A stretch of DNA of 64,000 nucleotides. Origin: Serratia microhaemolytica (lineage in GTDB: Bacteria > Pseudomonadota > Gammaproteobacteria > Enterobacterales > Enterobacteriaceae). Every line of letters begins with the position of its first letter. The first letter of the stretch is position 1. Location: assembly GCF_004011885.1 (NCBI RefSeq), contig NZ_SBEF01000016.1, positions 1 to 64,000 of the forward strand. Direction: 5' to 3'. Of this stretch, positions 1-64,000 are shown in pieces. The notes beneath the pieces were generated by a model that saw only the letters and a program-made list of their open reading frames with translations, did not search any database and was not told the DNA's origin. The position numbers and the translations under genes are program-made.

Positions 1-2
1 AA

Positions 3-104
3 CCGACCAAGCTCAGTATAAAACTGAAACGCAAACGAGCGTGGATGAAAACAGATTTTTTAGAACGCATACTTAATGCAGGATTTGGGCGATAGAGTGA
101 ATTT
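3..104 (+). CDS. 3' tail of an unidentified gene (partial)
   Basis: An open frame enters from the left window edge and stops with TAG at 102-104, giving about 33 residues that end in LERILNAGFGR. The tail is rich in Lys and Arg. I do not recognise the family and too little is visible to assign a function. It could also be a chance open frame, because it has no visible start. It points toward the convergent DUF2867 gene at 141-689. Confidence 0.25.
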
Positions 105-140
105 TAATCATTCATGCGGTTGCCCTGCGCTCCCATCATC

Positions 141-689
141 TTAAGCAAGGCGTTTGAGCATCGACTTAACGACACATTTATGGAATGGCTTAATTATTAT
201 GAGATATAATTTACCTACTAATGTATGAGGTTGAACAACGGAGATAATAAACACTCGATCACCCTCAATTTTTCTATTCATGTATACCGACAAAAAGACA
301 TCAAAATGAGCATCCTCTAAACTAAGAACTAACTCTGCATCACTGATTTGGTGCACACGAAAGAAATCCACTTCTGAACCAGCTTCTAAGCTATTTTGTC
401 GATAAGTTGTGGCTGAACGGGAAAAACCGTTGGTTGGCGCGATGCCAAATTTACATACAAGAATGTCGCGTAACTTGAGTATTATATTGACCCATTTCGG
501 ACTTGACGCAGTTAGGTTGAAATAAGCCTCGCTAGCACATTTTAGGGGGTGCGGTGCAACATACTGCGCGAAACAGTCAGCATAGTAAGCTTGAGCGAAT
601 CGCGAAGCAAGCGCACTGCACATAGGTGGAGGGGATGCAGTAGGTATACATATCGTTTTACGGTGTGCCTTCCATTTCCTAAATAGCAT
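141..689 (-). CDS. DUF2867 family protein
   Basis: A 182-residue protein that resembles the DUF2867 family, small proteins of unknown function found in many proteobacteria. Family-like blocks are YYADCF near residue 35, PKWVNIILKLRD near residue 64, and a C-terminal KLYLIIIKPFHKCVV segment. The start ATG (687-689) has AGAGGT upstream on the minus strand at good spacing. The gene and its flanks are clearly more AT-rich than the housekeeping genes that follow. It sits beside insertion-sequence debris, so recent acquisition or a rearrangement edge is likely. Function is unknown; nothing nearby suggests a pathway. Confidence 0.65.
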   Translation of the reverse strand: MLFRKWKAHRKTICIPTASPPPMCSALASRFAQAYYADCFAQYVAPHPLKCASEAYFNLTASSPKWVNIILKLRDILVCKFGIAPTNGFSRSATTYRQNSLEAGSEVDFFRVHQISDAELVLSLEDAHFDVFLSVYMNRKIEGDRVFIISVVQPHTLVGKLYLIIIKPFHKCVVKSMLKRLA

Positions 690-942
690 TATATGATACC
701 TCTACAATCACTAGTTTTTATTTACTTTCAACTTTATCATCCCTTTAAATTAAAAATGAGGGATGTTATTTTGAGAAGCAATTTCGTTCATTCTGATATA
801 CGATCAGGAAATCAATGTAACTTGCATTTCCTCGGCAGCCAATAACAACTTTTCATATACAATACTAGGGGGCTCACATTCGGGTCAAGCATCCAAAGTG
901 TGGATTGTGTTGTAAGACTACTCCTTTGACAGAGTGTATCGA

Positions 943-1218
943 ATGGCAAAAGTTGATGTGAAGTGCCCATTTTGTAAACAGACGGAATTCGTTAAAAAAC
1001 ACGGTCTGGGAAAAGCCGGCCATCAGCGTTATCAGTGTCAAATGTGCTGCCGAACTTTCCAACTCGATTACGCTTATCGCGCCTGTCACCCGGGTATGAA
1101 AGAGCAAATCGTTGACCTTGGTATGAATAACGCAGGTATCCGTGATACCGCACGGGCGTTGCATATCAGTATCAATGCTGTTGTGCGCACGTTAAAAAAC
1201 TCTCGCCGCGATGTGTAA
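943..1218 (+). CDS. insA: IS1 protein InsA
   Basis: First frame of the iso-IS1 element, 91 residues from ATG 943; an in-frame ATG lies 9 nt further upstream. The N-terminal zinc-finger Cys pairs CPFC and CQMC are present, followed by a helix-turn-helix region (IRDTARALHISINAVVRTLK). InsA binds the IS ends and represses the promoter. Its last codons run through the slippery AAAAAAC at 1194-1200, where a -1 shift gives the InsAB' transposase. The frame ends at TAA 1216-1218 when no shift occurs. Confidence 0.85.
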   Translation: MAKVDVKCPFCKQTEFVKKHGLGKAGHQRYQCQMCCRTFQLDYAYRACHPGMKEQIVDLGMNNAGIRDTARALHISINAVVRTLKNSRRDV

Positions 1219-1640
1219 CTGCGCTGCCACTGGACAACCTGCAAATACAGCTCATCTGCGAAGTGGATGAAATGTGGTCATTTGTAGGCAACAAGAAGCA
1301 GCAGCGCGGGTTGTGGTATGCATGGGAACCCCGGCTTAAACGCATTATTGCCCATGCTTTTGGTCGTCGAAGCAAAAAGACTTTCCATAACTTATTGAAG
1401 TTATTATCGGGTTTTAATGTTGCCTTCTGGTGCACAGATGACTTCAGCGCTTATGACCTGCTGCCGAATGAAAATCACATCACAGGTAAGCTTTATACAC
1501 AACGAATTGAGCGTGAAAATCTGAATCTTCGCAACCGATTAAAACGGCTAAATCGCAAGACTCTCGGATACTCAAAATCAGTAGGAATGCATGACAAAAT
1601 TATCGGTACATTCATTGAGCGTGAGTATTACCTGCAATAA
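1200..1640 (+). CDS. insB: IS1 transposase InsB portion (made as an InsAB' frameshift fusion)
   Basis: The -1 frame is open without stops from the slippery site at 1194-1200 to TAA 1638-1640; the first internal ATG is at 1263-1265, preceded by GTG GAT GAA. The transposase catalytic triad is visible: Asp in VDEMWSFVG, Asp in FWCTDDFSAYD, and Glu in TQRIERENLNLRNRL. Active IS1 transposase is known to be the InsA-InsB' fusion made by -1 frameshifting. The intact slippery run and open overlap here predict the same. It is divergent from E. coli IS1 and is best called an iso-IS1. Confidence 0.85.
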   Translation, partial: LSPRCVTALPLDNLQIQLICEVDEMWSFVGNKKQQRGLWYAWEPRLKRIIAHAFGRRSKKTFHNLLKLLSGFNVAFWCTDDFSAYDLLPNENHITGKLYTQRIERENLNLRNRLKRLNRKTLGYSKSVGMHDKIIGTFIEREYYLQ

Positions 1641-1911
1641 CCAAATCTACACATTGAATACGTGACCCCAGTTCGGGTGGTAATTTTGATTTTAATTGAA
1701 AGACATAGTGCTCTTCTTGGCGGCCATGACCACTCTCTTTGTGCTCGACGATTATCTTCTCTTTCTGTGCGTCAAAGAGTGCCTGAAATTGTGATTGAAC
1801 AGCTTGATATAGCTTCGGTTGGTGAACCACCACATGCGCCTTCTTCTCGCTGATTTTCTCCAGCGTTTCACGCTGACAATGCAAGGCATCAAGCGTCACA
1901 ACCTGGAGCAT
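1641..1911 (-). pseudogene. ISAs1-family (H-repeat type) transposase fragment
   Basis: On the minus strand the translation LQVVTLDALHCQRETLEKI followed by VVHQPKLYQAVQSQFQALFD matches the central part of ISAs1/H-repeat transposases, including the conserved VTLDALHCQ block with its catalytic Asp. The N-terminal half is missing upstream of 1911. The frame runs into the right end of the iso-IS1 element at 1668, so the C-terminal part is lost as well; the last bases nominally overlap the IS1 terminal repeat. It is a dead remnant truncated on both sides. The piece of ISAs1 expected on the far side of IS1 was not recognised, which suggests deletion or recombination. Confidence 0.75.
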
Positions 1912-2089
1912 GGAGACGTGATTAGATCACAGACGATTTGCCCGTTCAAGTTTCATTAACAACGTGTGATCCCGCCCTGGCCACTGGGCGGGGGAGAGCA
2001 ACGGATCCAACGCTAACTGCCACTGGCGCTATTTTCGGTATAGAATGAGCGCCGTTTGTTGCTAACCGTGAATTTAACTAGGCATTTTT

Positions 2090-2713
2090 ATGGCAAAGAG
2101 ACCTCATTCTGCTCGTTTGAAGCTCGCCAGCACAGGGGCGGTGGGTCAGATCCGTATTATCGGTGGGCAGTGGCGTGGGCGTAAATTGTCCGTTATCAAC
2201 AGCCAAGGGCTGCGCCCGACAACAGATCGCATTCGTGAGACGCTGTTTAACTGGCTAGCACCTGTGATAGCGGGTGCTCGTTGCTTGGATTGCTTCGCGG
2301 GGAGTGGTTCATTGGCGCTTGAGGCGCTATCTCGTTATGCCGAGTACGCAACGTTGCTTGAAGCTGAGCGCTCGGTGGCAGCACAGCTAGAGAAAAATGT
2401 GCAGCAGTTGCAAGCTAACGCACAGGTGATCCACACCAATGCATTGAATTGGTTGGCTCAGCCGGGGCAACCGTTTGATGTGGTGTTTCTTGATCCCCCT
2501 TTTCGTCAGGGGTTGTTGGCTGAAAGCGTTGCTCTGCTCGAGCAGCAAGGTTGGCTGGCAAGCTCCGCTTGGATTTATGTTGAAACTGAAGCAGAAGGCG
2601 TGACTCCGCACGTTCCTGTAGATTGGCAGTTACATCGCGAAAAGATAGCCGGGCAGGTCGCTTATCGCCTTTACCATCGCGTTCAAAAGGAGCGTATTGA
2701 TTATGCTGATTAA
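2090..2713 (+). CDS. rsmD: 16S rRNA (guanine966-N2)-methyltransferase RsmD
   Basis: A 207-residue SAM-dependent methyltransferase that modifies G966 of 16S rRNA in the 30S subunit. The SAM-binding loop DCFAGSGSLALEA lies at about residues 67-79 and the catalytic motif DPPF at 135-138. An N-terminal RIIGGQWRGRKL block is typical of RsmD. Length is close to the E. coli protein (198). In E. coli ftsY is divergent from rsmD; here the upstream side is insertion-sequence debris, so this is a likely rearrangement joint. The stop overlaps the start region of yhhL, indicating an operon. Confidence 0.95.
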   Translation: MAKRPHSARLKLASTGAVGQIRIIGGQWRGRKLSVINSQGLRPTTDRIRETLFNWLAPVIAGARCLDCFAGSGSLALEALSRYAEYATLLEAERSVAAQLEKNVQQLQANAQVIHTNALNWLAQPGQPFDVVFLDPPFRQGLLAESVALLEQQGWLASSAWIYVETEAEGVTPHVPVDWQLHREKIAGQVAYRLYHRVQKERIDYAD

Positions 2714-2975
2714 TCTTGGTCGTCTACTGATGCTGGGCGTTTGGGGGTTTATGCTCACTAACCTGCTGTTTCCTTTTCCTAAGCCATTGACCTACTTTGT
2801 GAATGTGGCACTGTTTTTTATGTTGCTCATGCATGGATTACAGCTATTGTTACTCACGGCAACACAAGCGAAATCAGCCCCGATCAGTGGTTGGCAGAAG
2901 GGGAAAATTTTTGTTTTCGGTGTGTTCGAACTGTTAGCGTGGCAGAAAAAGCAGCCGCCAGTGGTTAAGAAATAG
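2703..2975 (+). CDS. yhhL: DUF1145 family membrane protein YhhL
   Basis: About 90 residues, with hydrophobic segments near residues 5-22 and 26-50 and the family sequence PFPKPLTYFVNVALFFMLL. The C-terminal FVFGVFELLAWQKK matches YhhL. The ATG at 2703 lies inside the rsmD stop region; a TTG at 2697 is an alternative in-frame start. It is an inner-membrane protein of unknown function that is conserved downstream of rsmD, and translational coupling is likely. The yhhM gene that follows in E. coli is not found. Confidence 0.85.
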   Translation: MLINLGRLLMLGVWGFMLTNLLFPFPKPLTYFVNVALFFMLLMHGLQLLLLTATQAKSAPISGWQKGKIFVFGVFELLAWQKKQPPVVKK

Positions 2976-3157
2976 CATGTTATACGCAGTGTGACTGCTG
3001 TTTTCTGCGAGAGAGTATTTTGGTCTGGCCTGGTAGTTAGCGCATAGGCCAGATGCTGTTACCAACCGCGCATTGTCGAATTGGGTACCACAACCTACAC
3101 TGATGAAGTGATTCGTTACTGTCGCTTTTCTCGACTCTCGACAATGAGGAAAACATC

Positions 3158-3784
3158 ATGAGTTGGCCATTCCTTGCGGTATTTTTTTCCGGCTGGTTGT
3201 TTGTTGATGCCGCCTATCGAGGCCCACACTGGCAACGTTGGGTATTTAAACCACTGACACTGTTACTGCTACTGTTGCTGGCAAGCCAAGCCCCTCGGCT
3301 TGGTGTGACCGGGTATTTGATTGTTTTTGGTTTGCTGGCAACCCTGCTTGGCGATCTGTTGTTGCTACTGACACGAGAACGGATACTGTACGCTATCGTC
3401 GCCTTTTTTGCGTCGCACTTGCTTTACAGTATCGGTTTTACCAGCCAGATAGGCTTCAGTTTCTATTGGCCACTGCCGCTAACGCTGGCTATCGTCGGTG
3501 GGGTATTGCTGGCAGCAATCTGGAGCAAACTGGGTAAACTGCGCTGGCCAATCACCGCCTGGGTGGTGATGACACTGATCATGGTATGGCGTGCAGGTGC
3601 GCACTATCTGCTGATCCGCTCAGAGGTTGGTTTTTCACTGCTGATTGGCAGTCTGTTGTTACTGGTTGCTAACAGTGTCTGGTTACTGCACCGTTATCGC
3701 TTCAAATTCCGTGCCGCTGATGCGGTAATGGCATTCTGCTACTTCACTGGCCATTTCCTGGTGGTACGTTCACTCTACTTTTAA
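3158..3784 (+). CDS. yhhN: YhhN family membrane protein (lysoplasmalogenase-like)
   Basis: 208 residues with about seven to eight hydrophobic segments throughout. It belongs to the YhhN/TMEM86 family, whose eukaryotic members hydrolyse lysoplasmalogens; the bacterial substrate is not settled. The acidic motif GDLLLLL near residue 68 and the C-terminal FCYFTGHFLVV are family features. The start has GAGGAAA upstream (AATGAGGAAAACATCATG). In E. coli zntA follows; here zntA is absent and tusA comes next on the opposite strand. GCGCCCCTGTAGGGGCGC at 3817-3834 between yhhN and tusA is a perfect hairpin without a T run. Confidence 0.9.
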   Translation: MSWPFLAVFFSGWLFVDAAYRGPHWQRWVFKPLTLLLLLLLASQAPRLGVTGYLIVFGLLATLLGDLLLLLTRERILYAIVAFFASHLLYSIGFTSQIGFSFYWPLPLTLAIVGGVLLAAIWSKLGKLRWPITAWVVMTLIMVWRAGAHYLLIRSEVGFSLLIGSLLLLVANSVWLLHRYRFKFRAADAVMAFCYFTGHFLVVRSLYF

Positions 3785-3855
3785 GTACACAACCGTTATT
3801 GCGCCATAAAACCAGAGCGCCCCTGTAGGGGCGCAGCCTGATGCGACCAGAATGG

Positions 3856-4101
3856 TTAGCGCCCTTTGCGCACCAGGTAGTGATAGGGCAATTGTTCGGT
3901 CTGTTGTGCCAACAGGGTGTGATCCATAAAACGGCAGAACCCGGGGATATCACGTACCGTGGCTGGATCATCAGCCAGGATCAGTAGTGTTTGCCCCTCC
4001 TCCATATGGCGTACTGCTTTGCGCACCATCATCACTGGTTCGGGGCAGCGTAACCCTTGCGCATCGAGTGTTTGATCTGCCTGGGAAAAAGTATCGTTCA
4101 T
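3856..4101 (-). CDS. tusA: Sulfur carrier protein TusA
   Basis: 81 residues, the usual size. TusA accepts persulfide sulfur from IscS and hands it to the TusBCD relay for 2-thiouridine synthesis in tRNA wobble positions. The persulfide-carrying Cys is C19 in the family motif LRCPEPVM. The rest ([18 protein letters not shown]) is typical. It is transcribed away from yhhQ, and their starts share the 4102-4287 intergenic region. Confidence 0.95.
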
Positions 4102-4247
4102 TTTCTCTTCTCTTAACGTGCAAACAGCAGCGCATCTGTGCGCATGGTGCGTTAGTTTACCTGCCTGATGCTGTGGTGCAACAGTGTCTGTTCAATGACC
4201 ATTGCATTGGTGACATAAACAGGTATTATGCGCCAGCACAGTTGGCA

Positions 4248-4281
4248 CATGGGTTCCCTCACCCCATCACTCAAAAAAGGT
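4248..4281 (+). promoter_or_regulatory. Candidate preQ1-I riboswitch controlling yhhQ translation
   Basis: Just before yhhQ is an ATGGG stem arm (4249-4253), a loop beginning TTCCC (4254-4258), a CCCAT closing arm (4263-4267), then CACTC, an A6 run (4273-4278) and GG (4279-4280). This is the layout of a small preQ1-I H-type pseudoknot: P1 hairpin, pyrimidine loop able to pair with a downstream GG, and an A-rich tail lying in P1. The GG is also the Shine-Dalgarno sequence 7 nt before ATG 4288, so ligand binding would hide it. The gene encodes the queuosine-precursor transporter, which fits. Based on reading the fold by eye; no covariance model was run. Confidence 0.6.
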
Positions 4282-4287
4282 TACATC

Positions 4288-4953
4288 ATGTACTCATTTA
4301 CCGCACAGCAGCGCGTTAGTGCGCTGGTTTGGCTTTCGCTGTTCCATATAGTGATTATCACCGCCAGTAACTATCTGGTACAGATACCGGTTAGTCTGTT
4401 TGGTTTTCATACCACTTGGGGCGCTTTCACCTTTCCGTTTATCTTTGTAGCCACCGATTTAACGGTACGTATCTTTGGCGCTGCATTGGCACGCAGGATT
4501 ATTTTTCTGGTGATGCTCCCAGCGTTACTGATCTCTTATGTGATTTCGACAGTTACTTTTGAGGGGCAGTGGCAGGGTTTTGCTGCTTTGGCGCAGTTTA
4601 ATCTGTTTGTGGCACGTATCGCGATTGCCAGCTTTATGGCTTATATGCTCGGGCAACTGCTCGATGTACATGTTTTTAATCGGTTGCGCCAGCGGCGATC
4701 TTGGTGGGTAGCACCAGCAGCGGCGATGTTCATCGGCAATATCTGCGATACGCTGGCGTTCTTTTTCATTGCGTTTTACCGCAGTAGTGATCCTTTTATG
4801 GCGGCAAACTGGGTGGAAATTGCCTTGGTCGACTACAGCTTCAAGCTGGTGGTCTGCATGTTATTTTTCTTGCCGATGTATGGTGTGTTACTGAATTTAC
4901 TGCTCAAACGTCTGGCGGCTTACCACCCGGAACGGCGTTTGCAGTTAAATTGA
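4288..4953 (+). CDS. yhhQ: Queuosine precursor transporter YhhQ
   Basis: 221 residues when started at ATG 4288, the same length as the E. coli protein. An upstream in-frame ATG at 4228 would run through the riboswitch and is rejected. It is an inner-membrane transporter of the ECF-like VUT/YhhQ family that imports 7-cyano-7-deazaguanine or 7-aminomethyl-7-deazaguanine for queuosine synthesis. Family motifs FHTTWGAFTFPFIFVATDL, FGAALARRIIF and GNICDTLAFFFIAF are clear, with about six transmembrane segments. The ribosome site AAGG at 4277-4280 is part of the probable preQ1 riboswitch. Confidence 0.95.
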   Translation: MYSFTAQQRVSALVWLSLFHIVIITASNYLVQIPVSLFGFHTTWGAFTFPFIFVATDLTVRIFGAALARRIIFLVMLPALLISYVISTVTFEGQWQGFAALAQFNLFVARIAIASFMAYMLGQLLDVHVFNRLRQRRSWWVAPAAAMFIGNICDTLAFFFIAFYRSSDPFMAANWVEIALVDYSFKLVVCMLFFLPMYGVLLNLLLKRLAAYHPERRLQLN

Positions 4954-5044
4954 TCTGCTCAAGTTGTCAGTTCAGTTATGCTGTAGCGCAATTGCGCGAT
5001 AGGTTCTAGCCCTGTTCAATCGTGATACGCTAGGTTCAGGCGAT

Positions 5045-5070
5045 AACGGGGCGCAAGTCGCCCCCGTTGG
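5045..5070 (-). terminator. Hairpin after mngB (no T run)
   Basis: AACGGGGCG and CGCCCCCGTT flank a short CAAGT loop, giving a strong stem immediately 3' of the mngB stop. There is no T run on the minus strand, so it is at best an incomplete intrinsic terminator or an RNA 3'-end stabiliser. Confidence 0.4.
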
Positions 5071-7725
5071 TTAGCAGGTAAAGCGGAAGGTCTTCGATTG
5101 GCAAGGAGCCAGTGTGCTGAAATCGCCGGGGCTGCTCTGTTGCTTGGTTAGCGGTTGTTCATCCATACCAGTTTCCTGCCAATTGTTGACCGTCCCCTCC
5201 GGTACGCTGAGATGTCCACCTATTGGCTGTTGCTCGGATGGGTTATATACCCGAATGATAAACGCCTCAGCATCCTCAGCTTTCTTTAACACACTCAATA
5301 CTGGGCCATCTTGCGCCATTGACAGCAGACTGAAACTGAGTGGGGTACCGAAGTTAGCCAAATTCAGCTTCATGGCATCAAATGGGATTTTGTTGTAGCA
5401 GCGTACCGGGGTGAGATAAGCGCGAGCTTGTTGCATGACTCCAGCCTGATGCGGATCTCCCGCAAAGCTGAACAGGCTAAAGCGGCAGCGTAATTGACCA
5501 CGCATTTGTGAATCAGGTGTTGGCAGTTTAATGCCAGAGGGGCGACCGGGGCGCAGCAGTAAATCCTCTTTGCCCAGCACTCCCACCGAGCGGAACAGTG
5601 TCAGTGCGAAGGTATCGCGACGTTCGCCGATGATCTCAAATTCACGCAGTCCTTCGGTAAATAGGGCTAGGCCGTGACGTCCATCATGCAGTGCTGCAAA
5701 GTTGATTAACTGCCACACCGGAATGGGTGCCTCTTTCCACTTTTCCTGCTGCCAGTGGGCCATTGCCGGATCATCGACTGGGCGGGTAATGGTGCCAAAC
5801 TGGTTATCGGCCAGTACCGTTTTACTGTTAAATGGCGTTGGGATGAGTACTCGTACACGATGATCATCTGCTTGGTTGTTGAGAACCATACTGATATCGA
5901 TACGGCGGCTGTTGTGCGCCAGCGTGATCTCGCATTGTACGTCCAGATAGCCTTCCGTTTGGTGTTGCGCACGTTGTTGTAGATTGGCTGGCAGTGCCAT
6001 ACGTAATGTCAGCGTCGCACTACTTTGCCAGGCTTCATGGCAGATCTCGCGGGTAACCGCACTTTGAGTGGAGTAGAGTAGCCACTCTTGGCGTGCGGGT
6101 GAATAATCGTATTCATCGCCATCATCTGAACCGTCTTCCAGTTGTAACACCTGTTGGTAGTGGCAACCTGTCAGCTTATCTTCAATATCTAGTGTGCCAT
6201 TGTTATTGATCACAATCCGATAGTATTGGTTTTCCAATAAGTCTGGTGATTGTGCTGCTGGCGGGCTGAGTAGCCCGGGTTGATTGGCGTGAATATGCAG
6301 TGTGCTGTATCCCATCGCGGGCAGGTGCTGCAACAACTGAATGTCATACTCCATAAACGGATCATAATTTCCGTAGTGGACGATTTGACGATCAACCAGC
6401 CCTGGATCAATTTCCCGTTTGGAGCGAATAAAATAGGCTACCGGCTGTCCCTGTTGATCAGTTAAGGCAAACTGGCTGGTTCGAGCACGAATGGTGGTGT
6501 TGATCACTTCTTCACGTTCATAAGGCAATAAGTTGAACAGAGCCAACTTGTCGGCCGCTTGGTCGCTATTATTGCTGTGTTGTACAGGCATGTTGTCTAC
6601 GATCTTACGCAGATAGAAGCGTACTAGGTTTTCTGCCATATCTTCAGCCAGTACGAAACGTGCCATCACTTCCCGGTGTACCTTATCACTACAGCAACAA
6701 CCAATACTGTCATGCGCATGATTTTTTAGGATCTCCTTCCACATTTTTTCCAGTAGACCGTGGTGATATTCAAAACCAAGAGACCACGCGATAGCCGCCA
6801 GTGGTTCAAGGATGTTGACGATTTTATTCTCAATCTCTGCGTTGGCGATCTTGATGTCCATGCGTGTGGAGGAGATGGTGCGGTGAACGCGCATATATTT
6901 GCCATCGTTAAATTCGCCCATCAGGGTGGCCAACCGTTCACGGTGGGCTTCGATGCGTTCAAATACTTGTTCGAAGCGGCTGATCAGAAATTCGCGTTGT
7001 GGGTAAATGTCACGCAGTTTTGCTATTACTTGGAAAATGTTCTGTTGCAGCGGCATCTGGTCATGGCCATTGGGCAGCAGGATATCTTGCGTCAATGAGG
7101 CGTTTTCCAACACTTCGAAATAACTGTCGAGCCGTTTGCGCAATCCAGCTTCATCTTCAGGTAAGTACTTACCAATTGCGTAGCCAAGTGGTAACACCTG
7201 TACTACCACTTCGCTGCCATCGTTGCTCTGCCAGAGAAATTCTGTTTTATCTGTGCCATGGCGTTCTGAGCAGCCACGCCAAAACAAAGCACGGGTGATC
7301 CCAAAACCGTTAAAGATATGCGGTAACTGTGCAGACATGCTAAAAGAGTCCGGTAGGTAACCGATCTTCATCGGTTCACCGAAAGCGAGGCAATCACGTA
7401 GACCGTACATTAAGTTACGCACAATCGATTCGCCCGCGACGATCATCGTGTCGGTTTGGGTATACCAAGGGCCAATAATCAGTTTGCCGGCAGCAACCAG
7501 TGCTTTCACTCGCTGACGATGTTGTGGTTTGATGGCAAAGTAATCTTCAAGTATCGCCGTTTGACCATCGAGCAGATAAAAAGGGTACGCGGTATCGTTT
7601 TCCAGCCGAGTCAGGATCTCTTCCATGTTGTTAATTAGCAGAATACGTGATTCCTCAGTGGTGAAATACCACTCACGATCCCAGTGCATATGCGGTGTGA
7701 TATGAACTCGTGATACAGCTTTCAT
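5071..7725 (-). CDS. mngB: Alpha-mannosidase MngB (GH38)
   Basis: 884 residues. It hydrolyses the 2-O-(6-phospho-alpha-D-mannosyl)-D-glycerate delivered by MngA, giving mannose 6-phosphate and glycerate in the cytoplasm. GH38 features: the metal-binding [10 protein letters not shown] near residues 12-21, the PDSF segment near 125-128 and the NHAHDSIGC block near residue 340; the C-terminal half is the beta-sandwich domain. The ATG at 7725 has AGGAATC upstream at good spacing. It lies 76 nt downstream of mngA on the same strand, so the two form one operon. No defect is visible. Confidence 0.95.
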
Positions 7726-7801
7726 TTTTGATTCCTGAATAATAGCCTAGAGAGTAGGCGCGGTAATATGTCGCCAATAACGCACTAACTAGTCAGCATG
7801 G

Positions 7802-9724
7802 TTAAACAATATGGTAGTGCCCCTGTTTCATCGCCCGATGCCGCCATGAGATTAGCACCAGTGTCGAGAGCAGCGTGCCGAACAGTGCTGAGCCAAACCA
7901 GATAGTTGCAGAGAGCACTGCTCCAAGACCGTTGTCATGTAGCAGGAACAGCGAGAAAATGCCTGCGCCAGGGGTAGAAAGCCCTATGCTGAAACTTCCC
8001 ACTATTGCACCCGTTGCCATTGAACCTATCAGGAATGAACCGATCACCCGCACCGGATCTTCAATCGCCATCGGTATTGCCCCTTCTGTTATGCCTGCTA
8101 ATCCCAGCAACCAGGTAGATTTACCGGTTTCAATTTCAAATGGTTGAAATAGCCGTGGTGCCAGTATCGTGGAGAGTGTGACGGTAAATGCTGAAACCAT
8201 TTTTACTGAGGCAAAGATGGCATAAGGGCCATAGACACCGTTGGCCATGGCACCAAGACAGAAGGCATAAGCCGCTTTATTGACCGGGCCACCAAGATCA
8301 AATGAGCACATGAAACCCAGAATGGCACCTAACACGAGGGCATTGGCGCCTGATAGATCATTAAGCCACTGAGTGAGGCCGTTATTGATCCAGGCAACTG
8401 GCTGGCCTATCACAAACAGCATCAAACTACCGGCTACCAAGGTGCCTATGACCGGGTAGAGGTAGAAGGTCATAAAGCCATTGAAATTAGCGCTTAACCG
8501 CAGATGCAACTTAACCCAGCGCATCAGGTAGCCAGCAATCAGTCCGCCAACGACACCACCCAAAAAACCGGAGCCGATCATGTTGGCGGCCAACCCCGCA
8601 GCGAAGCCGGGGCCTAATGCCGGTTTATCGGCCAATGAGTAGGCGGTATAGGCGGCCAGTACTGGCACCATCAAGGTGCCAAGCATTCCACCACCCAGTT
8701 TACGGTACATCCATAGCCAGGAGTTTTGCTGTTCAAACAAATGCTGTAGACCAAAAATCTGTGCTAAAAGTACCGCAACTGCCAACACCGTACCGCCAGC
8801 AACAATCAATGGCACAGCAAATGAGATACCACTGAGTAGAGCCTGTTTGAGTTCGGTTTTGATGCTGTGCTTCGGTGCGGTGTGAGCACTGTGCTGGATA
8901 GGTATGCTACCGCCACCAGCTTGGCCTGCTGCTAGCGCTTGCTCTAGAAGACGTTCAGCATGTTTGATCGGTTCAGCCACTGAAGTTTCAATACGTGGGA
9001 TCGCGCCAAATCTTTCCACTTCTTTGATCGCCACATCAGCGGCGAAAATACACGCCGTCGCATCATTGAGCTGCTGCGCGGTCAAGCGCCCTTCAATACC
9101 ATTTGCACCCTGTTTTTCAACATAAACATTAATGCCCAGTTTACGGCCTGCTTTTTCCAGGTATTCCGCAGCCATGTAAGTGTGCGCAATGCCTGCTGGA
9201 CAAGCGGTGACGCATACCACGGTAGGTTGGGTGTCATCCGGTGTTACCGCAAGCGGGTTGGCCTCTGTCGCGCCACTGCTGAGTAATGCAATCAATTGTT
9301 CCGGTGTGGTCGCTTTCAGCACTGCCGCGCGTGTCTGATCATCAACCAGCGCGGTGGTTAATGCAGTCAGCAACTGCATATGGGTGGATCCAGCCTGATC
9401 CGCAGGGATCGCCAACAGAAAGATCATGTTGACGTTTTCCGGACCATCAATGCCTTGCCACTCCAGTGGAGTTTCCAGTGTGGCGACGGCAAATGCGGCC
9501 TGCTTGACACTCTCACTTTTACCATGTGGCACTGCTAGCCCTTCCCCCAATGCCGTTGGCGCTTGTGCTTCACGGGTAAACACGGCCTCGAGAAAAGCTT
9601 GTTTGTCATGGAGTTTATTTTGTGCCGCCAATTGATTTGCTAAAAAATGAATAGCTTGATCGCGTGTTGCGAAGGTGGTTTGCAGGTTTATCAGGCTGGG
9701 GTGGGTCAGGCTGCTTAGGTTCAT
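7802..9724 (-). CDS. mngA: PTS 2-O-alpha-mannosyl-D-glycerate transporter EIIABC, MngA
   Basis: 640 residues from ATG 9724, chosen because GAGGAT lies just upstream and the protein then begins MNLSSLTH as in the family; a longer frame to 9808 has no ribosome site. Domains in order: EIIA with phosphorylated His in AVPHGK (about residue 65), EIIB with Cys in CVTACPAGIAHTY (about residue 175), and a membrane EIIC (SGISFAVPLIVAGGTVL onward). It imports mannosylglycerate with phosphorylation for MngB. It is divergent from its regulator mngR. The promoter region has a CRP-like site. Confidence 0.95.
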   Translation of the reverse strand: MNLSSLTHPSLINLQTTFATRDQAIHFLANQLAAQNKLHDKQAFLEAVFTREAQAPTALGEGLAVPHGKSESVKQAAFAVATLETPLEWQGIDGPENVNMIFLLAIPADQAGSTHMQLLTALTTALVDDQTRAAVLKATTPEQLIALLSSGATEANPLAVTPDDTQPTVVCVTACPAGIAHTYMAAEYLEKAGRKLGINVYVEKQGANGIEGRLTAQQLNDATACIFAADVAIKEVERFGAIPRIETSVAEPIKHAERLLEQALAAGQAGGGSIPIQHSAHTAPKHSIKTELKQALLSGISFAVPLIVAGGTVLAVAVLLAQIFGLQHLFEQQNSWLWMYRKLGGGMLGTLMVPVLAAYTAYSLADKPALGPGFAAGLAANMIGSGFLGGVVGGLIAGYLMRWVKLHLRLSANFNGFMTFYLYPVIGTLVAGSLMLFVIGQPVAWINNGLTQWLNDLSGANALVLGAILGFMCSFDLGGPVNKAAYAFCLGAMANGVYGPYAIFASVKMVSAFTVTLSTILAPRLFQPFEIETGKSTWLLGLAGITEGAIPMAIEDPVRVIGSFLIGSMATGAIVGSFSIGLSTPGAGIFSLFLLHDNGLGAVLSATIWFGSALFGTLLSTLVLISWRHRAMKQGHYHIV

Positions 9725-9789
9725 AGCTATCCTCAATGTAACCAGGCCGGTTGGAAAACGGTTTGTCTTTATCACCAAACAGGCCGGGA

Positions 9790-9832
9790 TAATAGCAACC
9801 ATAACCACACCATTATGTGATTGGTATCAAAT
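9790..9832 (-). promoter_or_regulatory. Candidate CRP-dependent promoter of mngAB
   Basis: A CRP-like site TGTGATTGGTATCAAA (9817-9832; TGTGA-N6-TCAaA) is centred at 9824.5. On the minus strand a TATTAT -10 box lies at 9790-9795, predicting a start near 9783. The CRP centre is then about 41.5 nt upstream, the class II position. No good -35 box is seen, as expected for a CRP-dependent promoter. Just beyond, 9842-9865 holds two direct TTTGTATYWA-like repeats, possible MngR contacts. Confidence 0.45.
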
Positions 9833-9995
9833 AAATTAATTTTTGTATCTAATTTGTATTAATTCATATTTAGCACCAATAGATTTCCTTGCAATCAACA
9901 TGATGGATCCACTTGGGTGTATTTACTGCAAATTCAGCCAATAACAGATAGAATGCGCGTATCGTTGCCTGTCTATCTGTGGGGGATAGTAAACC

Positions 9996-10712
9996 ATGAG
10001 CAAAAAGCCTATCTATCGCCAGATCGCGGATGTTCTGCGTCAACAGATTGTGAGTGGTCAACTGCAACCGGGGGCTGTGTTACCTACTGAGGCACAATTG
10101 CGTGAGCAGTATCATGTCAGCCGTGTCACTGTGCGTCAGGCACTGAAGTTACTCAGTGACGAGTCGGTGATTGAAAGCCTGCAGGGCAGTGGTTGGTATG
10201 TGAAAGAAAAACCGGTGAATTACGATATTTATCAACTGACCAGTTTTTATGAAAAACTGGCAGATCGCAATGTGGAAACCCACAGCGATGTGCTGGCATT
10301 TCAGATCACCGATGCTTCACCTGAAATTGCTGCCGCGTTACGCTTGACTCCAGCGGAAAAGGTCTATTACGTCAAACGGGTACGTTATATCAACCAGAAA
10401 CCAGTGACGTTGGAAGAGACGTGGATGCCAGTGGCACTGTTTCCTGATCTCAGTTATCAGGTGATGCAAAAATCAAAGTATCACTATATTGAGCAAGTGA
10501 AAAAACGGGTGATAGAGCGTAGTGAACAGGAAATTATCCCCGTGATGCCATCCAGTGATGCAGTAAAAGCATTGGGGATTGATCCACATAAACCGATCCT
10601 GGAAAAAGTTTCTACCGGTTTTTTAAACGATGGCACTGTATTTGAATTCAGCCGTAATTTCTTTAAAAGTGACGAGTATAAATTCACGCTGGTGGCAAGG
10701 CGTAAGCATTAG
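9996..10712 (+). CDS. mngR: GntR-family regulator MngR (FarR)
   Basis: 238 residues. An N-terminal GntR winged helix-turn-helix (PIYRQIADVLRQQI, then VSRVTVRQALKLL near residues 43-56) is followed by a C-terminal UTRA ligand-binding domain. The family member in E. coli represses the mng genes and responds to mannosylglycerate or related signals, and was also described as fatty-acyl responsive. It is divergent from mngAB with 271 nt between the starts, the expected place for autoregulation. GGGGGAT upstream of ATG 9996 is the ribosome site. Confidence 0.9.
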   Translation: MSKKPIYRQIADVLRQQIVSGQLQPGAVLPTEAQLREQYHVSRVTVRQALKLLSDESVIESLQGSGWYVKEKPVNYDIYQLTSFYEKLADRNVETHSDVLAFQITDASPEIAAALRLTPAEKVYYVKRVRYINQKPVTLEETWMPVALFPDLSYQVMQKSKYHYIEQVKKRVIERSEQEIIPVMPSSDAVKALGIDPHKPILEKVSTGFLNDGTVFEFSRNFFKSDEYKFTLVARRKH

Positions 10713-10737
10713 CTCAAGCACCTCATCAGCATACACG

Positions 10738-10763
10738 CAGCTAGCACCGAATGCAGTGCTAGC
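10738..10763. terminator. Hairpin between convergent mngR and rlhA
   Basis: GCTAGCAC and GTGCTAGC pair perfectly around an 8-nt loop, in the 79-nt gap between the two convergent genes. No T run follows on either strand, so intrinsic termination is uncertain. Confidence 0.4.
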
Positions 10764-10791
10764 CGGTGGCTAACAGATTTCTGATTGATGC

Positions 10792-12765
10792 TTAACTTTC
10801 ACTCCGGATCTTACGTGATGGCAAAGTCGTGCATAGTTCTTCTGGGGTGATCGAGGCAACGATATTGCCTGGTGGTGGCATTTTGGCAATGTGGTGCTTG
10901 ATTTTACCCATGACGTGCATCTCACACGGTTTGCAGTTAAAACGTAGTGTCAACACCTCGTTGCCATGTACCAATTGCATCGGTGTTGCTTGCCAGCTTT
11001 TGATGTTGCCTTTGGCCTGCTTTGGGCACAAGTTAAAGGCAAAACGTAGGCAGTGTTTGGTGATCATCACGGGGACTTCGTCGCGCTGTTGGTGTGCTTC
11101 ATATGCAGCATCAATAAGTTGTACACCATAGCGTTGGTAAAACTGCCGCGCTTTATGGTTATAAACGTTAGCCAGAAAGCTGAGGTGTGTTTCTGGGTAA
11201 ACCGGTGGAGGTGAGCAGACCGGTTTTCGGCTGCCGCGTGGGTAAGCGGCCAGGCGAGCAGCATCAAGCTGCTCAATGGTTTCGCGGCGCAGTTGGTTCA
11301 ATAGGCTGTTGGGTACAAACAGCATCTCCGGTAGGTTGAGTGTGATATTGTGCGCGTAATAGAGCGTCTGTCCCAGCTTTGCTAAGCCTTGCTGTAGGTT
11401 ATCCGCTGCTTTGTCTGCGTTGGCTGCTGGTTCAAATGCACCGTTGAGTGAGTGTGTTACGCTGACTCCGTCTTCACTGCGGAGGGTGAGTCGCAGTTGC
11501 TGTGCTCCGCCGTTCAGTGTGATATCTACACCAATACGGCGCCTGCTGGAGCTTTTCAGTAATGCCTGTTGCCATTGGTGATCAAGATTGCGGTTGAGAA
11601 CTTGGTACGGGCGCGCTTTGTGTAGATCTGCCGGCATCTCATTCGGCCAGAGTCGATAGCGGTTTTCACCCATTTTTTCTACCGTATTAACCCGAAAACC
11701 CACCACTTCACGTTTAATCATTACATTCAGCCCATCACCATTGTGCAGGGGTTCTGTTGCGGTGACGTCCAGATATTTGCTGTCGACCTTGAGCACTTCA
11801 CCGACCGGTAGGCCGATAAATTTTGGTGAATCAAACGCGCCGATATCCTCTTTGCGGCCGTTGACAAAGTAATCAGTGTTACCACGGTGGAAGGTTTTGT
11901 CGGTGGAGGGGATAAAGAAATGCTCGGTACGTCCGGCGGAAGCTCGGGCTAAATCGCCGCGTTGCTCAATGATGGTGTCAAGCATTTGGCGGTAATGTGC
12001 AGTGATGTTTTTGACATAACTCATGTCTTTATAGCGCCCTTCAATTTTGAATGAGCGCACACCGGCGTCGATCAGTGCTGCCAGGTTGGCGGTTTGATCA
12101 TTATCTTTGATCGAGAGCAGATGTTTTTCATACGCGACAACACGCCCTTGGTCATCCTTCAGGGTATATGGCAGTCGGCAGGCTTGTGAGCAGTCGCCCC
12201 GGTTAGCACTGCGCCCAGTTTGTGCGTGTGAGATATAACACTGGCCAGAGTAGGCGACACAGAGTGCGCCGTGGATGAAAAACTCAATCACAGCGTCGGT
12301 CGCTGCAGCGATTTGCTGGATTTGATTGAGATTCAGCTCACGCGCCAGCACGATTTGGCTAAAACCAACATCAGCAAGAAATTTTGCTTTCTCGACACTG
12401 CGAATATCACATTGTGTGCTGGCGTGTAACTCGATTGGTGGCAGATCCAGTTCAAGGATCCCCATATCCTGGACAATCAGCGCATCAACACCGCTGTGAT
12501 AGAGCTCAGTAATCAGCTTTTGTGCCGGTTCAAGTTCATCGTCATGCAGAATCGTGTTGAGTGTAATGAATACTTTGGCACCATAGCGATGGGCGAATGG
12601 CACTAGTTGTGCGATATCGCGCAAGCTGTTACTGGCATTATGGCGTGCACCAAAGCCTGGGCCACCAATATAGATGGCATCGGCACCATGTAAGATGGCT
12701 TCACGGGCAATCTCAGTGTCACGGGCAGGGCTAAGCAGTTCAAGATGTGGCTGTTGTAGAGGCAT
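10792..12765 (-). CDS. rlhA: 23S rRNA 5-hydroxycytidine C2501 synthase RlhA
   Basis: 657 residues of the U32 peptidase-like family, formerly YdcP. RlhA hydroxylates C2501 of 23S rRNA using a prephenate-derived pathway. Clear signatures are ELLSPARDTEIAREAILHGAD at the N-terminus, FIHGALCVAYSGQCYIS near residue 163 and the Cys-rich RGDCSQACRLPY near 187, with a C-terminal set CLRFAFNLCP and CKPCEMHV that may bind iron-sulfur. The protein is full length. The paralogue TrhP (YegQ) is shorter, which argues against that assignment. Confidence 0.93.
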   Translation of the reverse strand: MPLQQPHLELLSPARDTEIAREAILHGADAIYIGGPGFGARHNASNSLRDIAQLVPFAHRYGAKVFITLNTILHDDELEPAQKLITELYHSGVDALIVQDMGILELDLPPIELHASTQCDIRSVEKAKFLADVGFSQIVLARELNLNQIQQIAAATDAVIEFFIHGALCVAYSGQCYISHAQTGRSANRGDCSQACRLPYTLKDDQGRVVAYEKHLLSIKDNDQTANLAALIDAGVRSFKIEGRYKDMSYVKNITAHYRQMLDTIIEQRGDLARASAGRTEHFFIPSTDKTFHRGNTDYFVNGRKEDIGAFDSPKFIGLPVGEVLKVDSKYLDVTATEPLHNGDGLNVMIKREVVGFRVNTVEKMGENRYRLWPNEMPADLHKARPYQVLNRNLDHQWQQALLKSSSRRRIGVDITLNGGAQQLRLTLRSEDGVSVTHSLNGAFEPAANADKAADNLQQGLAKLGQTLYYAHNITLNLPEMLFVPNSLLNQLRRETIEQLDAARLAAYPRGSRKPVCSPPPVYPETHLSFLANVYNHKARQFYQRYGVQLIDAAYEAHQQRDEVPVMITKHCLRFAFNLCPKQAKGNIKSWQATPMQLVHGNEVLTLRFNCKPCEMHVMGKIKHHIAKMPPPGNIVASITPEELCTTLPSRKIRSES

Positions 12766-12999
12766 GGTGTTGTCGTTATCTGTGGTGGTCAGCGGGCAAA
12801 ATAACTGTATTTGGTATCGTTGATCAAGTGGCGATGTTGGATATGGCCATGGCAGAGATCAGAACACCGGCCTGTGACACAGCAATCGTCTGGACTGGCT
12901 CAGGGGAGCGGGTTCACCGTGCAGCAGTAAGCTCGCTAAAGAAACACAGTAAAGAAAATGTTTTTTGTTGACTACTTGGCCTATTGCTAACTTTTTGGT

Positions 13000-13024
13000 T
13001 ACAATGATGAGCGTAATCGAGCAT
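13000..13024 (+). promoter_or_regulatory. glpD promoter -10 and GlpR operator
   Basis: ATGAGCGTAATCGAGCAT at 13007-13024 fits the GlpR operator pattern (ATGnTCG-N4-CGAnCAT). A TACAAT -10 box at 13000-13005 directly precedes it, so repressor binding would cover the start point about 34 nt before the glpD ATG. No good -35 box is seen at 16-18 nt spacing. In E. coli glpD is GlpR-repressed and CRP-activated; here the operator is visible, but I did not find a clear CRP site. Confidence 0.6.
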
Positions 13025-13057
13025 TAAAAGTGTTATTTCGAGCAATCCGAGGGCGAA

Positions 13058-14554
13058 ATGGAAACGAAAGATTTAATTGTTATTGGTGGTGGCATCAATG
13101 GTGCTGGCATTGCGGCAGATGCTGCCGGGCGTGGGCTTTCCGTGTTGCTGTTGGAGGCGAAAGATTTAGCCTGTTCAACTTCTTCTGCCAGCTCAAAGCT
13201 GATCCACGGCGGTTTGCGTTATCTGGAGCACTATGAATTTCGCCTAGTACGTGAGGCGCTAGCCGAGCGCGAAGTACTGTTGAAAATGGCCCCTCACATC
13301 GCTTTTCCAATGCGTTTCCGTTTGCCGCATCAACCGCATTTGCGCCCAGCGTGGATGATCCGTGCCGGGCTGTTTCTCTATGATCATTTAGGCCAGCGTT
13401 CAACATTGCCAGCCAGCCATGGATTGCGCTTTGGTGCAGATTCGGTGTTGAAACCGGAAATTACGCGCGGTTTCGAATATTCTGACTGCTGGGTCGATGA
13501 TGCGCGTTTGGTGGTGTTAAACGCTCAGGCGGTAGTGGAGCGTGGTGGCGAAGTGCTAACGCGGACAAGGGTCACGGCAGCGCGGCGAGAAAATGGCCTG
13601 TGGATAGTGGAAGCGGTCGACATTGATAGCGGTAACACCTTCACGTGGCGTGCTAAAGGATTGGTGAATGCCAGTGGCCCGTGGGTGAAGCAGTTGTTTG
13701 ATCAGAATCTGAAGCTGAAATCGCCTTATGGTATCCGTCTGATCAAAGGTAGCCATATTGTGGTGCCGCGCGTTCATCAGCAGCCACAGGCCTATATTTT
13801 ACAGAACGAAGATAAGCGGATTGTGTTTGTTATCCCTTGGCTGGAGCAGTTTTCGATTATTGGCACCACCGATGTGGAGTATCACGGCGATGCGGGTGCA
13901 GCGCATATCGATCAACAGGAGATTGACTACCTGTTGAAAGTCTATAACCACCATTTTAAACAGCCGCTGAGCCGTGATGATATCGTCTGGACTTACTCTG
14001 GTGTACGTCCGCTGTGTGATGATGAGTCAGACTCGCCACAGGCGATCACGCGTGATTACACCCTCGATCTACAAGATGAACAGGGTCAGGCTCCTCTGCT
14101 TTCGGTGTTTGGTGGCAAATTGACCACCTATCGCAAACTGGCGGAACATGCGTTGGATAAACTGGCGGGTTACTATCCAAACTGTGGTGCGGCTTGGACT
14201 AAACAGATGGTGCTACCAGGCGGTAACATTGGCGCTGATCGTGCCGCTTATGCCGCTAAGCTTGGGCGGCAATATCCTTGGTTACCAGAGTCATTGGCGC
14301 GCCGCTATGCCTATACCTATGGTAGCCATAGCGAGCTGATTTTGGCTGGTGCGCGCGGTGTTGCTGATTTGGGTGAAGAGTTTGGCCACCAGTGCTATGA
14401 AGCTGAACTGCGTTATCTGGTAGATAAGGAGTGGGTGGTTGAGTTGGATGATGCTATCTGGCGTAGAACTAAACTTGGCATGTGGTTGACATCCGAACAA
14501 AAAATGCGAATTGAAAATTGGCTGGCTGAACATCTGCCGGCAACAACGCTATAA
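13058..14554 (+). CDS. glpD: Aerobic glycerol-3-phosphate dehydrogenase GlpD
   Basis: 498 residues. A membrane-associated FAD enzyme that oxidises sn-glycerol 3-phosphate to dihydroxyacetone phosphate and reduces ubiquinone. The N-terminal FAD-binding IVIGGGINGAGIAADAAGRG is intact. The following SKLIHGGLRYLEHYEFRLV block is a DAO-family signature, and FGGKLTTYRKLAEHA near residue 350 is conserved. GAGGG precedes ATG 13058. The E. coli neighbours glpE, glpG and glpR are absent. An HPP-family gene follows after 46 nt. Confidence 0.95.
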   Translation: METKDLIVIGGGINGAGIAADAAGRGLSVLLLEAKDLACSTSSASSKLIHGGLRYLEHYEFRLVREALAEREVLLKMAPHIAFPMRFRLPHQPHLRPAWMIRAGLFLYDHLGQRSTLPASHGLRFGADSVLKPEITRGFEYSDCWVDDARLVVLNAQAVVERGGEVLTRTRVTAARRENGLWIVEAVDIDSGNTFTWRAKGLVNASGPWVKQLFDQNLKLKSPYGIRLIKGSHIVVPRVHQQPQAYILQNEDKRIVFVIPWLEQFSIIGTTDVEYHGDAGAAHIDQQEIDYLLKVYNHHFKQPLSRDDIVWTYSGVRPLCDDESDSPQAITRDYTLDLQDEQGQAPLLSVFGGKLTTYRKLAEHALDKLAGYYPNCGAAWTKQMVLPGGNIGADRAAYAAKLGRQYPWLPESLARRYAYTYGSHSELILAGARGVADLGEEFGHQCYEAELRYLVDKEWVVELDDAIWRRTKLGMWLTSEQKMRIENWLAEHLPATTL

Positions 14555-14600
14555 CAGCAACCATGCAGCAACGGCCATAACCTGTGCAAGGAGTGTCAAG

Positions 14601-15137
14601 ATGGCAAAGTGGGGCGGTGGCGGCAGTCTGCCACCAAAATCGAATAGTGTGCAGTTGTTGAAAGGGGCGATCGGTGGTTTTTTCGGTATTCTGCTGCTCG
14701 GCTACCTGGGCGAAACAACCGGTGATCCGTGGTTGATGGCACCGTTTGGTGCCACCTGTGTACTGCTGTTTACTGTGCCGAGTTCGCCATTGGCACAGCC
14801 GCGTAATGTGATTGGTGGTCACCTGACCACTGCGGCGATTGGTCTGTTGGCTTTGTATAGCTTGGGCGATGCGATCTGGGTGATGGCGCTGGCAGTGGCG
14901 ATATCCATTCTACTGATGCAGTTATTGCGCACCATACATCCACCGGCAGGAGCCAATCCGTTGCTGATCATCTTGGCAGGTAAGCAGGTGGTTGATGTCT
15001 CGTTTCTGCTCACCCCAGTGCTGGTTGGCAGTGTGTTGCTGGTAATATTGGCGGCATTGGTCAATAACTGGGGGCGCGAGAGTTGGCCGGTCTACTGGCA
15101 TGGTATCAGGCGGCAACGGCGAGAAGATGAAGCATAG
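14601..15137 (+). CDS. HPP family integral membrane protein
   Basis: 178 residues starting at ATG 14601, which has AAGGAG 8 nt upstream; a longer frame back to 14511 overlaps glpD and is rejected. Four to five hydrophobic segments and the family motif TIHPPAGANP near residue 111 identify the HPP family. Some HPP proteins are linked to nitrite transport in chloroplasts and cyanobacteria; most bacterial members have no known role. It could be co-transcribed with glpD, but there is no known functional link. Confidence 0.8.
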   Translation: MAKWGGGGSLPPKSNSVQLLKGAIGGFFGILLLGYLGETTGDPWLMAPFGATCVLLFTVPSSPLAQPRNVIGGHLTTAAIGLLALYSLGDAIWVMALAVAISILLMQLLRTIHPPAGANPLLIILAGKQVVDVSFLLTPVLVGSVLLVILAALVNNWGRESWPVYWHGIRRQRREDEA

Positions 15138-15494
15138 TCTCATCGGCGAACAGCACTATTTTGGTGTCGTACCCTGGTTGGCGTACTCGTCTGTTGTCTT
15201 TACGCTATGTTCTCTGTGTGCTGTCGGTGTCTAAACTGACAGCACTGTGACACCTGTTGGGATCAGCAGGTAATTTCGACTCAGCCGTGGGTCATACTGG
15301 TCAGTTACCTCAACTTGCCGGGTTAATGTTTATCGTTCATGTTGGCACCTGTGGCTGTGGCCAAGGTGCATCACGCACTTTTCCCCATCTCGCCATTGAT
15401 TTTATTGCCGCTTGGCACCATGTTAATTAGCACAGTTTATTTTGTTTAATTCCACAGCCCGATGTGCTGTTGTACGCTACTCAGGATCCCCGTT
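15138..15494. other. Gene-less stretch before prlC
   Basis: 357 nt with no supported gene. A 34-codon frame at 15326-15430 exists but has no recognisable homology or ribosome site. CCCCATCT near 15382 resembles a sigma-32 -10 element, but I see no matching -35. The prlC ribosome site is weak (GGATCCCCGTT before ATG 15495). Confidence 0.4.
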
Positions 15495-17537
15495 ATGAAA
15501 AACCCATTGCTGAACCCGTTTTACCTGCCCCCCTTTTCGGCTATCGAACCGGAGGATATTGTCCCGGCAGTACAGTCAGCACTGGATGATTGCCGTGCCA
15601 CGGTGGAGCGTGTTGTTGCTCAACCAGGACCATTTAGTTGGCACAATCTCTGCCAGCCATTAGCGGAGAGTGACGATCGTTTAGCGCGTATTTGGTCGCC
15701 AGTCAGTCACCTTAATGCCGTGAAAAATAGCGCCGAATTGCGCGCCGCGTATGAGCAGGTGCTGCCATTGTTGGCAGAATATGGCACTTGGGTGGGTCAG
15801 CATGAGGGGTTGTACCAGGCTTACCGCAGCTTGAAGCAGGGGGAGGGCTTTGCTCTACTAAGCCAGCCCGAGCGTAAAGCGGTGGAGAATGCACTGCGCG
15901 ATTTCGAGCTTTCCGGCATTGGTTTGGCAGCGGAAAAGCAGCAGCGCTATGGCGAGATTGTCGCGCGTTTGTCTGAACTCTCTTCCAGCTACAGCAACAA
16001 CGTCCTTGATGCGACAATGGCTTGGAGCAAGTTGATCACGGATGTCAGTGAGTTAACTGGCCTGCCAGAGAGTGCCTTAGCACAGGCACAGGCGATGGCA
16101 GAAAGTCGTGAACTGGAAGGCTGGCTGTTAACACTGGATATGCCAAGTTATCTGCCGGTGATGACTTATGCCGATAATCGTGCTCTGCGTGAAGAGATCT
16201 ACCGTGCTTATCTGACACGAGCGTCTGATCAGGGGCCAAATGCCGGGCAGTGGGATAACAGTGATGTGATGGCAGAGATATTGGCACTGCGCCATGAATT
16301 GGCGCAGTTGCTTGGGTTTGCCAATTATGCCGAGAAATCACTCGCGACTAAAATGGCACAGAGTCCTGACCAAGTGCTTAACTTCCTGCATGATCTGGCT
16401 GCTCGTGCGCGTCCACAAGCTGAACAGGAACTGGCACAGTTACAGGCTTTTGCGCAACAGCACTACGGTGTTGAACAACTTGCAGCCTGGGACATCACCT
16501 ATTACAGCGAAAAACAGAAGCAGCATCTATTTTCGATCAGTGACGAGCAGCTACGGCCCTATTTTCCTGAACCACGGGTATTAAATGGATTGTTTGAAGT
16601 GGTCAGACGTGTTTTTGGTGTTAGCGCTAAACAGCGCCACGATGTTGATTGCTGGCACCCCGACGTGCGTTTCTTCGATCTGTTTGCGGCAGATGGTGAG
16701 CTGTGTGGCAGTTTTTATCTCGATCTCTACGCACGCGAGCATAAACGCGGCGGAGCCTGGATGGATGAGTGTGTTGGCAAATTGAGCAAGTCGGATGGCT
16801 CACAGCAGAAACCCGTCGCCTATCTTACCTGTAACTTTAATCGCCCATTGGGTGACCAACCGGCACTGTTTACCCACGATGAGGTGATCACGCTGTTTCA
16901 TGAGTTTGGTCACGGTTTGCATCATATGCTGACCCAAATTGATACCGCTGGAGTTTCTGGCATTAATGGCGTCGCTTGGGATGCAGTTGAATTACCCAGC
17001 CAATTTCTAGAAAACTGGTGCTGGGAGCCAGAAGCACTGGCGTTTATTTCAGGCCATGTTGATAGTGGTGAACCTCTGCCGCAAGCACTGCTAGAAAAGA
17101 TGCTGGCAGCGAAAAATTATCAGGCCGCACTGTTTATTCTGCGCCAACTGGAGTTTGGATTATTTGATTTCCGCTTACATGCCGAATACAACCCAGCAAA
17201 TGGGGCGCAGATCCTAGCGACATTGGCTGAAGTGAAAAAACAGGTTGCTGTGGTGCCTTCGCCTACCTGGGGACGCTTCCCGCACGCATTCAGCCATATT
17301 TTTGCTGGTGGTTACGCCGCTGGTTACTACAGCTACCTATGGGCGGAGGTACTTTCAGCCGACGCCTATTCGCGGTTTGAACAGGAAGGGATTTTCAATG
17401 CGCAAACCGGCAGCGATTTCCTGCAACACATTCTGTCGCGCGGCGGCTCTGAGGAACCAATGACACTTTTTCAGCGTTTCCGTGGTCGTGAACCTCAGCT
17501 TGATGCCATGCTGCGCCATTACGGTATCAAGGGATAA
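15495..17537 (+). CDS. prlC: Oligopeptidase A (PrlC)
   Basis: 680 residues from ATG 15495, equal to the E. coli enzyme; the ATG at 15462 would add 11 unrelated residues. A cytoplasmic M3-family zinc metallopeptidase that degrades peptides and cleaved signal peptides. The zinc-binding HEFGHGLHHML is near residue 470, with the downstream Glu in LENWCWEPEAL as third ligand region. It is followed 8 nt later by rsmJ, an arrangement also seen in E. coli, so the pair is an operon. Confidence 0.95.
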   Translation: MKNPLLNPFYLPPFSAIEPEDIVPAVQSALDDCRATVERVVAQPGPFSWHNLCQPLAESDDRLARIWSPVSHLNAVKNSAELRAAYEQVLPLLAEYGTWVGQHEGLYQAYRSLKQGEGFALLSQPERKAVENALRDFELSGIGLAAEKQQRYGEIVARLSELSSSYSNNVLDATMAWSKLITDVSELTGLPESALAQAQAMAESRELEGWLLTLDMPSYLPVMTYADNRALREEIYRAYLTRASDQGPNAGQWDNSDVMAEILALRHELAQLLGFANYAEKSLATKMAQSPDQVLNFLHDLAARARPQAEQELAQLQAFAQQHYGVEQLAAWDITYYSEKQKQHLFSISDEQLRPYFPEPRVLNGLFEVVRRVFGVSAKQRHDVDCWHPDVRFFDLFAADGELCGSFYLDLYAREHKRGGAWMDECVGKLSKSDGSQQKPVAYLTCNFNRPLGDQPALFTHDEVITLFHEFGHGLHHMLTQIDTAGVSGINGVAWDAVELPSQFLENWCWEPEALAFISGHVDSGEPLPQALLEKMLAAKNYQAALFILRQLEFGLFDFRLHAEYNPANGAQILATLAEVKKQVAVVPSPTWGRFPHAFSHIFAGGYAAGYYSYLWAEVLSADAYSRFEQEGIFNAQTGSDFLQHILSRGGSEEPMTLFQRFRGREPQLDAMLRHYGIKG

Positions 17538-17545
17538 GCTGAGCA

Positions 17546-18292
17546 GTGAGCATCTTCTTATACTGTGAGCAGCCAGCCGACAGCGATCGTCTGGCTGCGT
17601 TAGCACAACGTTGGCAACTGAGCAGTGATCACAATGCCGTGCTGGCACTGGTGTTAACTGCGCACGGCTTGGAGTTGCGCAAACGTGATGAACCGAAACT
17701 GGGGGCGATCAGTGTCGATTTTGTCACTGGCGCACTGGCTCACCGTAGGCGTTTTGGCGGTGGGCGAGGTGAGGCGGTAGCCAAAGCGGTCGGAATCAAA
17801 GGCGACTATTTGCCGAGTGTTGTCGATGCCACGGCAGGTTTGGGACGTGATGCTTTTGTATTGGCCGCGCTCGGTTGCCGTGTACAGATGCTAGAACGCA
17901 ATCCAGTAGTTGCTGCGTTACTGGAAGATGGCTTACAGCGTGCCTATCAGGATGCAGAGATCGGGGGGTGGCTACGTGAACGCTTAACGTTACTGCACGC
18001 TTCGAGTCTCACTGCGCTGGCCGAGCTCACTCCACGCCCTGAAGTGGTTTACCTTGATCCAATGTATCCACACCGCCAAAAAAGTGCGTTGGTTAAAAAG
18101 GAGATGCGGGTATTCCAGCAACTGGTAGGCAGTGATGAGGACGCCGATGGCTTGTTGCAACCGGCGCGCCAGTTGGCAACGCGAAGGGTGGTGGTGAAAC
18201 GGCCGGATTACGCCCCACCACTGGCTAATATCGCTGCCCATGCGGCGATTAACACTAAAAATCATCGTTTTGATCTCTATCCACCACTGTAA
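17546..18292 (+). CDS. rsmJ: 16S rRNA (guanine1516-N2)-methyltransferase RsmJ
   Basis: 248 residues with a GTG start at 17546, 8 nt after the prlC stop. A SAM-dependent methyltransferase for G1516 of 16S rRNA. The SAM-binding [19 protein letters not shown] lies near residues 91-109, the acidic residue after strand 2 in MLERNP near 115, and the DPMYPHR catalytic motif near residue 170. Length matches the family. No intrinsic terminator is obvious after the stop. Confidence 0.95.
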
Positions 18293-18474
18293 TCTGTAGC
18301 ACTTCACCTGCGGTGTAATACAGGGGTGCAGTGCGCGAGATGCTTACCAATTCAATAGCGGTTGTGGTGCAAATTGCCGCTTACCTGAGGGCTAGAATAA
18401 CTTTCCATTTGATTTTCTTTGCATTAACTGGTGCGGGAAAGGCATTATCGAAATGAGTGGGAGGTGTGATGAGT

Positions 18475-18504
18475 AAAAAAATGCCAACGGATTAACGTCG
18501 GCAT
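18475..18504 (-). terminator. Intrinsic terminator of gdhA
   Basis: On the minus strand ATGCCGACG and CGTTGGCAT pair around TTAAT, with one mismatch, and are followed by seven T (A run at 18475-18481 on the plus strand). It lies about 40 nt after the gdhA stop. Confidence 0.85.
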
Positions 18505-18545
18505 TGGCGATTATCAGTGTGCTCAGTATTGCTAATAGTACAAAG

Positions 18546-19889
18546 TTACAGCACGCCTTGCGCTAACATGGCATCGGCTACTTTCACAAAGCCCGCAATG
18601 TTGGCACCGTGAACATAGTGGGTCTGCTTGTCTTCACCACCATACTGAACGCAAGCTTGGTGGATATCAGCCATAATCTGGCGCAGGCGGATATCTACTT
18701 TTTCGGCTCTCCAGTTGATGCGTGCCGCGTTTTGTGCCATCTCTAGGCCGGAAGTCGCTACACCACCTGCATTTGCTGCTTTACCTGGTGCAAACAGCAC
18801 GCCAGCTTTCAGGAATGCATCCGTTGCACGGATAGTGGTCGGCATGTTGGCACCTTCTGCCACGGCTTTGACGCCGTTGCGGATCAACACTTGGGCTGCT
18901 TCAAAATCGAGTTCGTTTTGAGTAGCGCAAGGCAGCGCGATATCAACCGGAACATTCCACGGCTGCTCACCAGGCAGGAAGGTGAGGCCACGCTCACGTG
19001 CATAATCGGCAACACGACCGTAGCGCTGATTTTTGATTTCGATCAGATGTGCCAGTTTTTCTGTGGTGAAGCCAGCTTCATCAACCAGTGTGCCACCAGA
19101 GTCTGAAACGGTAATCACCTTAGCATCCAACTCTAATGCTTTTTCAATGGTATATTGTGCAACGTTGCCTGAGCCGGAAACCGCAACACGCATACCCTCA
19201 AACCCTAGGCCGTGGCGCTGTAGCATCGAGTCAGTGAAATAGACCAAACCATATCCAGTTGCTTCTGGACGGATCAGGCTGCCACCAAACGACAAACCTT
19301 TGCCGGTGAAGACGCAGCCCGTCTGATTGGACAATTTTTTCATCATGCCGGCCATAAAGCCGACTTCACGACCACCAACGCCGATATCACCAGCGGGTAC
19401 GTCGGTGTCTGGGCCAAGATGACGGTATAGCTCGGTCATCAATGATTGGCAGAAGCGCATGATTTCGCCGTGGCTTTTGCCTTTCGGATCAAAATCTGAG
19501 CCGCCTTTACCACCACCCATCGGCAGTGTGGTTAAGGCATTTTTGAAGGTTTGTTCAAAACCTAAAAACTTCAGGATCGAGCTGTTAACAGACGGGTGAA
19601 AACGCATGCCGCCTTTGTATGGTCCGATAGCTGAGTTGAATTGTACGCGATAGGCGCGATTGACTCTTACCTGGCCCTGATCATCAACCCAACTCACGCG
19701 GAACTGGATCACACGTTCAGGTTCAACCAAACGCTCTAATAGCGCTTGTTCGCGATAGTGTGGATTGCGTTCGATGAATGGCCACAGGGAGGTGAAAACT
19801 TCTTGCACGGCCTGTAGAAACTCAGGTTGATGTGGGTTATTACGCTGTAACGATTGTAGAAACGATTCTAACGATACCGTTTGTTCCAT
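18546..19889 (-). CDS. gdhA: NADP-specific glutamate dehydrogenase GdhA
   Basis: 447 residues from ATG 19889, which has AGGAG upstream and makes the length equal to E. coli GdhA; the longer frame to 20003 is rejected. It converts 2-oxoglutarate, ammonia and NADPH to glutamate as a hexamer. The catalytic lysine region LPMGGGKGGSDFDPKGKS is near residues 120-137. The nucleotide-binding SGSGNVAQYTIEKA is near residue 240. It is monocistronic with its own terminator. Confidence 0.96.
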   Translation of the reverse strand: MEQTVSLESFLQSLQRNNPHQPEFLQAVQEVFTSLWPFIERNPHYREQALLERLVEPERVIQFRVSWVDDQGQVRVNRAYRVQFNSAIGPYKGGMRFHPSVNSSILKFLGFEQTFKNALTTLPMGGGKGGSDFDPKGKSHGEIMRFCQSLMTELYRHLGPDTDVPAGDIGVGGREVGFMAGMMKKLSNQTGCVFTGKGLSFGGSLIRPEATGYGLVYFTDSMLQRHGLGFEGMRVAVSGSGNVAQYTIEKALELDAKVITVSDSGGTLVDEAGFTTEKLAHLIEIKNQRYGRVADYARERGLTFLPGEQPWNVPVDIALPCATQNELDFEAAQVLIRNGVKAVAEGANMPTTIRATDAFLKAGVLFAPGKAANAGGVATSGLEMAQNAARINWRAEKVDIRLRQIMADIHQACVQYGGEDKQTHYVHGANIAGFVKVADAMLAQGVL

Positions 19890-20192
19890 GGATAGCTCCT
19901 GTCTAGCATTTTGGTTTCCCCTATGTGTGCTGAAGCTCATAGTCGGGGAAAAGGTTGGGTCTACTCCGAATATAACATTGAGAGGTGGTTGGTTAACAAG
20001 CACTAAATGAGTCAGTGACCTAAAAAATATGCTTCAATAATTCGCGGGTAGAAAAATGATATTGGTGCAGGGCAATTTTGGCGATCGCTCACCCTTCCCA
20101 TTGATTGAAAATCAAATGGAAAGGGCAAAAAACAGTCGGTACAAAATGGCAGAGAACAGGGTACTAGGCGCTAAATATCGCGCAGGGGATCA
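19890..20192. other. gdhA upstream region with a strong inverted repeat
   Basis: 303 nt between the gdhA start and the uspA stop. It holds the gdhA promoter, which I could not fix, and a near-perfect inverted repeat at 20092-20125. In the repeat, CCCTTCCCATTGATT faces AATCAAATGGAAAGGG across GAA. The repeat is followed by an A run, not a T run, so it is not a standard terminator. A frame at 20056-20259 crosses it and is probably chance. Confidence 0.5.
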
Positions 20193-20630
20193 CTACTCTT
20201 CATCGTCGTCATGTAGCGGTACGATCAACATATCCACATGCACAGTATTAATCAACTGACGGGCGGAAGACATCAGTTTGCTCCAGAAATCCTGATGATG
20301 CCCACATAATACCAAGTCGATATCATACTTTTTGATCGCATCAATCAGTACCTGTGCCAAATCTCCTCTGCCACTGAGTACTTCACTGACCGGGTAAGCG
20401 GCATGTTGCGATAGTTCTGCCAGTGCTTGATGAGTCTCCTCGTTGATCCGTTTTTGCATATCGCCTGGAGTGGCATCAATCAGGCCGATGTACAGGTCGG
20501 AGTAGTTTACATCAACGTGGATCAGCGAGATGTCGGCGGAAAAAGCACGCGCCATTGAGACACCTTTCTCAACCAAAACTTTGCTTTCCGGCGATAGATC
20601 AACTGCGATCAAGATATGTTTGTAAGCCAT
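20193..20630 (-). CDS. uspA: Universal stress protein UspA
   Basis: 145 residues from ATG 20630 (GGAGAG upstream); a longer frame to 20654 has no ribosome site. The Usp fold begins [21 protein letters not shown], and [20 protein letters not shown] near residue 107 is typical of the UspA subclass. It is a cytoplasmic stress protein induced on growth arrest. E. coli has uspB divergent upstream; here there is no uspB and the tRNA operon ends about 300 nt away. Confidence 0.95.
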
Positions 20631-20938
20631 AAAAACTCTCTCCATGTATGCCAATTAAGCAGAGTGATCTCCGGCAGACAACGCCACGAGTTGAGGGCAG
20701 CAAACACTTAACGCTGTCAAACAGCAGAGATCACCCAGTGAAACCATCAAGTGTAGGCGGTATGCTAACCTAGCACCTGGCTGCAACGACTAAACTTCGC
20801 TCGGTGCGTAACTCTGTATATAGTAGCACTGCATTTAGCACACGATATGCCATTGTGATCACAATGCATCACATTGTTTGCTCATTTTGCCACTGCGTTA
20901 GGATGATGCTAGGTTTTCAGGGAGGAAATTACAGACGT
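20631..20938. other. uspA upstream region with a perfect palindrome
   Basis: 308 nt with no supported gene. CATTGTGATCACAATG at 20851-20866 is a perfect 16-bp palindrome that includes a TGTGA half-site, followed by another TCACA 5 nt later. It may be a regulator site for uspA, about 220 nt from its start, or a leftover operator. uspB is missing from this place. Confidence 0.4.
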
Positions 20939-20965
20939 AAAAAAACCCGCTCTCAGAGCAGGTTT
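20939..20965 (-). terminator. Intrinsic terminator of the tRNA operon
   Basis: On the minus strand AAACCTGCTCT and AGAGCGGGTTT form a stem with one G-U pair and a tight loop, followed by a run of seven T. It begins 9 nt after the tRNA-Pro CCA end. Confidence 0.9.
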
Positions 20966-20973
20966 CTTGAATT

Positions 20974-21050
20974 TGGTCGGCGAGAGAGGATTCGAACCTC
21001 CGACCCACTGGTCCCAAACCAGTTGCGCTACCAAGCTGCGCTACTCGCCG
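20974..21050 (-). tRNA. proM: tRNA-Pro (anticodon TGG)
   Basis: 77 nt including an encoded CCA. The minus strand reads CGGCGAGTAGCGCAGCTTGG at the 5' end, the anticodon loop contains TTTGGGA with anticodon TGG, and the T-arm reads GGTTCGAATCC. It looks the same as E. coli proM. It is the last tRNA of the four-gene operon. Confidence 0.97.
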
Positions 21051-21110
21051 ATTTGTGTGCTGATACTACCTTATCTGTTGTCGCCTGTAAACAGCAAAAA
21101 CTGAATTTTG

Positions 21111-21196
21111 TGGTGCGAAGAGAGGGACTTGAACCCTCACGTCCGTAAGACACTAACACCTGAAGCTAGCGCGTCTACCAATTCCGCCACCTTCGC
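21111..21196 (-). tRNA. leuT: tRNA-Leu (anticodon CAG)
   Basis: 86 nt including CCA, with the long variable arm of a leucine tRNA. The 5' end reads GCGAAGGTGGCGGAATTGGT; the anticodon loop holds CTTCAGGT with anticodon CAG. The variable arm has TCTTACGGA, one nucleotide shorter than I recall for E. coli leuT. Confidence 0.96.
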
Positions 21197-21295
21197 AAAT
21201 TCACAAAATTGCTCTTGCTTAGAACGACAATCTTACTACTCGAAACTACTCAAACTTACTTTAAGTTGAGCCGGTCACCCAGCATACTCAGTAAG

Positions 21296-21372
21296 TGGGG
21301 TGGCTAATGGGACTCGAACCCACGACAACTGGAATCACAATCCAGGGCTCTACCAACTGAGCTATAGCCACC
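21296..21372 (-). tRNA. hisR: tRNA-His (anticodon GTG)
   Basis: 77 nt including CCA. It starts GGTGGCTATAGCTCAGTTGG, with the extra 5' G typical of histidine tRNA, and has GATTGTGATT around the GTG anticodon. It is the second gene of the operon. Confidence 0.97.
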
Positions 21373-21553
21373 ATCGATACACTGCTGAAAGTTCTAATTG
21401 AGCAACCGGGCAAAACTCTGCTTATGCTCAAGTTAAACTGACAATCCAGCGTTACATCACATTTGGTCACTGCACAACATATTGATGTGTCACTGACTCG
21501 ATGTCTAGCCGCATTACGTGGTTAAACCACCGTAGCTCCTGCGTACAAACCAA

Positions 21554-21630
<77 letters not shown>

Positions 21631-21651
21631 GTAGCGCCGTTGCGGGTGGGG

Positions 21652-21680
21652 ATACTACGGATTTAACTGGACTCTGTCTA
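21652..21680 (-). promoter_or_regulatory. Promoter of the argX-hisR-leuT-proM operon
   Basis: On the minus strand TAGACA (21675-21680), a 17-nt spacer and TAGTAT (21652-21657) lie about 20 nt before tRNA-Arg. The stretch after the -10 box is GC-rich (CCCCACCCGC), like the discriminators of stringently controlled stable-RNA promoters. Confidence 0.75.
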
Positions 21681-21793
21681 GTGCTTTTTTCAGAATTTTT
21701 TCTTTTGGCGATGTTTTGTTCGTCTTTTGCTTGTCAACCGCGCAGGCTGGCGGTTACTAAAGAGATGATGGGCAATTTAACGTTAAGTGAAGA

Positions 21794-21816
21794 GAAAATC
21801 CGCCCCAATCGGGGCG
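21794..21816 (-). terminator. Terminator of the MarA/SoxS-type regulator gene
   Basis: On the minus strand CGCCCC and GGGGCG pair around GATT, followed by GATTTTCTC. It is a compact GC stem with a short T run, about 50 nt after the stop at 21869. Confidence 0.7.
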
Positions 21817-21868
21817 ATCAAAATAACCGCTGAACGGCTACGCTTGTGACAACAGCACTAAAGCCTGT

Positions 21869-22282
21869 TCAGCGACAGGCTGGGGGTTGTGAACCGTGCG
21901 AGTGTTTCACAAAAGCCAGTGGCAGCAGACGGTGCTGGTATCCTTTAATCGGTTCATGTTGCTGAACCCGTCGGTAGGCAGCGGGAGTCTGGCCGAACTG
22001 CTTTTTAAAGGCACGGGAAAAAGAGGGTTGCGAGTCAAAGTGAAACTGCAACGCGATATCGAGGATTGGGCGCGGAGTCGTCAGTAGAATTTTTGCTGCT
22101 TGGGACAGGCGACGTTGACGAATATAACTACCTAACGCATGACCAGTGGTACTGCGGAACATACGCTGCAAATGCCACTTTGAATAGCCTGATTTTGCAG
22201 CCACATTATCAAGCTGTAACGGTTGATCCAGATGTGTTTCTATCCAGTCGAGTAAATCATGAATAACACTGTTGCGATCCAT
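21869..22282 (-). CDS. AraC-family regulator, MarA/SoxS/RamA type
   Basis: 137 residues from ATG 22282 (GGGGAG upstream). The protein is almost only the AraC DNA-binding domain with two helix-turn-helix units: LDNVAAKSGYSKWHLQRMFR near residues 22-41, and PILDIALQFHFDSQPSFSRAFKKQFGQTPAAYRR near 72-105. There is no ligand domain, as in MarA, SoxS and RamA. Such proteins activate efflux, porin and oxidative-stress genes. The C-terminal tail of about 30 residues is longer than in SoxS. Neither soxR nor marR is adjacent, so I cannot choose between the named paralogues. Confidence 0.85.
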   Translation of the reverse strand: MDRNSVIHDLLDWIETHLDQPLQLDNVAAKSGYSKWHLQRMFRSTTGHALGSYIRQRRLSQAAKILLTTPRPILDIALQFHFDSQPSFSRAFKKQFGQTPAAYRRVQQHEPIKGYQHRLLPLAFVKHSHGSQPPACR

Positions 22283-22837
22283 TGTTTTGCTCCCCCACAG
22301 TAATGGCCAGCATTGCACCATCAACCTAGAACCTATCCCATCAGGGCTATTCACTACTTAATTTAGCTCCTGGAGCACGCTTGCCAGTCAAGCATATTAG
22401 CTGCACAAATCGCTTGCTACTGCTTAACAAACTGGTGTGAATCAGCGTTAGCAATTACGCTTTCAGAGATAGGATCTTAGTGTAATAACGCAAGATTGTG
22501 CTTTGATAATAAAACTGCAATTGTGATTATACAAGCATTAATTTGGTTAATTAGAAAAAAGGAACGGAGTATAGTAAGCATGTTAGCGCGCAATATTGAG
22601 GCTGCTTTCTGCCGTTAATATTGAGATTGCGAGCGCTTTTCTTTTACTAATATGTTGATTTTTTGTAGCCAAACGTTAATGCCATACATATAATCAGCGC
22701 CACTTGAACAACTGGCTGATGTCACGACTTTAAAACAGCAGCTAGGTGAAGCTGATACCCGGCATCATTGTTGTGGTAGCGTGGTTCACCGTTGGTAACC
22801 TGTTCTGGCAACGATAATAAAATATGTAGAGGCAACC
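22283..22837. other. Long gene-less stretch between the AraC-type gene and ndk
   Basis: 555 nt, AT-rich in the middle, with no supported gene. It must contain the promoters of the AraC-type regulator and of ndk. No clear hairpin with a T run and no recognisable small RNA was found. Confidence 0.4.
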
Positions 22838-23263
22838 ATGACCGTAGAACGTACCCTATCCATCATTAAACCGAACGCAGTGGCAAACAATCAAATTGGG
22901 GAAATTTTCGCCCGTTTTGAACGTGCTGGCTTTAAAATCATTGCCACCAAGATGTTGCAGTTAACCCGTGAGCAAGCTGAGGGCTTCTACGCGGAACACA
23001 AAGAGCGCCCATTTTTTGCCAGTCTGGTCGATTTTATGATTTCAGGCCCGATTGTGGTGCAGGTGCTGGCGGCGGAGAATGCGGTGCAACGCAATCGCGA
23101 CATTATGGGGGCTACCAACCCGGACAATGCATTAGCTGGCACGTTGCGTGCTGATTACGCGGAGAGTTTGACCGCCAACGCTGTGCACGGCTCTGACTCT
23201 GTTCACTCTGCTGAACGTGAAATTGCTTATTTCTTTGATCAAAGTGAAATCTGTCTGCGCTGA
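22838..23263 (+). CDS. ndk: Nucleoside diphosphate kinase
   Basis: 141 residues. It transfers the gamma phosphate between nucleoside triphosphates and diphosphates through a phosphohistidine. The active-site His is in [16 protein letters not shown] near residue 117, and the N-terminal [18 protein letters not shown] is diagnostic. AGAGG precedes the ATG. A hairpin without a T run (AGCGGCAG/CTGCCGCT, 23298-23322) follows. ndk-rlmN order matches E. coli. Confidence 0.97.
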
Positions 23264-23477
23264 TTAACGCTGGCTTGGCCTATCACTAATGTTATAGAGC
23301 GGCAGTGTTACCGCCTGCCGCTGTGGCACCCTTCCAGAATCTAATGCCGGCAAAGATGGCAAGCTGGTAGCAAAGTTTGTACAATGCAGCCCCTTAGATA
23401 AGTCAACTTATCACTCAACGATAAAATTTCATTCTATTTCAAGCCACAACGTGTAATAACGAGGCACAAAAATCATC

Positions 23478-24692
23478 ATGTCAGATACCATCACTGTTGG
23501 GCAGTATACGCCCGAACAACATGCGCAGAGTCTTCAACCGAACAGTGAAGCTCAATCCAGTTCAGTGCAGCCCAGCAGCAAAATCAACTTGCTCGATTTG
23601 AACCGCCAGCAACTGCGCGAATTTTTTATTAATATGGGCGAAAAGCCGTTTCGTGCTGATCAGGTGATGAAGTGGATTTACCACTACTGCTGTGATGATT
23701 TCGAGCAGATGACCGACATTAATAAAACCTTGCGTAACAAATTACAGAGCGTTGCTGAAATCCGTGCACCGGAAGTGGCGGATGAACAGCGCTCGGTGGA
23801 TGGCACGATTAAATGGGCGATCCAGGTAGGTGAGCAACAGGTAGAGACTGTTTACATTCCAGAGCCGGATCGGGCGACATTGTGTGTTTCATCACAAGTC
23901 GGCTGTGCGTTGGAGTGTAAGTTCTGCTCAACTGCGCAGCAGGGATTTAACCGTAATTTACGTGTCTCTGAAATTATCGGCCAAGTTTGGCGAGCAGCGA
24001 AAATCATTGGCGCACAAAAAGTCACCGGTCAGCGTCCGATTACCAATGTGGTAATGATGGGTATGGGCGAACCGTTACTTAATTTGAATAATGTGGTGCC
24101 AGCTATGGAGATCATGCTGGACGATTTTGGTTTTGGGCTGTCAAAACGTCGTGTCACCTTATCGACATCCGGTGTAGTTCCGGCGTTAGATAAACTGGGT
24201 GATATGATTGATGTGGCGCTGGCCATTTCGCTACACGCGCCGAATGATAAAATTCGTGACGAAATTGTACCGATTAATCGTAAATACAATATTGCGACTT
24301 TTTTAGCTGCAGTAGAGCGCTATCTGGCCAAATCGAATGCTAACCAAGGGCGCGTGACAGTGGAATACGTCATGCTGGATCATATCAATGACAGCACTGA
24401 TGATGCCCATCAATTGGCTGAGGTGTTAAAAAACACACCTTGTAAAATCAATTTGATACCTTGGAATCCGTTCCCGAATGCGCCATATGGACGCAGTTCT
24501 AATAGTCGTGTTGATCGTTTCGCAAAAGTGTTAATGCAGTATGGTTTCACCACCATTGTGCGTAAAACACGCGGTGATGATATTGATGCAGCCTGTGGCC
24601 AATTAGCCGGTGATGTGATTGACCGAACTAAACGCACGTTGAAAAAACAACAGCTCGGGGAACCTATTTCAGTTAGGACGGTCGGAAACTGA
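23478..24692 (+). CDS. rlmN: Dual-specificity 23S rRNA/tRNA adenine-C2 methyltransferase RlmN
   Basis: 404 residues; a radical SAM enzyme that makes 2-methyladenosine at A2503 of 23S rRNA and A37 of some tRNAs. The radical SAM cluster motif CALECKFC is near residue 144 and GEPLLN near 194. The conserved methyl-carrying Cys is in AACGQLAG near residue 375. The N-terminal about 35 residues, rich in Ser and Gln, extend beyond the E. coli protein (384), so an internal start cannot be excluded. Confidence 0.95.
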
Positions 24693-25022
24693 GTGTGTTG
24701 TCGTTTATTAATAACGATGCTGCTCGTTGCACATCGGTCAATCAAGAAATATTGGTGATGTGTTGTTGTTAGTCATGTCGTGATGAGAGTGCTAGCGCTG
24801 TGATGACAGTGTAGTTTTGATGATGCACTGTTTCTGGTGAATTCGGGTGATATTGGCCTAACATTGTTGCAGTGACTTTGTGATTAGCTTTGCATTTTAA
24901 CTGGTTAGTTTGTTTTGATTGTGGTTAATGGTATAAAAAGGCGATTAACTCAGCAGAATTGGCGCAGACAATCAGGTAACATCATTCAGGGAAATTTACT
25001 GGAAGCATGAAGCTAACAACTT
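24693..25022 (+). promoter_or_regulatory. Intergenic region with candidate pilW promoter
   Basis: 330 nt without a gene. TTGTTT (24910-24915), a 16-nt spacer and TATAAA (24932-24937) form a plausible sigma-70 promoter for the pilW-rodZ operon, about 85 nt before the pilW ATG. Nothing else is recognised. Confidence 0.4.
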
Positions 25023-25769
25023 ATGAAGCTAAAAACTTGTCGTGTGATATGGGTTATTGCGATGCTGGCTGGTTGTGCCAGCAATCAACCGAGTAACCAA
25101 CATTCAGCAGCGGCCAGCCAGGCCCGTCTACAACTGGGGCTGGAGTATTTGCGCCAAGGAGAGATGCAGGCCGCTAGCTATAATCTGCAAAAAGCGCTGG
25201 AGCGGACACCGCAGGATTATCGCGCGCACCTGGCTATGGCACTTTTTTATCAGAAAGTGGCTAATAATGAGTCTGCGCGTTCACATTATCAGCGGGCACT
25301 CAGACTGGCACCGGACAATCCGACCGTACTGAATAATTACGGTGCGTTTCTCTGTAGTTTAGGGCAGTATGTAGCAGCTCAGCGTCAGTTTAGTTCTGCT
25401 GCACGGTTGGGCGATAACGGTCAAGTTGCCGACAGTTTGGAAAATGCCGGTTACTGCTCACTTCTGGCAGGTCAGATGCAGAGTGCTCAAACTTTATTGA
25501 TGCGGGCATTGAAGATTTCCCCGGAAAAAGGGGAAACAATTCTGGCGGAAGCAGAAAAGCAGTTTGGAGAAGGGAAGCACGTCGAGTCGCAGCTTTTGTT
25601 AGACAGTTATCAAAATGCGCTGCCGGCCAGTGCCGACAGTTTATGGTTACAGATCCGTTTCGCCGCGTCAGCAGGCCGCCAGGATAGCGTTCAGCATTAT
25701 GGCAAACAGTTAGCGCGAAGTTTTCCACAATCCAAACAGTACCAGCAGTTCTTAGCTAATGAATACTGA
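25023..25769 (+). CDS. pilW: Type IV pilus biogenesis/stability lipoprotein PilW (PilF family)
   Basis: 248 residues with a lipoprotein signal peptide ending in the lipobox LAGC (Cys about residue 18), then several TPR units, e.g. ARLQLGLEYLRQGEMQAASYN and YRAHLAMALFYQKVANNESARSHYQRAL. PilF/PilW is the outer-membrane pilotin for the type IV pilus secretin in Pseudomonas. Enterobacterial copies sit before rodZ even where pili are reduced. Its stop overlaps the rodZ start by 11 nt. No other pilus gene is in the window. E. coli K-12 lacks this gene at this place. Confidence 0.85.
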   Translation: MKLKTCRVIWVIAMLAGCASNQPSNQHSAAASQARLQLGLEYLRQGEMQAASYNLQKALERTPQDYRAHLAMALFYQKVANNESARSHYQRALRLAPDNPTVLNNYGAFLCSLGQYVAAQRQFSSAARLGDNGQVADSLENAGYCSLLAGQMQSAQTLLMRALKISPEKGETILAEAEKQFGEGKHVESQLLLDSYQNALPASADSLWLQIRFAASAGRQDSVQHYGKQLARSFPQSKQYQQFLANEY

Positions 25770-26757
25770 AGAAAATCAAAATAAAATTGTATCAATGACG
25801 ATAGGTCAACGCCTGCGTCAGGCTCGTGAAGAACAGGGGCTCACCCAACAGGTTGTTGCAGATCGTCTTTATCTCAAGATCTCAACTGTGCGCGATATTG
25901 AAGAGGATAACCTGGCGACAGATTTGGCCTCGACTTTTGTGCGTGGTTATGTGCGTGCCTACATTAAACTGCTTAATTTGCCAGAGGGGGAGTTACTGGC
26001 ATTACTTGATCAACAACAACCGGCTAAGGTAGCCAATGTGGCGAAAATGCAGAGTTTTTCGCTGGAAAAACGCCGTAAAAAGCGTGATGGTTGGCTAATG
26101 AGCTTTACCTGGTTGGTGGTATTTGTCGTGGTGGGCTTAACTGGCGCTTGGTGGTGGCAGCACCACAAGGCACAACAGGATGAAATTGCCACGATGGCAG
26201 AGCAATCTTCGGTTGAATTGTTTAAAGAAAAAGCATCATCGACGGGTTCATCAGTCAGTCAAGAAGCGAGCAATAGCTTACCCATCGTGCTAGATCAGCA
26301 ATCGACGGTTTCAACTGCGCCTGTGTCACAGCCTGTGCCGATTCATCCAGTACCATTGACAGGGCAGACACCCGCAATTTTAGCGCCTGAGCAGCCGAGT
26401 TCATCGGTAGCGCTCAATCTTTCGGTATCATCTGTTGATACAGCTCCAGTCAGCAATCCAACAGCGCCCCTCCAGACGACAGGCGCTAGCCAGAATGGCA
26501 CCGCTGATGTCAACAATGCGTTAGTGATGAATTTTTCTGCCGACTGCTGGGTACAGGTGATCGACGCTAGCGGAAAATCGCTGTTTAGTGGCACGCAAAA
26601 AGGGGGTTCACAGCTTAACCTGTCGGGTGTTCCACCCTATAAGTTAACATTAGGCGCACCGGCTGCAGTCGAGATCCTGTTCCAGGGTAAACCGGTTGAT
26701 TTAACACGTTTCGTCAGAACGAATCGTGTCGCACGTTTGAGCGTGCCTGCACAATAA
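25759..26757 (+). CDS. rodZ: Cytoskeleton protein RodZ
   Basis: 332 residues. The N-terminal cytoplasmic helix-turn-helix (IGQRLRQAREEQGLTQQVVADRL, about residues 16-38) binds MreB. A single transmembrane segment lies near residues 112-134 (WLMSFTWLVVFVVVGLTGAWWW). A Ser/Pro/Thr-rich periplasmic linker and a C-terminal DUF4115 domain (VMNFSADCWVQVIDASGKSLF onward) follow. It controls rod shape and links MreB to wall synthesis. It starts inside the pilW 3' end, so the two are translationally coupled. Confidence 0.95.
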   Translation: MNTEENQNKIVSMTIGQRLRQAREEQGLTQQVVADRLYLKISTVRDIEEDNLATDLASTFVRGYVRAYIKLLNLPEGELLALLDQQQPAKVANVAKMQSFSLEKRRKKRDGWLMSFTWLVVFVVVGLTGAWWWQHHKAQQDEIATMAEQSSVELFKEKASSTGSSVSQEASNSLPIVLDQQSTVSTAPVSQPVPIHPVPLTGQTPAILAPEQPSSSVALNLSVSSVDTAPVSNPTAPLQTTGASQNGTADVNNALVMNFSADCWVQVIDASGKSLFSGTQKGGSQLNLSGVPPYKLTLGAPAAVEILFQGKPVDLTRFVRTNRVARLSVPAQ

Positions 26758-26950
26758 TCGCTAAGTTAGGGATCTGTTCCAATCGGCATGATAGGTGCTG
26801 CTGGTTTTCACTGGCAGTGCGGAAAAGCCGTGGTGCAGTTGCTACCTACGCCTCGCTGGTGATTTTTTTGCAAAACAGACAGTAAAGCCAGCTGATTGGG
26901 AGTAGGTGCGAAATCTAAGGTTGTTAATGTTACCGCTGGGAGAGTAAGCC

Positions 26951-28069
26951 ATGCATAACCAAGCGCCGATTAAGCGCCGCAAATCTAAACGTATCTACGT
27001 TGGAAATGTGCCGATTGGCGATGGCGCACCGATTGCCGTGCAGTCGATGACCAATACCCATACCACCGATGTTGAAGCAACGGTTAATCAGATCAAAGCA
27101 CTGGAGCGAGTGGGCGTTGATATTGTGCGCGTCTCTGTGCCGACAATGGATGCAGCAGAGGCATTTCGGTTGATTAAGCAGCAAGTTAAGGTGCCACTGG
27201 TTGCTGATATCCATTTCGATTATCGTATCGCTTTGCAGGTGGCACAGTATGGCGTTGACTGCCTGCGTATCAATCCAGGCAATATCGGCAACGAAACACG
27301 CATTCGTGCGGTGGTCGACTGTGCGCGTGACAAGAATATTCCGATCCGTATTGGGGTCAACGGCGGTTCACTAGAGAAAGATCTGCAAGAGAAGTATGGC
27401 GAACCGACTCCCGAAGCGTTGCTCGAATCGGCAATGCGTCATGTCGACATTCTCGATCGACTCAATTTCGATCAGTTCAAAGTGAGCGTTAAAGCTTCAG
27501 ATGTATTTTTGGCGGTCGAATCTTACCGCCTACTGGCAGCACGTATCGACCAGCCCTTGCATTTAGGTATCACCGAAGCGGGTGGCGCTCGCAGTGGAGC
27601 GGTGAAATCTGCCATTGGTTTGGGCATGTTGCTTGCTGAGGGGATTGGGGACACGCTGCGTGTCTCACTGGCTGCAGATCCAGTTGAAGAGGTCAAAGTC
27701 GGTTTTGATATTCTAAAATCGTTGCGTATTCGTGCGCGCGGGATCAACTTCATCGCTTGCCCGACTTGTTCGCGTCAGGAGTTTGATGTAATTGGCACGG
27801 TCAATGCGTTGGAACAGCGGTTAGAAGACATCATCACCCCGATGGACGTCTCAATTATTGGTTGTGTCGTTAACGGCCCAGGTGAAGCGCTGGTATCGAC
27901 ACTGGGTGTCACTGGCGGACATAAGAAAAGCGGTTTTTATCAGGATGGTGTGCGACAGAAAGAGCGTTTCGATAACACGCAGATGATCGAGCTGCTGGAG
28001 GCGAAGATCCGTGCTAAAGCAGCGATGCTGGAAGATGCCAATCGTATCTCGGTAAAACAGCAGGATTAG
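26951..28069 (+). CDS. ispG: 4-hydroxy-3-methylbut-2-enyl diphosphate synthase IspG
   Basis: 372 residues. It catalyses the next-to-last step of the MEP isoprenoid pathway using a 4Fe-4S cluster. Cluster ligands are visible in [10 protein letters not shown] (about residues 270-273) and in [12 protein letters not shown] (about residue 305). The N-terminal TIM barrel begins [25 protein letters not shown]. The flanking rodZ and hisS are as in E. coli. GGAGAG precedes the ATG. Confidence 0.97.
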
Positions 28070-28228
28070 TGATTATTGGCCGTTCAGCAACCACTGGCAG
28101 CTATGCTCAGTGACATCAACAACAAGCAGGCCAATACTGCACTAATGACAGGTGAAATCCCCTGCATCTTGCCGCTGCTTGCGTATATAATTGAAATCAT
28201 TTTCATCTAAAACGAATAGAGAACTGAC

Positions 28229-29503
28229 GTGGCAAAAAACATTCAAGCCATTCGCGGCATGAACGATTGCCTGCCGGAACAGACGGCGCTATGGCAGCGA
28301 ATTGAAACAACGCTAAAACAAGTACTGGCCAGTTATGGTTACGGTGAAATCCGCACCCCGATTGTCGAACAGACGCCGCTGTTTAAACGCGCCATTGGTG
28401 AAGTGACCGATGTTGTCGAAAAAGAGATGTACAGCTTTGAAGACCGTAACGGTGAGAGTCTCACTTTACGTCCGGAAGGCACCGCCGGTTGCGTGCGTGC
28501 GGGTATTGAACATGGCTTGTTCCACAATCAGCAACAGCGCGTATGGTACATCGGCCCGATGTTCCGCTATGAGCGGCCCCAGAAAGGGCGCTACCGCCAG
28601 TTTCATCAACTGGGTGCTGAAGTATTTGGTTTAGCTGGTCCGGATATTGATGCTGAGTTGATCTTGTTAACCGCGCGCTGGTGGCGAGCGCTTGGCATTG
28701 CTGAACATGTTCGGCTGGAGCTGAATTCAATTGGCTCGCTGGCTGCACGCGCTAACTATCGTGAAGCTTTGGTTGCGTTTCTTGAACAGCATAAACAACA
28801 GCTTGATGAAGATTGCTTGCGCCGCATGTACAGTAACCCGCTGCGCGTACTCGACTCGAAAAACCCGCAAGTGCAAGCGTTACTGAATCAAGCTCCCTCG
28901 CTGGGTGACTACCTTGACGAAGAATCGCAACAGCATTTTGATGGCTTATGCCAACTGCTAACCTTGGCTGGGATCCCGTTTCGAATTAATCACCGCCTAG
29001 TGCGCGGTTTGGATTATTATAACCGCACCGTGTTTGAATGGGTGACAGAGAGCCTCGGTGCCCAAGGCACGGTGTGTGCTGGTGGGCGTTATGATGGTTT
29101 GGTGGAACAACTGGGCGGTCGAGCGACAACCGCAGTCGGTTTCGCAATGGGATTAGAACGCCTGGTATTGCTGGTACAAGCCGTCAATCCAGCATTTAGT
29201 GTTGCCGCCAGACTGGATGTTTACCTGATATCCAGCGGGGCAGGCGCGCAAAATGCCGCTATGCTATTGGCAGAGCAAGTGCGTGATGCTCTGCCTAATG
29301 TCAAACTGATGCTTGATTATGGTGGCGGCAGCCTGAAAAAACAGATCACACGTGCAGATAAATCGGGTGCCCGCATTGCCCTGATCCTGGGAGAAAATGA
29401 AGTCGCAACGCAGCAGGTAGTAGTTAAAGATCTGGCGCATGGCGAACAGTGCAGTGTGCCGCAACAACAAGTTGCTGAACATTTATCTGCAATATTAGGT
29501 TAA
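28229..29503 (+). CDS. hisS: Histidine-tRNA ligase
   Basis: 424 residues with a GTG start (28229). A class II aminoacyl-tRNA synthetase: motif 1 around [19 protein letters not shown], motif 2 [19 protein letters not shown] near residues 112-130, the histidine-A motif [14 protein letters not shown] near 258-271, and motif 3 GFAMGLERL near 304-312. The C-terminal anticodon-binding domain is complete. yfgM follows after 13 nt, so hisS-yfgM-bamB form one operon. Confidence 0.97.
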
Positions 29504-29516
29504 GGAGAAGGACGCT

Positions 29517-30137
29517 GTGGAAATTTATACCACTGAAAATGAACAAGTTGATGCCCTGCGCCGATTCTTTGCAGAAAATGGCAAAGCCTTAGCAGTGGGG
29601 ACAATCCTCGGTATTGGTGCGCTGTTGGGTTGGCGCTATTGGCAGAACCATCAAACTGCCACCATGATGGCAGCGGCAGAAGCCTACCAGCAAGCCACAG
29701 ATACCTTGGTTACAGGTAGTACGCAAGGTGTGCAGGCTGTCGAACAGTTTATCCAGAACAACAGCAACAGTTACAGTGCCTTTGCTGCGTTGCGATTGGC
29801 GAAACATTCCGCTCAACAGGGTGATTTTGCTCAGGCACAGCAGCAGTTACTTACCGCACAGCAGCAGAGTAAAGAACCAAACCTGCAGGCACTGATTAAT
29901 CTGCAGTTGGCGCGGGTACAACTACAGCAAAACCAGCTAGATGAAGCACTGAAAACCTTGCAAGCGGTCAAAGGTGAAGGCTGGCAGCCGATGATGCAAG
30001 AAGTGCGTGGCGATGTTCTGTTAGCAAAAGGCGATCAACAAGGTGCGCGTGACGCTTACAAAAAGGGCATTGAATTGAGCAATTCTCAGACGCTACAGGC
30101 TGTTATGCGTATGAAATTGCAGAACTTATCCGGCTAG
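29517..30137 (+). CDS. yfgM: Ancillary SecYEG translocon subunit YfgM
   Basis: 206 residues, GTG start at 29517 with AAGGAGAAGG upstream. An N-terminal cytoplasmic stretch is followed by one transmembrane helix (ALAVGTILGIGALLGWRYW, about residues 23-41) and a periplasmic TPR-like domain. In E. coli YfgM works with PpiD at the SecYEG translocon and also affects the Rcs stress response. It lies between hisS and bamB with 13- and 8-nt gaps. Confidence 0.93.
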   Translation: MEIYTTENEQVDALRRFFAENGKALAVGTILGIGALLGWRYWQNHQTATMMAAAEAYQQATDTLVTGSTQGVQAVEQFIQNNSNSYSAFAALRLAKHSAQQGDFAQAQQQLLTAQQQSKEPNLQALINLQLARVQLQQNQLDEALKTLQAVKGEGWQPMMQEVRGDVLLAKGDQQGARDAYKKGIELSNSQTLQAVMRMKLQNLSG

Positions 30138-30145
30138 GAGGCACC

Positions 30146-31324
30146 ATGCAATTGCGTAACACACTGTTAGTTGGTCTGATCACTCTCACCTTGGCCGGGT
30201 GTTCGGTGTTTAGTGGCGAATCGGATGTCGTCACGGCATCACCAGTACCGGAAATTGAGAATCAGTTCATTCCAACCCAAAACTGGAGCACGTCGGTTGG
30301 CGATGGGATCGGTAGTTACTACTCCCATTTACGCCCAGCCGCTCAGGATGGTGTAGTCTATGCCGCTGATCGTCATGGCACCGTGAAAGCCTTGTCACTG
30401 TTTGACGGCAAACAACAGTGGAAAGCCTCACTGGCTGAAAAAACCGGTTTCCTTTCACGCAACCGTTCTGCGCTGCTCTCTGGTGGCCTGACGGTTTCTG
30501 GTACACATATTTATGTTGGCAGTGAAAGGGCGATCGTTTACGCGCTAAACCGCGAAGATGGTCAGCTTGCTTGGCAGACACGAGTGGCGGGTGAGGCGAT
30601 CTCACGCCCAGTGGTTGTCGATGGTATGGTGTTAATCCATACAACCAACGGCCAGCTACAGGCACTCAATGAAACCGATGGTGCAATTCGTTGGACGGCC
30701 AGTCTTGATGTGCCTTCACTCTCGCTGCGTGGTGAATCTGCCCCCGCGACAGCATTTGGTGCTGCGATAGTTGGTGGAGATAATGGGCGGGTCAGTGCGG
30801 TACTCCTGCAACAAGGACAGTTGATCTGGCAACAGCGCATTTCACAGCCTGGTGGTGTTAGCGAAATTTCGCGTCTCAATGATGTTGATACCACTCCAGT
30901 AGTGGTCGGCAACGTTGTTTATGCGTTGGGATATAATGGCAATCTGGCTGCACTGGATCTGCGCTCTGGCCAAGTGATCTGGAAACGCGATGTCGGTTCG
31001 GTCAGTGATTTTATTGTTGATGCGGGTCGTATCTACCTCGTGGATCAGAATGATCGTATTCTGGTGACTGGCACAGAAGGTGGCTCGACTATTTGGAGCC
31101 AAGATGATCTATTACACCGTGGATTAACACCGCCAGCGCTCTATCAAGGTTACTTGGTGGTTGGTGACGCCGAGGGCTATTTGCACTGGCTTGATGTGAC
31201 TGATGGTCGTTTTGTTTCACAACAGCATGTTGACAGTAAAGGCTTCCTTTCAGCGCCAATTGTTGCTGGTGACACATTACTGATCCAAGCCCGTGGTGGT
31301 AAAGTTCACGCATTTACTCGTTGA
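30146..31324 (+). CDS. bamB: Outer membrane protein assembly factor BamB
   Basis: 392 residues. Lipoprotein signal with lipobox LAGC (Cys about residue 19), then an eight-bladed PQQ-like beta-propeller with repeats such as GVVYAADRHGTVKALSLFDG and IYVGSERAIVYALNREDG. It is the BamB subunit of the Bam complex that inserts outer-membrane beta-barrels. AGGAGG precedes ATG 30146. A terminator at 31399-31430 separates it from der. Confidence 0.97.
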   Translation: MQLRNTLLVGLITLTLAGCSVFSGESDVVTASPVPEIENQFIPTQNWSTSVGDGIGSYYSHLRPAAQDGVVYAADRHGTVKALSLFDGKQQWKASLAEKTGFLSRNRSALLSGGLTVSGTHIYVGSERAIVYALNREDGQLAWQTRVAGEAISRPVVVDGMVLIHTTNGQLQALNETDGAIRWTASLDVPSLSLRGESAPATAFGAAIVGGDNGRVSAVLLQQGQLIWQQRISQPGGVSEISRLNDVDTTPVVVGNVVYALGYNGNLAALDLRSGQVIWKRDVGSVSDFIVDAGRIYLVDQNDRILVTGTEGGSTIWSQDDLLHRGLTPPALYQGYLVVGDAEGYLHWLDVTDGRFVSQQHVDSKGFLSAPIVAGDTLLIQARGGKVHAFTR

Positions 31325-31398
31325 ATCTGCTTGTACTGGCAAGCGTAACCGCGAGTACACAAAAACCATTTAACAATGGGAAGTAGTAACAAGGGAAG

Positions 31399-31430
31399 AC
31401 GGCTCCTAGTGAGGAGCCGTTTCGCATTTT
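31399..31430 (+). terminator. Terminator between bamB and der
   Basis: ACGGCTCCT (31399-31407) pairs perfectly with AGGAGCCGT (31412-31420), followed by TTCGCATTTT. It lies 75 nt after the bamB stop and 60 nt before der. Confidence 0.75.
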
Positions 31431-31489
31431 AGCCGTTGTGTTCTTAGGCACAGCGATGCTCTGATTTATTACGTAGTGAGGTTTCACCC

Positions 31490-32977
31490 ATGATACCTGT
31501 CGTCGCGCTGGTCGGGCGCCCGAATGTCGGTAAGTCCACCCTGTTTAACCGTTTAACGCAGACGCGCGACGCGCTGGTAGCGGATTTTCCTGGTTTAACC
31601 CGCGATCGAAAGTATGGTCGTGCGCAGATTGAAGGCAATGAATTTATCATCGTTGATACCGGTGGTATCGATGGTACTGAAGATGGTGTCGAAACCCTGA
31701 TGGCAGGGCAATCGCTACTGGCAATTGAAGAAGCTGACATTGTGCTGTTTATGGTGGATGCACGCGCTGGCTTGATGCCAGCAGACAAAGCGATCGCCCA
31801 ACATTTGCGCAGCCGGGAAAAGGCCACTTTTTTGGTTGCCAACAAAACCGATGGCCTCGATGCTGATAGCGTCTGCGCCGATTTTTACGCACTTGGGTTG
31901 GGTGAAGTCTATCCGATCGCGGCTTCTCATGGCCGTGGTGTAACGCAACTGATCGAACATGTATTAGTGCCGTTTTTACCACCGAAAGCGCCGGTGGTTG
32001 AGTTGACTGAAGAAGAAGCCAACGCCGCTTACTGGGCTGAACAGCAGGACGAGTCTGAGCAGGAGATCAGCGAAGAGCCAGAAGAGGAGTTTAACCCGCA
32101 GGATCTGCCAATCAAGTTGGCGATTGTCGGGCGGCCAAATGTAGGCAAATCGACACTGACTAATCGTATTCTCGGCGAAGAGCGCGTGGTGGTGTATGAC
32201 CTGCCAGGCACCACGCGTGACAGCATCTATATCCCGATGGTACGTGATGAACGCGAATACGTATTAATCGACACCGCTGGAGTACGTAAACGCGGCAAAG
32301 TGACCGAGACGGTGGAAAAGTTCTCGGTGATTAAAACATTACAGGCGATTGAAGATGCCAATGTGGTATTACTGGTGATTGATGCTCGTGCCGGAATTTC
32401 TGATCAGGATCTCTCGCTACTCGGTTTTATTTTGAACAGTGGGCGTTCATTAGTCATAGCGGTAAATAAATGGGACGGCATGACACCGGAAGATCGTGAC
32501 CATGTCAAAGAGATGCTTGACCTACGGCTCGGCTTTATCGATTTCGCACGGGTCCATTTTATCTCTGCACTACATGGCAGCGGCGTTGGTAATTTGTTTG
32601 AATCGGTACTGGAGGCTTATGAGTGTGCGACTCGTCGAGTGAGCACTTCACTACTGACCAAAATTATGCAGATGGCGACGGATGATCATCAGCCACCGCT
32701 AGTGCGTGGTCGCCGGGTAAAATTAAAATATGCTCATGCTGGTGGCTACAACCCACCGATTGTGGTGATCCACGGTAATCAGGTCAGTTCGTTGAATGAC
32801 GCTTATAAGCGTTATCTGATGAACTACTTCCGTCGCTCACTCAATGTGATGGGGACACCGATTCGTATTCAGTTCAAAGAGGGCGAAAACCCATTTGCAG
32901 GTAAACGTAATACACTAACGCCAAGCCAAGTTCGTAAACGCAAACGGTTAATGAACCATTTGAAAAAACTAAAGTAA
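31490..32977 (+). CDS. der: Ribosome biogenesis GTPase Der (EngA)
   Basis: 495 residues with two tandem GTPase domains and a C-terminal KH-like domain. P-loops read GRPNVGKST at about residues 8-16 and again near 211-219. NKTD (first domain) and NKWD (second domain) are the base-recognition motifs. The acidic linker (EEQ and [15 protein letters not shown] region) near residues 165-200 is typical. It acts in 50S subunit maturation and is essential in E. coli. A T-less hairpin (32991-33019) follows. Confidence 0.97.
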
Positions 32978-33054
32978 CGTTATCAGCACGCCTGCTGGCT
33001 GTATAAAACAGTCAGCAGGATGGCTGGAAGGTGAATGCTATTTTTAATTATGCA

Positions 33055-33570
33055 CTAAAATGTGTGATCGAAACTTGCAGCAATCAGCACACCCATAATT
33101 AAAATTACCAGTACTGTTACAATTATTAGCCCCACAAAGTATGCCCAGATAGCCCAGGTATTATATCCACCGAGAATGGTAAGATATCTTTTTACTTCCG
33201 AGGGGCTAATTTCACCGTAGCGAGAGAGTAAAAGGTCATTACGGAATTTTTGAATATAGAAAAACTTGGCAATTAAACCGCATACTATTGATCCAAATAG
33301 GCCAAGCATATTCCAAATACCAGTACCCACAAACCCTACAGTTAATACGATGATGCCGATCAGATATAATTTTCGATAGAAAAAGTAGAAAGGACCACCA
33401 AAAAAAGCCCACCAACTCCAAGACAAGGAAAAATTAAGATGCCCATTGACATCAAATTTTTTATACGCGCGTTCAAAGAGATCGACTTTTTCTGGTTTCT
33501 GTAAATGTGCCTCCAGCAGGTCACGCAATTCATCACTATTATTTGATAATCCATCTAATTTATTGTTCAT
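33055..33570 (-). CDS. DUF2628 domain membrane protein
   Basis: 171 residues. A soluble N-terminal part of about 45 residues is followed by hydrophobic segments near residues 50-65, 70-105 and 140-165. The NFSLSWSWWAFFGGPFYFFYRKLY block is the signature of the DUF2628 family (YigF-like) of unknown function. Base composition is clearly more AT-rich than in der or rhlE on either side, which suggests later acquisition. It is transcribed toward der. Confidence 0.75.
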   Translation of the reverse strand: MNNKLDGLSNNSDELRDLLEAHLQKPEKVDLFERAYKKFDVNGHLNFSLSWSWWAFFGGPFYFFYRKLYLIGIIVLTVGFVGTGIWNMLGLFGSIVCGLIAKFFYIQKFRNDLLLSRYGEISPSEVKRYLTILGGYNTWAIWAYFVGLIIVTVLVILIMGVLIAASFDHTF

Positions 33571-33808
33571 GTACTTCCCCGTTATTTATATTACTACGTT
33601 ATGTATTACACGCACCACTCCTTGCTTATCTGATTCTAATTTAACTATCAGATTGCTGTAAATATATTTTTATTAAATGGGGAGATATTGCTATTCGTCA
33701 GGCTAGTGTCACCTATTTTTCACCATCACTAAATGGATTGTGGTTATTATCTTCTGGTTTTCTGGAAAGGCGAGTGCCCTTCCAGAGTGGCTTCACTGTA
33801 AAACAGCA

Positions 33809-35095
33809 CTACGCTTTATTTTGCCGTTGGCTGTTTGTGCGCCGTGGTTTGCCTGTGCTGTGTGGTTGTTGTGCGGGTTGTGCTCTGTTTTTTCTGCTGC
33901 GTTCAGTGGTGTTAACACGCTGCCGTCCGTTGATGATCGGCTCAGCCTTGATGCTGGGATCGGGTTCATAACCTGGCAGAGCGATGCGCGGGATCTGTTT
34001 TTGCAGTAGTCGCTCAATATCACGTAGCAGTTTGTGCTCATCAACACAGACCAGTGACAGCGCTTCACCGGTACATTCGGCACGCCCGGTGCGACCAATA
34101 CGGTGGACATAATCTTCTGGTACATTGGGTAACTCAAAGTTGACCACATGCGGCAGTTGATCAATATCCAGACCACGAGCAGCTATATCGGTCGCGACCA
34201 GCACGCGAATGCTGCCGGCTTTAAAATCGGCCAGTGCTCGTGTGCGTGCTCCTTGGCTTTTGTTGCCATGGATCGCGGCAGCGCTAATGCCGTCTTTATT
34301 TAACTGTTCGGCCAGATGATTGGCACCGTGTTTGGTGCGTGTGAATACCAGCACCTGTTGCCAGTTTCCGACGCCAATCATCTGCGACAACAGTTCACGC
34401 TTGCGCTTTTTATCAACCAGATGAACATGTTGTGTCACTTGCTCAGAGGCAGTATTGCGTCGCGCCACTTCCACAGAAGCTGGATCGTGCAGCAGTTTGT
34501 TGGCCAACTGTTTGATCTCATCGGAAAACGTTGCTGAGAACAGCAAGTTTTGGCGTTTTACTGGTAGTTTGGCGATCACACGGCGAATATCATGGATAAA
34601 GCCCATATCCAACATACGATCTGCTTCATCCAGTACCAGAATTTCCACTTTTGACAGATCAACCGCATTCTGCTGTGCCAGATCGAGCAAGCGGCCAGGG
34701 GTGGCGACCAAAATATCGACTCCCCCACGCAGCTTCATCATCTGCGGGTTGATGCTAACACCGCCAAAGACCACCAGTGAACGCAGTGGCAAATATTGGC
34801 TGTAAGCCAGCACGTTTTCACCAATCTGCGCCGCCAGCTCGCGGGTTGGGCTTAAGATCAGTGCGCGCACCGGGCGTCGTCCTTTACTCGGCGGTTGTTG
34901 CTGACTGAGTCGTTGTAGTAGCGGCAGAGTAAAGCCAGCGGTTTTACCGGTGCCAGTCTGGGCACTGGCCATCAGATCACGACCGGCGAGAACGACAGGG
35001 ATCGCCTGGCGTTGGATAGGTGTTGGTTCACGATAGCCCTGCTCGGCAACAGCACGCAGGATCTCACTAGCTAAACCAAGTGTTTCAAATGACAT
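33809..35095 (-). CDS. rhlE: ATP-dependent RNA helicase RhlE
   Basis: 428 residues from ATG 35095, matching the usual MSFETLGL start; a longer frame to 35113 is rejected. DEAD-box motifs in order: [18 protein letters not shown] (motif I), [30 protein letters not shown] (II), FSATF (III), then the helicase C domain with IAARGLDI and HRIGRTGR (VI). The C-terminal tail is basic and low-complexity ([20 protein letters not shown]). It acts in ribosome assembly and RNA turnover. The ribosome site is weak. Confidence 0.95.
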
Positions 35096-35525
35096 AATAG
35101 AGAACAGCTCCAAACCCCCCCAGCCTTAATAATATTCGGTGCAGTTTTCTAGGGGAGTGATTAAATCGGGTATCAGGAAGGGCTAGCGCTTTATGAGCAG
35201 AAGATCTTCAGCATGACCTCGCGGGATTGGCACAAACTGCAGTGCATAGGCGAGTGAGTGTAGCAGAGATTGGCTAACAACTGCCAATTTTGCTGTTTGC
35301 TGGTTGCAGTACGGTACAAGCGGGGGTAGGGTGAGGGGTGATTAGCCACGACTGCTGCGCTGTGCGGTGATGTTTGTAACACCGTATTCTGCCAAATGCA
35401 GCGGAATCAATACTCTCATATTCTGACCATACTTCGAATTGTGTGAGTGTTGGCTGCGTCCAGTTATTCGGCTTTACGCTAGTCTATCAGTTAAAAACAT
35501 GCATCAGTTTGTCCAGAGGAATAAG
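35096..35525. other. rhlE-ybhG intergenic region, cecR missing
   Basis: 430 nt between divergent rhlE and ybhG. In E. coli the TetR-type regulator cecR (ybiH) lies here and controls both neighbours. I find no cecR or recognisable remnant in either direction. No palindromic operator was convincing by eye. Confidence 0.45.
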
Positions 35526-36527
35526 ATGAACGGAAAGAAAAGCGTGCTTTTTCTGCTGATAGTGGCTGTTATTGCCGCTATTACCTATCGTTTTTGGCAC
35601 TATCCAGCACAGCAGGCAGCATTAACGCTGTACGGTAATGTCGATATCCGCAGCGTTAACCTGGCCTTTCGTGTACCGGGCCGTTTGATTGAATTAACTG
35701 TCGATGAAGGTGACCAGGTGCAGCCGGGGCAGTTGCTGGCACGGCTGGATGATGAACCTTATCGTCATGCGCAGCAACAGGCTGTGGCAAACGTTGCCGC
35801 AGCCACAGCACAATTGGCGCTGCTGCAAGCCGGTTATCGCACAGAGGAGATCGCCCAGGCACGAGCTCAGGTAGAGCAACTGCTCGCTGCGTTTAATTAT
35901 GCGGATAGCTTTTTCAACCGTCAGCAGCAGCTATCGGCGCATAGGGCGGTCTCTGCTAATGAGCTGGAGGATGCGCGAACACTGCGCAATCAGGCTCAGG
36001 CCACGCTACAGGCAGCCAAAGAGCGGTTAGCACAATTTGTCGCCGGTAATCGTCCTGAACAGATCGCAGTGGGGAAAGCCAACCTAGCTCAGGCACAAGC
36101 TGCGCTGGCGCAAGCTGAACTGCAACTGCAAGATACCCGTTTGTTAGCCAGCTCTGCAGGGATTGTGCTCACCCGTGCAGTCGAACCAGGCACGCAGCTC
36201 TCTGTTGCAAATACCGTATTCACCTTGTCACTGCCACAGCCGGTGTGGGTGCGAGCTTACGTTGCTCAACGCGATCTTGATCAGGCAGTGCCTGGACGCC
36301 AAGTGGAAATTTACCGTGATGGCCGCCCAGATCAGCCCTATCAGGGCAGAATTGGTTTTGTCTCACCAAGCGCTGAGTTCACACCAAAAAGTGTCGAAAC
36401 TCAGGATTTACGCAGCGATTTGGTGTTTCGTCTGCGTATTGTTGTTACCGATGCCGATGATGGATTGCGCCAAGGAATGCCGGTGACGATCCGTTTTACC
36501 CAGCCTGATAATAGCAGCCAGCGTTAA
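35526..36527 (+). CDS. ybhG: HlyD-family membrane fusion protein YbhG
   Basis: 333 residues from ATG 35526 (AGAGGA upstream), close to E. coli YbhG (332); the frame begins earlier at 35439 but without support. One N-terminal membrane anchor ([17 protein letters not shown]) is followed by a biotinyl-lipoyl half ([25 protein letters not shown]), a long Ala/Gln-rich coiled coil (about residues 80-200) and the second lipoyl half. It should bridge the YbhFSR ABC exporter to an outer-membrane channel. First gene of ybhGFSR. Confidence 0.93.
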
Positions 36528-36535
36528 GGGATAGC

Positions 36536-38269
36536 ATGGCACTGACCATTGAGCTTAATGCACTGGAAAAGCGTTTTGCCAACCAACAGCAACCGGCTGT
36601 AGCCTGCCTAACCGCCACACTGCGTAGCGGTGGTATTACTGGGCTGGTCGGCCCCGATGGTGCTGGGAAAACCACGCTACTACGTATGTTGGCAGGTTTG
36701 CTCACCCCGAGTAGCGGTCAACTGAGTGTTGCCGGTCTTGATCCACAACGTGATCACCAGCGGCTGCGTACTATCCTCGGCTATATGCCACAGAAATTTG
36801 GTCTGTATGAAGATTTGAGTGTGATGGAAAATCTCAATCTATATGCTGACCTACGCTCAGTGATGGGTAGTGAACGGCAGCAGATATTACAGCAGTTACT
36901 CGCTTTTACTGATCTTGGGCGTTTCACGCAGCGCCTTGCTGGCAAACTTTCCGGGGGTATGAAACAGAAACTCGGCCTTGCCTGTAGCCTGCTTGGGCAG
37001 CCGCAGATCCTGCTGCTGGATGAGCCTGGTGTTGGGGTAGATCCGATTTCACGTCGTGAGTTATGGCAGATGGTTCATCAGTTGGCTAACGACGGTATGT
37101 TGATCCTCTGGAGCACCGCCTATCTGGATGAGGCGGAACAGTGTCGAGAGGTGCTGTTGATGAATCAAGGGCAGTTGCTGTTCAGTGGTGCGCCAGCGAC
37201 ACTCACTGAACGAATGGCGGAGCGCACGCTGCTGATTGAACCGTCAACACTTAGCCCACGGCAATGGCTACCACGAGTACTCAGCTTGGAGGGGGTTAGT
37301 GATGCGGTATTGCAGGGTAAATATCTGCGCCTGATCCTGCGTGCTGGTGCCGATGCCAAACGGGTACTGCAGCAGTTGGCGATACCTGAAATAGTACCAC
37401 TCACCACTGAGGCACGTTTTGAGGATGCTTTTATCGATCTGCTTGGCGGCCAGATTGGCAGTGAGTCTGCATTGGCAAAGGTGATCCCGATGGTTACTGC
37501 CAGTGACAGCGCAGCGGTGATTGAGGCCGAGCAATTGACCAAAAAGTTTGGCGATTTTGTTGCTACTGATCAGGTTAGTTTTGCGGTACAGCGTGGCGAG
37601 ATTTTCGGCCTGTTAGGGCCAAATGGTGCTGGTAAATCAACCACCTTTAAGATGATGTGTGGCTTGCTGCAGCCAACCACTGGCAATGCAAAGGTATTGG
37701 GGCTCGATTTGCAGCATAGTTCAGGCCGGGCGCGCCAGCATCTTGGCTATATGGCGCAAAAATTTTCGCTTTATGGCAACTTGAGCGTGGCACAAAATCT
37801 GAAGTTTTTTTCGGGAGTTTATGGTCTCAGTGGCCGAGTGCAGCGTGAACGCATCAACCAGATGTGCCAAGTATTTCATTTCGGCCCGCTCCTGAATCAA
37901 GCAACGGAAACTCTGCCGCTCGGCTTCAAGCAGCGGCTTGCCTTGGCCTGTGCCTTGATGCATCAACCAGAGATCTTGTTTCTTGACGAGCCAACATCAG
38001 GTGTTGATCCGCTGACGCGACGCGAGTTTTGGCTGCATATCAATGGCATGGTAGAGAGAGGTGTGACCGTGATGGTGACCACCCATTTTATGGATGAGGC
38101 CGAGTATTGCGACCGTATCGGGCTGGTCTATCGCGGCAAAATTATTGCTAGTGGAACGCCGGACGATCTCAAGCAGCAGGCGGCTAGCACACACAACCCT
38201 GCACCCTCCATGGAGCAGACTTTTATTGAACTGGTACAGCGTTACGATCTGGAGAGCACAGATGAGTGA
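36536..38269 (+). CDS. ybhF: ABC exporter ATPase YbhF (two fused nucleotide-binding domains)
   Basis: 577 residues with two ABC ATPase domains in one chain. First: Walker [10 protein letters not shown] near residue 40, signature [12 protein letters not shown], Walker [14 protein letters not shown]. Second: Walker [11 protein letters not shown] near residue 362, Walker [14 protein letters not shown]. The second signature reads [12 protein letters not shown], not LSGGQ, a known variant in this family. In E. coli the YbhFSR complex is linked to drug and Na+/Li+ efflux. It overlaps ybhS by 8 nt. Confidence 0.93.
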
Positions 38270-39398
38270 TGCAGGCGGTTTTTCCTGGCGTCGGTTACGG
38301 GCGCTGTGTATCAAAGAGACACGACAGATCCTGCGTGATCCCTCTAGTGGCCTGATTGCATTTGTGATCCCGCTGATATTGCTGTTTATCTTTGGCTATG
38401 GCATTAATCTTGATAGCAGCAAATTGCGCTTAGGAATTGTCATTGAACAGCCAAGCCGTGAAGGGCTAGAGTTGCTGCACAGTTTTACTGGGTCACCCTA
38501 TGTTGCCGCCACTGTCAGCCAGCAGCGTGAAGCGTTGCTGCCGTTACTGCAGGCTGGTAGCTTACGTGGTCTCCTGGTGATCCCGAGTGATTTTGCGGCA
38601 CGCATGGCGCGCCCGGGTGATCAGGCCGTGTTGCAGATCATCACGGATGGTAGTGAGCCGAATACAGCGAGTTTTATACAGGGCTATACCCGACAGATCT
38701 GGCAGTTGTGGCAGCAGCAGCACGCGCGTGATCAGGGACGTGAGCAGCGACAGTTAATTGAACTGGAATTGCGTTACTGGTTTAACTCGGCGGTAATTAG
38801 CCGTCATTTTATCATTCCTGGCGCAATCAGCATCATTATGACGGTGATTGGTGCGATCCTGACCTCGCTGGTGATGGCGCGTGAGTGGGAGCGCGGTACC
38901 ATGGAGGCACTGCTGTCGACTCCAATCAGCCGTACCGAACTGCTACTGTCGAAACTGCTGCCCTATTACCTGTTGGGGATCGGCGCGATGGCGCTCTGTA
39001 TGCTGGTGGCATTGGTAGCGCTTCAGGTGCCTTATCGCGGTTCATGGTTACTACTGTGGCTGGTCAGTTCGCTCTATCTCGCCTGTACACTCGGCATTGG
39101 GTTATTGATCTCAACCCTCACCCGCAACCAATTCAATGCGGCAATGGTGGCGCTGAATGTCGCTTTTCTGCCAGCGGTTATGCTGTCGGGCTATATTTTT
39201 CAAATCAGTAGTATGCCAACGGTGGTGCGAGCGATTAGCCAGTTTATCCCTGCACGCTACTTTGTCAGTGCGTTACAAACGCTATTTCTGGCCGGTAACA
39301 TTGTTAGCGTATTGATCACCAATCTGCTGTTTCTATCTGCCTCAGCACTGATTTTTCTCGGCTTTACTGCACTAAAAACCCAGCGCCGACTGGATTGA
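38262..39398 (+). CDS. ybhS: ABC exporter permease YbhS
   Basis: 378 residues from ATG 38262, which overlaps the ybhF stop; the upstream open frame to 38094 lies inside ybhF and is rejected. ABC-2 permease architecture: one N-terminal transmembrane helix ([19 protein letters not shown]), a large periplasmic domain of about 140 residues, and five C-terminal helices with the [24 protein letters not shown] signature. It pairs with YbhR as the membrane half of the exporter. Confidence 0.93.
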
Positions 39399-39408
39399 GG
39401 GAGCAACC

Positions 39409-40515
39409 ATGTTTCACCGTCTGAGTACATTGATCATTAAAGAGCTGCAAACGCTACTCCGCAACCGTCAAACACGCACTATTTTGATTATGCCGGTGGT
39501 GCTGCAAGTACTGCTATTCCCGTTTGCTGCGACACTGGAAGTAACCAATGCGACAATTGCGATTTATAACCAGGATAGTGGCAGCCATGCACACGAATTG
39601 ACTCAGCGCTTCGCCAAGGCCAGCGCCTTCTCGCATCTTCTGCTGCTATCGAGTGCCGCACAGATCAAACCGACGATTGATAACCAACGGGCACTGTTGG
39701 TGATCCAGTTTCCGATTGACTTTTCGCGTCGTATTGAGCGAGGGGAAACGGCATCGTTACAGGTGATCCTCGATGGGCGTAACTCTAACAGCGCTCAGAT
39801 TGCCGCTAATTACCTGCAACAGATAGTTTTCGATTATCAGAAGCAACTTATTGGTAGTAAAGAAAAAAACAACAACAGCCAGTTAGTGGTGCGTCACTGG
39901 TATAACCCGAATTTGGATTATAAATGGTTTGTTGTACCCTCCTTAATTGCGTTGATCACCTCTATTGGTGTGATGATTGTCACTTCGCTCTCTGTCGCCC
40001 GTGAGCGCGAGCAGGGGACACTGGAGCAATTGTTAGTGTCGCCACTAACAACCTGGCAGATCTTTATCGGCAAAGCAGTTCCGGCATTGATTGTCGCCAC
40101 CTTTCAGGCATCGATTGTGCTAGTGATTGGTATTTTTGGTTTCCAAATCCCGTTCGCTGGCTCGCTGTGGCTATTTTACGCCACCATGCTGGTCTATGGT
40201 TGCTCGCTGATCGGTGTTGGATTGCTGATTTCAGCGATATGTACCACACAACAACAAGCATTGATTGGCGTTTTTGTCTTTATCATGCCAGCTATTCTGC
40301 TCTCTGGTTACGTGGCGCCGGTGGAGAATATGCCGCTCTGGTTACAACAAATCACTTGGCTTAATCCGATCCGCCATTTCACTGAGATTAGCAAACAGAT
40401 TTATCTAAAAGATGCCGCGATTGCTATTGTTTGGCACAACCTGTGGCCACTGCTGGTCATCACATTTGCTACCAGCAGTGCGGCTTATATTATCTTTCGG
40501 CGTAAGGTTGCTTGA
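39409..40515 (+). CDS. ybhR: ABC exporter permease YbhR
   Basis: 368 residues, ABC-2 permease paralogous to YbhS, starting 10 nt after its stop with GGGAGC upstream. One N-terminal membrane segment, a periplasmic domain, then the [32 protein letters not shown] signature and terminal helices. Last gene of ybhGFSR; no intrinsic terminator is evident in the 168 nt before aqpZ. Confidence 0.93.
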
Positions 40516-40683
40516 GCAGCATACTGGTCAGGTCAATTGATCTGCGATGTGACACACTTCAGTTGCCTGCTAGCACAACGTAAAGCTGGTTGACAGTGAC
40601 GCAGATCACATAGCAGAATGCGCCGGCATTAATGCTATTTTTTAATTTTAAATTCTGTTTTTTCTGTTTCACTTGGGAAATAT

Positions 40684-41379
40684 ATGTCAAAAAAACTATT
40701 TGCTGAATTTTTCGGCACCTTTTGGTTAGTGTTTGGTGGTTGTGGTAGCGCAGTGCTGGCGGCAGCGTTTCCACAGTTAGGGATTGGTTTTGTCGGTGTC
40801 TCTCTCGCTTTTGGTCTTACCGTGGTGACAATGGCTTATGCGGTTGGTCACATTTCTGGCGGTCATTTTAACCCTGCAGTTACCCTCGGACTCCTTGCTG
40901 GTGGACGCATCTCTGCCAAAACGGTGTTGCCTTACATCGTGGCACAACTGGCTGGTGGTATTGCTGCGGCGGCGGTGCTGTACTGCGTCGCCAGTGGTAA
41001 AGCCGGTTTTGATGTCACAGCCAGCGGATTTGCGGCAAACGGCTACGCTGAACATTCGCCCGGTGGTTTTTCACTGCAAGCTGCTATCGTTATCGAGCTG
41101 GTATTGACCGCATTCTTCCTGCTGGTGATCCACGGAGCGACTGATAAGCGTGCGCCAGCTGGATTTGCGCCACTGGCAATTGGTCTGGCATTAACCCTGA
41201 TCCATCTGATCAGCATTCCGGTGACCAATACATCTGTTAACCCGGCACGTAGCCTCGCGGTAGCACTGTTCCAAGGTACTTGGGCATTGCAACAACTGTG
41301 GCTGTTCCTGCTGGTACCGGTGATTGGTGCGGTAATTGGTGGTTTGGTCTACCGTTATCTGCTTGAGCAGAAGCAGTAA
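40684..41379 (+). CDS. aqpZ: Aquaporin Z
   Basis: 231 residues, the size of E. coli AqpZ. A tetrameric water channel in the inner membrane with six transmembrane helices and two half-helices carrying NPA motifs: HFNPAVTLG near residue 63 and [10 protein letters not shown] near residue 186. The residues around the second NPA and the ar/R arginine (NPAR) are intact. It is convergent with RyhB and the dolP operon. Confidence 0.96.
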
Positions 41380-41504
41380 CTGAGTGGGTTGGCAACGGTG
41401 CGATGATTGATAGTAATATTGTTATCAATCAATTATCGCTGCTGTCAGTGATCAACGCTTGCGAGCGGTGCTATTGTACCGCTCAATACTCGTGGGATGC
41501 GGGT

Positions 41505-41605
41505 AAAAAAAAGCCAGCATAAGCTGGCTAAACAGATACTGGAAGCAATATGAGCAATGTCGTACTGAACGACGCCTGGTTACAGGGAGCCAGACGTCTG
41601 CTAGT
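41505..41605 (-). ncRNA. ryhB: RyhB iron-responsive small RNA
   Basis: The minus strand carries the RyhB core ACGACATTGCTCATATTGCT followed by TCCAGTAT and then a terminator hairpin AGCCAGC/GCTGGCT with eight T (41505-41512). Core and terminator closely match E. coli RyhB, which represses iron-using proteins with Hfq when iron is low. The 5' part, about 40 nt, differs and can form its own stem (AGACG/CGTC). The start is inferred 7 nt after the -10 box. In E. coli ryhB lies between yhhX and yhhY; here it is between aqpZ and dolP. Confidence 0.9.
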
Positions 41606-41607
41606 CA

Positions 41608-41640
41608 GTTAATAGTAATCATTATCATTTAATAATGCAA
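41608..41640 (-). promoter_or_regulatory. ryhB promoter with Fur box
   Basis: On the minus strand TTGCAT (41635-41640), a 17-nt spacer and TACTAT (41612-41617). A Fur box covers the spacer and -10 box: plus-strand GTTAATAGTAATCATTATC (41608-41626) matches the 19-bp consensus at 16 positions. This predicts iron repression of the RNA. Confidence 0.88.
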
Positions 41641-41655
41641 TCTGTTTTCGTCATA

Positions 41656-42231
41656 TCACTTTAGATAAACAAATGCTTTGGTCACTCTGCGTACTCCGCT
41701 AACTTGACTGGCCACTTGAGCGGCGGTCTGCCCCTCTTTTTCTGTCACCAATCCCAATAGAAAAACTTCTCCATTTTCAGTGATCACCTTGATATTGGTT
41801 GACTGCACATTCTCCGTGGTGAGCAGTTGAGAACGCACTTTGGCGGTGATCCAAGCGTCGGAAGAGGCGGTACTGAAAGTGACTGGCGTTCCTAAACGCA
41901 GCTCGTTGTGTACTTCTGCCACTCCCTCAACCGCTTTGCTGATTTCGCTGGCGCGCTGGATCAGCGCACTGCTAGGAGCTTGGCCAGTCAGCAGCACATT
42001 GCTCTGGTAGGCGGTGGTGATCACTCGCGCCTGCTCTTTAAGCTGTAGATCGCGCGCCAACGCAGTAGCAACACGTGCTTCTAGGGTGCTGTCATCAATT
42101 TGTCGTCCCATAGTGCGTGGATCGGTTGCTGTTTTAGCAACAACAGCGGCACCGCCAGCCACCAATCCTGCGACACAGCCCTGTAGCAATAGGCTGCCTG
42201 CCAAAATAGCCAGTGAGGCTTTTAGCTTCAT
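41656..42231 (-). CDS. dolP: Outer membrane lipoprotein DolP (YraP)
   Basis: 191 residues from ATG 42231 (AAGGAGC upstream). Signal peptide with lipobox LQGC (Cys about residue 19), then two BON domains: LEARVATALARDLQL to LRLGTPV, and DAWITAKVRSQLLTTENVQS to the end. It binds anionic phospholipids, acts at division sites and supports outer-membrane integrity and BAM function; sigma-E controlled in E. coli. It lies 13 nt after diaA, last gene of lpoA-yraN-diaA-dolP. Confidence 0.95.
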   Translation of the reverse strand: MKLKASLAILAGSLLLQGCVAGLVAGGAAVVAKTATDPRTMGRQIDDSTLEARVATALARDLQLKEQARVITTAYQSNVLLTGQAPSSALIQRASEISKAVEGVAEVHNELRLGTPVTFSTASSDAWITAKVRSQLLTTENVQSTNIKVITENGEVFLLGLVTEKEGQTAAQVASQVSGVRRVTKAFVYLK

Positions 42232-42244
42232 TCTTATCAGCTCC

Positions 42245-42835
42245 TTAGTGATCCTGATGAGGAAATAGAGTGTGATCAATCAGATCACATAAACAGTTCA
42301 CCGTCAGCATGTGCATCTCTTCGATACGTGCGCAACGGTGAGAAGGGGTGCGTATTTCCACATCCTGTGGGCCAAGTAGGCCAGCCAGTTCACCGCCATC
42401 ATGGCCGGTCAACGCGACAATGGTCATATCGCGTGTGACGGCAGCTTCGACCGCTTTGACAATATCGCGACTGTTACCACGGGTTGAGATTGCTAACAGC
42501 ACATCACCAGCTTGCCCGAGTGCACGCACCTGTTTGGCGTAGATCTCCTCATGCAGGCGATCATTACCAATCGCGGTCAGTACCACGTTGTCGGCATTCA
42601 GCGCAATGGCTGGCAGGCTTGGGCGTTCAGTCTCGAAGCGATTGAGCATACAAGCGGCAAATTGCTGTGCGTTGGCCGCTGATGCACCATTGCCGCAGCA
42701 AAGCACTTTATTGCCATTTAACAGTGACTGTACCAGCACCATTGCTGCGCGAGAGATGGCATCGGGCAATGCCTCGGCTGCAGCAATCTGGGTTTGAATA
42801 CTTTCGGTAAAACAGGCTTTGATTCTCTCTAGCAC
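42245..42835 (-). CDS. diaA: DnaA initiator-associating protein DiaA
   Basis: 196 residues with a SIS (sugar isomerase) fold: [23 protein letters not shown] near residues 42-64 and [20 protein letters not shown] near 110-129. DiaA binds several DnaA molecules and promotes timely initiation at oriC. The SIS paralogue GmhA is similar, but the lpoA-yraN-diaA-dolP context and sequence support DiaA. It starts 48 nt after yraN. Confidence 0.95.
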
Positions 42836-42883
42836 GTTAGCTTAATCCATTGGCAGTATGATTAAACACACTGTTTTAATTGG

Positions 42884-43249
42884 TTAAAAAACTGGTGAGT
42901 CTGCATTGAAGGCATTCGGTATCCATTCTAACAGGCCGCCAGTAATCGCTAAAACATCAAAACGGCAAGATGATGTGTCAAAACTGGCACCACGCCTTGC
43001 CAGCCATACCGCCGCCGTGTGTAGTAACCGCTGCTGTTTCTGGTAGGTGACGCTACTGGCGGCATCACCAAAGCTGGCGCTGCGCCGGTAGCGTACTTCA
43101 ACAAATACCCACGTGTGACCGTCACGCATGATCAAGTCGATTTCACCACCACGCACACTGACATTAGCGGCGCTGAAGGTGAGGCCAGCCTGTTCCAGAT
43201 ACTGGCGAGCCAGATTTTCGTAGCTTGCCCCCTTGGAACGTTGGCTCAT
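42884..43249 (-). CDS. yraN: UPF0102 family protein YraN
   Basis: 121 residues with a nuclease-like fold: the [10 protein letters not shown] and VFVEVRYR motifs near residues 34-56 are those of the UPF0102/Holliday-junction resolvase-like family. The biochemical role is not established. The start overlaps the lpoA stop by 4 nt (ATGA), so translation is coupled. Confidence 0.92.
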
Positions 43250-45240
43250 AGCACACTGACAATGCTACCTTGGCGATACTGTAGCCAAGTAAGTTTACGG
43301 TTGATAACGCAATGCGGTGCGGCAGTAAGCAGACCGGTCGCGCCACTTAACTGGAAGCCAGGCAATTGGCGCAGTTGGTCGAAATGGTTGGCCAACTTCC
43401 AAGCATCGATACCCATGGCATACAGCCGCACCAGCGAATAGTCATTATTAAACTGACGGCTTGCCTGCTGCTGTAACGCTGGATCGGCACCGGCCAGCAG
43501 TGGAATTTCGCTAAACTGTAATCCCTCCATTTCCAAGCGGAAATCGGCACCGCTGCTTGCCTGATAACTGCGTGAACTGGCAAACAGCGCCGGTTTGGTA
43601 CCGGAGGTGGTATTCATATCAATCATCGGTTTGATCAGGGTAAGTTGATCCTGATTGGCGACAATATAAACGGCATCAATCAGCGGTGCGGCTAACTCAG
43701 CGGTTATTGCGCTAGTGACTAGCGGTGTGGGGTTGAGCACCGGTGTGCCGGTCATGTTGATACCACGGCTGATCATTTGGCGCAATTCTTGTGCCGAACC
43801 GATGTTCTGCTGCAATACGGTCTGCCCACCCAACTGTTGCCATTGGTGGTTGAACGCTCTGGCGATGCGTTGGCCAAATTCACCCTGTGGCAGTAACAGC
43901 AAGGGTTGTCGTTTCTGCTGTTGCCAAATGTGGCGTGCGGCATCACGCGCTTCATCTTCTGGCGACAGCGCAAAGTAGCAGATATTGCCTTGATCGCGCG
44001 GCTGCTCTAACTGATTGAGAGCCAATATATTGAGCGATGTTTTCAGGCTTGCCAGTTGCTCAACATCCGTTTTCAGCAACGGGCCGACCAGCAGTGTAGC
44101 ACCATCACGTTGGGCTTGGGCGACCAGTGTTGCCAGCGGTTGGCTGGTGGTATCGTAAACTCTTACCGAACCAGCATGCGTTGGTGTACGGGTTGTGTTG
44201 TGATTGATGCTGGTATTGAGTGTCGCACCGCCTACCAGTGCGGGTGCAAACTGCGCGATCAACTCATCCAGATTTATCTGCTCTGCTGCTGGTTCACTAC
44301 GGCTTGTCAGGCTATTGTTGACCGGTACACTGGCAGTGGCCGCTTCAGTACTGGTTGGGTTAGTTGTGGCGGGCTGTGTTAACCCCATCTGCGCCGCGAC
44401 AAATCCCTGCTCGATAGCGTCGGAAAATATCTTCGCTTGGCCATTCAGTGGTAGCAATAGCGCAATTTTGGCACTGGAGGTATCGCTACCATAAAGCAGT
44501 AACTCGAGTCCAGCCGGCAGTTTTCTACTGGCTGGATTGTCTGGATAACGAATACGCCATTCGTCGAGTGCGGCGGATAACTGCACAGTGTCATACTGAT
44601 TTTCGCGGTAGATACGCAACAAATCCAGCCAGCCCAGCAGCACATTTTCATTGGCATAAATAGCCATGCTACTCAACTGCCCGGGGGTTAAACCCAGCAG
44701 AGTCTGCCAAGTTTTGTCCAAGTTATATTGGTGTGCTTTACCGCTTAAGAGAGTCTCCTGACCAATATAGGCACGCAGTAATGGCAGTGAGGCAGAGTCT
44801 TGGTTAGCGCTGATCAGCACCTGATAAAAACGCTTGAGTTGATTGTGTGCCAACAGACTGCGGTCAATCCGTTCAGCTGATTTGATTGCCGCTGGCGTTT
44901 CGCCGCTGACAAGTTGTAACTCGGCGAGTAGTAGCTGACGCTCTTGTTGCTGGATGGCGCTCATATAACCGGGCAGGTTATTGAGCAGCGAATTGGCCTG
45001 GTTGAGCTGACCTTCACGAATTAATGCGCGGATCGCGAGCAGTTGCCAGTCTGTCTTGTGTTCTGCGCTACTCTGCTGCCAGCGTTGCAGATAATAGTCA
45101 GAACGGGCAGCGGCTTCATTCTGGATATTGGGGGGTTGATATTGTGGCGCACTCCCCTGACAGCCAGCCAACAGTAACGCAATCAGCATGACGGGCATTA
45201 ATCGCCCTATTTTAAGCGGGGAGAAGGTTGAGGAAAGCAT
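43246..45240 (-). CDS. lpoA: Penicillin-binding protein activator LpoA
   Basis: 664 residues from ATG 45240. Lipoprotein signal with lipobox LAGC (Cys about residue 27). An N-terminal TPR-like domain (to about residue 255) is joined to a C-terminal periplasmic-binding-like domain. The low-complexity Thr/Ala/Ser linker near residues 290-320 is where LpoA proteins vary most. It sits in the outer membrane and activates the transpeptidase PBP1a. In E. coli rsmI is divergent upstream; here tyrB takes that place, marking a rearrangement. Confidence 0.93.
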
Positions 45241-45456
45241 ACCGAGTCCAGTGATATTTTTACAAAGATGCCTAATCTTAAATCGGTGATGCTGATGAAA
45301 CAACTAAAGTATCAATTAACACTGGATTAACTGAAATACTGCGAGAGAAATAGCAACAATTGTCGCCTACATGCAACTCGAATTATTTAGAGTATAGTGA
45401 CCAGCGATACCGTGAACCGCCCTTATCACCGTAGGGGAAAACCAGGAGAATGAACC

Positions 45457-46650
45457 ATGTTCCAACATGTTGATGCCTATGCCGGTGACCCGATTTTGTC
45501 ACTGATGGAGACATTCAAAGCCGATCCTAGAGCCAGTAAGGTAAACTTGAGCATCGGGCTTTACTATAATGAACAAGGCATTATCCCGCAGTTGCACGCT
45601 GTGGGTGCTGCTAAAACGGTATTAAACCGTGCTGCACAGAGTGGTTCACTCTATCTGCCAATGGAAGGGCTTGCAGCTTACCGCAGCGCGATTCAGTCAC
45701 TGCTGTTTGGTGCAGAGCACCCAATGCTACAGCAGGGGCGAGTGGTGACAATTCAGACTGTCGGTGGTTCTGGTGCATTGAAAGTCGGAGCCGATTTTCT
45801 ACAGAGCTATTTCCCCAACTCACAGGTTTGGGTCAGTGATCCGACTTGGGAAAATCATGTTGCTATCTTTGCTGGTGCCGGTTTTAAGGTAAACAGTTAC
45901 CCCTATTTTGATAGCGAAAAACGCGGCGTTAACTTCAGCGCGATGTTGAACAGCTTGCAGCAGTTACCGCCACAGAGCATTGTGTTGCTGCACCCTTGCT
46001 GCCACAACCCAACCGGTTCTGATTTGACCACAGCACAGTGGGATCAGGTGATCAAGATTTTGACGGAGCGCGAATTGATCCCGTTTCTTGATATCGCTTA
46101 CCAAGGTTTTGGTGTCGGCATGGAGCAGGATGCCTATGCCATTCGAGCGGTTGCAGCGGCTGGCTTACCCTGTTTGGTCAGCAACTCATTTTCCAAGATC
46201 TTCTCACTGTATGGTGAGCGTGTCGGTGGGCTTTCGGTGGTGTGCGAGAGCGCTGCTACGGCTGAGCGGGTGCTTGGACAGTTAAAAGCGACGGTGCGTC
46301 GTAATTACTCCAGCCCACCCAATTTTGGTGCCCAGTTGGTCGCCACTGTACTGAATGATACACAACTGAAAGCGGCCTGGTTGGCGGAAGTTGAGGAGAT
46401 GCGCAGCCGCATCCTGCATATGCGCCAAGTACTGGTTGCTAGCCTGAAAAGCACACTGCCAGATCGTAACTTCGACTACCTGCTCGAGCAGCGTGGCATG
46501 TTCAGTTATACCGGTTTCACAGCGGCTCAGGTGGATCGCCTGCGGGAAGAGTTTGCTGTCTACCTGATCCACACTGGTCGTATGTGTGTGGCAGGGCTGA
46601 ATCAGCATAATGTGCAACAGGTGGCGGCCGCGTTTGCCGCTGTGCAGTAA
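45457..46650 (+). CDS. tyrB: Aromatic-amino-acid aminotransferase TyrB
   Basis: 397 residues. A PLP enzyme that makes phenylalanine and tyrosine from their keto acids and also acts on leucine and aspartate. The PLP lysine is in [17 protein letters not shown] near residue 247. [18 protein letters not shown] near the N-terminus and [14 protein letters not shown] near 285 separate it from AspC. AGGAG precedes the ATG. I looked for TyrR boxes in 45304-45456 and saw none convincing. A hairpin (CAGCAGGC/GCCTGCTG, 46705-46731) lies between it and convergent ygcE. Confidence 0.93.
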
Positions 46651-46739
46651 AACACAGCGCCAGGTTGTGGAGTATTTATCACGCGCCACCAAGCACCTCA
46701 GTATCAGCAGGCAGTGTTGCCACGCCTGCTGAACGGGGA

Positions 46740-48188
46740 CTAATCAACCAGCGGGCTCAATGCCTGTAACAGCGGATCGAGATGCTGGTTGACCTGCTGA
46801 TAAACCTGCTGATTAAGTTGGTTATAGAAATGGTGATGTTCCATGTTTGGCAGAAAGCGATCACCGATCCGCACCAGCTTTTCTGCCGCCTGCTCATAAT
46901 CGTTAAACACCTGCATCGCCATACCGGCATTGATTGCACAACCCACCGCTGCTGAACCCTTCATCTCATTACGACAAGCGGGAATACCAAACACATCGGC
47001 AAAGATCTGCATGAACAGATCACTGTTGGCTCCGCCACCAGAGATGATCAGACTCTTGAATGGGGTGTTCAACTCCTTTGCCATCTTATCCATATGGTTC
47101 TTCATGGTGAAGGCGATCCCTTCCAGCACCGAGCGATACATATGCGCACGGGTATGGCGACCATCAAAGCCGATCATCGCACCTTTCCGGAACTCCGCTT
47201 CTGAAGGGGGCGCCCAATCATGCACCGTGATCAGCCCCTCACAACCTGCAGGCACACGCTCGGCTTCCTGGTTGAGTAGCTCTTCGATACTGATACCCGC
47301 ATCATGTGCCTCCGAGACTGCGGCAGCACCAAACTGATCACGAAACCAGCTAATCGTCCACATACCACGCCGAACCCCCATACACTCATAGAGATAACGC
47401 CCGGGGATCGAAGCCTGGAATGGCCAGAAGTGCTGGGCATCTTTTACATTGGCGTGGCCATGCACCATCGCGCCGATATAGGTACCCAACGAGATCAACG
47501 CCACCCCTTCCGACAGCGAACCTGCTCCCAGCGCTTCGACCGCTTTGTCGTGCGCCGTTGCTACAACCGGCATACCGGCAGGAATACCGAGCTGCTGGCC
47601 GACTTGTGCTGTGATATGGCCGAGGATCTCTCCGGGCTTCACCAAATCAAATACTTGATCTCGGGTCAGATTACAGCTTTGCCAAAGCGCGACATCATCA
47701 CTCCAGTCAAGGCGATCATTATCCATCGGCCACCAACCGATATAGTTGGCACAGGTGTCTTTGAATTCGCCAGTCAGACGATGGGTGATGTAACCCGAGG
47801 TTGTGGTGACATATTTCACCCCACGATAGGCATCGATATATTCGTAGGGTTTATTCAGCCGCTTATCCATCCAGTTGATCACTGGATACGCCAACTCACC
47901 ATTCTCTTTCAGCAACACCCGGCAGCAACGCACAATACAGATACCCATTGCCAAAATATCGCGCGCACTGCCTCCACGGTCAGAAAAGCGTTGCATCACC
48001 CGACGAAAGGCGACCTTCAACGCATCCCAGAGATCATCATCCGGATGTTCAGCCAGCAGAGGTGCGGGAATATCCATCTTGCGTAACTGCTGTTTTCCCT
48101 CACAGATAGCGTTGCCATCGAGATCGAAAATCACCACTTTTGCGCTTTGAGTGCCGACATCTACACCCATTAAGTATTTGTTTTTCAT
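46740..48188 (-). CDS. ygcE: FGGY-family carbohydrate kinase YgcE
   Basis: 482 residues with the FGGY kinase fold: N-terminal phosphate-binding YLMGVDVGTQSAKVVIFDLDG, AHDKAVEALGAG near residue 208, and C-terminal ATP site ISGGGANSDLFMQIFADVFG near 386. FGGY kinases phosphorylate pentuloses, hexuloses, glycerol and similar polyols; the YgcE substrate is unknown. It lies 23 nt after yqcE in one minus-strand operon controlled from the yqcE-ygcW intergenic region. I infer that it phosphorylates a product of YgcU or YgcW. Confidence 0.88.
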   Translation of the reverse strand: MKNKYLMGVDVGTQSAKVVIFDLDGNAICEGKQQLRKMDIPAPLLAEHPDDDLWDALKVAFRRVMQRFSDRGGSARDILAMGICIVRCCRVLLKENGELAYPVINWMDKRLNKPYEYIDAYRGVKYVTTTSGYITHRLTGEFKDTCANYIGWWPMDNDRLDWSDDVALWQSCNLTRDQVFDLVKPGEILGHITAQVGQQLGIPAGMPVVATAHDKAVEALGAGSLSEGVALISLGTYIGAMVHGHANVKDAQHFWPFQASIPGRYLYECMGVRRGMWTISWFRDQFGAAAVSEAHDAGISIEELLNQEAERVPAGCEGLITVHDWAPPSEAEFRKGAMIGFDGRHTRAHMYRSVLEGIAFTMKNHMDKMAKELNTPFKSLIISGGGANSDLFMQIFADVFGIPACRNEMKGSAAVGCAINAGMAMQVFNDYEQAAEKLVRIGDRFLPNMEHHHFYNQLNQQVYQQVNQHLDPLLQALSPLVD

Positions 48189-48211
48189 CTGGTCACCATA
48201 ATTTCAAAGAA

Positions 48212-49495
48212 TCATCTGTTGGCCGTTTGGGCGACGTGCTCTTGTTTTTCGGCATGTTTAATATTGTTAAATAACAAGAAGGTAAACAGCAGCACCAGAC
48301 CGGTGGCGATCAAACCCATCAGCCACATATTGTGGTAGGCCTGCTCTGCTGGCAGGCTGTCTTGCCAGTGACCGATGATTGGATAGACAAAAACATCAGG
48401 CAGAAAGCCGATCACCGAACAGATACCGACGGTGGTGCCAAGGATATACTTGGGCGTCCTTGCTTCGCCGATACAGGCAAAATAGAGGCCGCGTGAGGCA
48501 TAACAGGTGAAAGCCAACATCAAGATCAAGCCGATACCGACCGCCACGGAGAGTGGCTTCTGATTGGTGATCAACAACACCGTCAGGCTGATCACGCTGA
48601 CCACCGCCAGCAGTTGGATCACCCGTGTTGGTGACTTCAGCCGAGTGTAGGTGGTGATCACCCCGCCGAGCGGGCCGCAAATAGCACGGAATATCTTATT
48701 GATCACAATACCCATATAACTGGCAGCCACCAGCGTCATGCCATACATTTCGGTCAGGTAGCTGGTTGAGTAGCTGAGGATGGCATAGATGGTATAAACG
48801 CCGAGAATAATCATGCTGCAATACCAAGTGGTGCTGATCTTCAGTACCAAAAAGATATCCTTAATATCGAACTTATGCTGCTCTTCATCTTGGTTGCTGG
48901 TGCTGGTAAAGCCATCACTCACCACAAACCAGCACAGCACACCTAACAGGATATAAACCCCGCTGTAGATCAGGATCACCGTCTTAAGACTGTTGGGATC
49001 TTCAGGTGCAAAGCGTGAAAACACCCACATGGTGAACACGGCCAGCGCCATCACCCCCACACCACGTAGCCCTTCCATCCAGCCCATGATTTTACCCTGT
49101 TCACTATGGTCACCGAGCAGTGAAGCGGCTTTGATCGACACCGACCACAGCATCAAAATAGTGGTGATCGCAAACACAACCTGAATCAGCACCATCACCC
49201 AGAATGGTGGATAGGTTGACATTAACACCCCCAATAAGCCGGTGACGATCATGGCACTGCTCATCATCTTTTTGTGTGAGAACTTATCGGCAATCACGCC
49301 ACTCGGGGCATAGAGAACAATTGCAGCAATACCGAACGTACTCATAATAAAACCAATTTCGGTATTGCTAAAGCCCATGAATTTAGCCATTGGAATTTGA
49401 TAAATGTAGCGCAGGTAGGCCAGATCGAAACTTACACCGCCGCTGATACTGATGATTGCCAGCGTCAACCAACGGTTATAACGATGTTTTTCCAT
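48212..49495 (-). CDS. yqcE: MFS transporter YqcE
   Basis: 427 residues with twelve predicted transmembrane helices. The loop after helix 2 reads GVIADKFSHKKMM, the MFS motif A pattern. YISGG-type N-terminus and SFDLAYLRYIYQIPMAKFMGFSN resemble YqcE/YihN-type sugar-phosphate or organic-anion transporters. AAGG lies shortly before ATG 49495. First gene of yqcE-ygcE, transcribed divergently from ygcW. The leader upstream carries a terminator-like hairpin. Substrate unknown. Confidence 0.85.
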   Translation of the reverse strand: MEKHRYNRWLTLAIISISGGVSFDLAYLRYIYQIPMAKFMGFSNTEIGFIMSTFGIAAIVLYAPSGVIADKFSHKKMMSSAMIVTGLLGVLMSTYPPFWVMVLIQVVFAITTILMLWSVSIKAASLLGDHSEQGKIMGWMEGLRGVGVMALAVFTMWVFSRFAPEDPNSLKTVILIYSGVYILLGVLCWFVVSDGFTSTSNQDEEQHKFDIKDIFLVLKISTTWYCSMIILGVYTIYAILSYSTSYLTEMYGMTLVAASYMGIVINKIFRAICGPLGGVITTYTRLKSPTRVIQLLAVVSVISLTVLLITNQKPLSVAVGIGLILMLAFTCYASRGLYFACIGEARTPKYILGTTVGICSVIGFLPDVFVYPIIGHWQDSLPAEQAYHNMWLMGLIATGLVLLFTFLLFNNIKHAEKQEHVAQTANR

Positions 49496-49582
49496 GGTAA
49501 GGTTCCGTGTAAATATACCGCTTGTTTTTCATCTTGCCAGTACTGACAGTATGAAAAATAGCTTGGGTATAGATGATTAAAC

Positions 49583-49631
49583 AAAAAAAGAGAAAAGTAG
49601 TCTTCCCGCAGTGCAGGAAGTTACTTTTCTC
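49583..49631 (-). terminator. Leader terminator (attenuator) upstream of yqcE
   Basis: On the minus strand GAGAAAAGTA (49631-49622) pairs with TACTTTTCTC (49599-49590); inside, CTTCC/GGAAG adds 5 bp and a small GCA/TGC stem, and a T7 run follows (49589-49583). The hairpin lies in the leader, about 90 nt before the yqcE start, so it must be read through for expression. The 5' arm contains AGTAACT (49625-49619), complementary to AGTTACT (49650-49644) at the start of the leader. The same design occurs on the other side of the region before ygcW. Confidence 0.8.
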
Positions 49632-49643
49632 TTCGTCTCTTTC

Positions 49644-49701
49644 AGTAACTGGGCTATTAAATAGCATAGCGTGATGAAATTCATCTGTGAGAAATGTCAC
49701 A
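49644..49701 (-). promoter_or_regulatory. yqcE-ygcE promoter with consensus CRP site
   Basis: TGTGAGAAATGTCACA at 49686-49701 is a perfect TGTGA-N6-TCACA CRP site. On the minus strand a TTTAAT -10 box lies at 49656-49661, so transcription should start near 49650, with the CRP centre about 42-44 nt upstream. The predicted transcript begins with or just before AGTTACT (49650-49644). Confidence 0.7.
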
Positions 49702-49750
49702 AAACCAAATGCTGCAAAAAAAATAGCGGCTAACAAGTCAGTGATTAAAA

Positions 49751-49801
49751 TGAGACATTCATCACAGAATGATGGATAGCGGCTGTGCTAATTTTTTTCC
49801 C
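49751..49801 (+). promoter_or_regulatory. ygcW operon promoter with CRP site
   Basis: TGAGACATTCATCACA at 49751-49766 matches nine of ten conserved CRP positions. An extended -10 element TGCTAATTT (49786-49794) follows, placing the start near 49801 and the CRP centre at about -42. The arrangement mirrors the yqcE promoter on the other strand. The transcript would begin CCAGTTACT. Confidence 0.65.
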
Positions 49802-49802
49802 C

Positions 49803-49873
49803 AGTTACTAGAGATAATGAGAAAAGTAACTTCTCTGCCGAATGCGGGGAAGATTGCTTTTCTCTTTTTTTTT
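49803..49873 (+). terminator. Leader terminator/antiterminator upstream of ygcW
   Basis: GAGAAAAGTAACTTCTC (49819-49835) pairs with GGGAAGATTGCTTTTCTC (47-64 of the same hundred, 49847-49864) with one bulge, followed by nine T (49865-49873). It is a strong intrinsic terminator only 29 nt before the ygcW ATG at 49902. AGTTACT at 49803-49809 is exactly complementary to AGTAACT at 49825-49831 in the 5' arm, so an alternative stem would break the terminator. The same elements are found, inverted, before yqcE. Confidence 0.8.
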
Positions 49874-49901
49874 GCGTTTTTTCCAGACCAAGGGGCACAT
49901 C

Positions 49902-50687
49902 ATGTCACTGAGCGCGTTAAATGAGTTCTCGTTAGATTTCTTCTCACTGAAAGGCAAAACAGCAATTGTCACCGGCGGCAACAGTGGTCTGGGGCAAGCA
50001 TTTGCTGTGGCGTTGGCGAAAGCGGGCGCTAATTTATTTATCCCCAGTTTTATTGTCGACAAAGGGGAAACCCGCGAGCTGATTGAGCAGCAAGGGGTGA
50101 AAGTGGCGTTTATGCAAGTCGATATCACACAAAAAGGGGCACCGGCAAAAGTGATTGCGCAGTGCCTGGAGCACTTCGGCGCAGTTGATATTCTGGTGAA
50201 TAACGCCGGTATCTGCAAATTGAACAAGGTGCTGGATTTTGGTCGTGAAGATTGGGACCCAATGATCGACATTAACCTGACTGCGGCATTTGAGCTGAGT
50301 TACGAAGCTGCCAAAGTCATGATCCCAAGAAAACAGGGCAAAATAATCAATATCTGCTCACTGTTCTCCTATTTAGGTGGGCAGTGGTCACCGGCATATT
50401 CTGCCACCAAACACGCGCTTGCTGGCTTTACCAAAGCCTATTGCGACGAATTAGGGCAATACAATATTCAGGTTAATGGCATTGCTCCGGGCTATTATGC
50501 GACCGATATCACGGTAGAAACGCGTAAAAATCCAGAAACCAACCAGCGTGTTTTGGATCATATTCCGGCTAACCGTTGGGGTGAAACACAGGATCTGATG
50601 GGAGCAATGGTATTTTTGGCCAGCCGCGCCTCTGATTATGTCAATGGACACCTATTAGTGGTCGATGGTGGTTATTTAGTGCGTTAA
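49902..50687 (+). CDS. ygcW: SDR-family oxidoreductase YgcW
   Basis: 261 residues from ATG 49902 (AAGGGG upstream); the frame extends to 49842 but that start lies inside the terminator hairpin. Short-chain dehydrogenase fold: NAD(P)-binding TAIVTGGNSGLGQAFA near residues 20-35, NNAG near 96, and the catalytic Ser-Tyr-Lys set in ICSLFSYLGGQWSPAYSATKHAL near 148-170. It resembles 2-deoxy-D-gluconate 3-dehydrogenase (KduD) and probably oxidises or reduces a sugar acid or polyol. First gene of ygcW-U-S-R-Q. Confidence 0.9.
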   Translation: MSLSALNEFSLDFFSLKGKTAIVTGGNSGLGQAFAVALAKAGANLFIPSFIVDKGETRELIEQQGVKVAFMQVDITQKGAPAKVIAQCLEHFGAVDILVNNAGICKLNKVLDFGREDWDPMIDINLTAAFELSYEAAKVMIPRKQGKIINICSLFSYLGGQWSPAYSATKHALAGFTKAYCDELGQYNIQVNGIAPGYYATDITVETRKNPETNQRVLDHIPANRWGETQDLMGAMVFLASRASDYVNGHLLVVDGGYLVR

Positions 50688-50743
50688 CCGCAGCGTTGTC
50701 CAATTAGGCTAAAAATTTGGTTAAAAATTAAAATGAGGTTGTT

Positions 50744-52198
50744 ATGTCTTTGTCGCGTGAAGAGATTGTCGCTAAATTAAAACAGATCGTCGGTGCCGAG
50801 CGCGTGATTACCGATGAGAAAGTATTACAGAAAAATAGCGTAGACCGTTTTCGGAAATATGCCGATATTCACGGTGTATTTACTCAGCCACTGCCAGCCG
50901 CTGTGGTCAAATTAGCCAACAGCGAACAGGTTGCTGCCGTGCTGTCGTTTATGAACCAGCATGGCATTACTGGGGTACCGCGCACCGGTTCTTCCGCTAC
51001 TGAAGGCGGCCTAGAAACGGTGATTGAAAACTCAGTGGTGCTTGATGGTTCCGAGATGAACAACATCATCAAAATCGACATTGAGAACATGCAGGCGACG
51101 GCACAGTGTGGTGTACCGCTGGAAGTGCTGGAAAACCAACTGCGCGCCAAAGGCTACACTACTGGGCACTCGCCACAGTCTAAGCCACTGGCACAAATGG
51201 GCGGCTTGGTGGCAACGCGCAGTATTGGCCAGTTCTCCACCCTGTACGGTGCGATTGAAGACATGGTGGTCGGCTTGGAAGCCGTGTTTCCAAACGGCAC
51301 CATTTCACGGATAAAAAATGTGCCGCGCCGTGCTGCTGGCCCAGATATCCGCCATGTGATCATTGGCAATGAAGGCGCACTCTGCTTCATTACTGAAGTT
51401 ACAGTAAAAATCTTCAAATACATGCCGGAAAATAACCTGTTTTACGGTTACATACTGGAAAATATGCAGACGGGCTTCAACATCCTGCGTGAAGTGATGG
51501 TTGAAGGTTATCGTCCATCAATTGCGCGCCTGTACGATGCCGAAGATGGTTCACAGCACTTTACCCATTTTGCCGACGGCAAATGTGTACTGATCTTTAT
51601 GGCCGAAGGGGCAAAAGCGATCGCCCAAGCGACCGGCGCCGGTATCGAGCAGATTGTGCAGCGCTATCCAGAGTGCCAACAGGTTGACAGCAAACTGATC
51701 GAAACCTGGTTCAACAACCTGAACTGGGGGCCGGACAAAGTTGCTGCCGAGCGTGTGCAGATTATGAAAACTAAAAATATGGGGTTTACTACTGAAGTAT
51801 CTGGTGACTGGAGCACAATCAACGCTATTTACCAGAATGTGATCCAACGCATTAGAACAGAGTTTCCTCATGCAGACGATATCACTATGCTGGGCGGACA
51901 CTCCTCGCACAGCTACATCAACGGCACCAACATGTACTTCGTTTACGATTACAACGTGGTCGACTGCAAGCCGGAAGAGGAGATCGACAAATACCATAAC
52001 CCGCTCAACAAGATCATTGTTGAAGAGACCATTAGGCTAGGGGGATCGATGGTGCACCACCACGGCATCGGCAAGCACCGGGTGCACTGGACCAAAGATG
52101 AGCATGGCAGTGCGTATTACATCCTGAAAGGATTGAAGCAGGTATTTGATCCAAATGGGATTATGAATACCGGAACTATCTATCCGATAGAAGAGTAG
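50744..52198 (+). CDS. ygcU: FAD-linked oxidase YgcU (AGPS/GlcD-like)
   Basis: 484 residues. An N-terminal PCMH-type FAD domain (GVPRTGSSATEGGLE near residue 80, then HSPQSKPLAQMGGLVATRSIGQFSTLYGAIEDMVVG) and a C-terminal FAD-oxidase domain. The motif VHHHGIGKHR at about residues 437-446 is the triple-His motif known from alkyldihydroxyacetonephosphate synthase. The family also contains D-lactate and D-2-hydroxyacid dehydrogenases, some of which pass electrons to an EtfAB pair. ygcRQ downstream encode such a pair, so I infer that YgcU is the ETF electron donor. Substrate unknown. Confidence 0.88.
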   Translation: MSLSREEIVAKLKQIVGAERVITDEKVLQKNSVDRFRKYADIHGVFTQPLPAAVVKLANSEQVAAVLSFMNQHGITGVPRTGSSATEGGLETVIENSVVLDGSEMNNIIKIDIENMQATAQCGVPLEVLENQLRAKGYTTGHSPQSKPLAQMGGLVATRSIGQFSTLYGAIEDMVVGLEAVFPNGTISRIKNVPRRAAGPDIRHVIIGNEGALCFITEVTVKIFKYMPENNLFYGYILENMQTGFNILREVMVEGYRPSIARLYDAEDGSQHFTHFADGKCVLIFMAEGAKAIAQATGAGIEQIVQRYPECQQVDSKLIETWFNNLNWGPDKVAAERVQIMKTKNMGFTTEVSGDWSTINAIYQNVIQRIRTEFPHADDITMLGGHSSHSYINGTNMYFVYDYNVVDCKPEEEIDKYHNPLNKIIVEETIRLGGSMVHHHGIGKHRVHWTKDEHGSAYYILKGLKQVFDPNGIMNTGTIYPIEE

Positions 52199-52208
52199 CA
52201 CTTTCGCC

Positions 52209-52237
52209 AAGGCCCGGTTTCCGGGCCTTGTGCGTTT
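52209..52237 (+). terminator. Terminator after ygcU
   Basis: AAGGCCCGG (52209-52217) pairs perfectly with CCGGGCCTT (52221-52229) around TTT, followed by GTGCGTTT. The T run is weak, so partial read-through into ygcS is likely. Confidence 0.6.
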
Positions 52238-52362
52238 AAGCGCACTGCCGATTGCTGAACATCACACAGATGGAGCAGCAGCAATGATCAGCAATCAATC
52301 ACACTACCCAGCTTAAGTCGGTTCATATCCCCCTGGAATCAAAGTAATAAATGGAGCAGATA

Positions 52363-53703
52363 ATGAACACAACACCCCCTCAGCAAGTGCATATGGATGA
52401 CATTCCACTCAACACCTTTCACATTAAAATCGCCGGCTTGACCTTTGGTGCTCACCTGACCGACGGCTACGTGCTTGGGGTGATCGGTTTTGCACTGACA
52501 CAATTAAAAACAGAGATGGCATTAACCCCATTCTGGCAAGGAATGATAGGCAGCTCGGCACTGATTGGCCTGTTTCTCGGTAGCTTACTGTTGGGCTGGA
52601 TCTCGGATTACGTTGGCCGACAGAAAATTTTCACCTTCAGCTTTGTGATCATCACCTTGGCATCGGCGCTGCAATTTTTTGCCGACACCCCCGAACAGCT
52701 ATTCTGGTTACGGGTACTGGTTGGCATCGGCTTGGGCGGCGATTATGCCGTCGGGCACACCATGCTGGCCGAATTCTCACCGCGCAAACAGCGCGGCATC
52801 CTGCTCGGCTCCTTCAGTGTGATCTGGACATTCGGCTATGTCGCTGCTGGCTTTGTCAGCCACTATATGCTGGCCGATTTCGGCTGTGATGCCTGGCGTT
52901 GGTTACTGGCTTCGAGTGCGATCCCGGCGCTACTGATTATGCTACTGCGTATCGGCACCCCAGAATCACCGCGCTGGTTGATGCGCAAAGGGCGCATCTC
53001 CGAAGCTTATCAAGTGGTACGCCGCCACTTTGGGCCGCATGTGGTATTGAACGATGAAATCCCAGTTAATACTGCTCGCCACCTCTACACCCTATTTTCA
53101 GCACGTTATTGGCGACGCACCGCATTCAACAGCCTGTTTTTCGTCTGCCTCGTGATCCCCTATTTTGCCATTTACACTTTCTTGCCCTCGATTTTGAACA
53201 CGCTAAAACTGGATCAAAATTTTGCTACCGATCTGCTACTGAATGGCCTACTGGTGCTAGGTGCGCTGCTTGGCATTGCCTGCACCCAATGGCTACCACG
53301 CCGCCGCTTTCTGATTGGGGCCTTTTGGTTACTGGCGTTCAGCTTGGGCACACTGGCCTTTGTGCCGAGTGGTGAGCTGCTGATGCTGCTACTGTTTGCA
53401 CTATTTACGCTAACCATCTCGGCAGTGAGCAATCTAGTGGGTGTATTTCCGGCTGAGAGTTTCCCAACTGATATCCGTTCACTCGGTGTGGGTTTTGCCA
53501 CCGCCATGAGCCGCCTTGGTTCAGCGATAGGCACCGGTTTGCTGCCGCTGGCGTTGGTGAATCTTGGTTTGCAGAACACCATGCTGATCCTCACCGCTGT
53601 GTTGGTATTCGGCGCACTGGTATCGATGTTGTGGGCGCCAGAGACCAAAGGTCTGACACTGGTCAACGCCTCGGTGGTGAAAGCAGGCTCAAAGGAAAGC
53701 TAA
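52363..53703 (+). CDS. ygcS: MFS transporter YgcS
   Basis: 446 residues from ATG 52363, chosen because GGAGC lies just upstream; the ATG at 52351 overlaps that site and has none of its own. Twelve transmembrane helices of the sugar/metabolite:H+ symporter type. Motif A LLLGWISDYVGRQKIFTF lies near residue 77, RVLVGIGLGGDYAVGHTMLAEF near 120, and PESPRWLMRKGR near 200. It probably imports the pathway substrate. ygcR begins 3 nt after its stop. Confidence 0.9.
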   Translation: MNTTPPQQVHMDDIPLNTFHIKIAGLTFGAHLTDGYVLGVIGFALTQLKTEMALTPFWQGMIGSSALIGLFLGSLLLGWISDYVGRQKIFTFSFVIITLASALQFFADTPEQLFWLRVLVGIGLGGDYAVGHTMLAEFSPRKQRGILLGSFSVIWTFGYVAAGFVSHYMLADFGCDAWRWLLASSAIPALLIMLLRIGTPESPRWLMRKGRISEAYQVVRRHFGPHVVLNDEIPVNTARHLYTLFSARYWRRTAFNSLFFVCLVIPYFAIYTFLPSILNTLKLDQNFATDLLLNGLLVLGALLGIACTQWLPRRRFLIGAFWLLAFSLGTLAFVPSGELLMLLLFALFTLTISAVSNLVGVFPAESFPTDIRSLGVGFATAMSRLGSAIGTGLLPLALVNLGLQNTMLILTAVLVFGALVSMLWAPETKGLTLVNASVVKAGSKES

Positions 53704-53706
53704 GCT

Positions 53707-54504
53707 ATGAAGCTGTTACTGGCGTTAAAGATAAGTCCTGATTTGGCGATGCTGTCCGCTGCCGACTGGCAGCCAGATCACCAGCAGCAGATTGATACTC
53801 GCCACGTGCGGCGTTTGTTGACCGGCTACGATGAAAGCGCCGCAGAGCTGGTGTTAATGCTGCGCGATCAAATGGCACTGGATCTAACGGCATTAACAAT
53901 CGCTGATCGCACCGCTGAACCGGCCTTGAAACAGCTATTGGCGCTAGAGTATCAACAAGCGGTACGCATTGAGCCACCACCAGAGTGGGATCTACGCCTT
54001 AACCCAGCCACCATCGCAGCACTGATTGCAGCTTACCAACAGCGCGACGCCCAGAGCGTGATCGTGCTGGGTGCCCAAAGCCTGGAAGGGCAGAATGGCC
54101 AAACGGCCTTTATGCTGGCTGAACGCTTGCAGTGGCCCTGCCTACGCGGTGTATGCCAGCTTGCAGTGGCGACTGAACCGGGGGCGCTACAGGTTACCTG
54201 CCAAACTGAACAGGGGCTAGAGTGCCTAACCGTGCTACCGCCGCTGGTGCTGGTGGTGGCGAATGCTGCCGCTGCCAGCGCATTGCGTGTGCCGACACTG
54301 AAACAGAAACTGAACGCGGCGGCACGGCAGATCGAACGGTTAACGCCAGACGACTTCGGCATTAGTACACCGCTGCCAGCCGATGTGCAGCTCTGTAGCT
54401 TACAACCTAATGCACAGCCGCGAGCTGGCCTCATCCTGGCCGGGCAGAACCTCGAACAGCAGGTAGAACAGCTTTATCAACACTACTTGGCGGAGCGCGG
54501 GTAA
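53707..54504 (+). CDS. ygcR: Electron transfer flavoprotein beta-like subunit YgcR (FixA-like)
   Basis: 265 residues of the EtfB/FixA family, including IIVLGAQSLEGQNGQTAFMLAERL-type AMP-binding residues (here VIVLGAQSLEGQNGQTAFML near residue 118). It should pair with YgcQ to carry electrons from a flavoprotein dehydrogenase. It starts 3 nt after ygcS and its stop overlaps the ygcQ start (TAATG), so it is tightly coupled. No acyl-CoA dehydrogenase is nearby, unlike classical ETF systems. Confidence 0.87.
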   Translation: MKLLLALKISPDLAMLSAADWQPDHQQQIDTRHVRRLLTGYDESAAELVLMLRDQMALDLTALTIADRTAEPALKQLLALEYQQAVRIEPPPEWDLRLNPATIAALIAAYQQRDAQSVIVLGAQSLEGQNGQTAFMLAERLQWPCLRGVCQLAVATEPGALQVTCQTEQGLECLTVLPPLVLVVANAAAASALRVPTLKQKLNAAARQIERLTPDDFGISTPLPADVQLCSLQPNAQPRAGLILAGQNLEQQVEQLYQHYLAERG

Positions 54505-55526
54505 TGAGCAAAATCGCGATTATTCTGGATGCGGATGCGCACCAGTTTTCACAGCACGCTAGTCAAATTGCACAGTTTCTGCAACGTAGTGAGCTGCATC
54601 ACGCGCAAGTAGAACTGTGGTTATTCAGTCAAAGCGAACCGCTGCAAGTGCCAACATTCGCCGACCAGTTTTCGGCCCGACAATCCTCGACTCCACAATC
54701 CTCGACTCCACAACACGCTGTTCTGCAACTCTCAGCCCTGCGCTGGTTAAAAGCCGCCAATGTCAGCGAAGCGCGCCTGGCGCTACTGACAGAGTTACAA
54801 CAACAGGTTGCTGCTTCGCTACTGCTGTTTGCTGGTGAAGCCGGTAGCGAGTGGGCGACACGTCTGGCATACCGTTGTGGCGGCTCTGCATGTTGTGAGG
54901 TGACACAAGCGGCACTCAGCGCGACCGAGTGTTTGGTCAGTAAAGCGGTTTATAGCAACCATCTCAAGGCACAACTGCGCATGGCGGCAGCCCCTTGGTG
55001 CTTGAGTGTTGCACGCACTGCCAGCCAGCCACTGGCACTGGAGGCAACACCGCTAGCGGCACAGCCTGTTACTGCCAACCAGACACCCGCGACGCACTGG
55101 CTATTGCACCGTCAGCAGCAGCCGATCAGCGAGCCACCCGCATTACTGACAGCACGTCGCGTCTTGGTGGTTGGCCAAGGTGCAGCCAGTGCGCAGAATG
55201 TTGCTTACTTACAGCAAGTGGCAACGGCATTATCGGCAGAATTTGCTGCCAGCCGCCCGGTAGTGATGAATGGCTGGTGTGAGATGGATCGCCTGGTTGG
55301 CATGTCCGGCGCAATCATCGCACCAGAGATCTGCATTGCCGCCGGGGTTTCTGGTGCGCCGGCATTTGCCATCGGCATTCGCCACAGCAAACTGATTATC
55401 GCCATCAATCACGACCCACAAGCGGCGATCTTTGCTCAGGCTGATGTTGGCATTGTTGGCGAGATGAACCCAGTGCTAGCGGCACTGGTGGCCAAACTTC
55501 AGCCAAAGCGAAATATCACCCCATAA
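54504..55526 (+). CDS. ygcQ: Electron transfer flavoprotein alpha-like subunit YgcQ (FixB-like)
   Basis: 340 residues. The C-terminal EtfA FAD domain is well conserved: GMSGAIIAPEICIAAGVSG near residue 268, then SKLIIAINHDPQAAIFAQADVGIVGEMN. The N-terminal half is weakly conserved and contains a short direct repeat SSTPQSSTPQ near residue 60, encoded by a 15-bp tandem duplication (54681-54710). It converges with ygcO, overlapping it by 28 nt. It forms the ETF with YgcR. Confidence 0.87.
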   Translation: MSKIAIILDADAHQFSQHASQIAQFLQRSELHHAQVELWLFSQSEPLQVPTFADQFSARQSSTPQSSTPQHAVLQLSALRWLKAANVSEARLALLTELQQQVAASLLLFAGEAGSEWATRLAYRCGGSACCEVTQAALSATECLVSKAVYSNHLKAQLRMAAAPWCLSVARTASQPLALEATPLAAQPVTANQTPATHWLLHRQQQPISEPPALLTARRVLVVGQGAASAQNVAYLQQVATALSAEFAASRPVVMNGWCEMDRLVGMSGAIIAPEICIAAGVSGAPAFAIGIRHSKLIIAINHDPQAAIFAQADVGIVGEMNPVLAALVAKLQPKRNITP

Positions 55527-55771
55527 CCTGCGTTGGGGTAGCGCCAGCGACTGAGCGTCTCTGCGTCGCAGAGCAAACGGCAAGCGCCACACTCCAGACA
55601 GCCCTGCCACTCAAAATGCAGGCTGCCATCAGGTTGGAACTGATACAGCCCAGCAGGGCACGCTGTCGCTAAACGCCGCAGCATCGCGTGCTCGGCGGCT
55701 GTTGCCAGAATGATATGTTGATGCTCAGGCTCAAACTGATAAATGTTATGGCTCAGATCCGGATAATTCAT
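55499..55771 (-). CDS. ygcO: Ferredoxin-like protein YgcO (FixX-like)
   Basis: 90 residues of the FixX type. Cys residues for one iron-sulfur cluster are visible in CPAGLYQF (about residue 35) and in the cluster CLECGACRLLC (about residues 58-68). FixX proteins accept electrons from the FixC flavoprotein. The start overlaps the ygcN stop (ATGA), so the two are co-translated. The 3' end overlaps convergent ygcQ by 28 nt. In E. coli ygcP sits between ygcO and ygcQ; it is absent here. Confidence 0.88.
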   Translation of the reverse strand: MNYPDLSHNIYQFEPEHQHIILATAAEHAMLRRLATACPAGLYQFQPDGSLHFEWQGCLECGACRLLCDAETLSRWRYPNAGYGVIFRFG

Positions 55772-57021
55772 AAATTGCGCATCCCATTAAAGGTATCTTT
55801 CACCAGTTGTTTCAGACCAATCTGCCGCGCATGGCGCCATAACAGTTGATACAGCGCGCTCGGTGGCTGTTGATCACCACAGAACATCTCATTCAGCACC
55901 TTGGCGGCCAATTGCGGATAACGGTTAAACCAGTGTGGTGATCGCAGCATGATCTGCGGCAGACGGCGATAGCGCTGCATCACCGCCCAGAGTGTGCTCT
56001 GTTGTAAACGTTGCGGATAGTCAGCCAGCGGCCGACCGGCAATCACGGTTTCTGCCGCTGCCTGCGCGGACAACATCGCCAGATCCATGCCGCGCACCGT
56101 ATAACCACGGTTGACACAAAAGCGTGCGCAGTCACCCAACAGCAGGTAACCGTTGCCAACCAGCTTAGGCACACTGGCCAGCCCACCTTCAGGCAGCAGA
56201 TGAGCACTGTATTCACACAGCTCGCTCTGTTTGATGAGTGGCCGAATAGTCGGATGCTGCTTAAACTGTTGCAGCATCTGCGGCAGAGCAACACGGCTAT
56301 CAGCCAACTCAGAGAGATGACAGACCACCCCGAGCGATAGGCTCTGGCGATTGGTATACAAAAAACCACCGCCGATCTTGCCCTGTGTCGCTGCACCGGC
56401 GAACAGCCAAGCACAGCCCTGATTGCCCTCGAGTGAGAAACGCTCCTCTAACCGTTCAGGCGCCAGCGCTAACACCTCTTTCACCCCGATCGCCATAGTA
56501 TTGGCTGCCGGTTTTGGTTGCAGCCCGGCCTGTTCCGTCAGCAAGCTATTCGCCCCCTCAGCCACCATGACACAATCGGCCAACAGCGCTTCACCAGCAA
56601 CCTGCACGCCGACAACACGACCCTGTTGCAACAACAGTTGATCAACCTGCACGCCGGTTAAGCAGTGTGCCCCGGCAGCTTGCGCCTGCGCCATCAACCA
56701 AGCATCAAACCGGGCGCGCAGCAGACTATAAGAGACCGGGGTAGGGTGACGATAGTCGAGGGTAACAGCGCTATCGCTGCTCAGAAGTGAGAGTTTTTCC
56801 TGGCTGATCTGCCGCTCCAGCGGTGCGCTAGCGGCAAACTCGGGCACCATGTGTGCCAAAGCATGGGTATACAAACGGCCACCGCTGACATTTTTACTGC
56901 CAGCCTCGCTACCGCGCTCCAGCAACAAGGTGTTGATACCTGCACGCGCCAGTAACAGCGCGGCGCTACAGCCTGCCACCCCGGCACCAACAATGATCAC
57001 TGCAAAACGGCTCTCTGTCAT
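55768..57021 (-). CDS. ygcN: FAD-dependent oxidoreductase YgcN (FixC / ETF-quinone oxidoreductase-like)
   Basis: 417 residues from ATG 57021 (GGGAGC upstream). The N-terminal dinucleotide-binding VIIVGAGVAGCSAALLLARAG is followed by the FixC-type NVSGGRLYTHALA and by GDCARFCVNRGYTVRGMDLAMLSAQAAAETV near residue 300. FixC-like proteins take electrons from the FixAB/ETF pair and reduce quinone or ferredoxin. With ygcO it forms a two-gene minus-strand operon that completes the FixABCX-like set. Confidence 0.9.
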   Translation of the reverse strand: MTESRFAVIIVGAGVAGCSAALLLARAGINTLLLERGSEAGSKNVSGGRLYTHALAHMVPEFAASAPLERQISQEKLSLLSSDSAVTLDYRHPTPVSYSLLRARFDAWLMAQAQAAGAHCLTGVQVDQLLLQQGRVVGVQVAGEALLADCVMVAEGANSLLTEQAGLQPKPAANTMAIGVKEVLALAPERLEERFSLEGNQGCAWLFAGAATQGKIGGGFLYTNRQSLSLGVVCHLSELADSRVALPQMLQQFKQHPTIRPLIKQSELCEYSAHLLPEGGLASVPKLVGNGYLLLGDCARFCVNRGYTVRGMDLAMLSAQAAAETVIAGRPLADYPQRLQQSTLWAVMQRYRRLPQIMLRSPHWFNRYPQLAAKVLNEMFCGDQQPPSALYQLLWRHARQIGLKQLVKDTFNGMRNL

Positions 57022-57120
57022 CGCATCGCTCCCATCAGCAAACCGATCACCACCGTAGCACGTTCTCAACCTGATTCATTGATACCACACAGTGTGTTGT
57101 TGGTTATGGGTAAATTTGGT

Positions 57121-57504
57121 CTAACCTAAACACCAAAAGGATGTTGTCTGTGCATTCATTTTCATTTTGGCGCGTACAGGGCCAAAATCGATAAACCAGT
57201 GCTTAAACAAGGCGCGCGCCATCGCCTCCAGCGTTTGGTTTTGTTTGCGGTTGAGTTCGATTTTGTCGTCCAGCGTGCCGAGGATGTGGGCAATAGCGCG
57301 TTGTTCTTTGATGGGGGGAACCCCTATACATAAGGATTCGATCATTCCCTTGGTAAGCGCGTTTCTTGTCGCTCCTGCTGAAGCAAGAGCTAATAAATGG
57401 TTCTGCATCACAGGACTGACGAACACATACCGCAAAAAACGTGCATCCAACTCATCTGACTGAGTACGGATAATTGCAACATGTTGATTTACACGCGCAG
57501 GCAA
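57121..57504 (-). pseudogene. Type I restriction specificity subunit (hsdS) fragment
   Basis: About 127 residues matching HsdS: VNQHVAIIR and LRYVFVSPVMQNHL belong to the end of a target-recognition domain. PPIKEQRAIAHILGTLDDKIELNRKQNQTLEAMARALFKHWFIDFGPVRAKM is the central conserved coiled-coil segment (quoted here only as landmarks: KEQRAIAHILGTLDDKI and FKHWFIDFGPVRAKM). Both the first part and the second recognition domain are missing, and no hsdM or hsdR is near. It is a dead fragment lying exactly between the ygc cluster and lysC, regions far apart in E. coli. Confidence 0.8.
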
Positions 57505-57570
57505 GATATTTGGGATGACGTGCGATGTTGGCGAACAGCGCCCCCAGCCGTGTGGACTGGGGGCAGGAGA

Positions 57571-58938
57571 TTACTCAAACAGATTCTGGTGCAGTGTCTG
57601 TACCACTTTTTCTGCATCTTGACCAGGCACCAAGAAGCAGAGATTGAAGCTGCTGGCACCGTAACAGATCATGCGGATATTGAATGGCTCCAGCACACCA
57701 AATACCTCTTTGCCAACACCACGAGCCTGTGACAGCTTGTTGCCAATCAGTGCCACCAGCGCCATATCTTCTTCTACTTCTACTGTACACAGCGCAGAAA
57801 GTTCAGTCAGTAATGCACTGGTTAAGTGGCTGCCGCTGGTGGTGGTTGAACCGGTGGTGTCGATGGTCAGCGCGACATTGACTTCAGAGGTGGTGATCAG
57901 ATCTACCGAGACATTATGGCGCGCCAGGATATTGAACACTTCTGCCAGGAAGCCACGTGCATGGAGCATACTCAGGCTGTGCAGCACCAGCAGAGTCTGT
58001 TTGCGGCGCAGTGCCAGAGCGCGGAACAGTGGCGGGTTTGCCGTGCTGCTGCACACCATGGTGCCGCCCGCCGCTGGGTCTTTGCTTGAGCCGACGAATA
58101 CCGGAATATTACTGCGCACCGCAGGCAGTAGGGTGGCCGGATGCAGGATCTTGGCACCAAAGGTGGCCATTTCGGCGGCTTCGGCAAAGGCGATCTCGTC
58201 GATCCGCTTAGCTGCAGGGACGACGCGTGGATCGGTGGTGTAGATGCCAGGGACATCGGTCCAGATATCAACTTGGCTGGCATTCAGCGCTTCGCCGAGC
58301 AGCGCAGCGGTGTAGTCGCTACCGCCACGGCCCAGTGTGGTGGTGCGCCCTTTGGCTTCACTGCCGATAAAGCCTTGTGTGATCACGAGTGCTTGCTGTA
58401 AGCGTGGTTTTAACAGGTTAGTGGTCAGTTCGGCCAAGGCGGCGCAATCAGGTGTAGCGCGGCCAAAGTGATCATCGGTGCGCATCACGCTGCGAACATC
58501 AAACCATTCGGCAGTGACGTCACGCTCGTGGAGGATCTCGACAAACAGGAGTGTCGACATCAGTTCACCGTAGCTGACCAGTTCATCGGTGAGCGCAGCA
58601 GAGGTGGCGAGCGCAGCCGCTTCAGATAAGCGGGCAATGCTCTCCAGCATGTTGTTGATCTCATCGCGGATGATGGTCGGGTTTGTTAAGCGATCGACAA
58701 TCGCGTACTGAATACGGCGTACTTCATCAAGGTGGCGGGTGCGTTGTTCAATTTCGCACCCTTCAGCCAGGGCGACCAGCAGATTGGTCACGCCTGAAGA
58801 GGCGGAGAGCACCACCAGACGAACATTGGGGTTGGAGAGAACGACATCGGCACAGCGATTCATGGCATCAAAATCAGCAACACTGGTACCGCCAAACTTT
58901 GCCACCACGACAGCATGTTGTGGAACTTCTTGATTCAT
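57571..58938 (-). CDS. lysC: Lysine-sensitive aspartokinase III
   Basis: 455 residues. It phosphorylates aspartate, the first step to lysine, threonine and methionine, and is inhibited by lysine. The kinase domain begins VVVAKFGGTSVADFDAMNRC; TLGRGGSDYTAALLGEAL near residue 204 and FGAKILHPATLLPA near 256 are conserved. Two C-terminal ACT domains follow (LHSLSMLHARGFLAEVFNILARH and VALIGNKLSQARGVGKEVF). Expression should be controlled by the lysine riboswitch upstream. lysC and pgi are divergent, as in E. coli. Confidence 0.96.
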   Translation of the reverse strand: MNQEVPQHAVVVAKFGGTSVADFDAMNRCADVVLSNPNVRLVVLSASSGVTNLLVALAEGCEIEQRTRHLDEVRRIQYAIVDRLTNPTIIRDEINNMLESIARLSEAAALATSAALTDELVSYGELMSTLLFVEILHERDVTAEWFDVRSVMRTDDHFGRATPDCAALAELTTNLLKPRLQQALVITQGFIGSEAKGRTTTLGRGGSDYTAALLGEALNASQVDIWTDVPGIYTTDPRVVPAAKRIDEIAFAEAAEMATFGAKILHPATLLPAVRSNIPVFVGSSKDPAAGGTMVCSSTANPPLFRALALRRKQTLLVLHSLSMLHARGFLAEVFNILARHNVSVDLITTSEVNVALTIDTTGSTTTSGSHLTSALLTELSALCTVEVEEDMALVALIGNKLSQARGVGKEVFGVLEPFNIRMICYGASSFNLCFLVPGQDAEKVVQTLHQNLFE

Positions 58939-59052
58939 TTAAAACCTCGTGTCAGGGATGCCATCTCTGGATGGCATTGGGTTTCCATAGCCTTGGCACA
59001 AGTGAAGAGCGATAAACAGGGGGCAGGCGTAGAGGTTGAGGCTACGTTACAC

Positions 59053-59351
59053 CCAGAAGCGCTCCACCTTGCTGACCACTCTTAATAATGGATATCCACA
59101 TGCTGAAAAGGATTAGGCGTTAGCTGCGGATCGAATGAGCACGAAACTCAACAGATCCGCCGATCGCCTACGGCAATTTGCAGCTGTAGGGTATACAAAA
59201 GTGACCTACGGTGACAACTCAGGGGATTCAGCCCCTGCAGTCGACGCAATGAGTGCCGTGCCCATTCCGCCTCGGCATCGCTCCCCCTTGTCGTGCTGTC
59301 GTTGGATACCGGCTCCTCTAACACGCTACCTGGGCGATGCACCTCTTCTGG
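59053..59351 (-). promoter_or_regulatory. Lysine riboswitch (L box) of lysC with enlarged P5 arm
   Basis: Reading the minus strand, P1 is CCAGAAG (59351-59345) paired with CTTCTGG (59059-59053). Conserved parts in order: AGAGGTGCATCGCCC, AGAGGAGCCGGTA, GGGGGAGCGATGCCGAGGC, GGGGCTGAATCCCCT with GTTGTCACC, and finally GGTGGAGCG. These match the E. coli lysC leader closely. P5 is closed by CACC (59213-59210) and GGTG (59068-59065) but encloses about 141 nt, far longer than in E. coli. The following 114 nt before the ATG, with a strong ATGCCATC/GATGGCAT hairpin near the start codon, are the expression platform. Confidence 0.92.
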
Positions 59352-59365
59352 CTTTACACACACTG

Positions 59366-59747
59366 CGCACACAGCGAGTGCGGCAAGGTGTATGTTACAT
59401 CTACAGTTACTCAGGCTGCGATTAGAAACTGTCGCGGCTGCCAGGCAACTGGCTGAAGTAACTGGGCTATACAAATAACGGGTTTATCTTTCACTGTCAA
59501 CGAGCAGCACGGCTCTTTTTCTGTATTGTCGGTAGCCGCTGGAGTTCGGGTAACGGTTAGCGGAGTGTTTGGTTAACGCTATTGCCTGTTACTGCCACTC
59601 TGGCGCTGCTGCGCCCGACCGAATAGCAGGGTAGAATGGCCGGCTAGCAGGACGAGTTTGCTGTTTAAGTGAGAAATGAAGTCATAATCAGCGGCTGACA
59701 GGCTACAATCGATCATTAACGTTATTTTCAGTAGATAGAGTGTGGTT
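59366..59747. other. lysC-pgi intergenic region
   Basis: About 380 nt between the riboswitch and the pgi start. It must hold the divergent lysC and pgi promoters. I could not fix either with confidence and saw no further RNA structure with a T run. Confidence 0.4.
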
Positions 59748-61394
59748 ATGAAGAATATTAATCCGGTTACTACCGCTGCCTGGCAGGCGTTACAACAACA
59801 TTTTGCCCAGATGAAAGATGTCTCAATGCGTGACCTGTTTGCCCAGGATAGTGAGCGCTTTTCCCGTTTTTCAGCCACCTTTAACCAGGAGATCCTGGTC
59901 GATTACTCTAAAAATCTGATCACCAGTGAGACAATGGAAAAATTGCAGGCTCTGGCGCGCGAGACTGAGTTGCAAAGTGCCATTGATGCCATGTTTGCCG
60001 GCGAGAAGATCAACCGGACAGAAGATCGCGCAGTATTGCACGTTGCGCTGCGTAATCGCAGTAATACCCCGATCTTGGTCGATGGTCACGATGTGATGCC
60101 TCAGGTGAATGCGGTGCTGGCGAAGATGAAGCAGTTCTGCCAGCGTGTGATTAGTGGTGAGTGGCGCGGTTATAGCGGTGCGCCAATCAGTGATGTGGTA
60201 AACATCGGTATTGGCGGTTCCGATCTTGGCCCGTATATGGTGACTGAGGCGTTGCGCCCTTATAAAAACCATCTGCGGATGCATTTTGTCTCTAACGTTG
60301 ATGGCACACATATTGCCGAAACATTGAAGCAGCTTGATCCGGCAACGACGCTGTTTCTGGTCGCTTCCAAGACATTCACCACACAAGAGACTATGACCAA
60401 CGCACACAGTGCGCGTGACTGGTTCCTGGCGACTGCCGGGCAGCAACAGCATGTGGCGAAACATTTTGCTGCGCTGTCGACCAATGCCACAGCAGTGGCG
60501 GAGTTCGGTATCGATACCGCCAATATGTTTGAGTTCTGGGACTGGGTGGGTGGCCGTTATTCGTTGTGGTCAGCGATTGGTTTACCGATCGCGCTGTCAC
60601 TCGGTTTTGAGCACTTTGAGCAGTTGCTGGCCGGTGCCCATGCGATGGATCAGCATTTTGCCACCTGTGCGCCGGAACAGAATCTGCCAGTGCTATTGGC
60701 GTTGATTGGTATCTGGTACAACAACTTTTTTGCTGCGGAGAGTGAAGCGATCCTGCCGTATGACCAGTATTTGCACCGTTTTGCTGCTTATTTCCAGCAG
60801 GGCAATATGGAGTCAAACGGCAAATCAGTGGATCGCAACGGTAACGCGGTCAGTTACCAGACCGGGCCGATTATCTGGGGTGAGCCGGGAACCAACGGTC
60901 AACATGCGTTTTATCAGTTGATCCACCAAGGTACTAAGTTAATTCCTTGTGATTTTATCGCGCCAGCGATCAGCCACAATCCATTAGCAGATCACCACGC
61001 TAAACTGCTATCGAACTTTTTTGCCCAAACACAGGCGCTGGCATTTGGCAAATCACGTGCTGAGGTGGATCAGGAGTTTGCCGCGCAGGGTAAGACAGCG
61101 GCAGAAGTGGCGCATATTGCACCGTTTAAACAGTTTTCCGGTAACCGCCCCACCAACTCGATCCTGCTGCGTAAGTTGACACCGTTCAATTTGGGTAGCC
61201 TGATTGCGCTGTATGAACACAAGATTTTCACGCAAGGGGTGATCCTGAATATCTTCAGTTTCGATCAGTGGGGGGTGGAGTTGGGCAAGCAGTTGGCTAA
61301 CCGTATTTTGCCTGAACTGGCGGATAACAACCCGGTTAGTGGCCACGATAGTTCAACCAATGGCCTGATTAACTGTTTTAAAGCCTGGCGTTAA
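59748..61394 (+). CDS. pgi: Glucose-6-phosphate isomerase
   Basis: 548 residues from ATG 59748, which gives the family N-terminus [14 protein letters not shown]; a GTG 6 nt upstream is an alternative. It interconverts glucose 6-phosphate and fructose 6-phosphate. The signatures [19 protein letters not shown] near residue 148, [17 protein letters not shown] near 205, and [14 protein letters not shown] with the catalytic Glu near 354 are intact, as is the Lys in [15 protein letters not shown] near 513. A GCCTCTCC/GGGGAGGC hairpin follows the stop without a T run. Confidence 0.97.
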
Positions 61395-61564
61395 TTCAGC
61401 GCCTGGTTCGCTGTAACAACTGGCCTCTCCTGCGGTATTCAACCGTTGGGGGAGGCACTATCCAGGTTGAGAGTGGCAAAGCGGAACACCCACCACATAG
61501 TCGTAATCTGTTTTTATTAACAATAACCTGTGTTAATAACAGTCCACAGTTAACTGCTTGGATG

Positions 61565-62587
61565 TCAAAGACTCTGTAGTGGGTTGTCGCGATACGGCCC
61601 AGCAGCGACGGAACTACGCAGTTTTAGCTCACCAATAAAAGCTGGCAGCGGTGGCAGCACTTCACCTTTGATCAAGCGGAAGGCTTGCATAATCGCCGCT
61701 TCGATCATGGCATCAATCGGTAGATAGACGGTCGACAGTGGCGGTTGCAGATAAGCCGCACAGGGTTCATCGTCAAAGCCAAACACAGAGACCTGCTCTG
61801 GCAACTGTTTGCCGGCTTGCCGTAATGCTTGCATTGCGCCGATCGCCATATCGTCATTGCTGGCAAACAGAGCAGTGAAAGCAACGCCACGGCTTAGCAA
61901 GTGCTGGCAGGCGAGGTAGCCGCCTGCGACGCTATTGTCACCGGCAATCACTTGGGCATCTGTCACTAACAGTCGCTGTTGCTGTAATGCTTGGCGATAG
62001 CCGGCCAGACGTGCCTGCGCGGTTGGCGTATTGATTGGCCCGGTAATGCAGGCGACTTGCTGATGCCCTTGTTGGATCAGATAGTCAACTACACTGAATG
62101 CCGCCTGTTGCTGCTCAAAGTAGACGCAACGTTCTGGTGCTCGAGGCAAGTAACGGTTAATCACCATCAGCGGCAACTCCGCTAGCAGGGTCATCAGTGT
62201 GTCCTCACTCATAAAGCGGGTATAGAGCAGAATGGCATCACAACGGCGATCGGCCAGTAGCCGGACTGCCTCTAGCTCGCGCTCTGGCGTGTCGTAGCCA
62301 TTGGTGACAATCAGATGTTTCCCGCTGGCTTCAATCAGCGTAGCCGCGCGACGCAGCAGACGACCAAAGTAGGGCCCATCAAAATTTGAAACCACCAATC
62401 CAATGCTGTTAGAGCGGTTATTGGCTAATGACTGAGCGAGAAAATTGGGGCGATATCCTAACTCTTTCATTGCGTTGAATACCGCATCACGGGTAGTTTT
62501 TCTCACCTGCCCAGTGCCATTTAACACACGCGAAACCGTGGCCTTGGAAACCCCGGCACGTGCGGCAACATCCAGCATGGTGATCAT
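61565..62587 (-). CDS. LacI-family transcriptional regulator (AscG/GalR-like)
   Basis: 340 residues. An N-terminal LacI helix-turn-helix with hinge (TMLDVAARAGVSKATVSRVLN, then YRPNFLAQSLANNRS) is followed by a periplasmic-binding-like sugar domain (GLVVSNFDGPYFGRLL, FASNDDMAIGAMQALRQ, VFGFDDEPCAAYLQPPLSTV). By sequence it is closer to E. coli AscG than to GalR. Its position next to the Omr RNA and aas is that of galR in E. coli. No sugar operon is adjacent, so the regulated genes are unknown. Confidence 0.85.
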   Translation of the reverse strand: MITMLDVAARAGVSKATVSRVLNGTGQVRKTTRDAVFNAMKELGYRPNFLAQSLANNRSNSIGLVVSNFDGPYFGRLLRRAATLIEASGKHLIVTNGYDTPERELEAVRLLADRRCDAILLYTRFMSEDTLMTLLAELPLMVINRYLPRAPERCVYFEQQQAAFSVVDYLIQQGHQQVACITGPINTPTAQARLAGYRQALQQQRLLVTDAQVIAGDNSVAGGYLACQHLLSRGVAFTALFASNDDMAIGAMQALRQAGKQLPEQVSVFGFDDEPCAAYLQPPLSTVYLPIDAMIEAAIMQAFRLIKGEVLPPLPAFIGELKLRSSVAAGPYRDNPLQSL

Positions 62588-62978
62588 CAGTAACTCCCTC
62601 TGTTATCTCAGAATAGCGGCTTATTTCTACCGACGTTATGGTTAGCACCGGCCTGCCTCGGATCGGCGCTAAAAACGGCAGACATTGCGCAGTCTAGCAT
62701 AGGGTGATTGTCTCGGCATCGTGATGAAATTGGCTTTTCAAGCTAGCGCAAGGTGGTTGTAGCGTTGGTAGCGGTGTACTTGCACTGTTTTTCAGCAATT
62801 CAGGTATCAAATTTGCATAACCCGATGAGGAGCACAAATGCGGCTACAACAATCAATACTGATTATTATAATTATTTGATAAATAATATATTTCATCTTT
62901 CTTGCTGGGCATTATCAAGTGTTTAACTGCGTTTACTGTCGTGAGGTATGTCGATTAGCGCAAGAAACTACACCAGTC
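62588..62978. other. Gene-less stretch upstream of the LacI-family gene
   Basis: About 390 nt, AT-rich near 62850-62920, with no supported gene. It should contain the regulator promoter. No LacI-type palindromic operator was convincing by eye. Confidence 0.35.
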
Positions 62979-63042
62979 GTTACACTTTGCGCTGTAATGT
63001 TGCGATTGTCAGATAGCGGCAATCGGGCACTCGAAGTACATT
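62979..63042 (+). promoter_or_regulatory. Candidate OmpR-activated promoter of the Omr RNA
   Basis: TACATT at 63037-63042 is a -10 box 7 nt before the RNA start. No -35 box is present. GTTACACTTTGCGCTGTAAT at 62979-62998 resembles an OmpR site (GTTACA-type half-sites) at a distance usual for activation. In E. coli omrA and omrB are OmpR-dependent. Confidence 0.5.
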
Positions 63043-63048
63043 GAGCCT

Positions 63049-63125
63049 CCCAGAATTATTAATTGGTGAGTGTCAACAGCCTCATGGTTTACACCAGCCT
63101 ACGCGGATGCGTAGGCTTTTTTTTT
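63049..63125 (+). ncRNA. OmrA/OmrB-like small RNA
   Basis: The 5' end CCCAGAATTATTAATTGGTG closely matches the conserved seed end of E. coli OmrA and OmrB. The 3' end ACACCAGCCTACGCGGATGC followed by GTAGGC and nine T is the matching terminator. The middle differs. Omr RNAs act with Hfq through the 5' end to repress outer-membrane proteins. E. coli has two copies in tandem between galR and aas; only one is seen here, about 77 nt long, at the same place. Confidence 0.88.
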
Positions 63126-63267
63126 GCCTGCGATCTGCCTTCCAGCACTGTTTCAATCCAGTATCGTCTATTGTTAATAAGTTTCCACTTGTGTCTAGAT
63201 TGTTGTTTGCAGTATCTTGTTTTTGCTTTATCAATAATTTATACGAATGATACTAGAAGAGGATGCG

Positions 63268-64000
63268 ATGATACTGTCAGGAATGCGCGGGCTGGTTCGT
63301 TTACTGTTTCGTGTGAAGGTGATTGGAGACACCAAACATCTGCAGCATGAAAAGTTGTTGATCACGCCAAATCATGTTTCTTTTATTGATGGCCTGCTAC
63401 TTGGCCTGTTTTTACCAGTCAAACCGATTTTTGCTGTCTACAGTGCGATGGCCAATCACTGGCTACTGCGCCTGTTGAAAAATTATGTTGATGTTGTGCC
63501 GCTTGATCCGACCAATCCAATGGCAATCAAACGGTTGATCAGAGTGATCGAGCAAGGGCGGCCGATTGTGCTGTTTCCTGAGGGGCGGATCACCGTGACT
63601 GGCTCACTGATGAAGGTCTACGATGGTGCCGCTTTTGTTGCTGCTAAATCGGCTGCGGCAGTGGTGCCGATTCGTATCGAAGGTGCCGAGTTTAGCCCTT
63701 TCAGCCGGATGAAAGGTATCTTCAAGATCCGCTGGTTCCCAGCAATTACCCTGCATATTTTGCCCGCGACCACTGTGCCGATGCCAGAGGCTGCGCGCGC
63801 GCGCGATCGCCGCACCTTGGCGGGAGACCACCTCTATCAGATTATGCGCCAAGCACGGATGGATAGTGTGCAGCCACAGACGCTGTTTAGTGCATTACTG
63901 TCGGCTCAGGCACGTTATGGCCGTTATAAGCCCTGCATTGAAGATATTGCGTTTCAAGAGGATAGCTATCATGGCCTGTTGAAAAAGTCGCTCGGTGTCA
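63268..64000 (+). CDS. aas: Bifunctional 2-acylglycerophosphoethanolamine acyltransferase / acyl-ACP synthetase Aas (5' part)
   Basis: The first 244 codons are visible; the gene runs off the window. The start ATG 63268 has AGAGGA upstream. The N-terminal PlsC-type acyltransferase domain is clear: [15 protein letters not shown] with the HX4D catalytic motif near residue 36, and [21 protein letters not shown] near residue 102. The C-terminal acyl-ACP synthetase domain would follow outside the window. Aas re-acylates lysophosphatidylethanolamine imported by LplT. A GC-alternating run (CGCGCGCGCG) lies near 63797. Confidence 0.93.

Follow-up and report, generated by a model that had tools for sequence, protein, structure and literature searches.

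The DNA analysed here (the window) is a stretch of 64,000 nucleotides of the Serratia microhaemolytica genome (contig NZ_SBEF01000016.1) that contains two divergent operons of a carbohydrate pathway. On the minus strand, the MFS transporter gene yqcE (48212-49495) is followed by the FGGY carbohydrate kinase gene ygcE (46740-48188). On the plus strand, the short-chain dehydrogenase gene ygcW (49902-50687) heads a ygcW-U-S-R-Q run in which ygcU (50744-52198) encodes an FAD-linked oxidase. Assignments of yqcE, ygcE and ygcU are from profile (HMM) matches and comparison with E. coli, while for ygcW the closest NCBIfam model is KduD, with a score below its cut-off. By profile matches, MFS transporters, an SDR dehydrogenase, an FAD oxidase and an FGGY kinase make up the cluster. 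The window proteins YqcE, YgcW and YgcU are 77-86% identical to their E. coli counterparts and YgcR/YgcQ 34-36%. The window ygcE (46740-48188) is only 46% identical to E. coli ygcE, which may reflect replacement of this kinase in one lineage. The yqcE-ygcW spacer contains two divergent promoter-like stretches, and on each side a CRP-like site and an extended -10-like box are followed by a leader with a strong terminator. A preliminary description of this DNA called these 290 nt almost symmetric, which is true of the functional blocks (inverted repeats of 25, 24, 19 and 18 nt with halves that match at 92, 88, 79 and 83%, respectively) and not of the middle.

Each leader can form two mutually exclusive hairpins. 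In the ygcW leader (plus strand), an antiterminator 5' strand, AGTTACT (49803-49809), is separated by a loop (49810-49824) with GAG-N5-GAG at 49811-49821, the proposed YgcP contact, from a 3' strand, AGTAACT (49825-49831), that also belongs to the 5' arm of an intrinsic terminator (49819-49873; hairpin at about 49819-49864, then T9). The yqcE leader (minus strand) repeats this layout with AGTTACT at 49644-49650, a loop with GAG-N5-GAG at 49626-49643, a 3' strand common to the terminator 5' arm at 49619-49625, and a terminator hairpin with T7 at 49583-49633. The strands were delimited by pairing and covariation, the loops by alignment and scanner, and the terminators by prediction, folding and covariation; the first loop GAG lies outside the terminator. 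AGTTACT had been described as exactly complementary to AGTAACT in the terminator arm of both leaders, and it is, over 7 bp (49803-49809 on the plus strand; 49650-49644 on the minus strand). The folding check proposed at the same time gave structures far better than shuffled sequences (z -4.05 for ygcW and -5.73 for yqcE, with 1/200 and 0/200 shuffles as good). While the chain is still nascent, the antiterminator is its best fold (-4.2 and -5.0 kcal/mol); once the leader is complete, the terminator is favoured by 16.1 and 15.1 kcal/mol, so the default state would be off and a partner would be needed to hold the antiterminator.

No other place in this genome comes close to the two leaders. The pattern GAGAAAAGTAACTTC has exactly two copies in the 3,263,170-base genome, both in these leaders, and with two mismatches it occurs at one further place; a reversed control pattern has six places at up to two mismatches. 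A covariance model of the element (R1), searched against the whole genome, scores 77.7 and 70.3 bits at the two leaders, followed by 22.5 and 19.4 bits for these two hairpins read on their opposite strands. A rule that combines a stem of at least 4 bp, GAG-N5-GAG and a terminator (the spacing-5 rule) recovers the two leaders and no other place in the 64-kb window; 20 shuffled windows gave no match. An Rfam scan of the leaders gave eight matches, all far below gathering scores, and no known riboswitch class.

The two CRP sites of the preliminary description are borne out by their sequence. The site of the ygcW promoter (49751-49766, plus strand) matches 9/10 consensus bases with its centre 45.5 nt from the RTTACY strand, and that of the yqcE promoter (49686-49701, minus strand) matches 10/10 with its centre 44.5 nt away. 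Extended -10-like boxes were recognized by eye as TGC-TAATTT for ygcW (49786-49794, plus strand) and TGC-TATTTA for yqcE (49658-49666, minus strand), and transcripts would start at about 49800-49802 and 49651-49652, respectively; a sigma-70 consensus scan listed neither box. The earlier placement of a -10 box about 42 nt from the CRP site was loose: this distance spans the CRP centre to the presumed start, and the -10-like box is nearer. When CRP-like sites were searched 37.5-52.5 nt from RTTACY in the 28 divergent loci defined below, the best site was 44.5 or 45.5 nt away in 28/28 ygcW leaders and 42.5-44.5 nt away in 28/28 yqcE leaders, with 8-10 of 10 bases matching. In class II promoters CRP acts at -41.5; if it does so here, the distance places the transcript start a few bases before the hairpin. 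For E. coli, the openly available texts of four studies list ygcW/yqcE in CRP ChIP of an ETEC strain with a TGTGATTACGATCACA site (PMC4287617), list the spacer in genomic SELEX for CRP (PMC3105977), predict a CRP site in it computationally (PMC1794230) and list ygcW/yqcE in constitutive-promoter SELEX as well (PMC3946193). Judged by site sequence and spacing, CRP probably acts on both operons in the Serratia genome too.

GTDB genomes with YgcU were scanned for relatives of this region, which gave 36 loci; 26 have divergent ygcW and yqcE and, with E. coli MG1655 (L005) and the window, make up 28 divergent loci. A pattern search found exactly two elements in each of these, one per leader (28/28 loci, 56 elements). 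One locus (L022), from a metagenome-assembled genome named Planctomycetota, carries E. coli sequence here, which indicates contamination, and adds no distinct element. Two Bacillales loci (L030 and L031) have one element each, on the strand opposite ygcP. The alignment comprises 45 distinct elements, including these two from Bacillales beside ygcP. Its antiterminator stem is paired in 92.1% of 315 cells, and 20 cells are changed on both sides compared to 5.0 in shuffles and 0-6 in slid controls; none of 500 shuffles reached the observed number of paired or changed cells or the observed covariation score. The double changes comprise 13 from G-C to A-U, 6 from U-A to C-G and 1 from A-U to U-A, with the 19 G-C to A-U or U-A to C-G cells all in the six inner pairs, and they give compensatory variants such as GTTACC/GGTAAC and ATTACT/AGTAAT. 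Two other counts are unremarkable, that of stem pairs with double changes (3; reached in 68/500 shuffles) and that of further pair types (4; reached in 499/500), so the covariation amounts to a small number of changes inherited along the tree. In 21/45 elements the outermost pair is formed. Both loop GAGs are invariant (45/45), at a spacing of 5 nt in 33/45 and 4 nt in 12/45. Conservation in relatives, on which the preliminary description had staked its proposal, thus exists, with both elements in 28/28 loci and a covarying stem. The proposed alternation between terminator and antiterminator is likewise supported, because the antiterminator pairing covaries and the terminator covaries too (5/15 predicted pairs).

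Natural variants indicate which parts of the arrangement matter. In one genome (G469, locus L196) the operons are not divergent, and yet one element precedes ygcW and another ygcE, both on one strand and before two separate operons; the switch therefore belongs to the operon and not to the mirror, and the mirror symmetry that the preliminary description pointed out is dispensable. In two further genomes (G446, L194 at about 7980-8060; G529, L195 at about 7500-7570) the inter-twin stretch is missing and one palindromic hairpin lies between ygcW and yqcE, through either a deletion between inverted copies or a collapsed assembly; the ygcW match in G529 is also split into two overlapping pieces. 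Twin terminators can also be nearly identical within a locus and differ between loci, as in L010 (8694-8762 and 9011-9076, 26/28 identical) and L039 (8696-8765 and 9023-9092, 32/32 identical), which is a sign of conversion between arms and concerted evolution of the twin hairpins.

A candidate partner is encoded in the same cluster in E. coli, where ygcP is annotated as a putative anti-terminator. The gene lies within the fetched cluster in 26/26 divergent loci (the window and the short L022 left out). The window genome has a single PF04309 gene, ygcP (213 bits, cut-off 27), on another contig than the cluster and flanked by metH-like and flavodoxin-like genes (read by eye); its product is 70% identical to E. 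coli YgcP. Among solved structures, YgcP matches chains 3kts and 1vkf, both named 'glycerol uptake operon antiterminator'. In a comparison of 30 YgcP with 36 other sequences, 28 common positions are conserved at 90% or more in each group: 25 have the same residue, one is V/I and two differ. At one position (H106) the YgcP set has H where Q is conserved among the GlpP sequences, which is at most a hint on the ligand.

Occurrence of the element follows that of the gene. With strong matches defined as R1 E <=1e-6 and PF04309 >=200 bits, both fall in an identical 35/295 family genomes; because element and ygcP are mostly in one cluster, shared inheritance explains part of this match and, with R1 trained on loci of related species, co-occurrence alone is no proof of contact. 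A sample of 295 genomes across the order has both in the same four genomes, all among the 35. Exceptions are weak. The R1 match in G446 and G529, both among the 35, covers only positions 13-66, a hairpin without its 5' strand. G551 has a weak, decayed-looking ygcW leader match (E 8.5e-4) and no PF04309. R1 has no match in four genomes with a divergent PF04309 protein (G328, G370, G496 and G567; 151-178 bits), in G479, where ygcP is broken, or in five further family genomes with PF04309 below the cut-off; in the order sample, G056 has a weak R1 match (7.8e-4) without PF04309 and five genomes have sub-cut-off PF04309 only. The scanner matched 0/6 enterobacterial loci with divergent PF04309 (L200-L205). 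The decayed-looking leader element of G551 (L199, about 1270-1350) precedes a ygcW that is 84% identical, in a genome without PF04309. Among 5426 E. coli genomes, the leader region was matched in 5018 and ygcP in 5068. In E. coli records H6-H10, the five best-ranked ygcP matches, an IS1 element lies between two gene pieces. Where the preliminary description had left the choice between one RNA-binding regulator or one ligand for both operons, the elements track one GlpP-family antiterminator gene, and the proposal is best amended: the controller is most likely a GlpP/YgcP protein, and the element is therefore of a known kind.

Leaders adjacent to glpP in Bacilli share the hairpin-loop-terminator design but differ in stem sequence, as in GTGA-AGAGACGAAGAGAC-TCAC and TGTGA-CGGAGAAATGGAGAC-TCACA. 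They were sought with a scanner that requires a stem of at least 4 bp, two GAGs in the loop and a 3' strand inside a terminator with a T-run; a stem of at least 5 bp missed most glp leaders, and it was relaxed to 4 with shuffles as a control. The scanner matches 23/41 Bacilli PF04309 loci compared to 2.6 in shuffles, and the other 18/41 have no match. Among the 23, one looks like chance (L176), one is away from glpP (L193) and one is of YgcP type (L089). GAG repeated at a spacing of 5 occurs in 21/41 loci and is the best of 64 trinucleotides, followed by the overlapping AGA (18) and GGA (9) and then TTT (8), with a median of 1; at other spacings from 2 to 9, GAG occurs in 0-3 loci. The loop motif was noticed in the ygcW and yqcE leaders before the Bacilli search, and the trinucleotide and spacing controls limit this bias without removing it. 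The next gene was read by eye in 21 loci, comprising 19 of the 23 and two that the scanner missed and that were added by hand (L084 and L086): 13 are GlpF-like, two GlpD-like, three GlpT-like, one a second GlpP-family gene and two unassigned. HMM checks of next genes gave MIP for L083 and glpT above its cut-off for L181; that of L088, cut by the locus end, matches glycerol-3-phosphate oxidase/dehydrogenase models best, below their cut-offs. In an alignment, the stem register differs among glp leaders. Another PF04309 gene, at L090, may control itself: the element lies in its leader (1361-1440), and the gene that follows it resembles an ABC ATPase (by eye).

With a stem of at least 5 bp, a scan of about 200 kb of Bacillota and related YgcU loci (L030-L038 and L041) returned the L030 and L031 elements and one chance-like match. 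The element in L030 and L031 precedes an ABC-transporter-like operon (by eye) and not ygcW; the ABC-transporter-like genes (about 4.7-8.0 kb in L030 and 5.7-8.1 kb in L031) are divergent from ygcP-ygcW-ygcU-ygcE and may name the substrate class. Enterococcus canis (L038, ygcP-ygcE-ygcU) has two related imperfect elements, one before the gene ahead of ygcP and one before ygcE, with imperfect stems that escape the scanner. Six loci with weak R1 matches in Bacillota genomes were read, and only L061 and L068, beside Enterococcus ygcP, look related; the rest are ordinary-looking hairpins. Three Bacillota ygcW-ygcU-ygcE clusters (L032, L033 and L036) have no ygcP nearby, a downstream RpiR-like gene (by eye) and no element by the scanner, and perhaps use another regulator for the same pathway.

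The closest described system is GlpP of Bacillus subtilis, which acts by antitermination at glpFK, glpD and glpT and belongs to the same family, PF04309 (PMC9604022 and PMC7430163, in their accessible text; the former gives glpD, glpT and glpFK as GlpP-activated promoters). That system likewise combines a leader terminator with added carbon-catabolite control in these accounts. The glpP-adjacent leaders and the ygcW/yqcE leaders have in common a hairpin with a GAG-N5-GAG loop and a 3' strand that is the terminator 5' arm, a motif defined in this analysis. A PF04309 regulator in the genome, predicted leader terminators, an overlapping hairpin with the loop motif and co-occurrence of element and regulator with weak exceptions make the two leaders probable members of the GlpP type. 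Unlike the B. subtilis system, the YgcP case is in another phylum, its putative targets are an uncharacterised carbohydrate pathway read from two divergent leaders, its stem is of GTTACT type, CRP would stand in place of CcpA and the ligand is perhaps not glycerol 3-phosphate. BglG, LicT and SacY with their RAT hairpins also act in the leaders of sugar operons, where the protein holds an antiterminator hairpin overlapping a terminator, and the resemblance is in logic only: these are PRD-type proteins unrelated to the GlpP family and RAT is a different RNA element. LicT antitermination is treated in the accessible text of PMC7430163.

Published work touches this region at a few points. In the accessible text of PMC4681348, RNA-seq and northern analysis of E. 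coli identify a short RNA upstream of yqcE (b2775) on the same strand, with medium-dependent abundance, classed as a previously undetected small RNA. Its strand and place are those of the yqcE leader, and it fits a leader terminated prematurely. A yqcE mutant resists reuterin, and its protein is called a predicted glycerophosphodiester transporter, in the available part of PMC12345186, which is a possible hint at the pathway. Two further mentions are not pertinent in the text available: PMC4448311 mentions ygcW only as the operon that lies downstream of two windows at distances of 3.5 and 4.2 kb, and so does not predict the element, and YgcW in PMC7660256 is seemingly a slip for YbcW. The E. 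coli mentions of ygcP found in openly available text are gene lists. The openly searchable literature, subscription papers being outside its scope, yielded nothing that links YgcP to the ygcW and yqcE leaders. The Rutberg papers of 1991-1998 may describe the GlpP hairpin itself.

Taken together, both leaders are most likely GlpP-type antitermination switches opened by YgcP, a reading to which we assign a probability of about 0.86. It draws on computed results: the two structures, the covariation, the loop conservation, the design common to glpP-adjacent leaders and the co-occurrence with YgcP. In the proposed mechanism, a CRP-activated promoter would start the transcript a few bases before AGTTACT, and by default the strong terminator hairpin would form and transcription would stop after about 70 nt. 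Ligand-charged YgcP would bind the 5' hairpin as it emerges, by way of its conserved GAG...GAG loop, and keep AGTTACT and AGTAACT paired, which would take the 5' arm away from the terminator. RNA polymerase would then read into ygcW-ygcU-ygcS-ygcR-ygcQ and yqcE-ygcE. That the partner is ligand-bound YgcP, and that it acts in the direction of opening, is suggested by analogy with GlpP. By the same analogy, the cluster kinase, dehydrogenase, oxidase and transporters may parallel GlpK, GlpD and GlpF in the glp system, and our guess for the ligand, which for GlpP is glycerol 3-phosphate, is a sugar or sugar acid phosphorylated by the kinase YgcE. CRP and YgcP together would confer glucose repression and specific induction on both operons at once.

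Other explanations account for parts of these observations. The twin hairpins could be plain constitutive terminators back to back, serving as insulators or fixed attenuators with no switch; they are predicted to be strong terminators on their own, and G446 and G529 keep one hairpin though the inter-twin stretch with both 5' strands is gone. A terminator, however, needs neither the upstream strand nor the first loop GAG, both of which are conserved, the former with covariation, and such terminators would not explain why the element matches YgcP presence; we consider this improbable. The published short RNA upstream of yqcE could instead point to terminated leaders that act in trans as small RNAs and are conserved for that reason, but such an RNA is also the expected product of attenuation, and in the rearranged locus L196 each of the two pathway operons still has its own element, so that a role in trans seems quite improbable.

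Leader position and two exclusive structures would also suit a riboswitch, in which a small molecule binds the leader RNA directly. The antiterminator is, however, only about 30 nt long with a 15- to 18-nt loop and is weak alone, no Rfam class matches it, and the element tracks a protein gene and has a design common to GlpP targets, all of which makes direct sensing by the RNA very improbable. Classical attenuation, with translation of a leader peptide controlling the hairpins, is more doubtful still: an ATG or GTG is present in the first 26 nt of 20/45 elements but absent there from 25/45, and is thus not conserved, and there is little room for a ribosome site between the presumed start and the hairpin.

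Antitermination by YgcP would give the orphan E. coli K-12 regulator a target and a mechanism, and the published short RNA upstream of yqcE would gain a reading. It would tie two uncharacterised operons that most E. coli possess to one inducer, in what is apparently an undescribed GlpP-type antitermination regulon in Enterobacterales. More broadly, we see an even chance that a single, undescribed RNA module is recognized by every GlpP-family antiterminator from Bacilli to Enterobacterales, and that YgcP, ygcW and yqcE form a complete E. coli K-12 regulon responsive to a phosphorylated intermediate of an uncharacterised pathway. In this module, GAGA-N4-GAGA would cap a short stem, possibly with stacked G-A pairs that close a four-base turn, and the 3' strand would be the terminator arm. 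The leader design also offers a testable RNA signature by which targets of the GlpP family could be recognized in different phyla.
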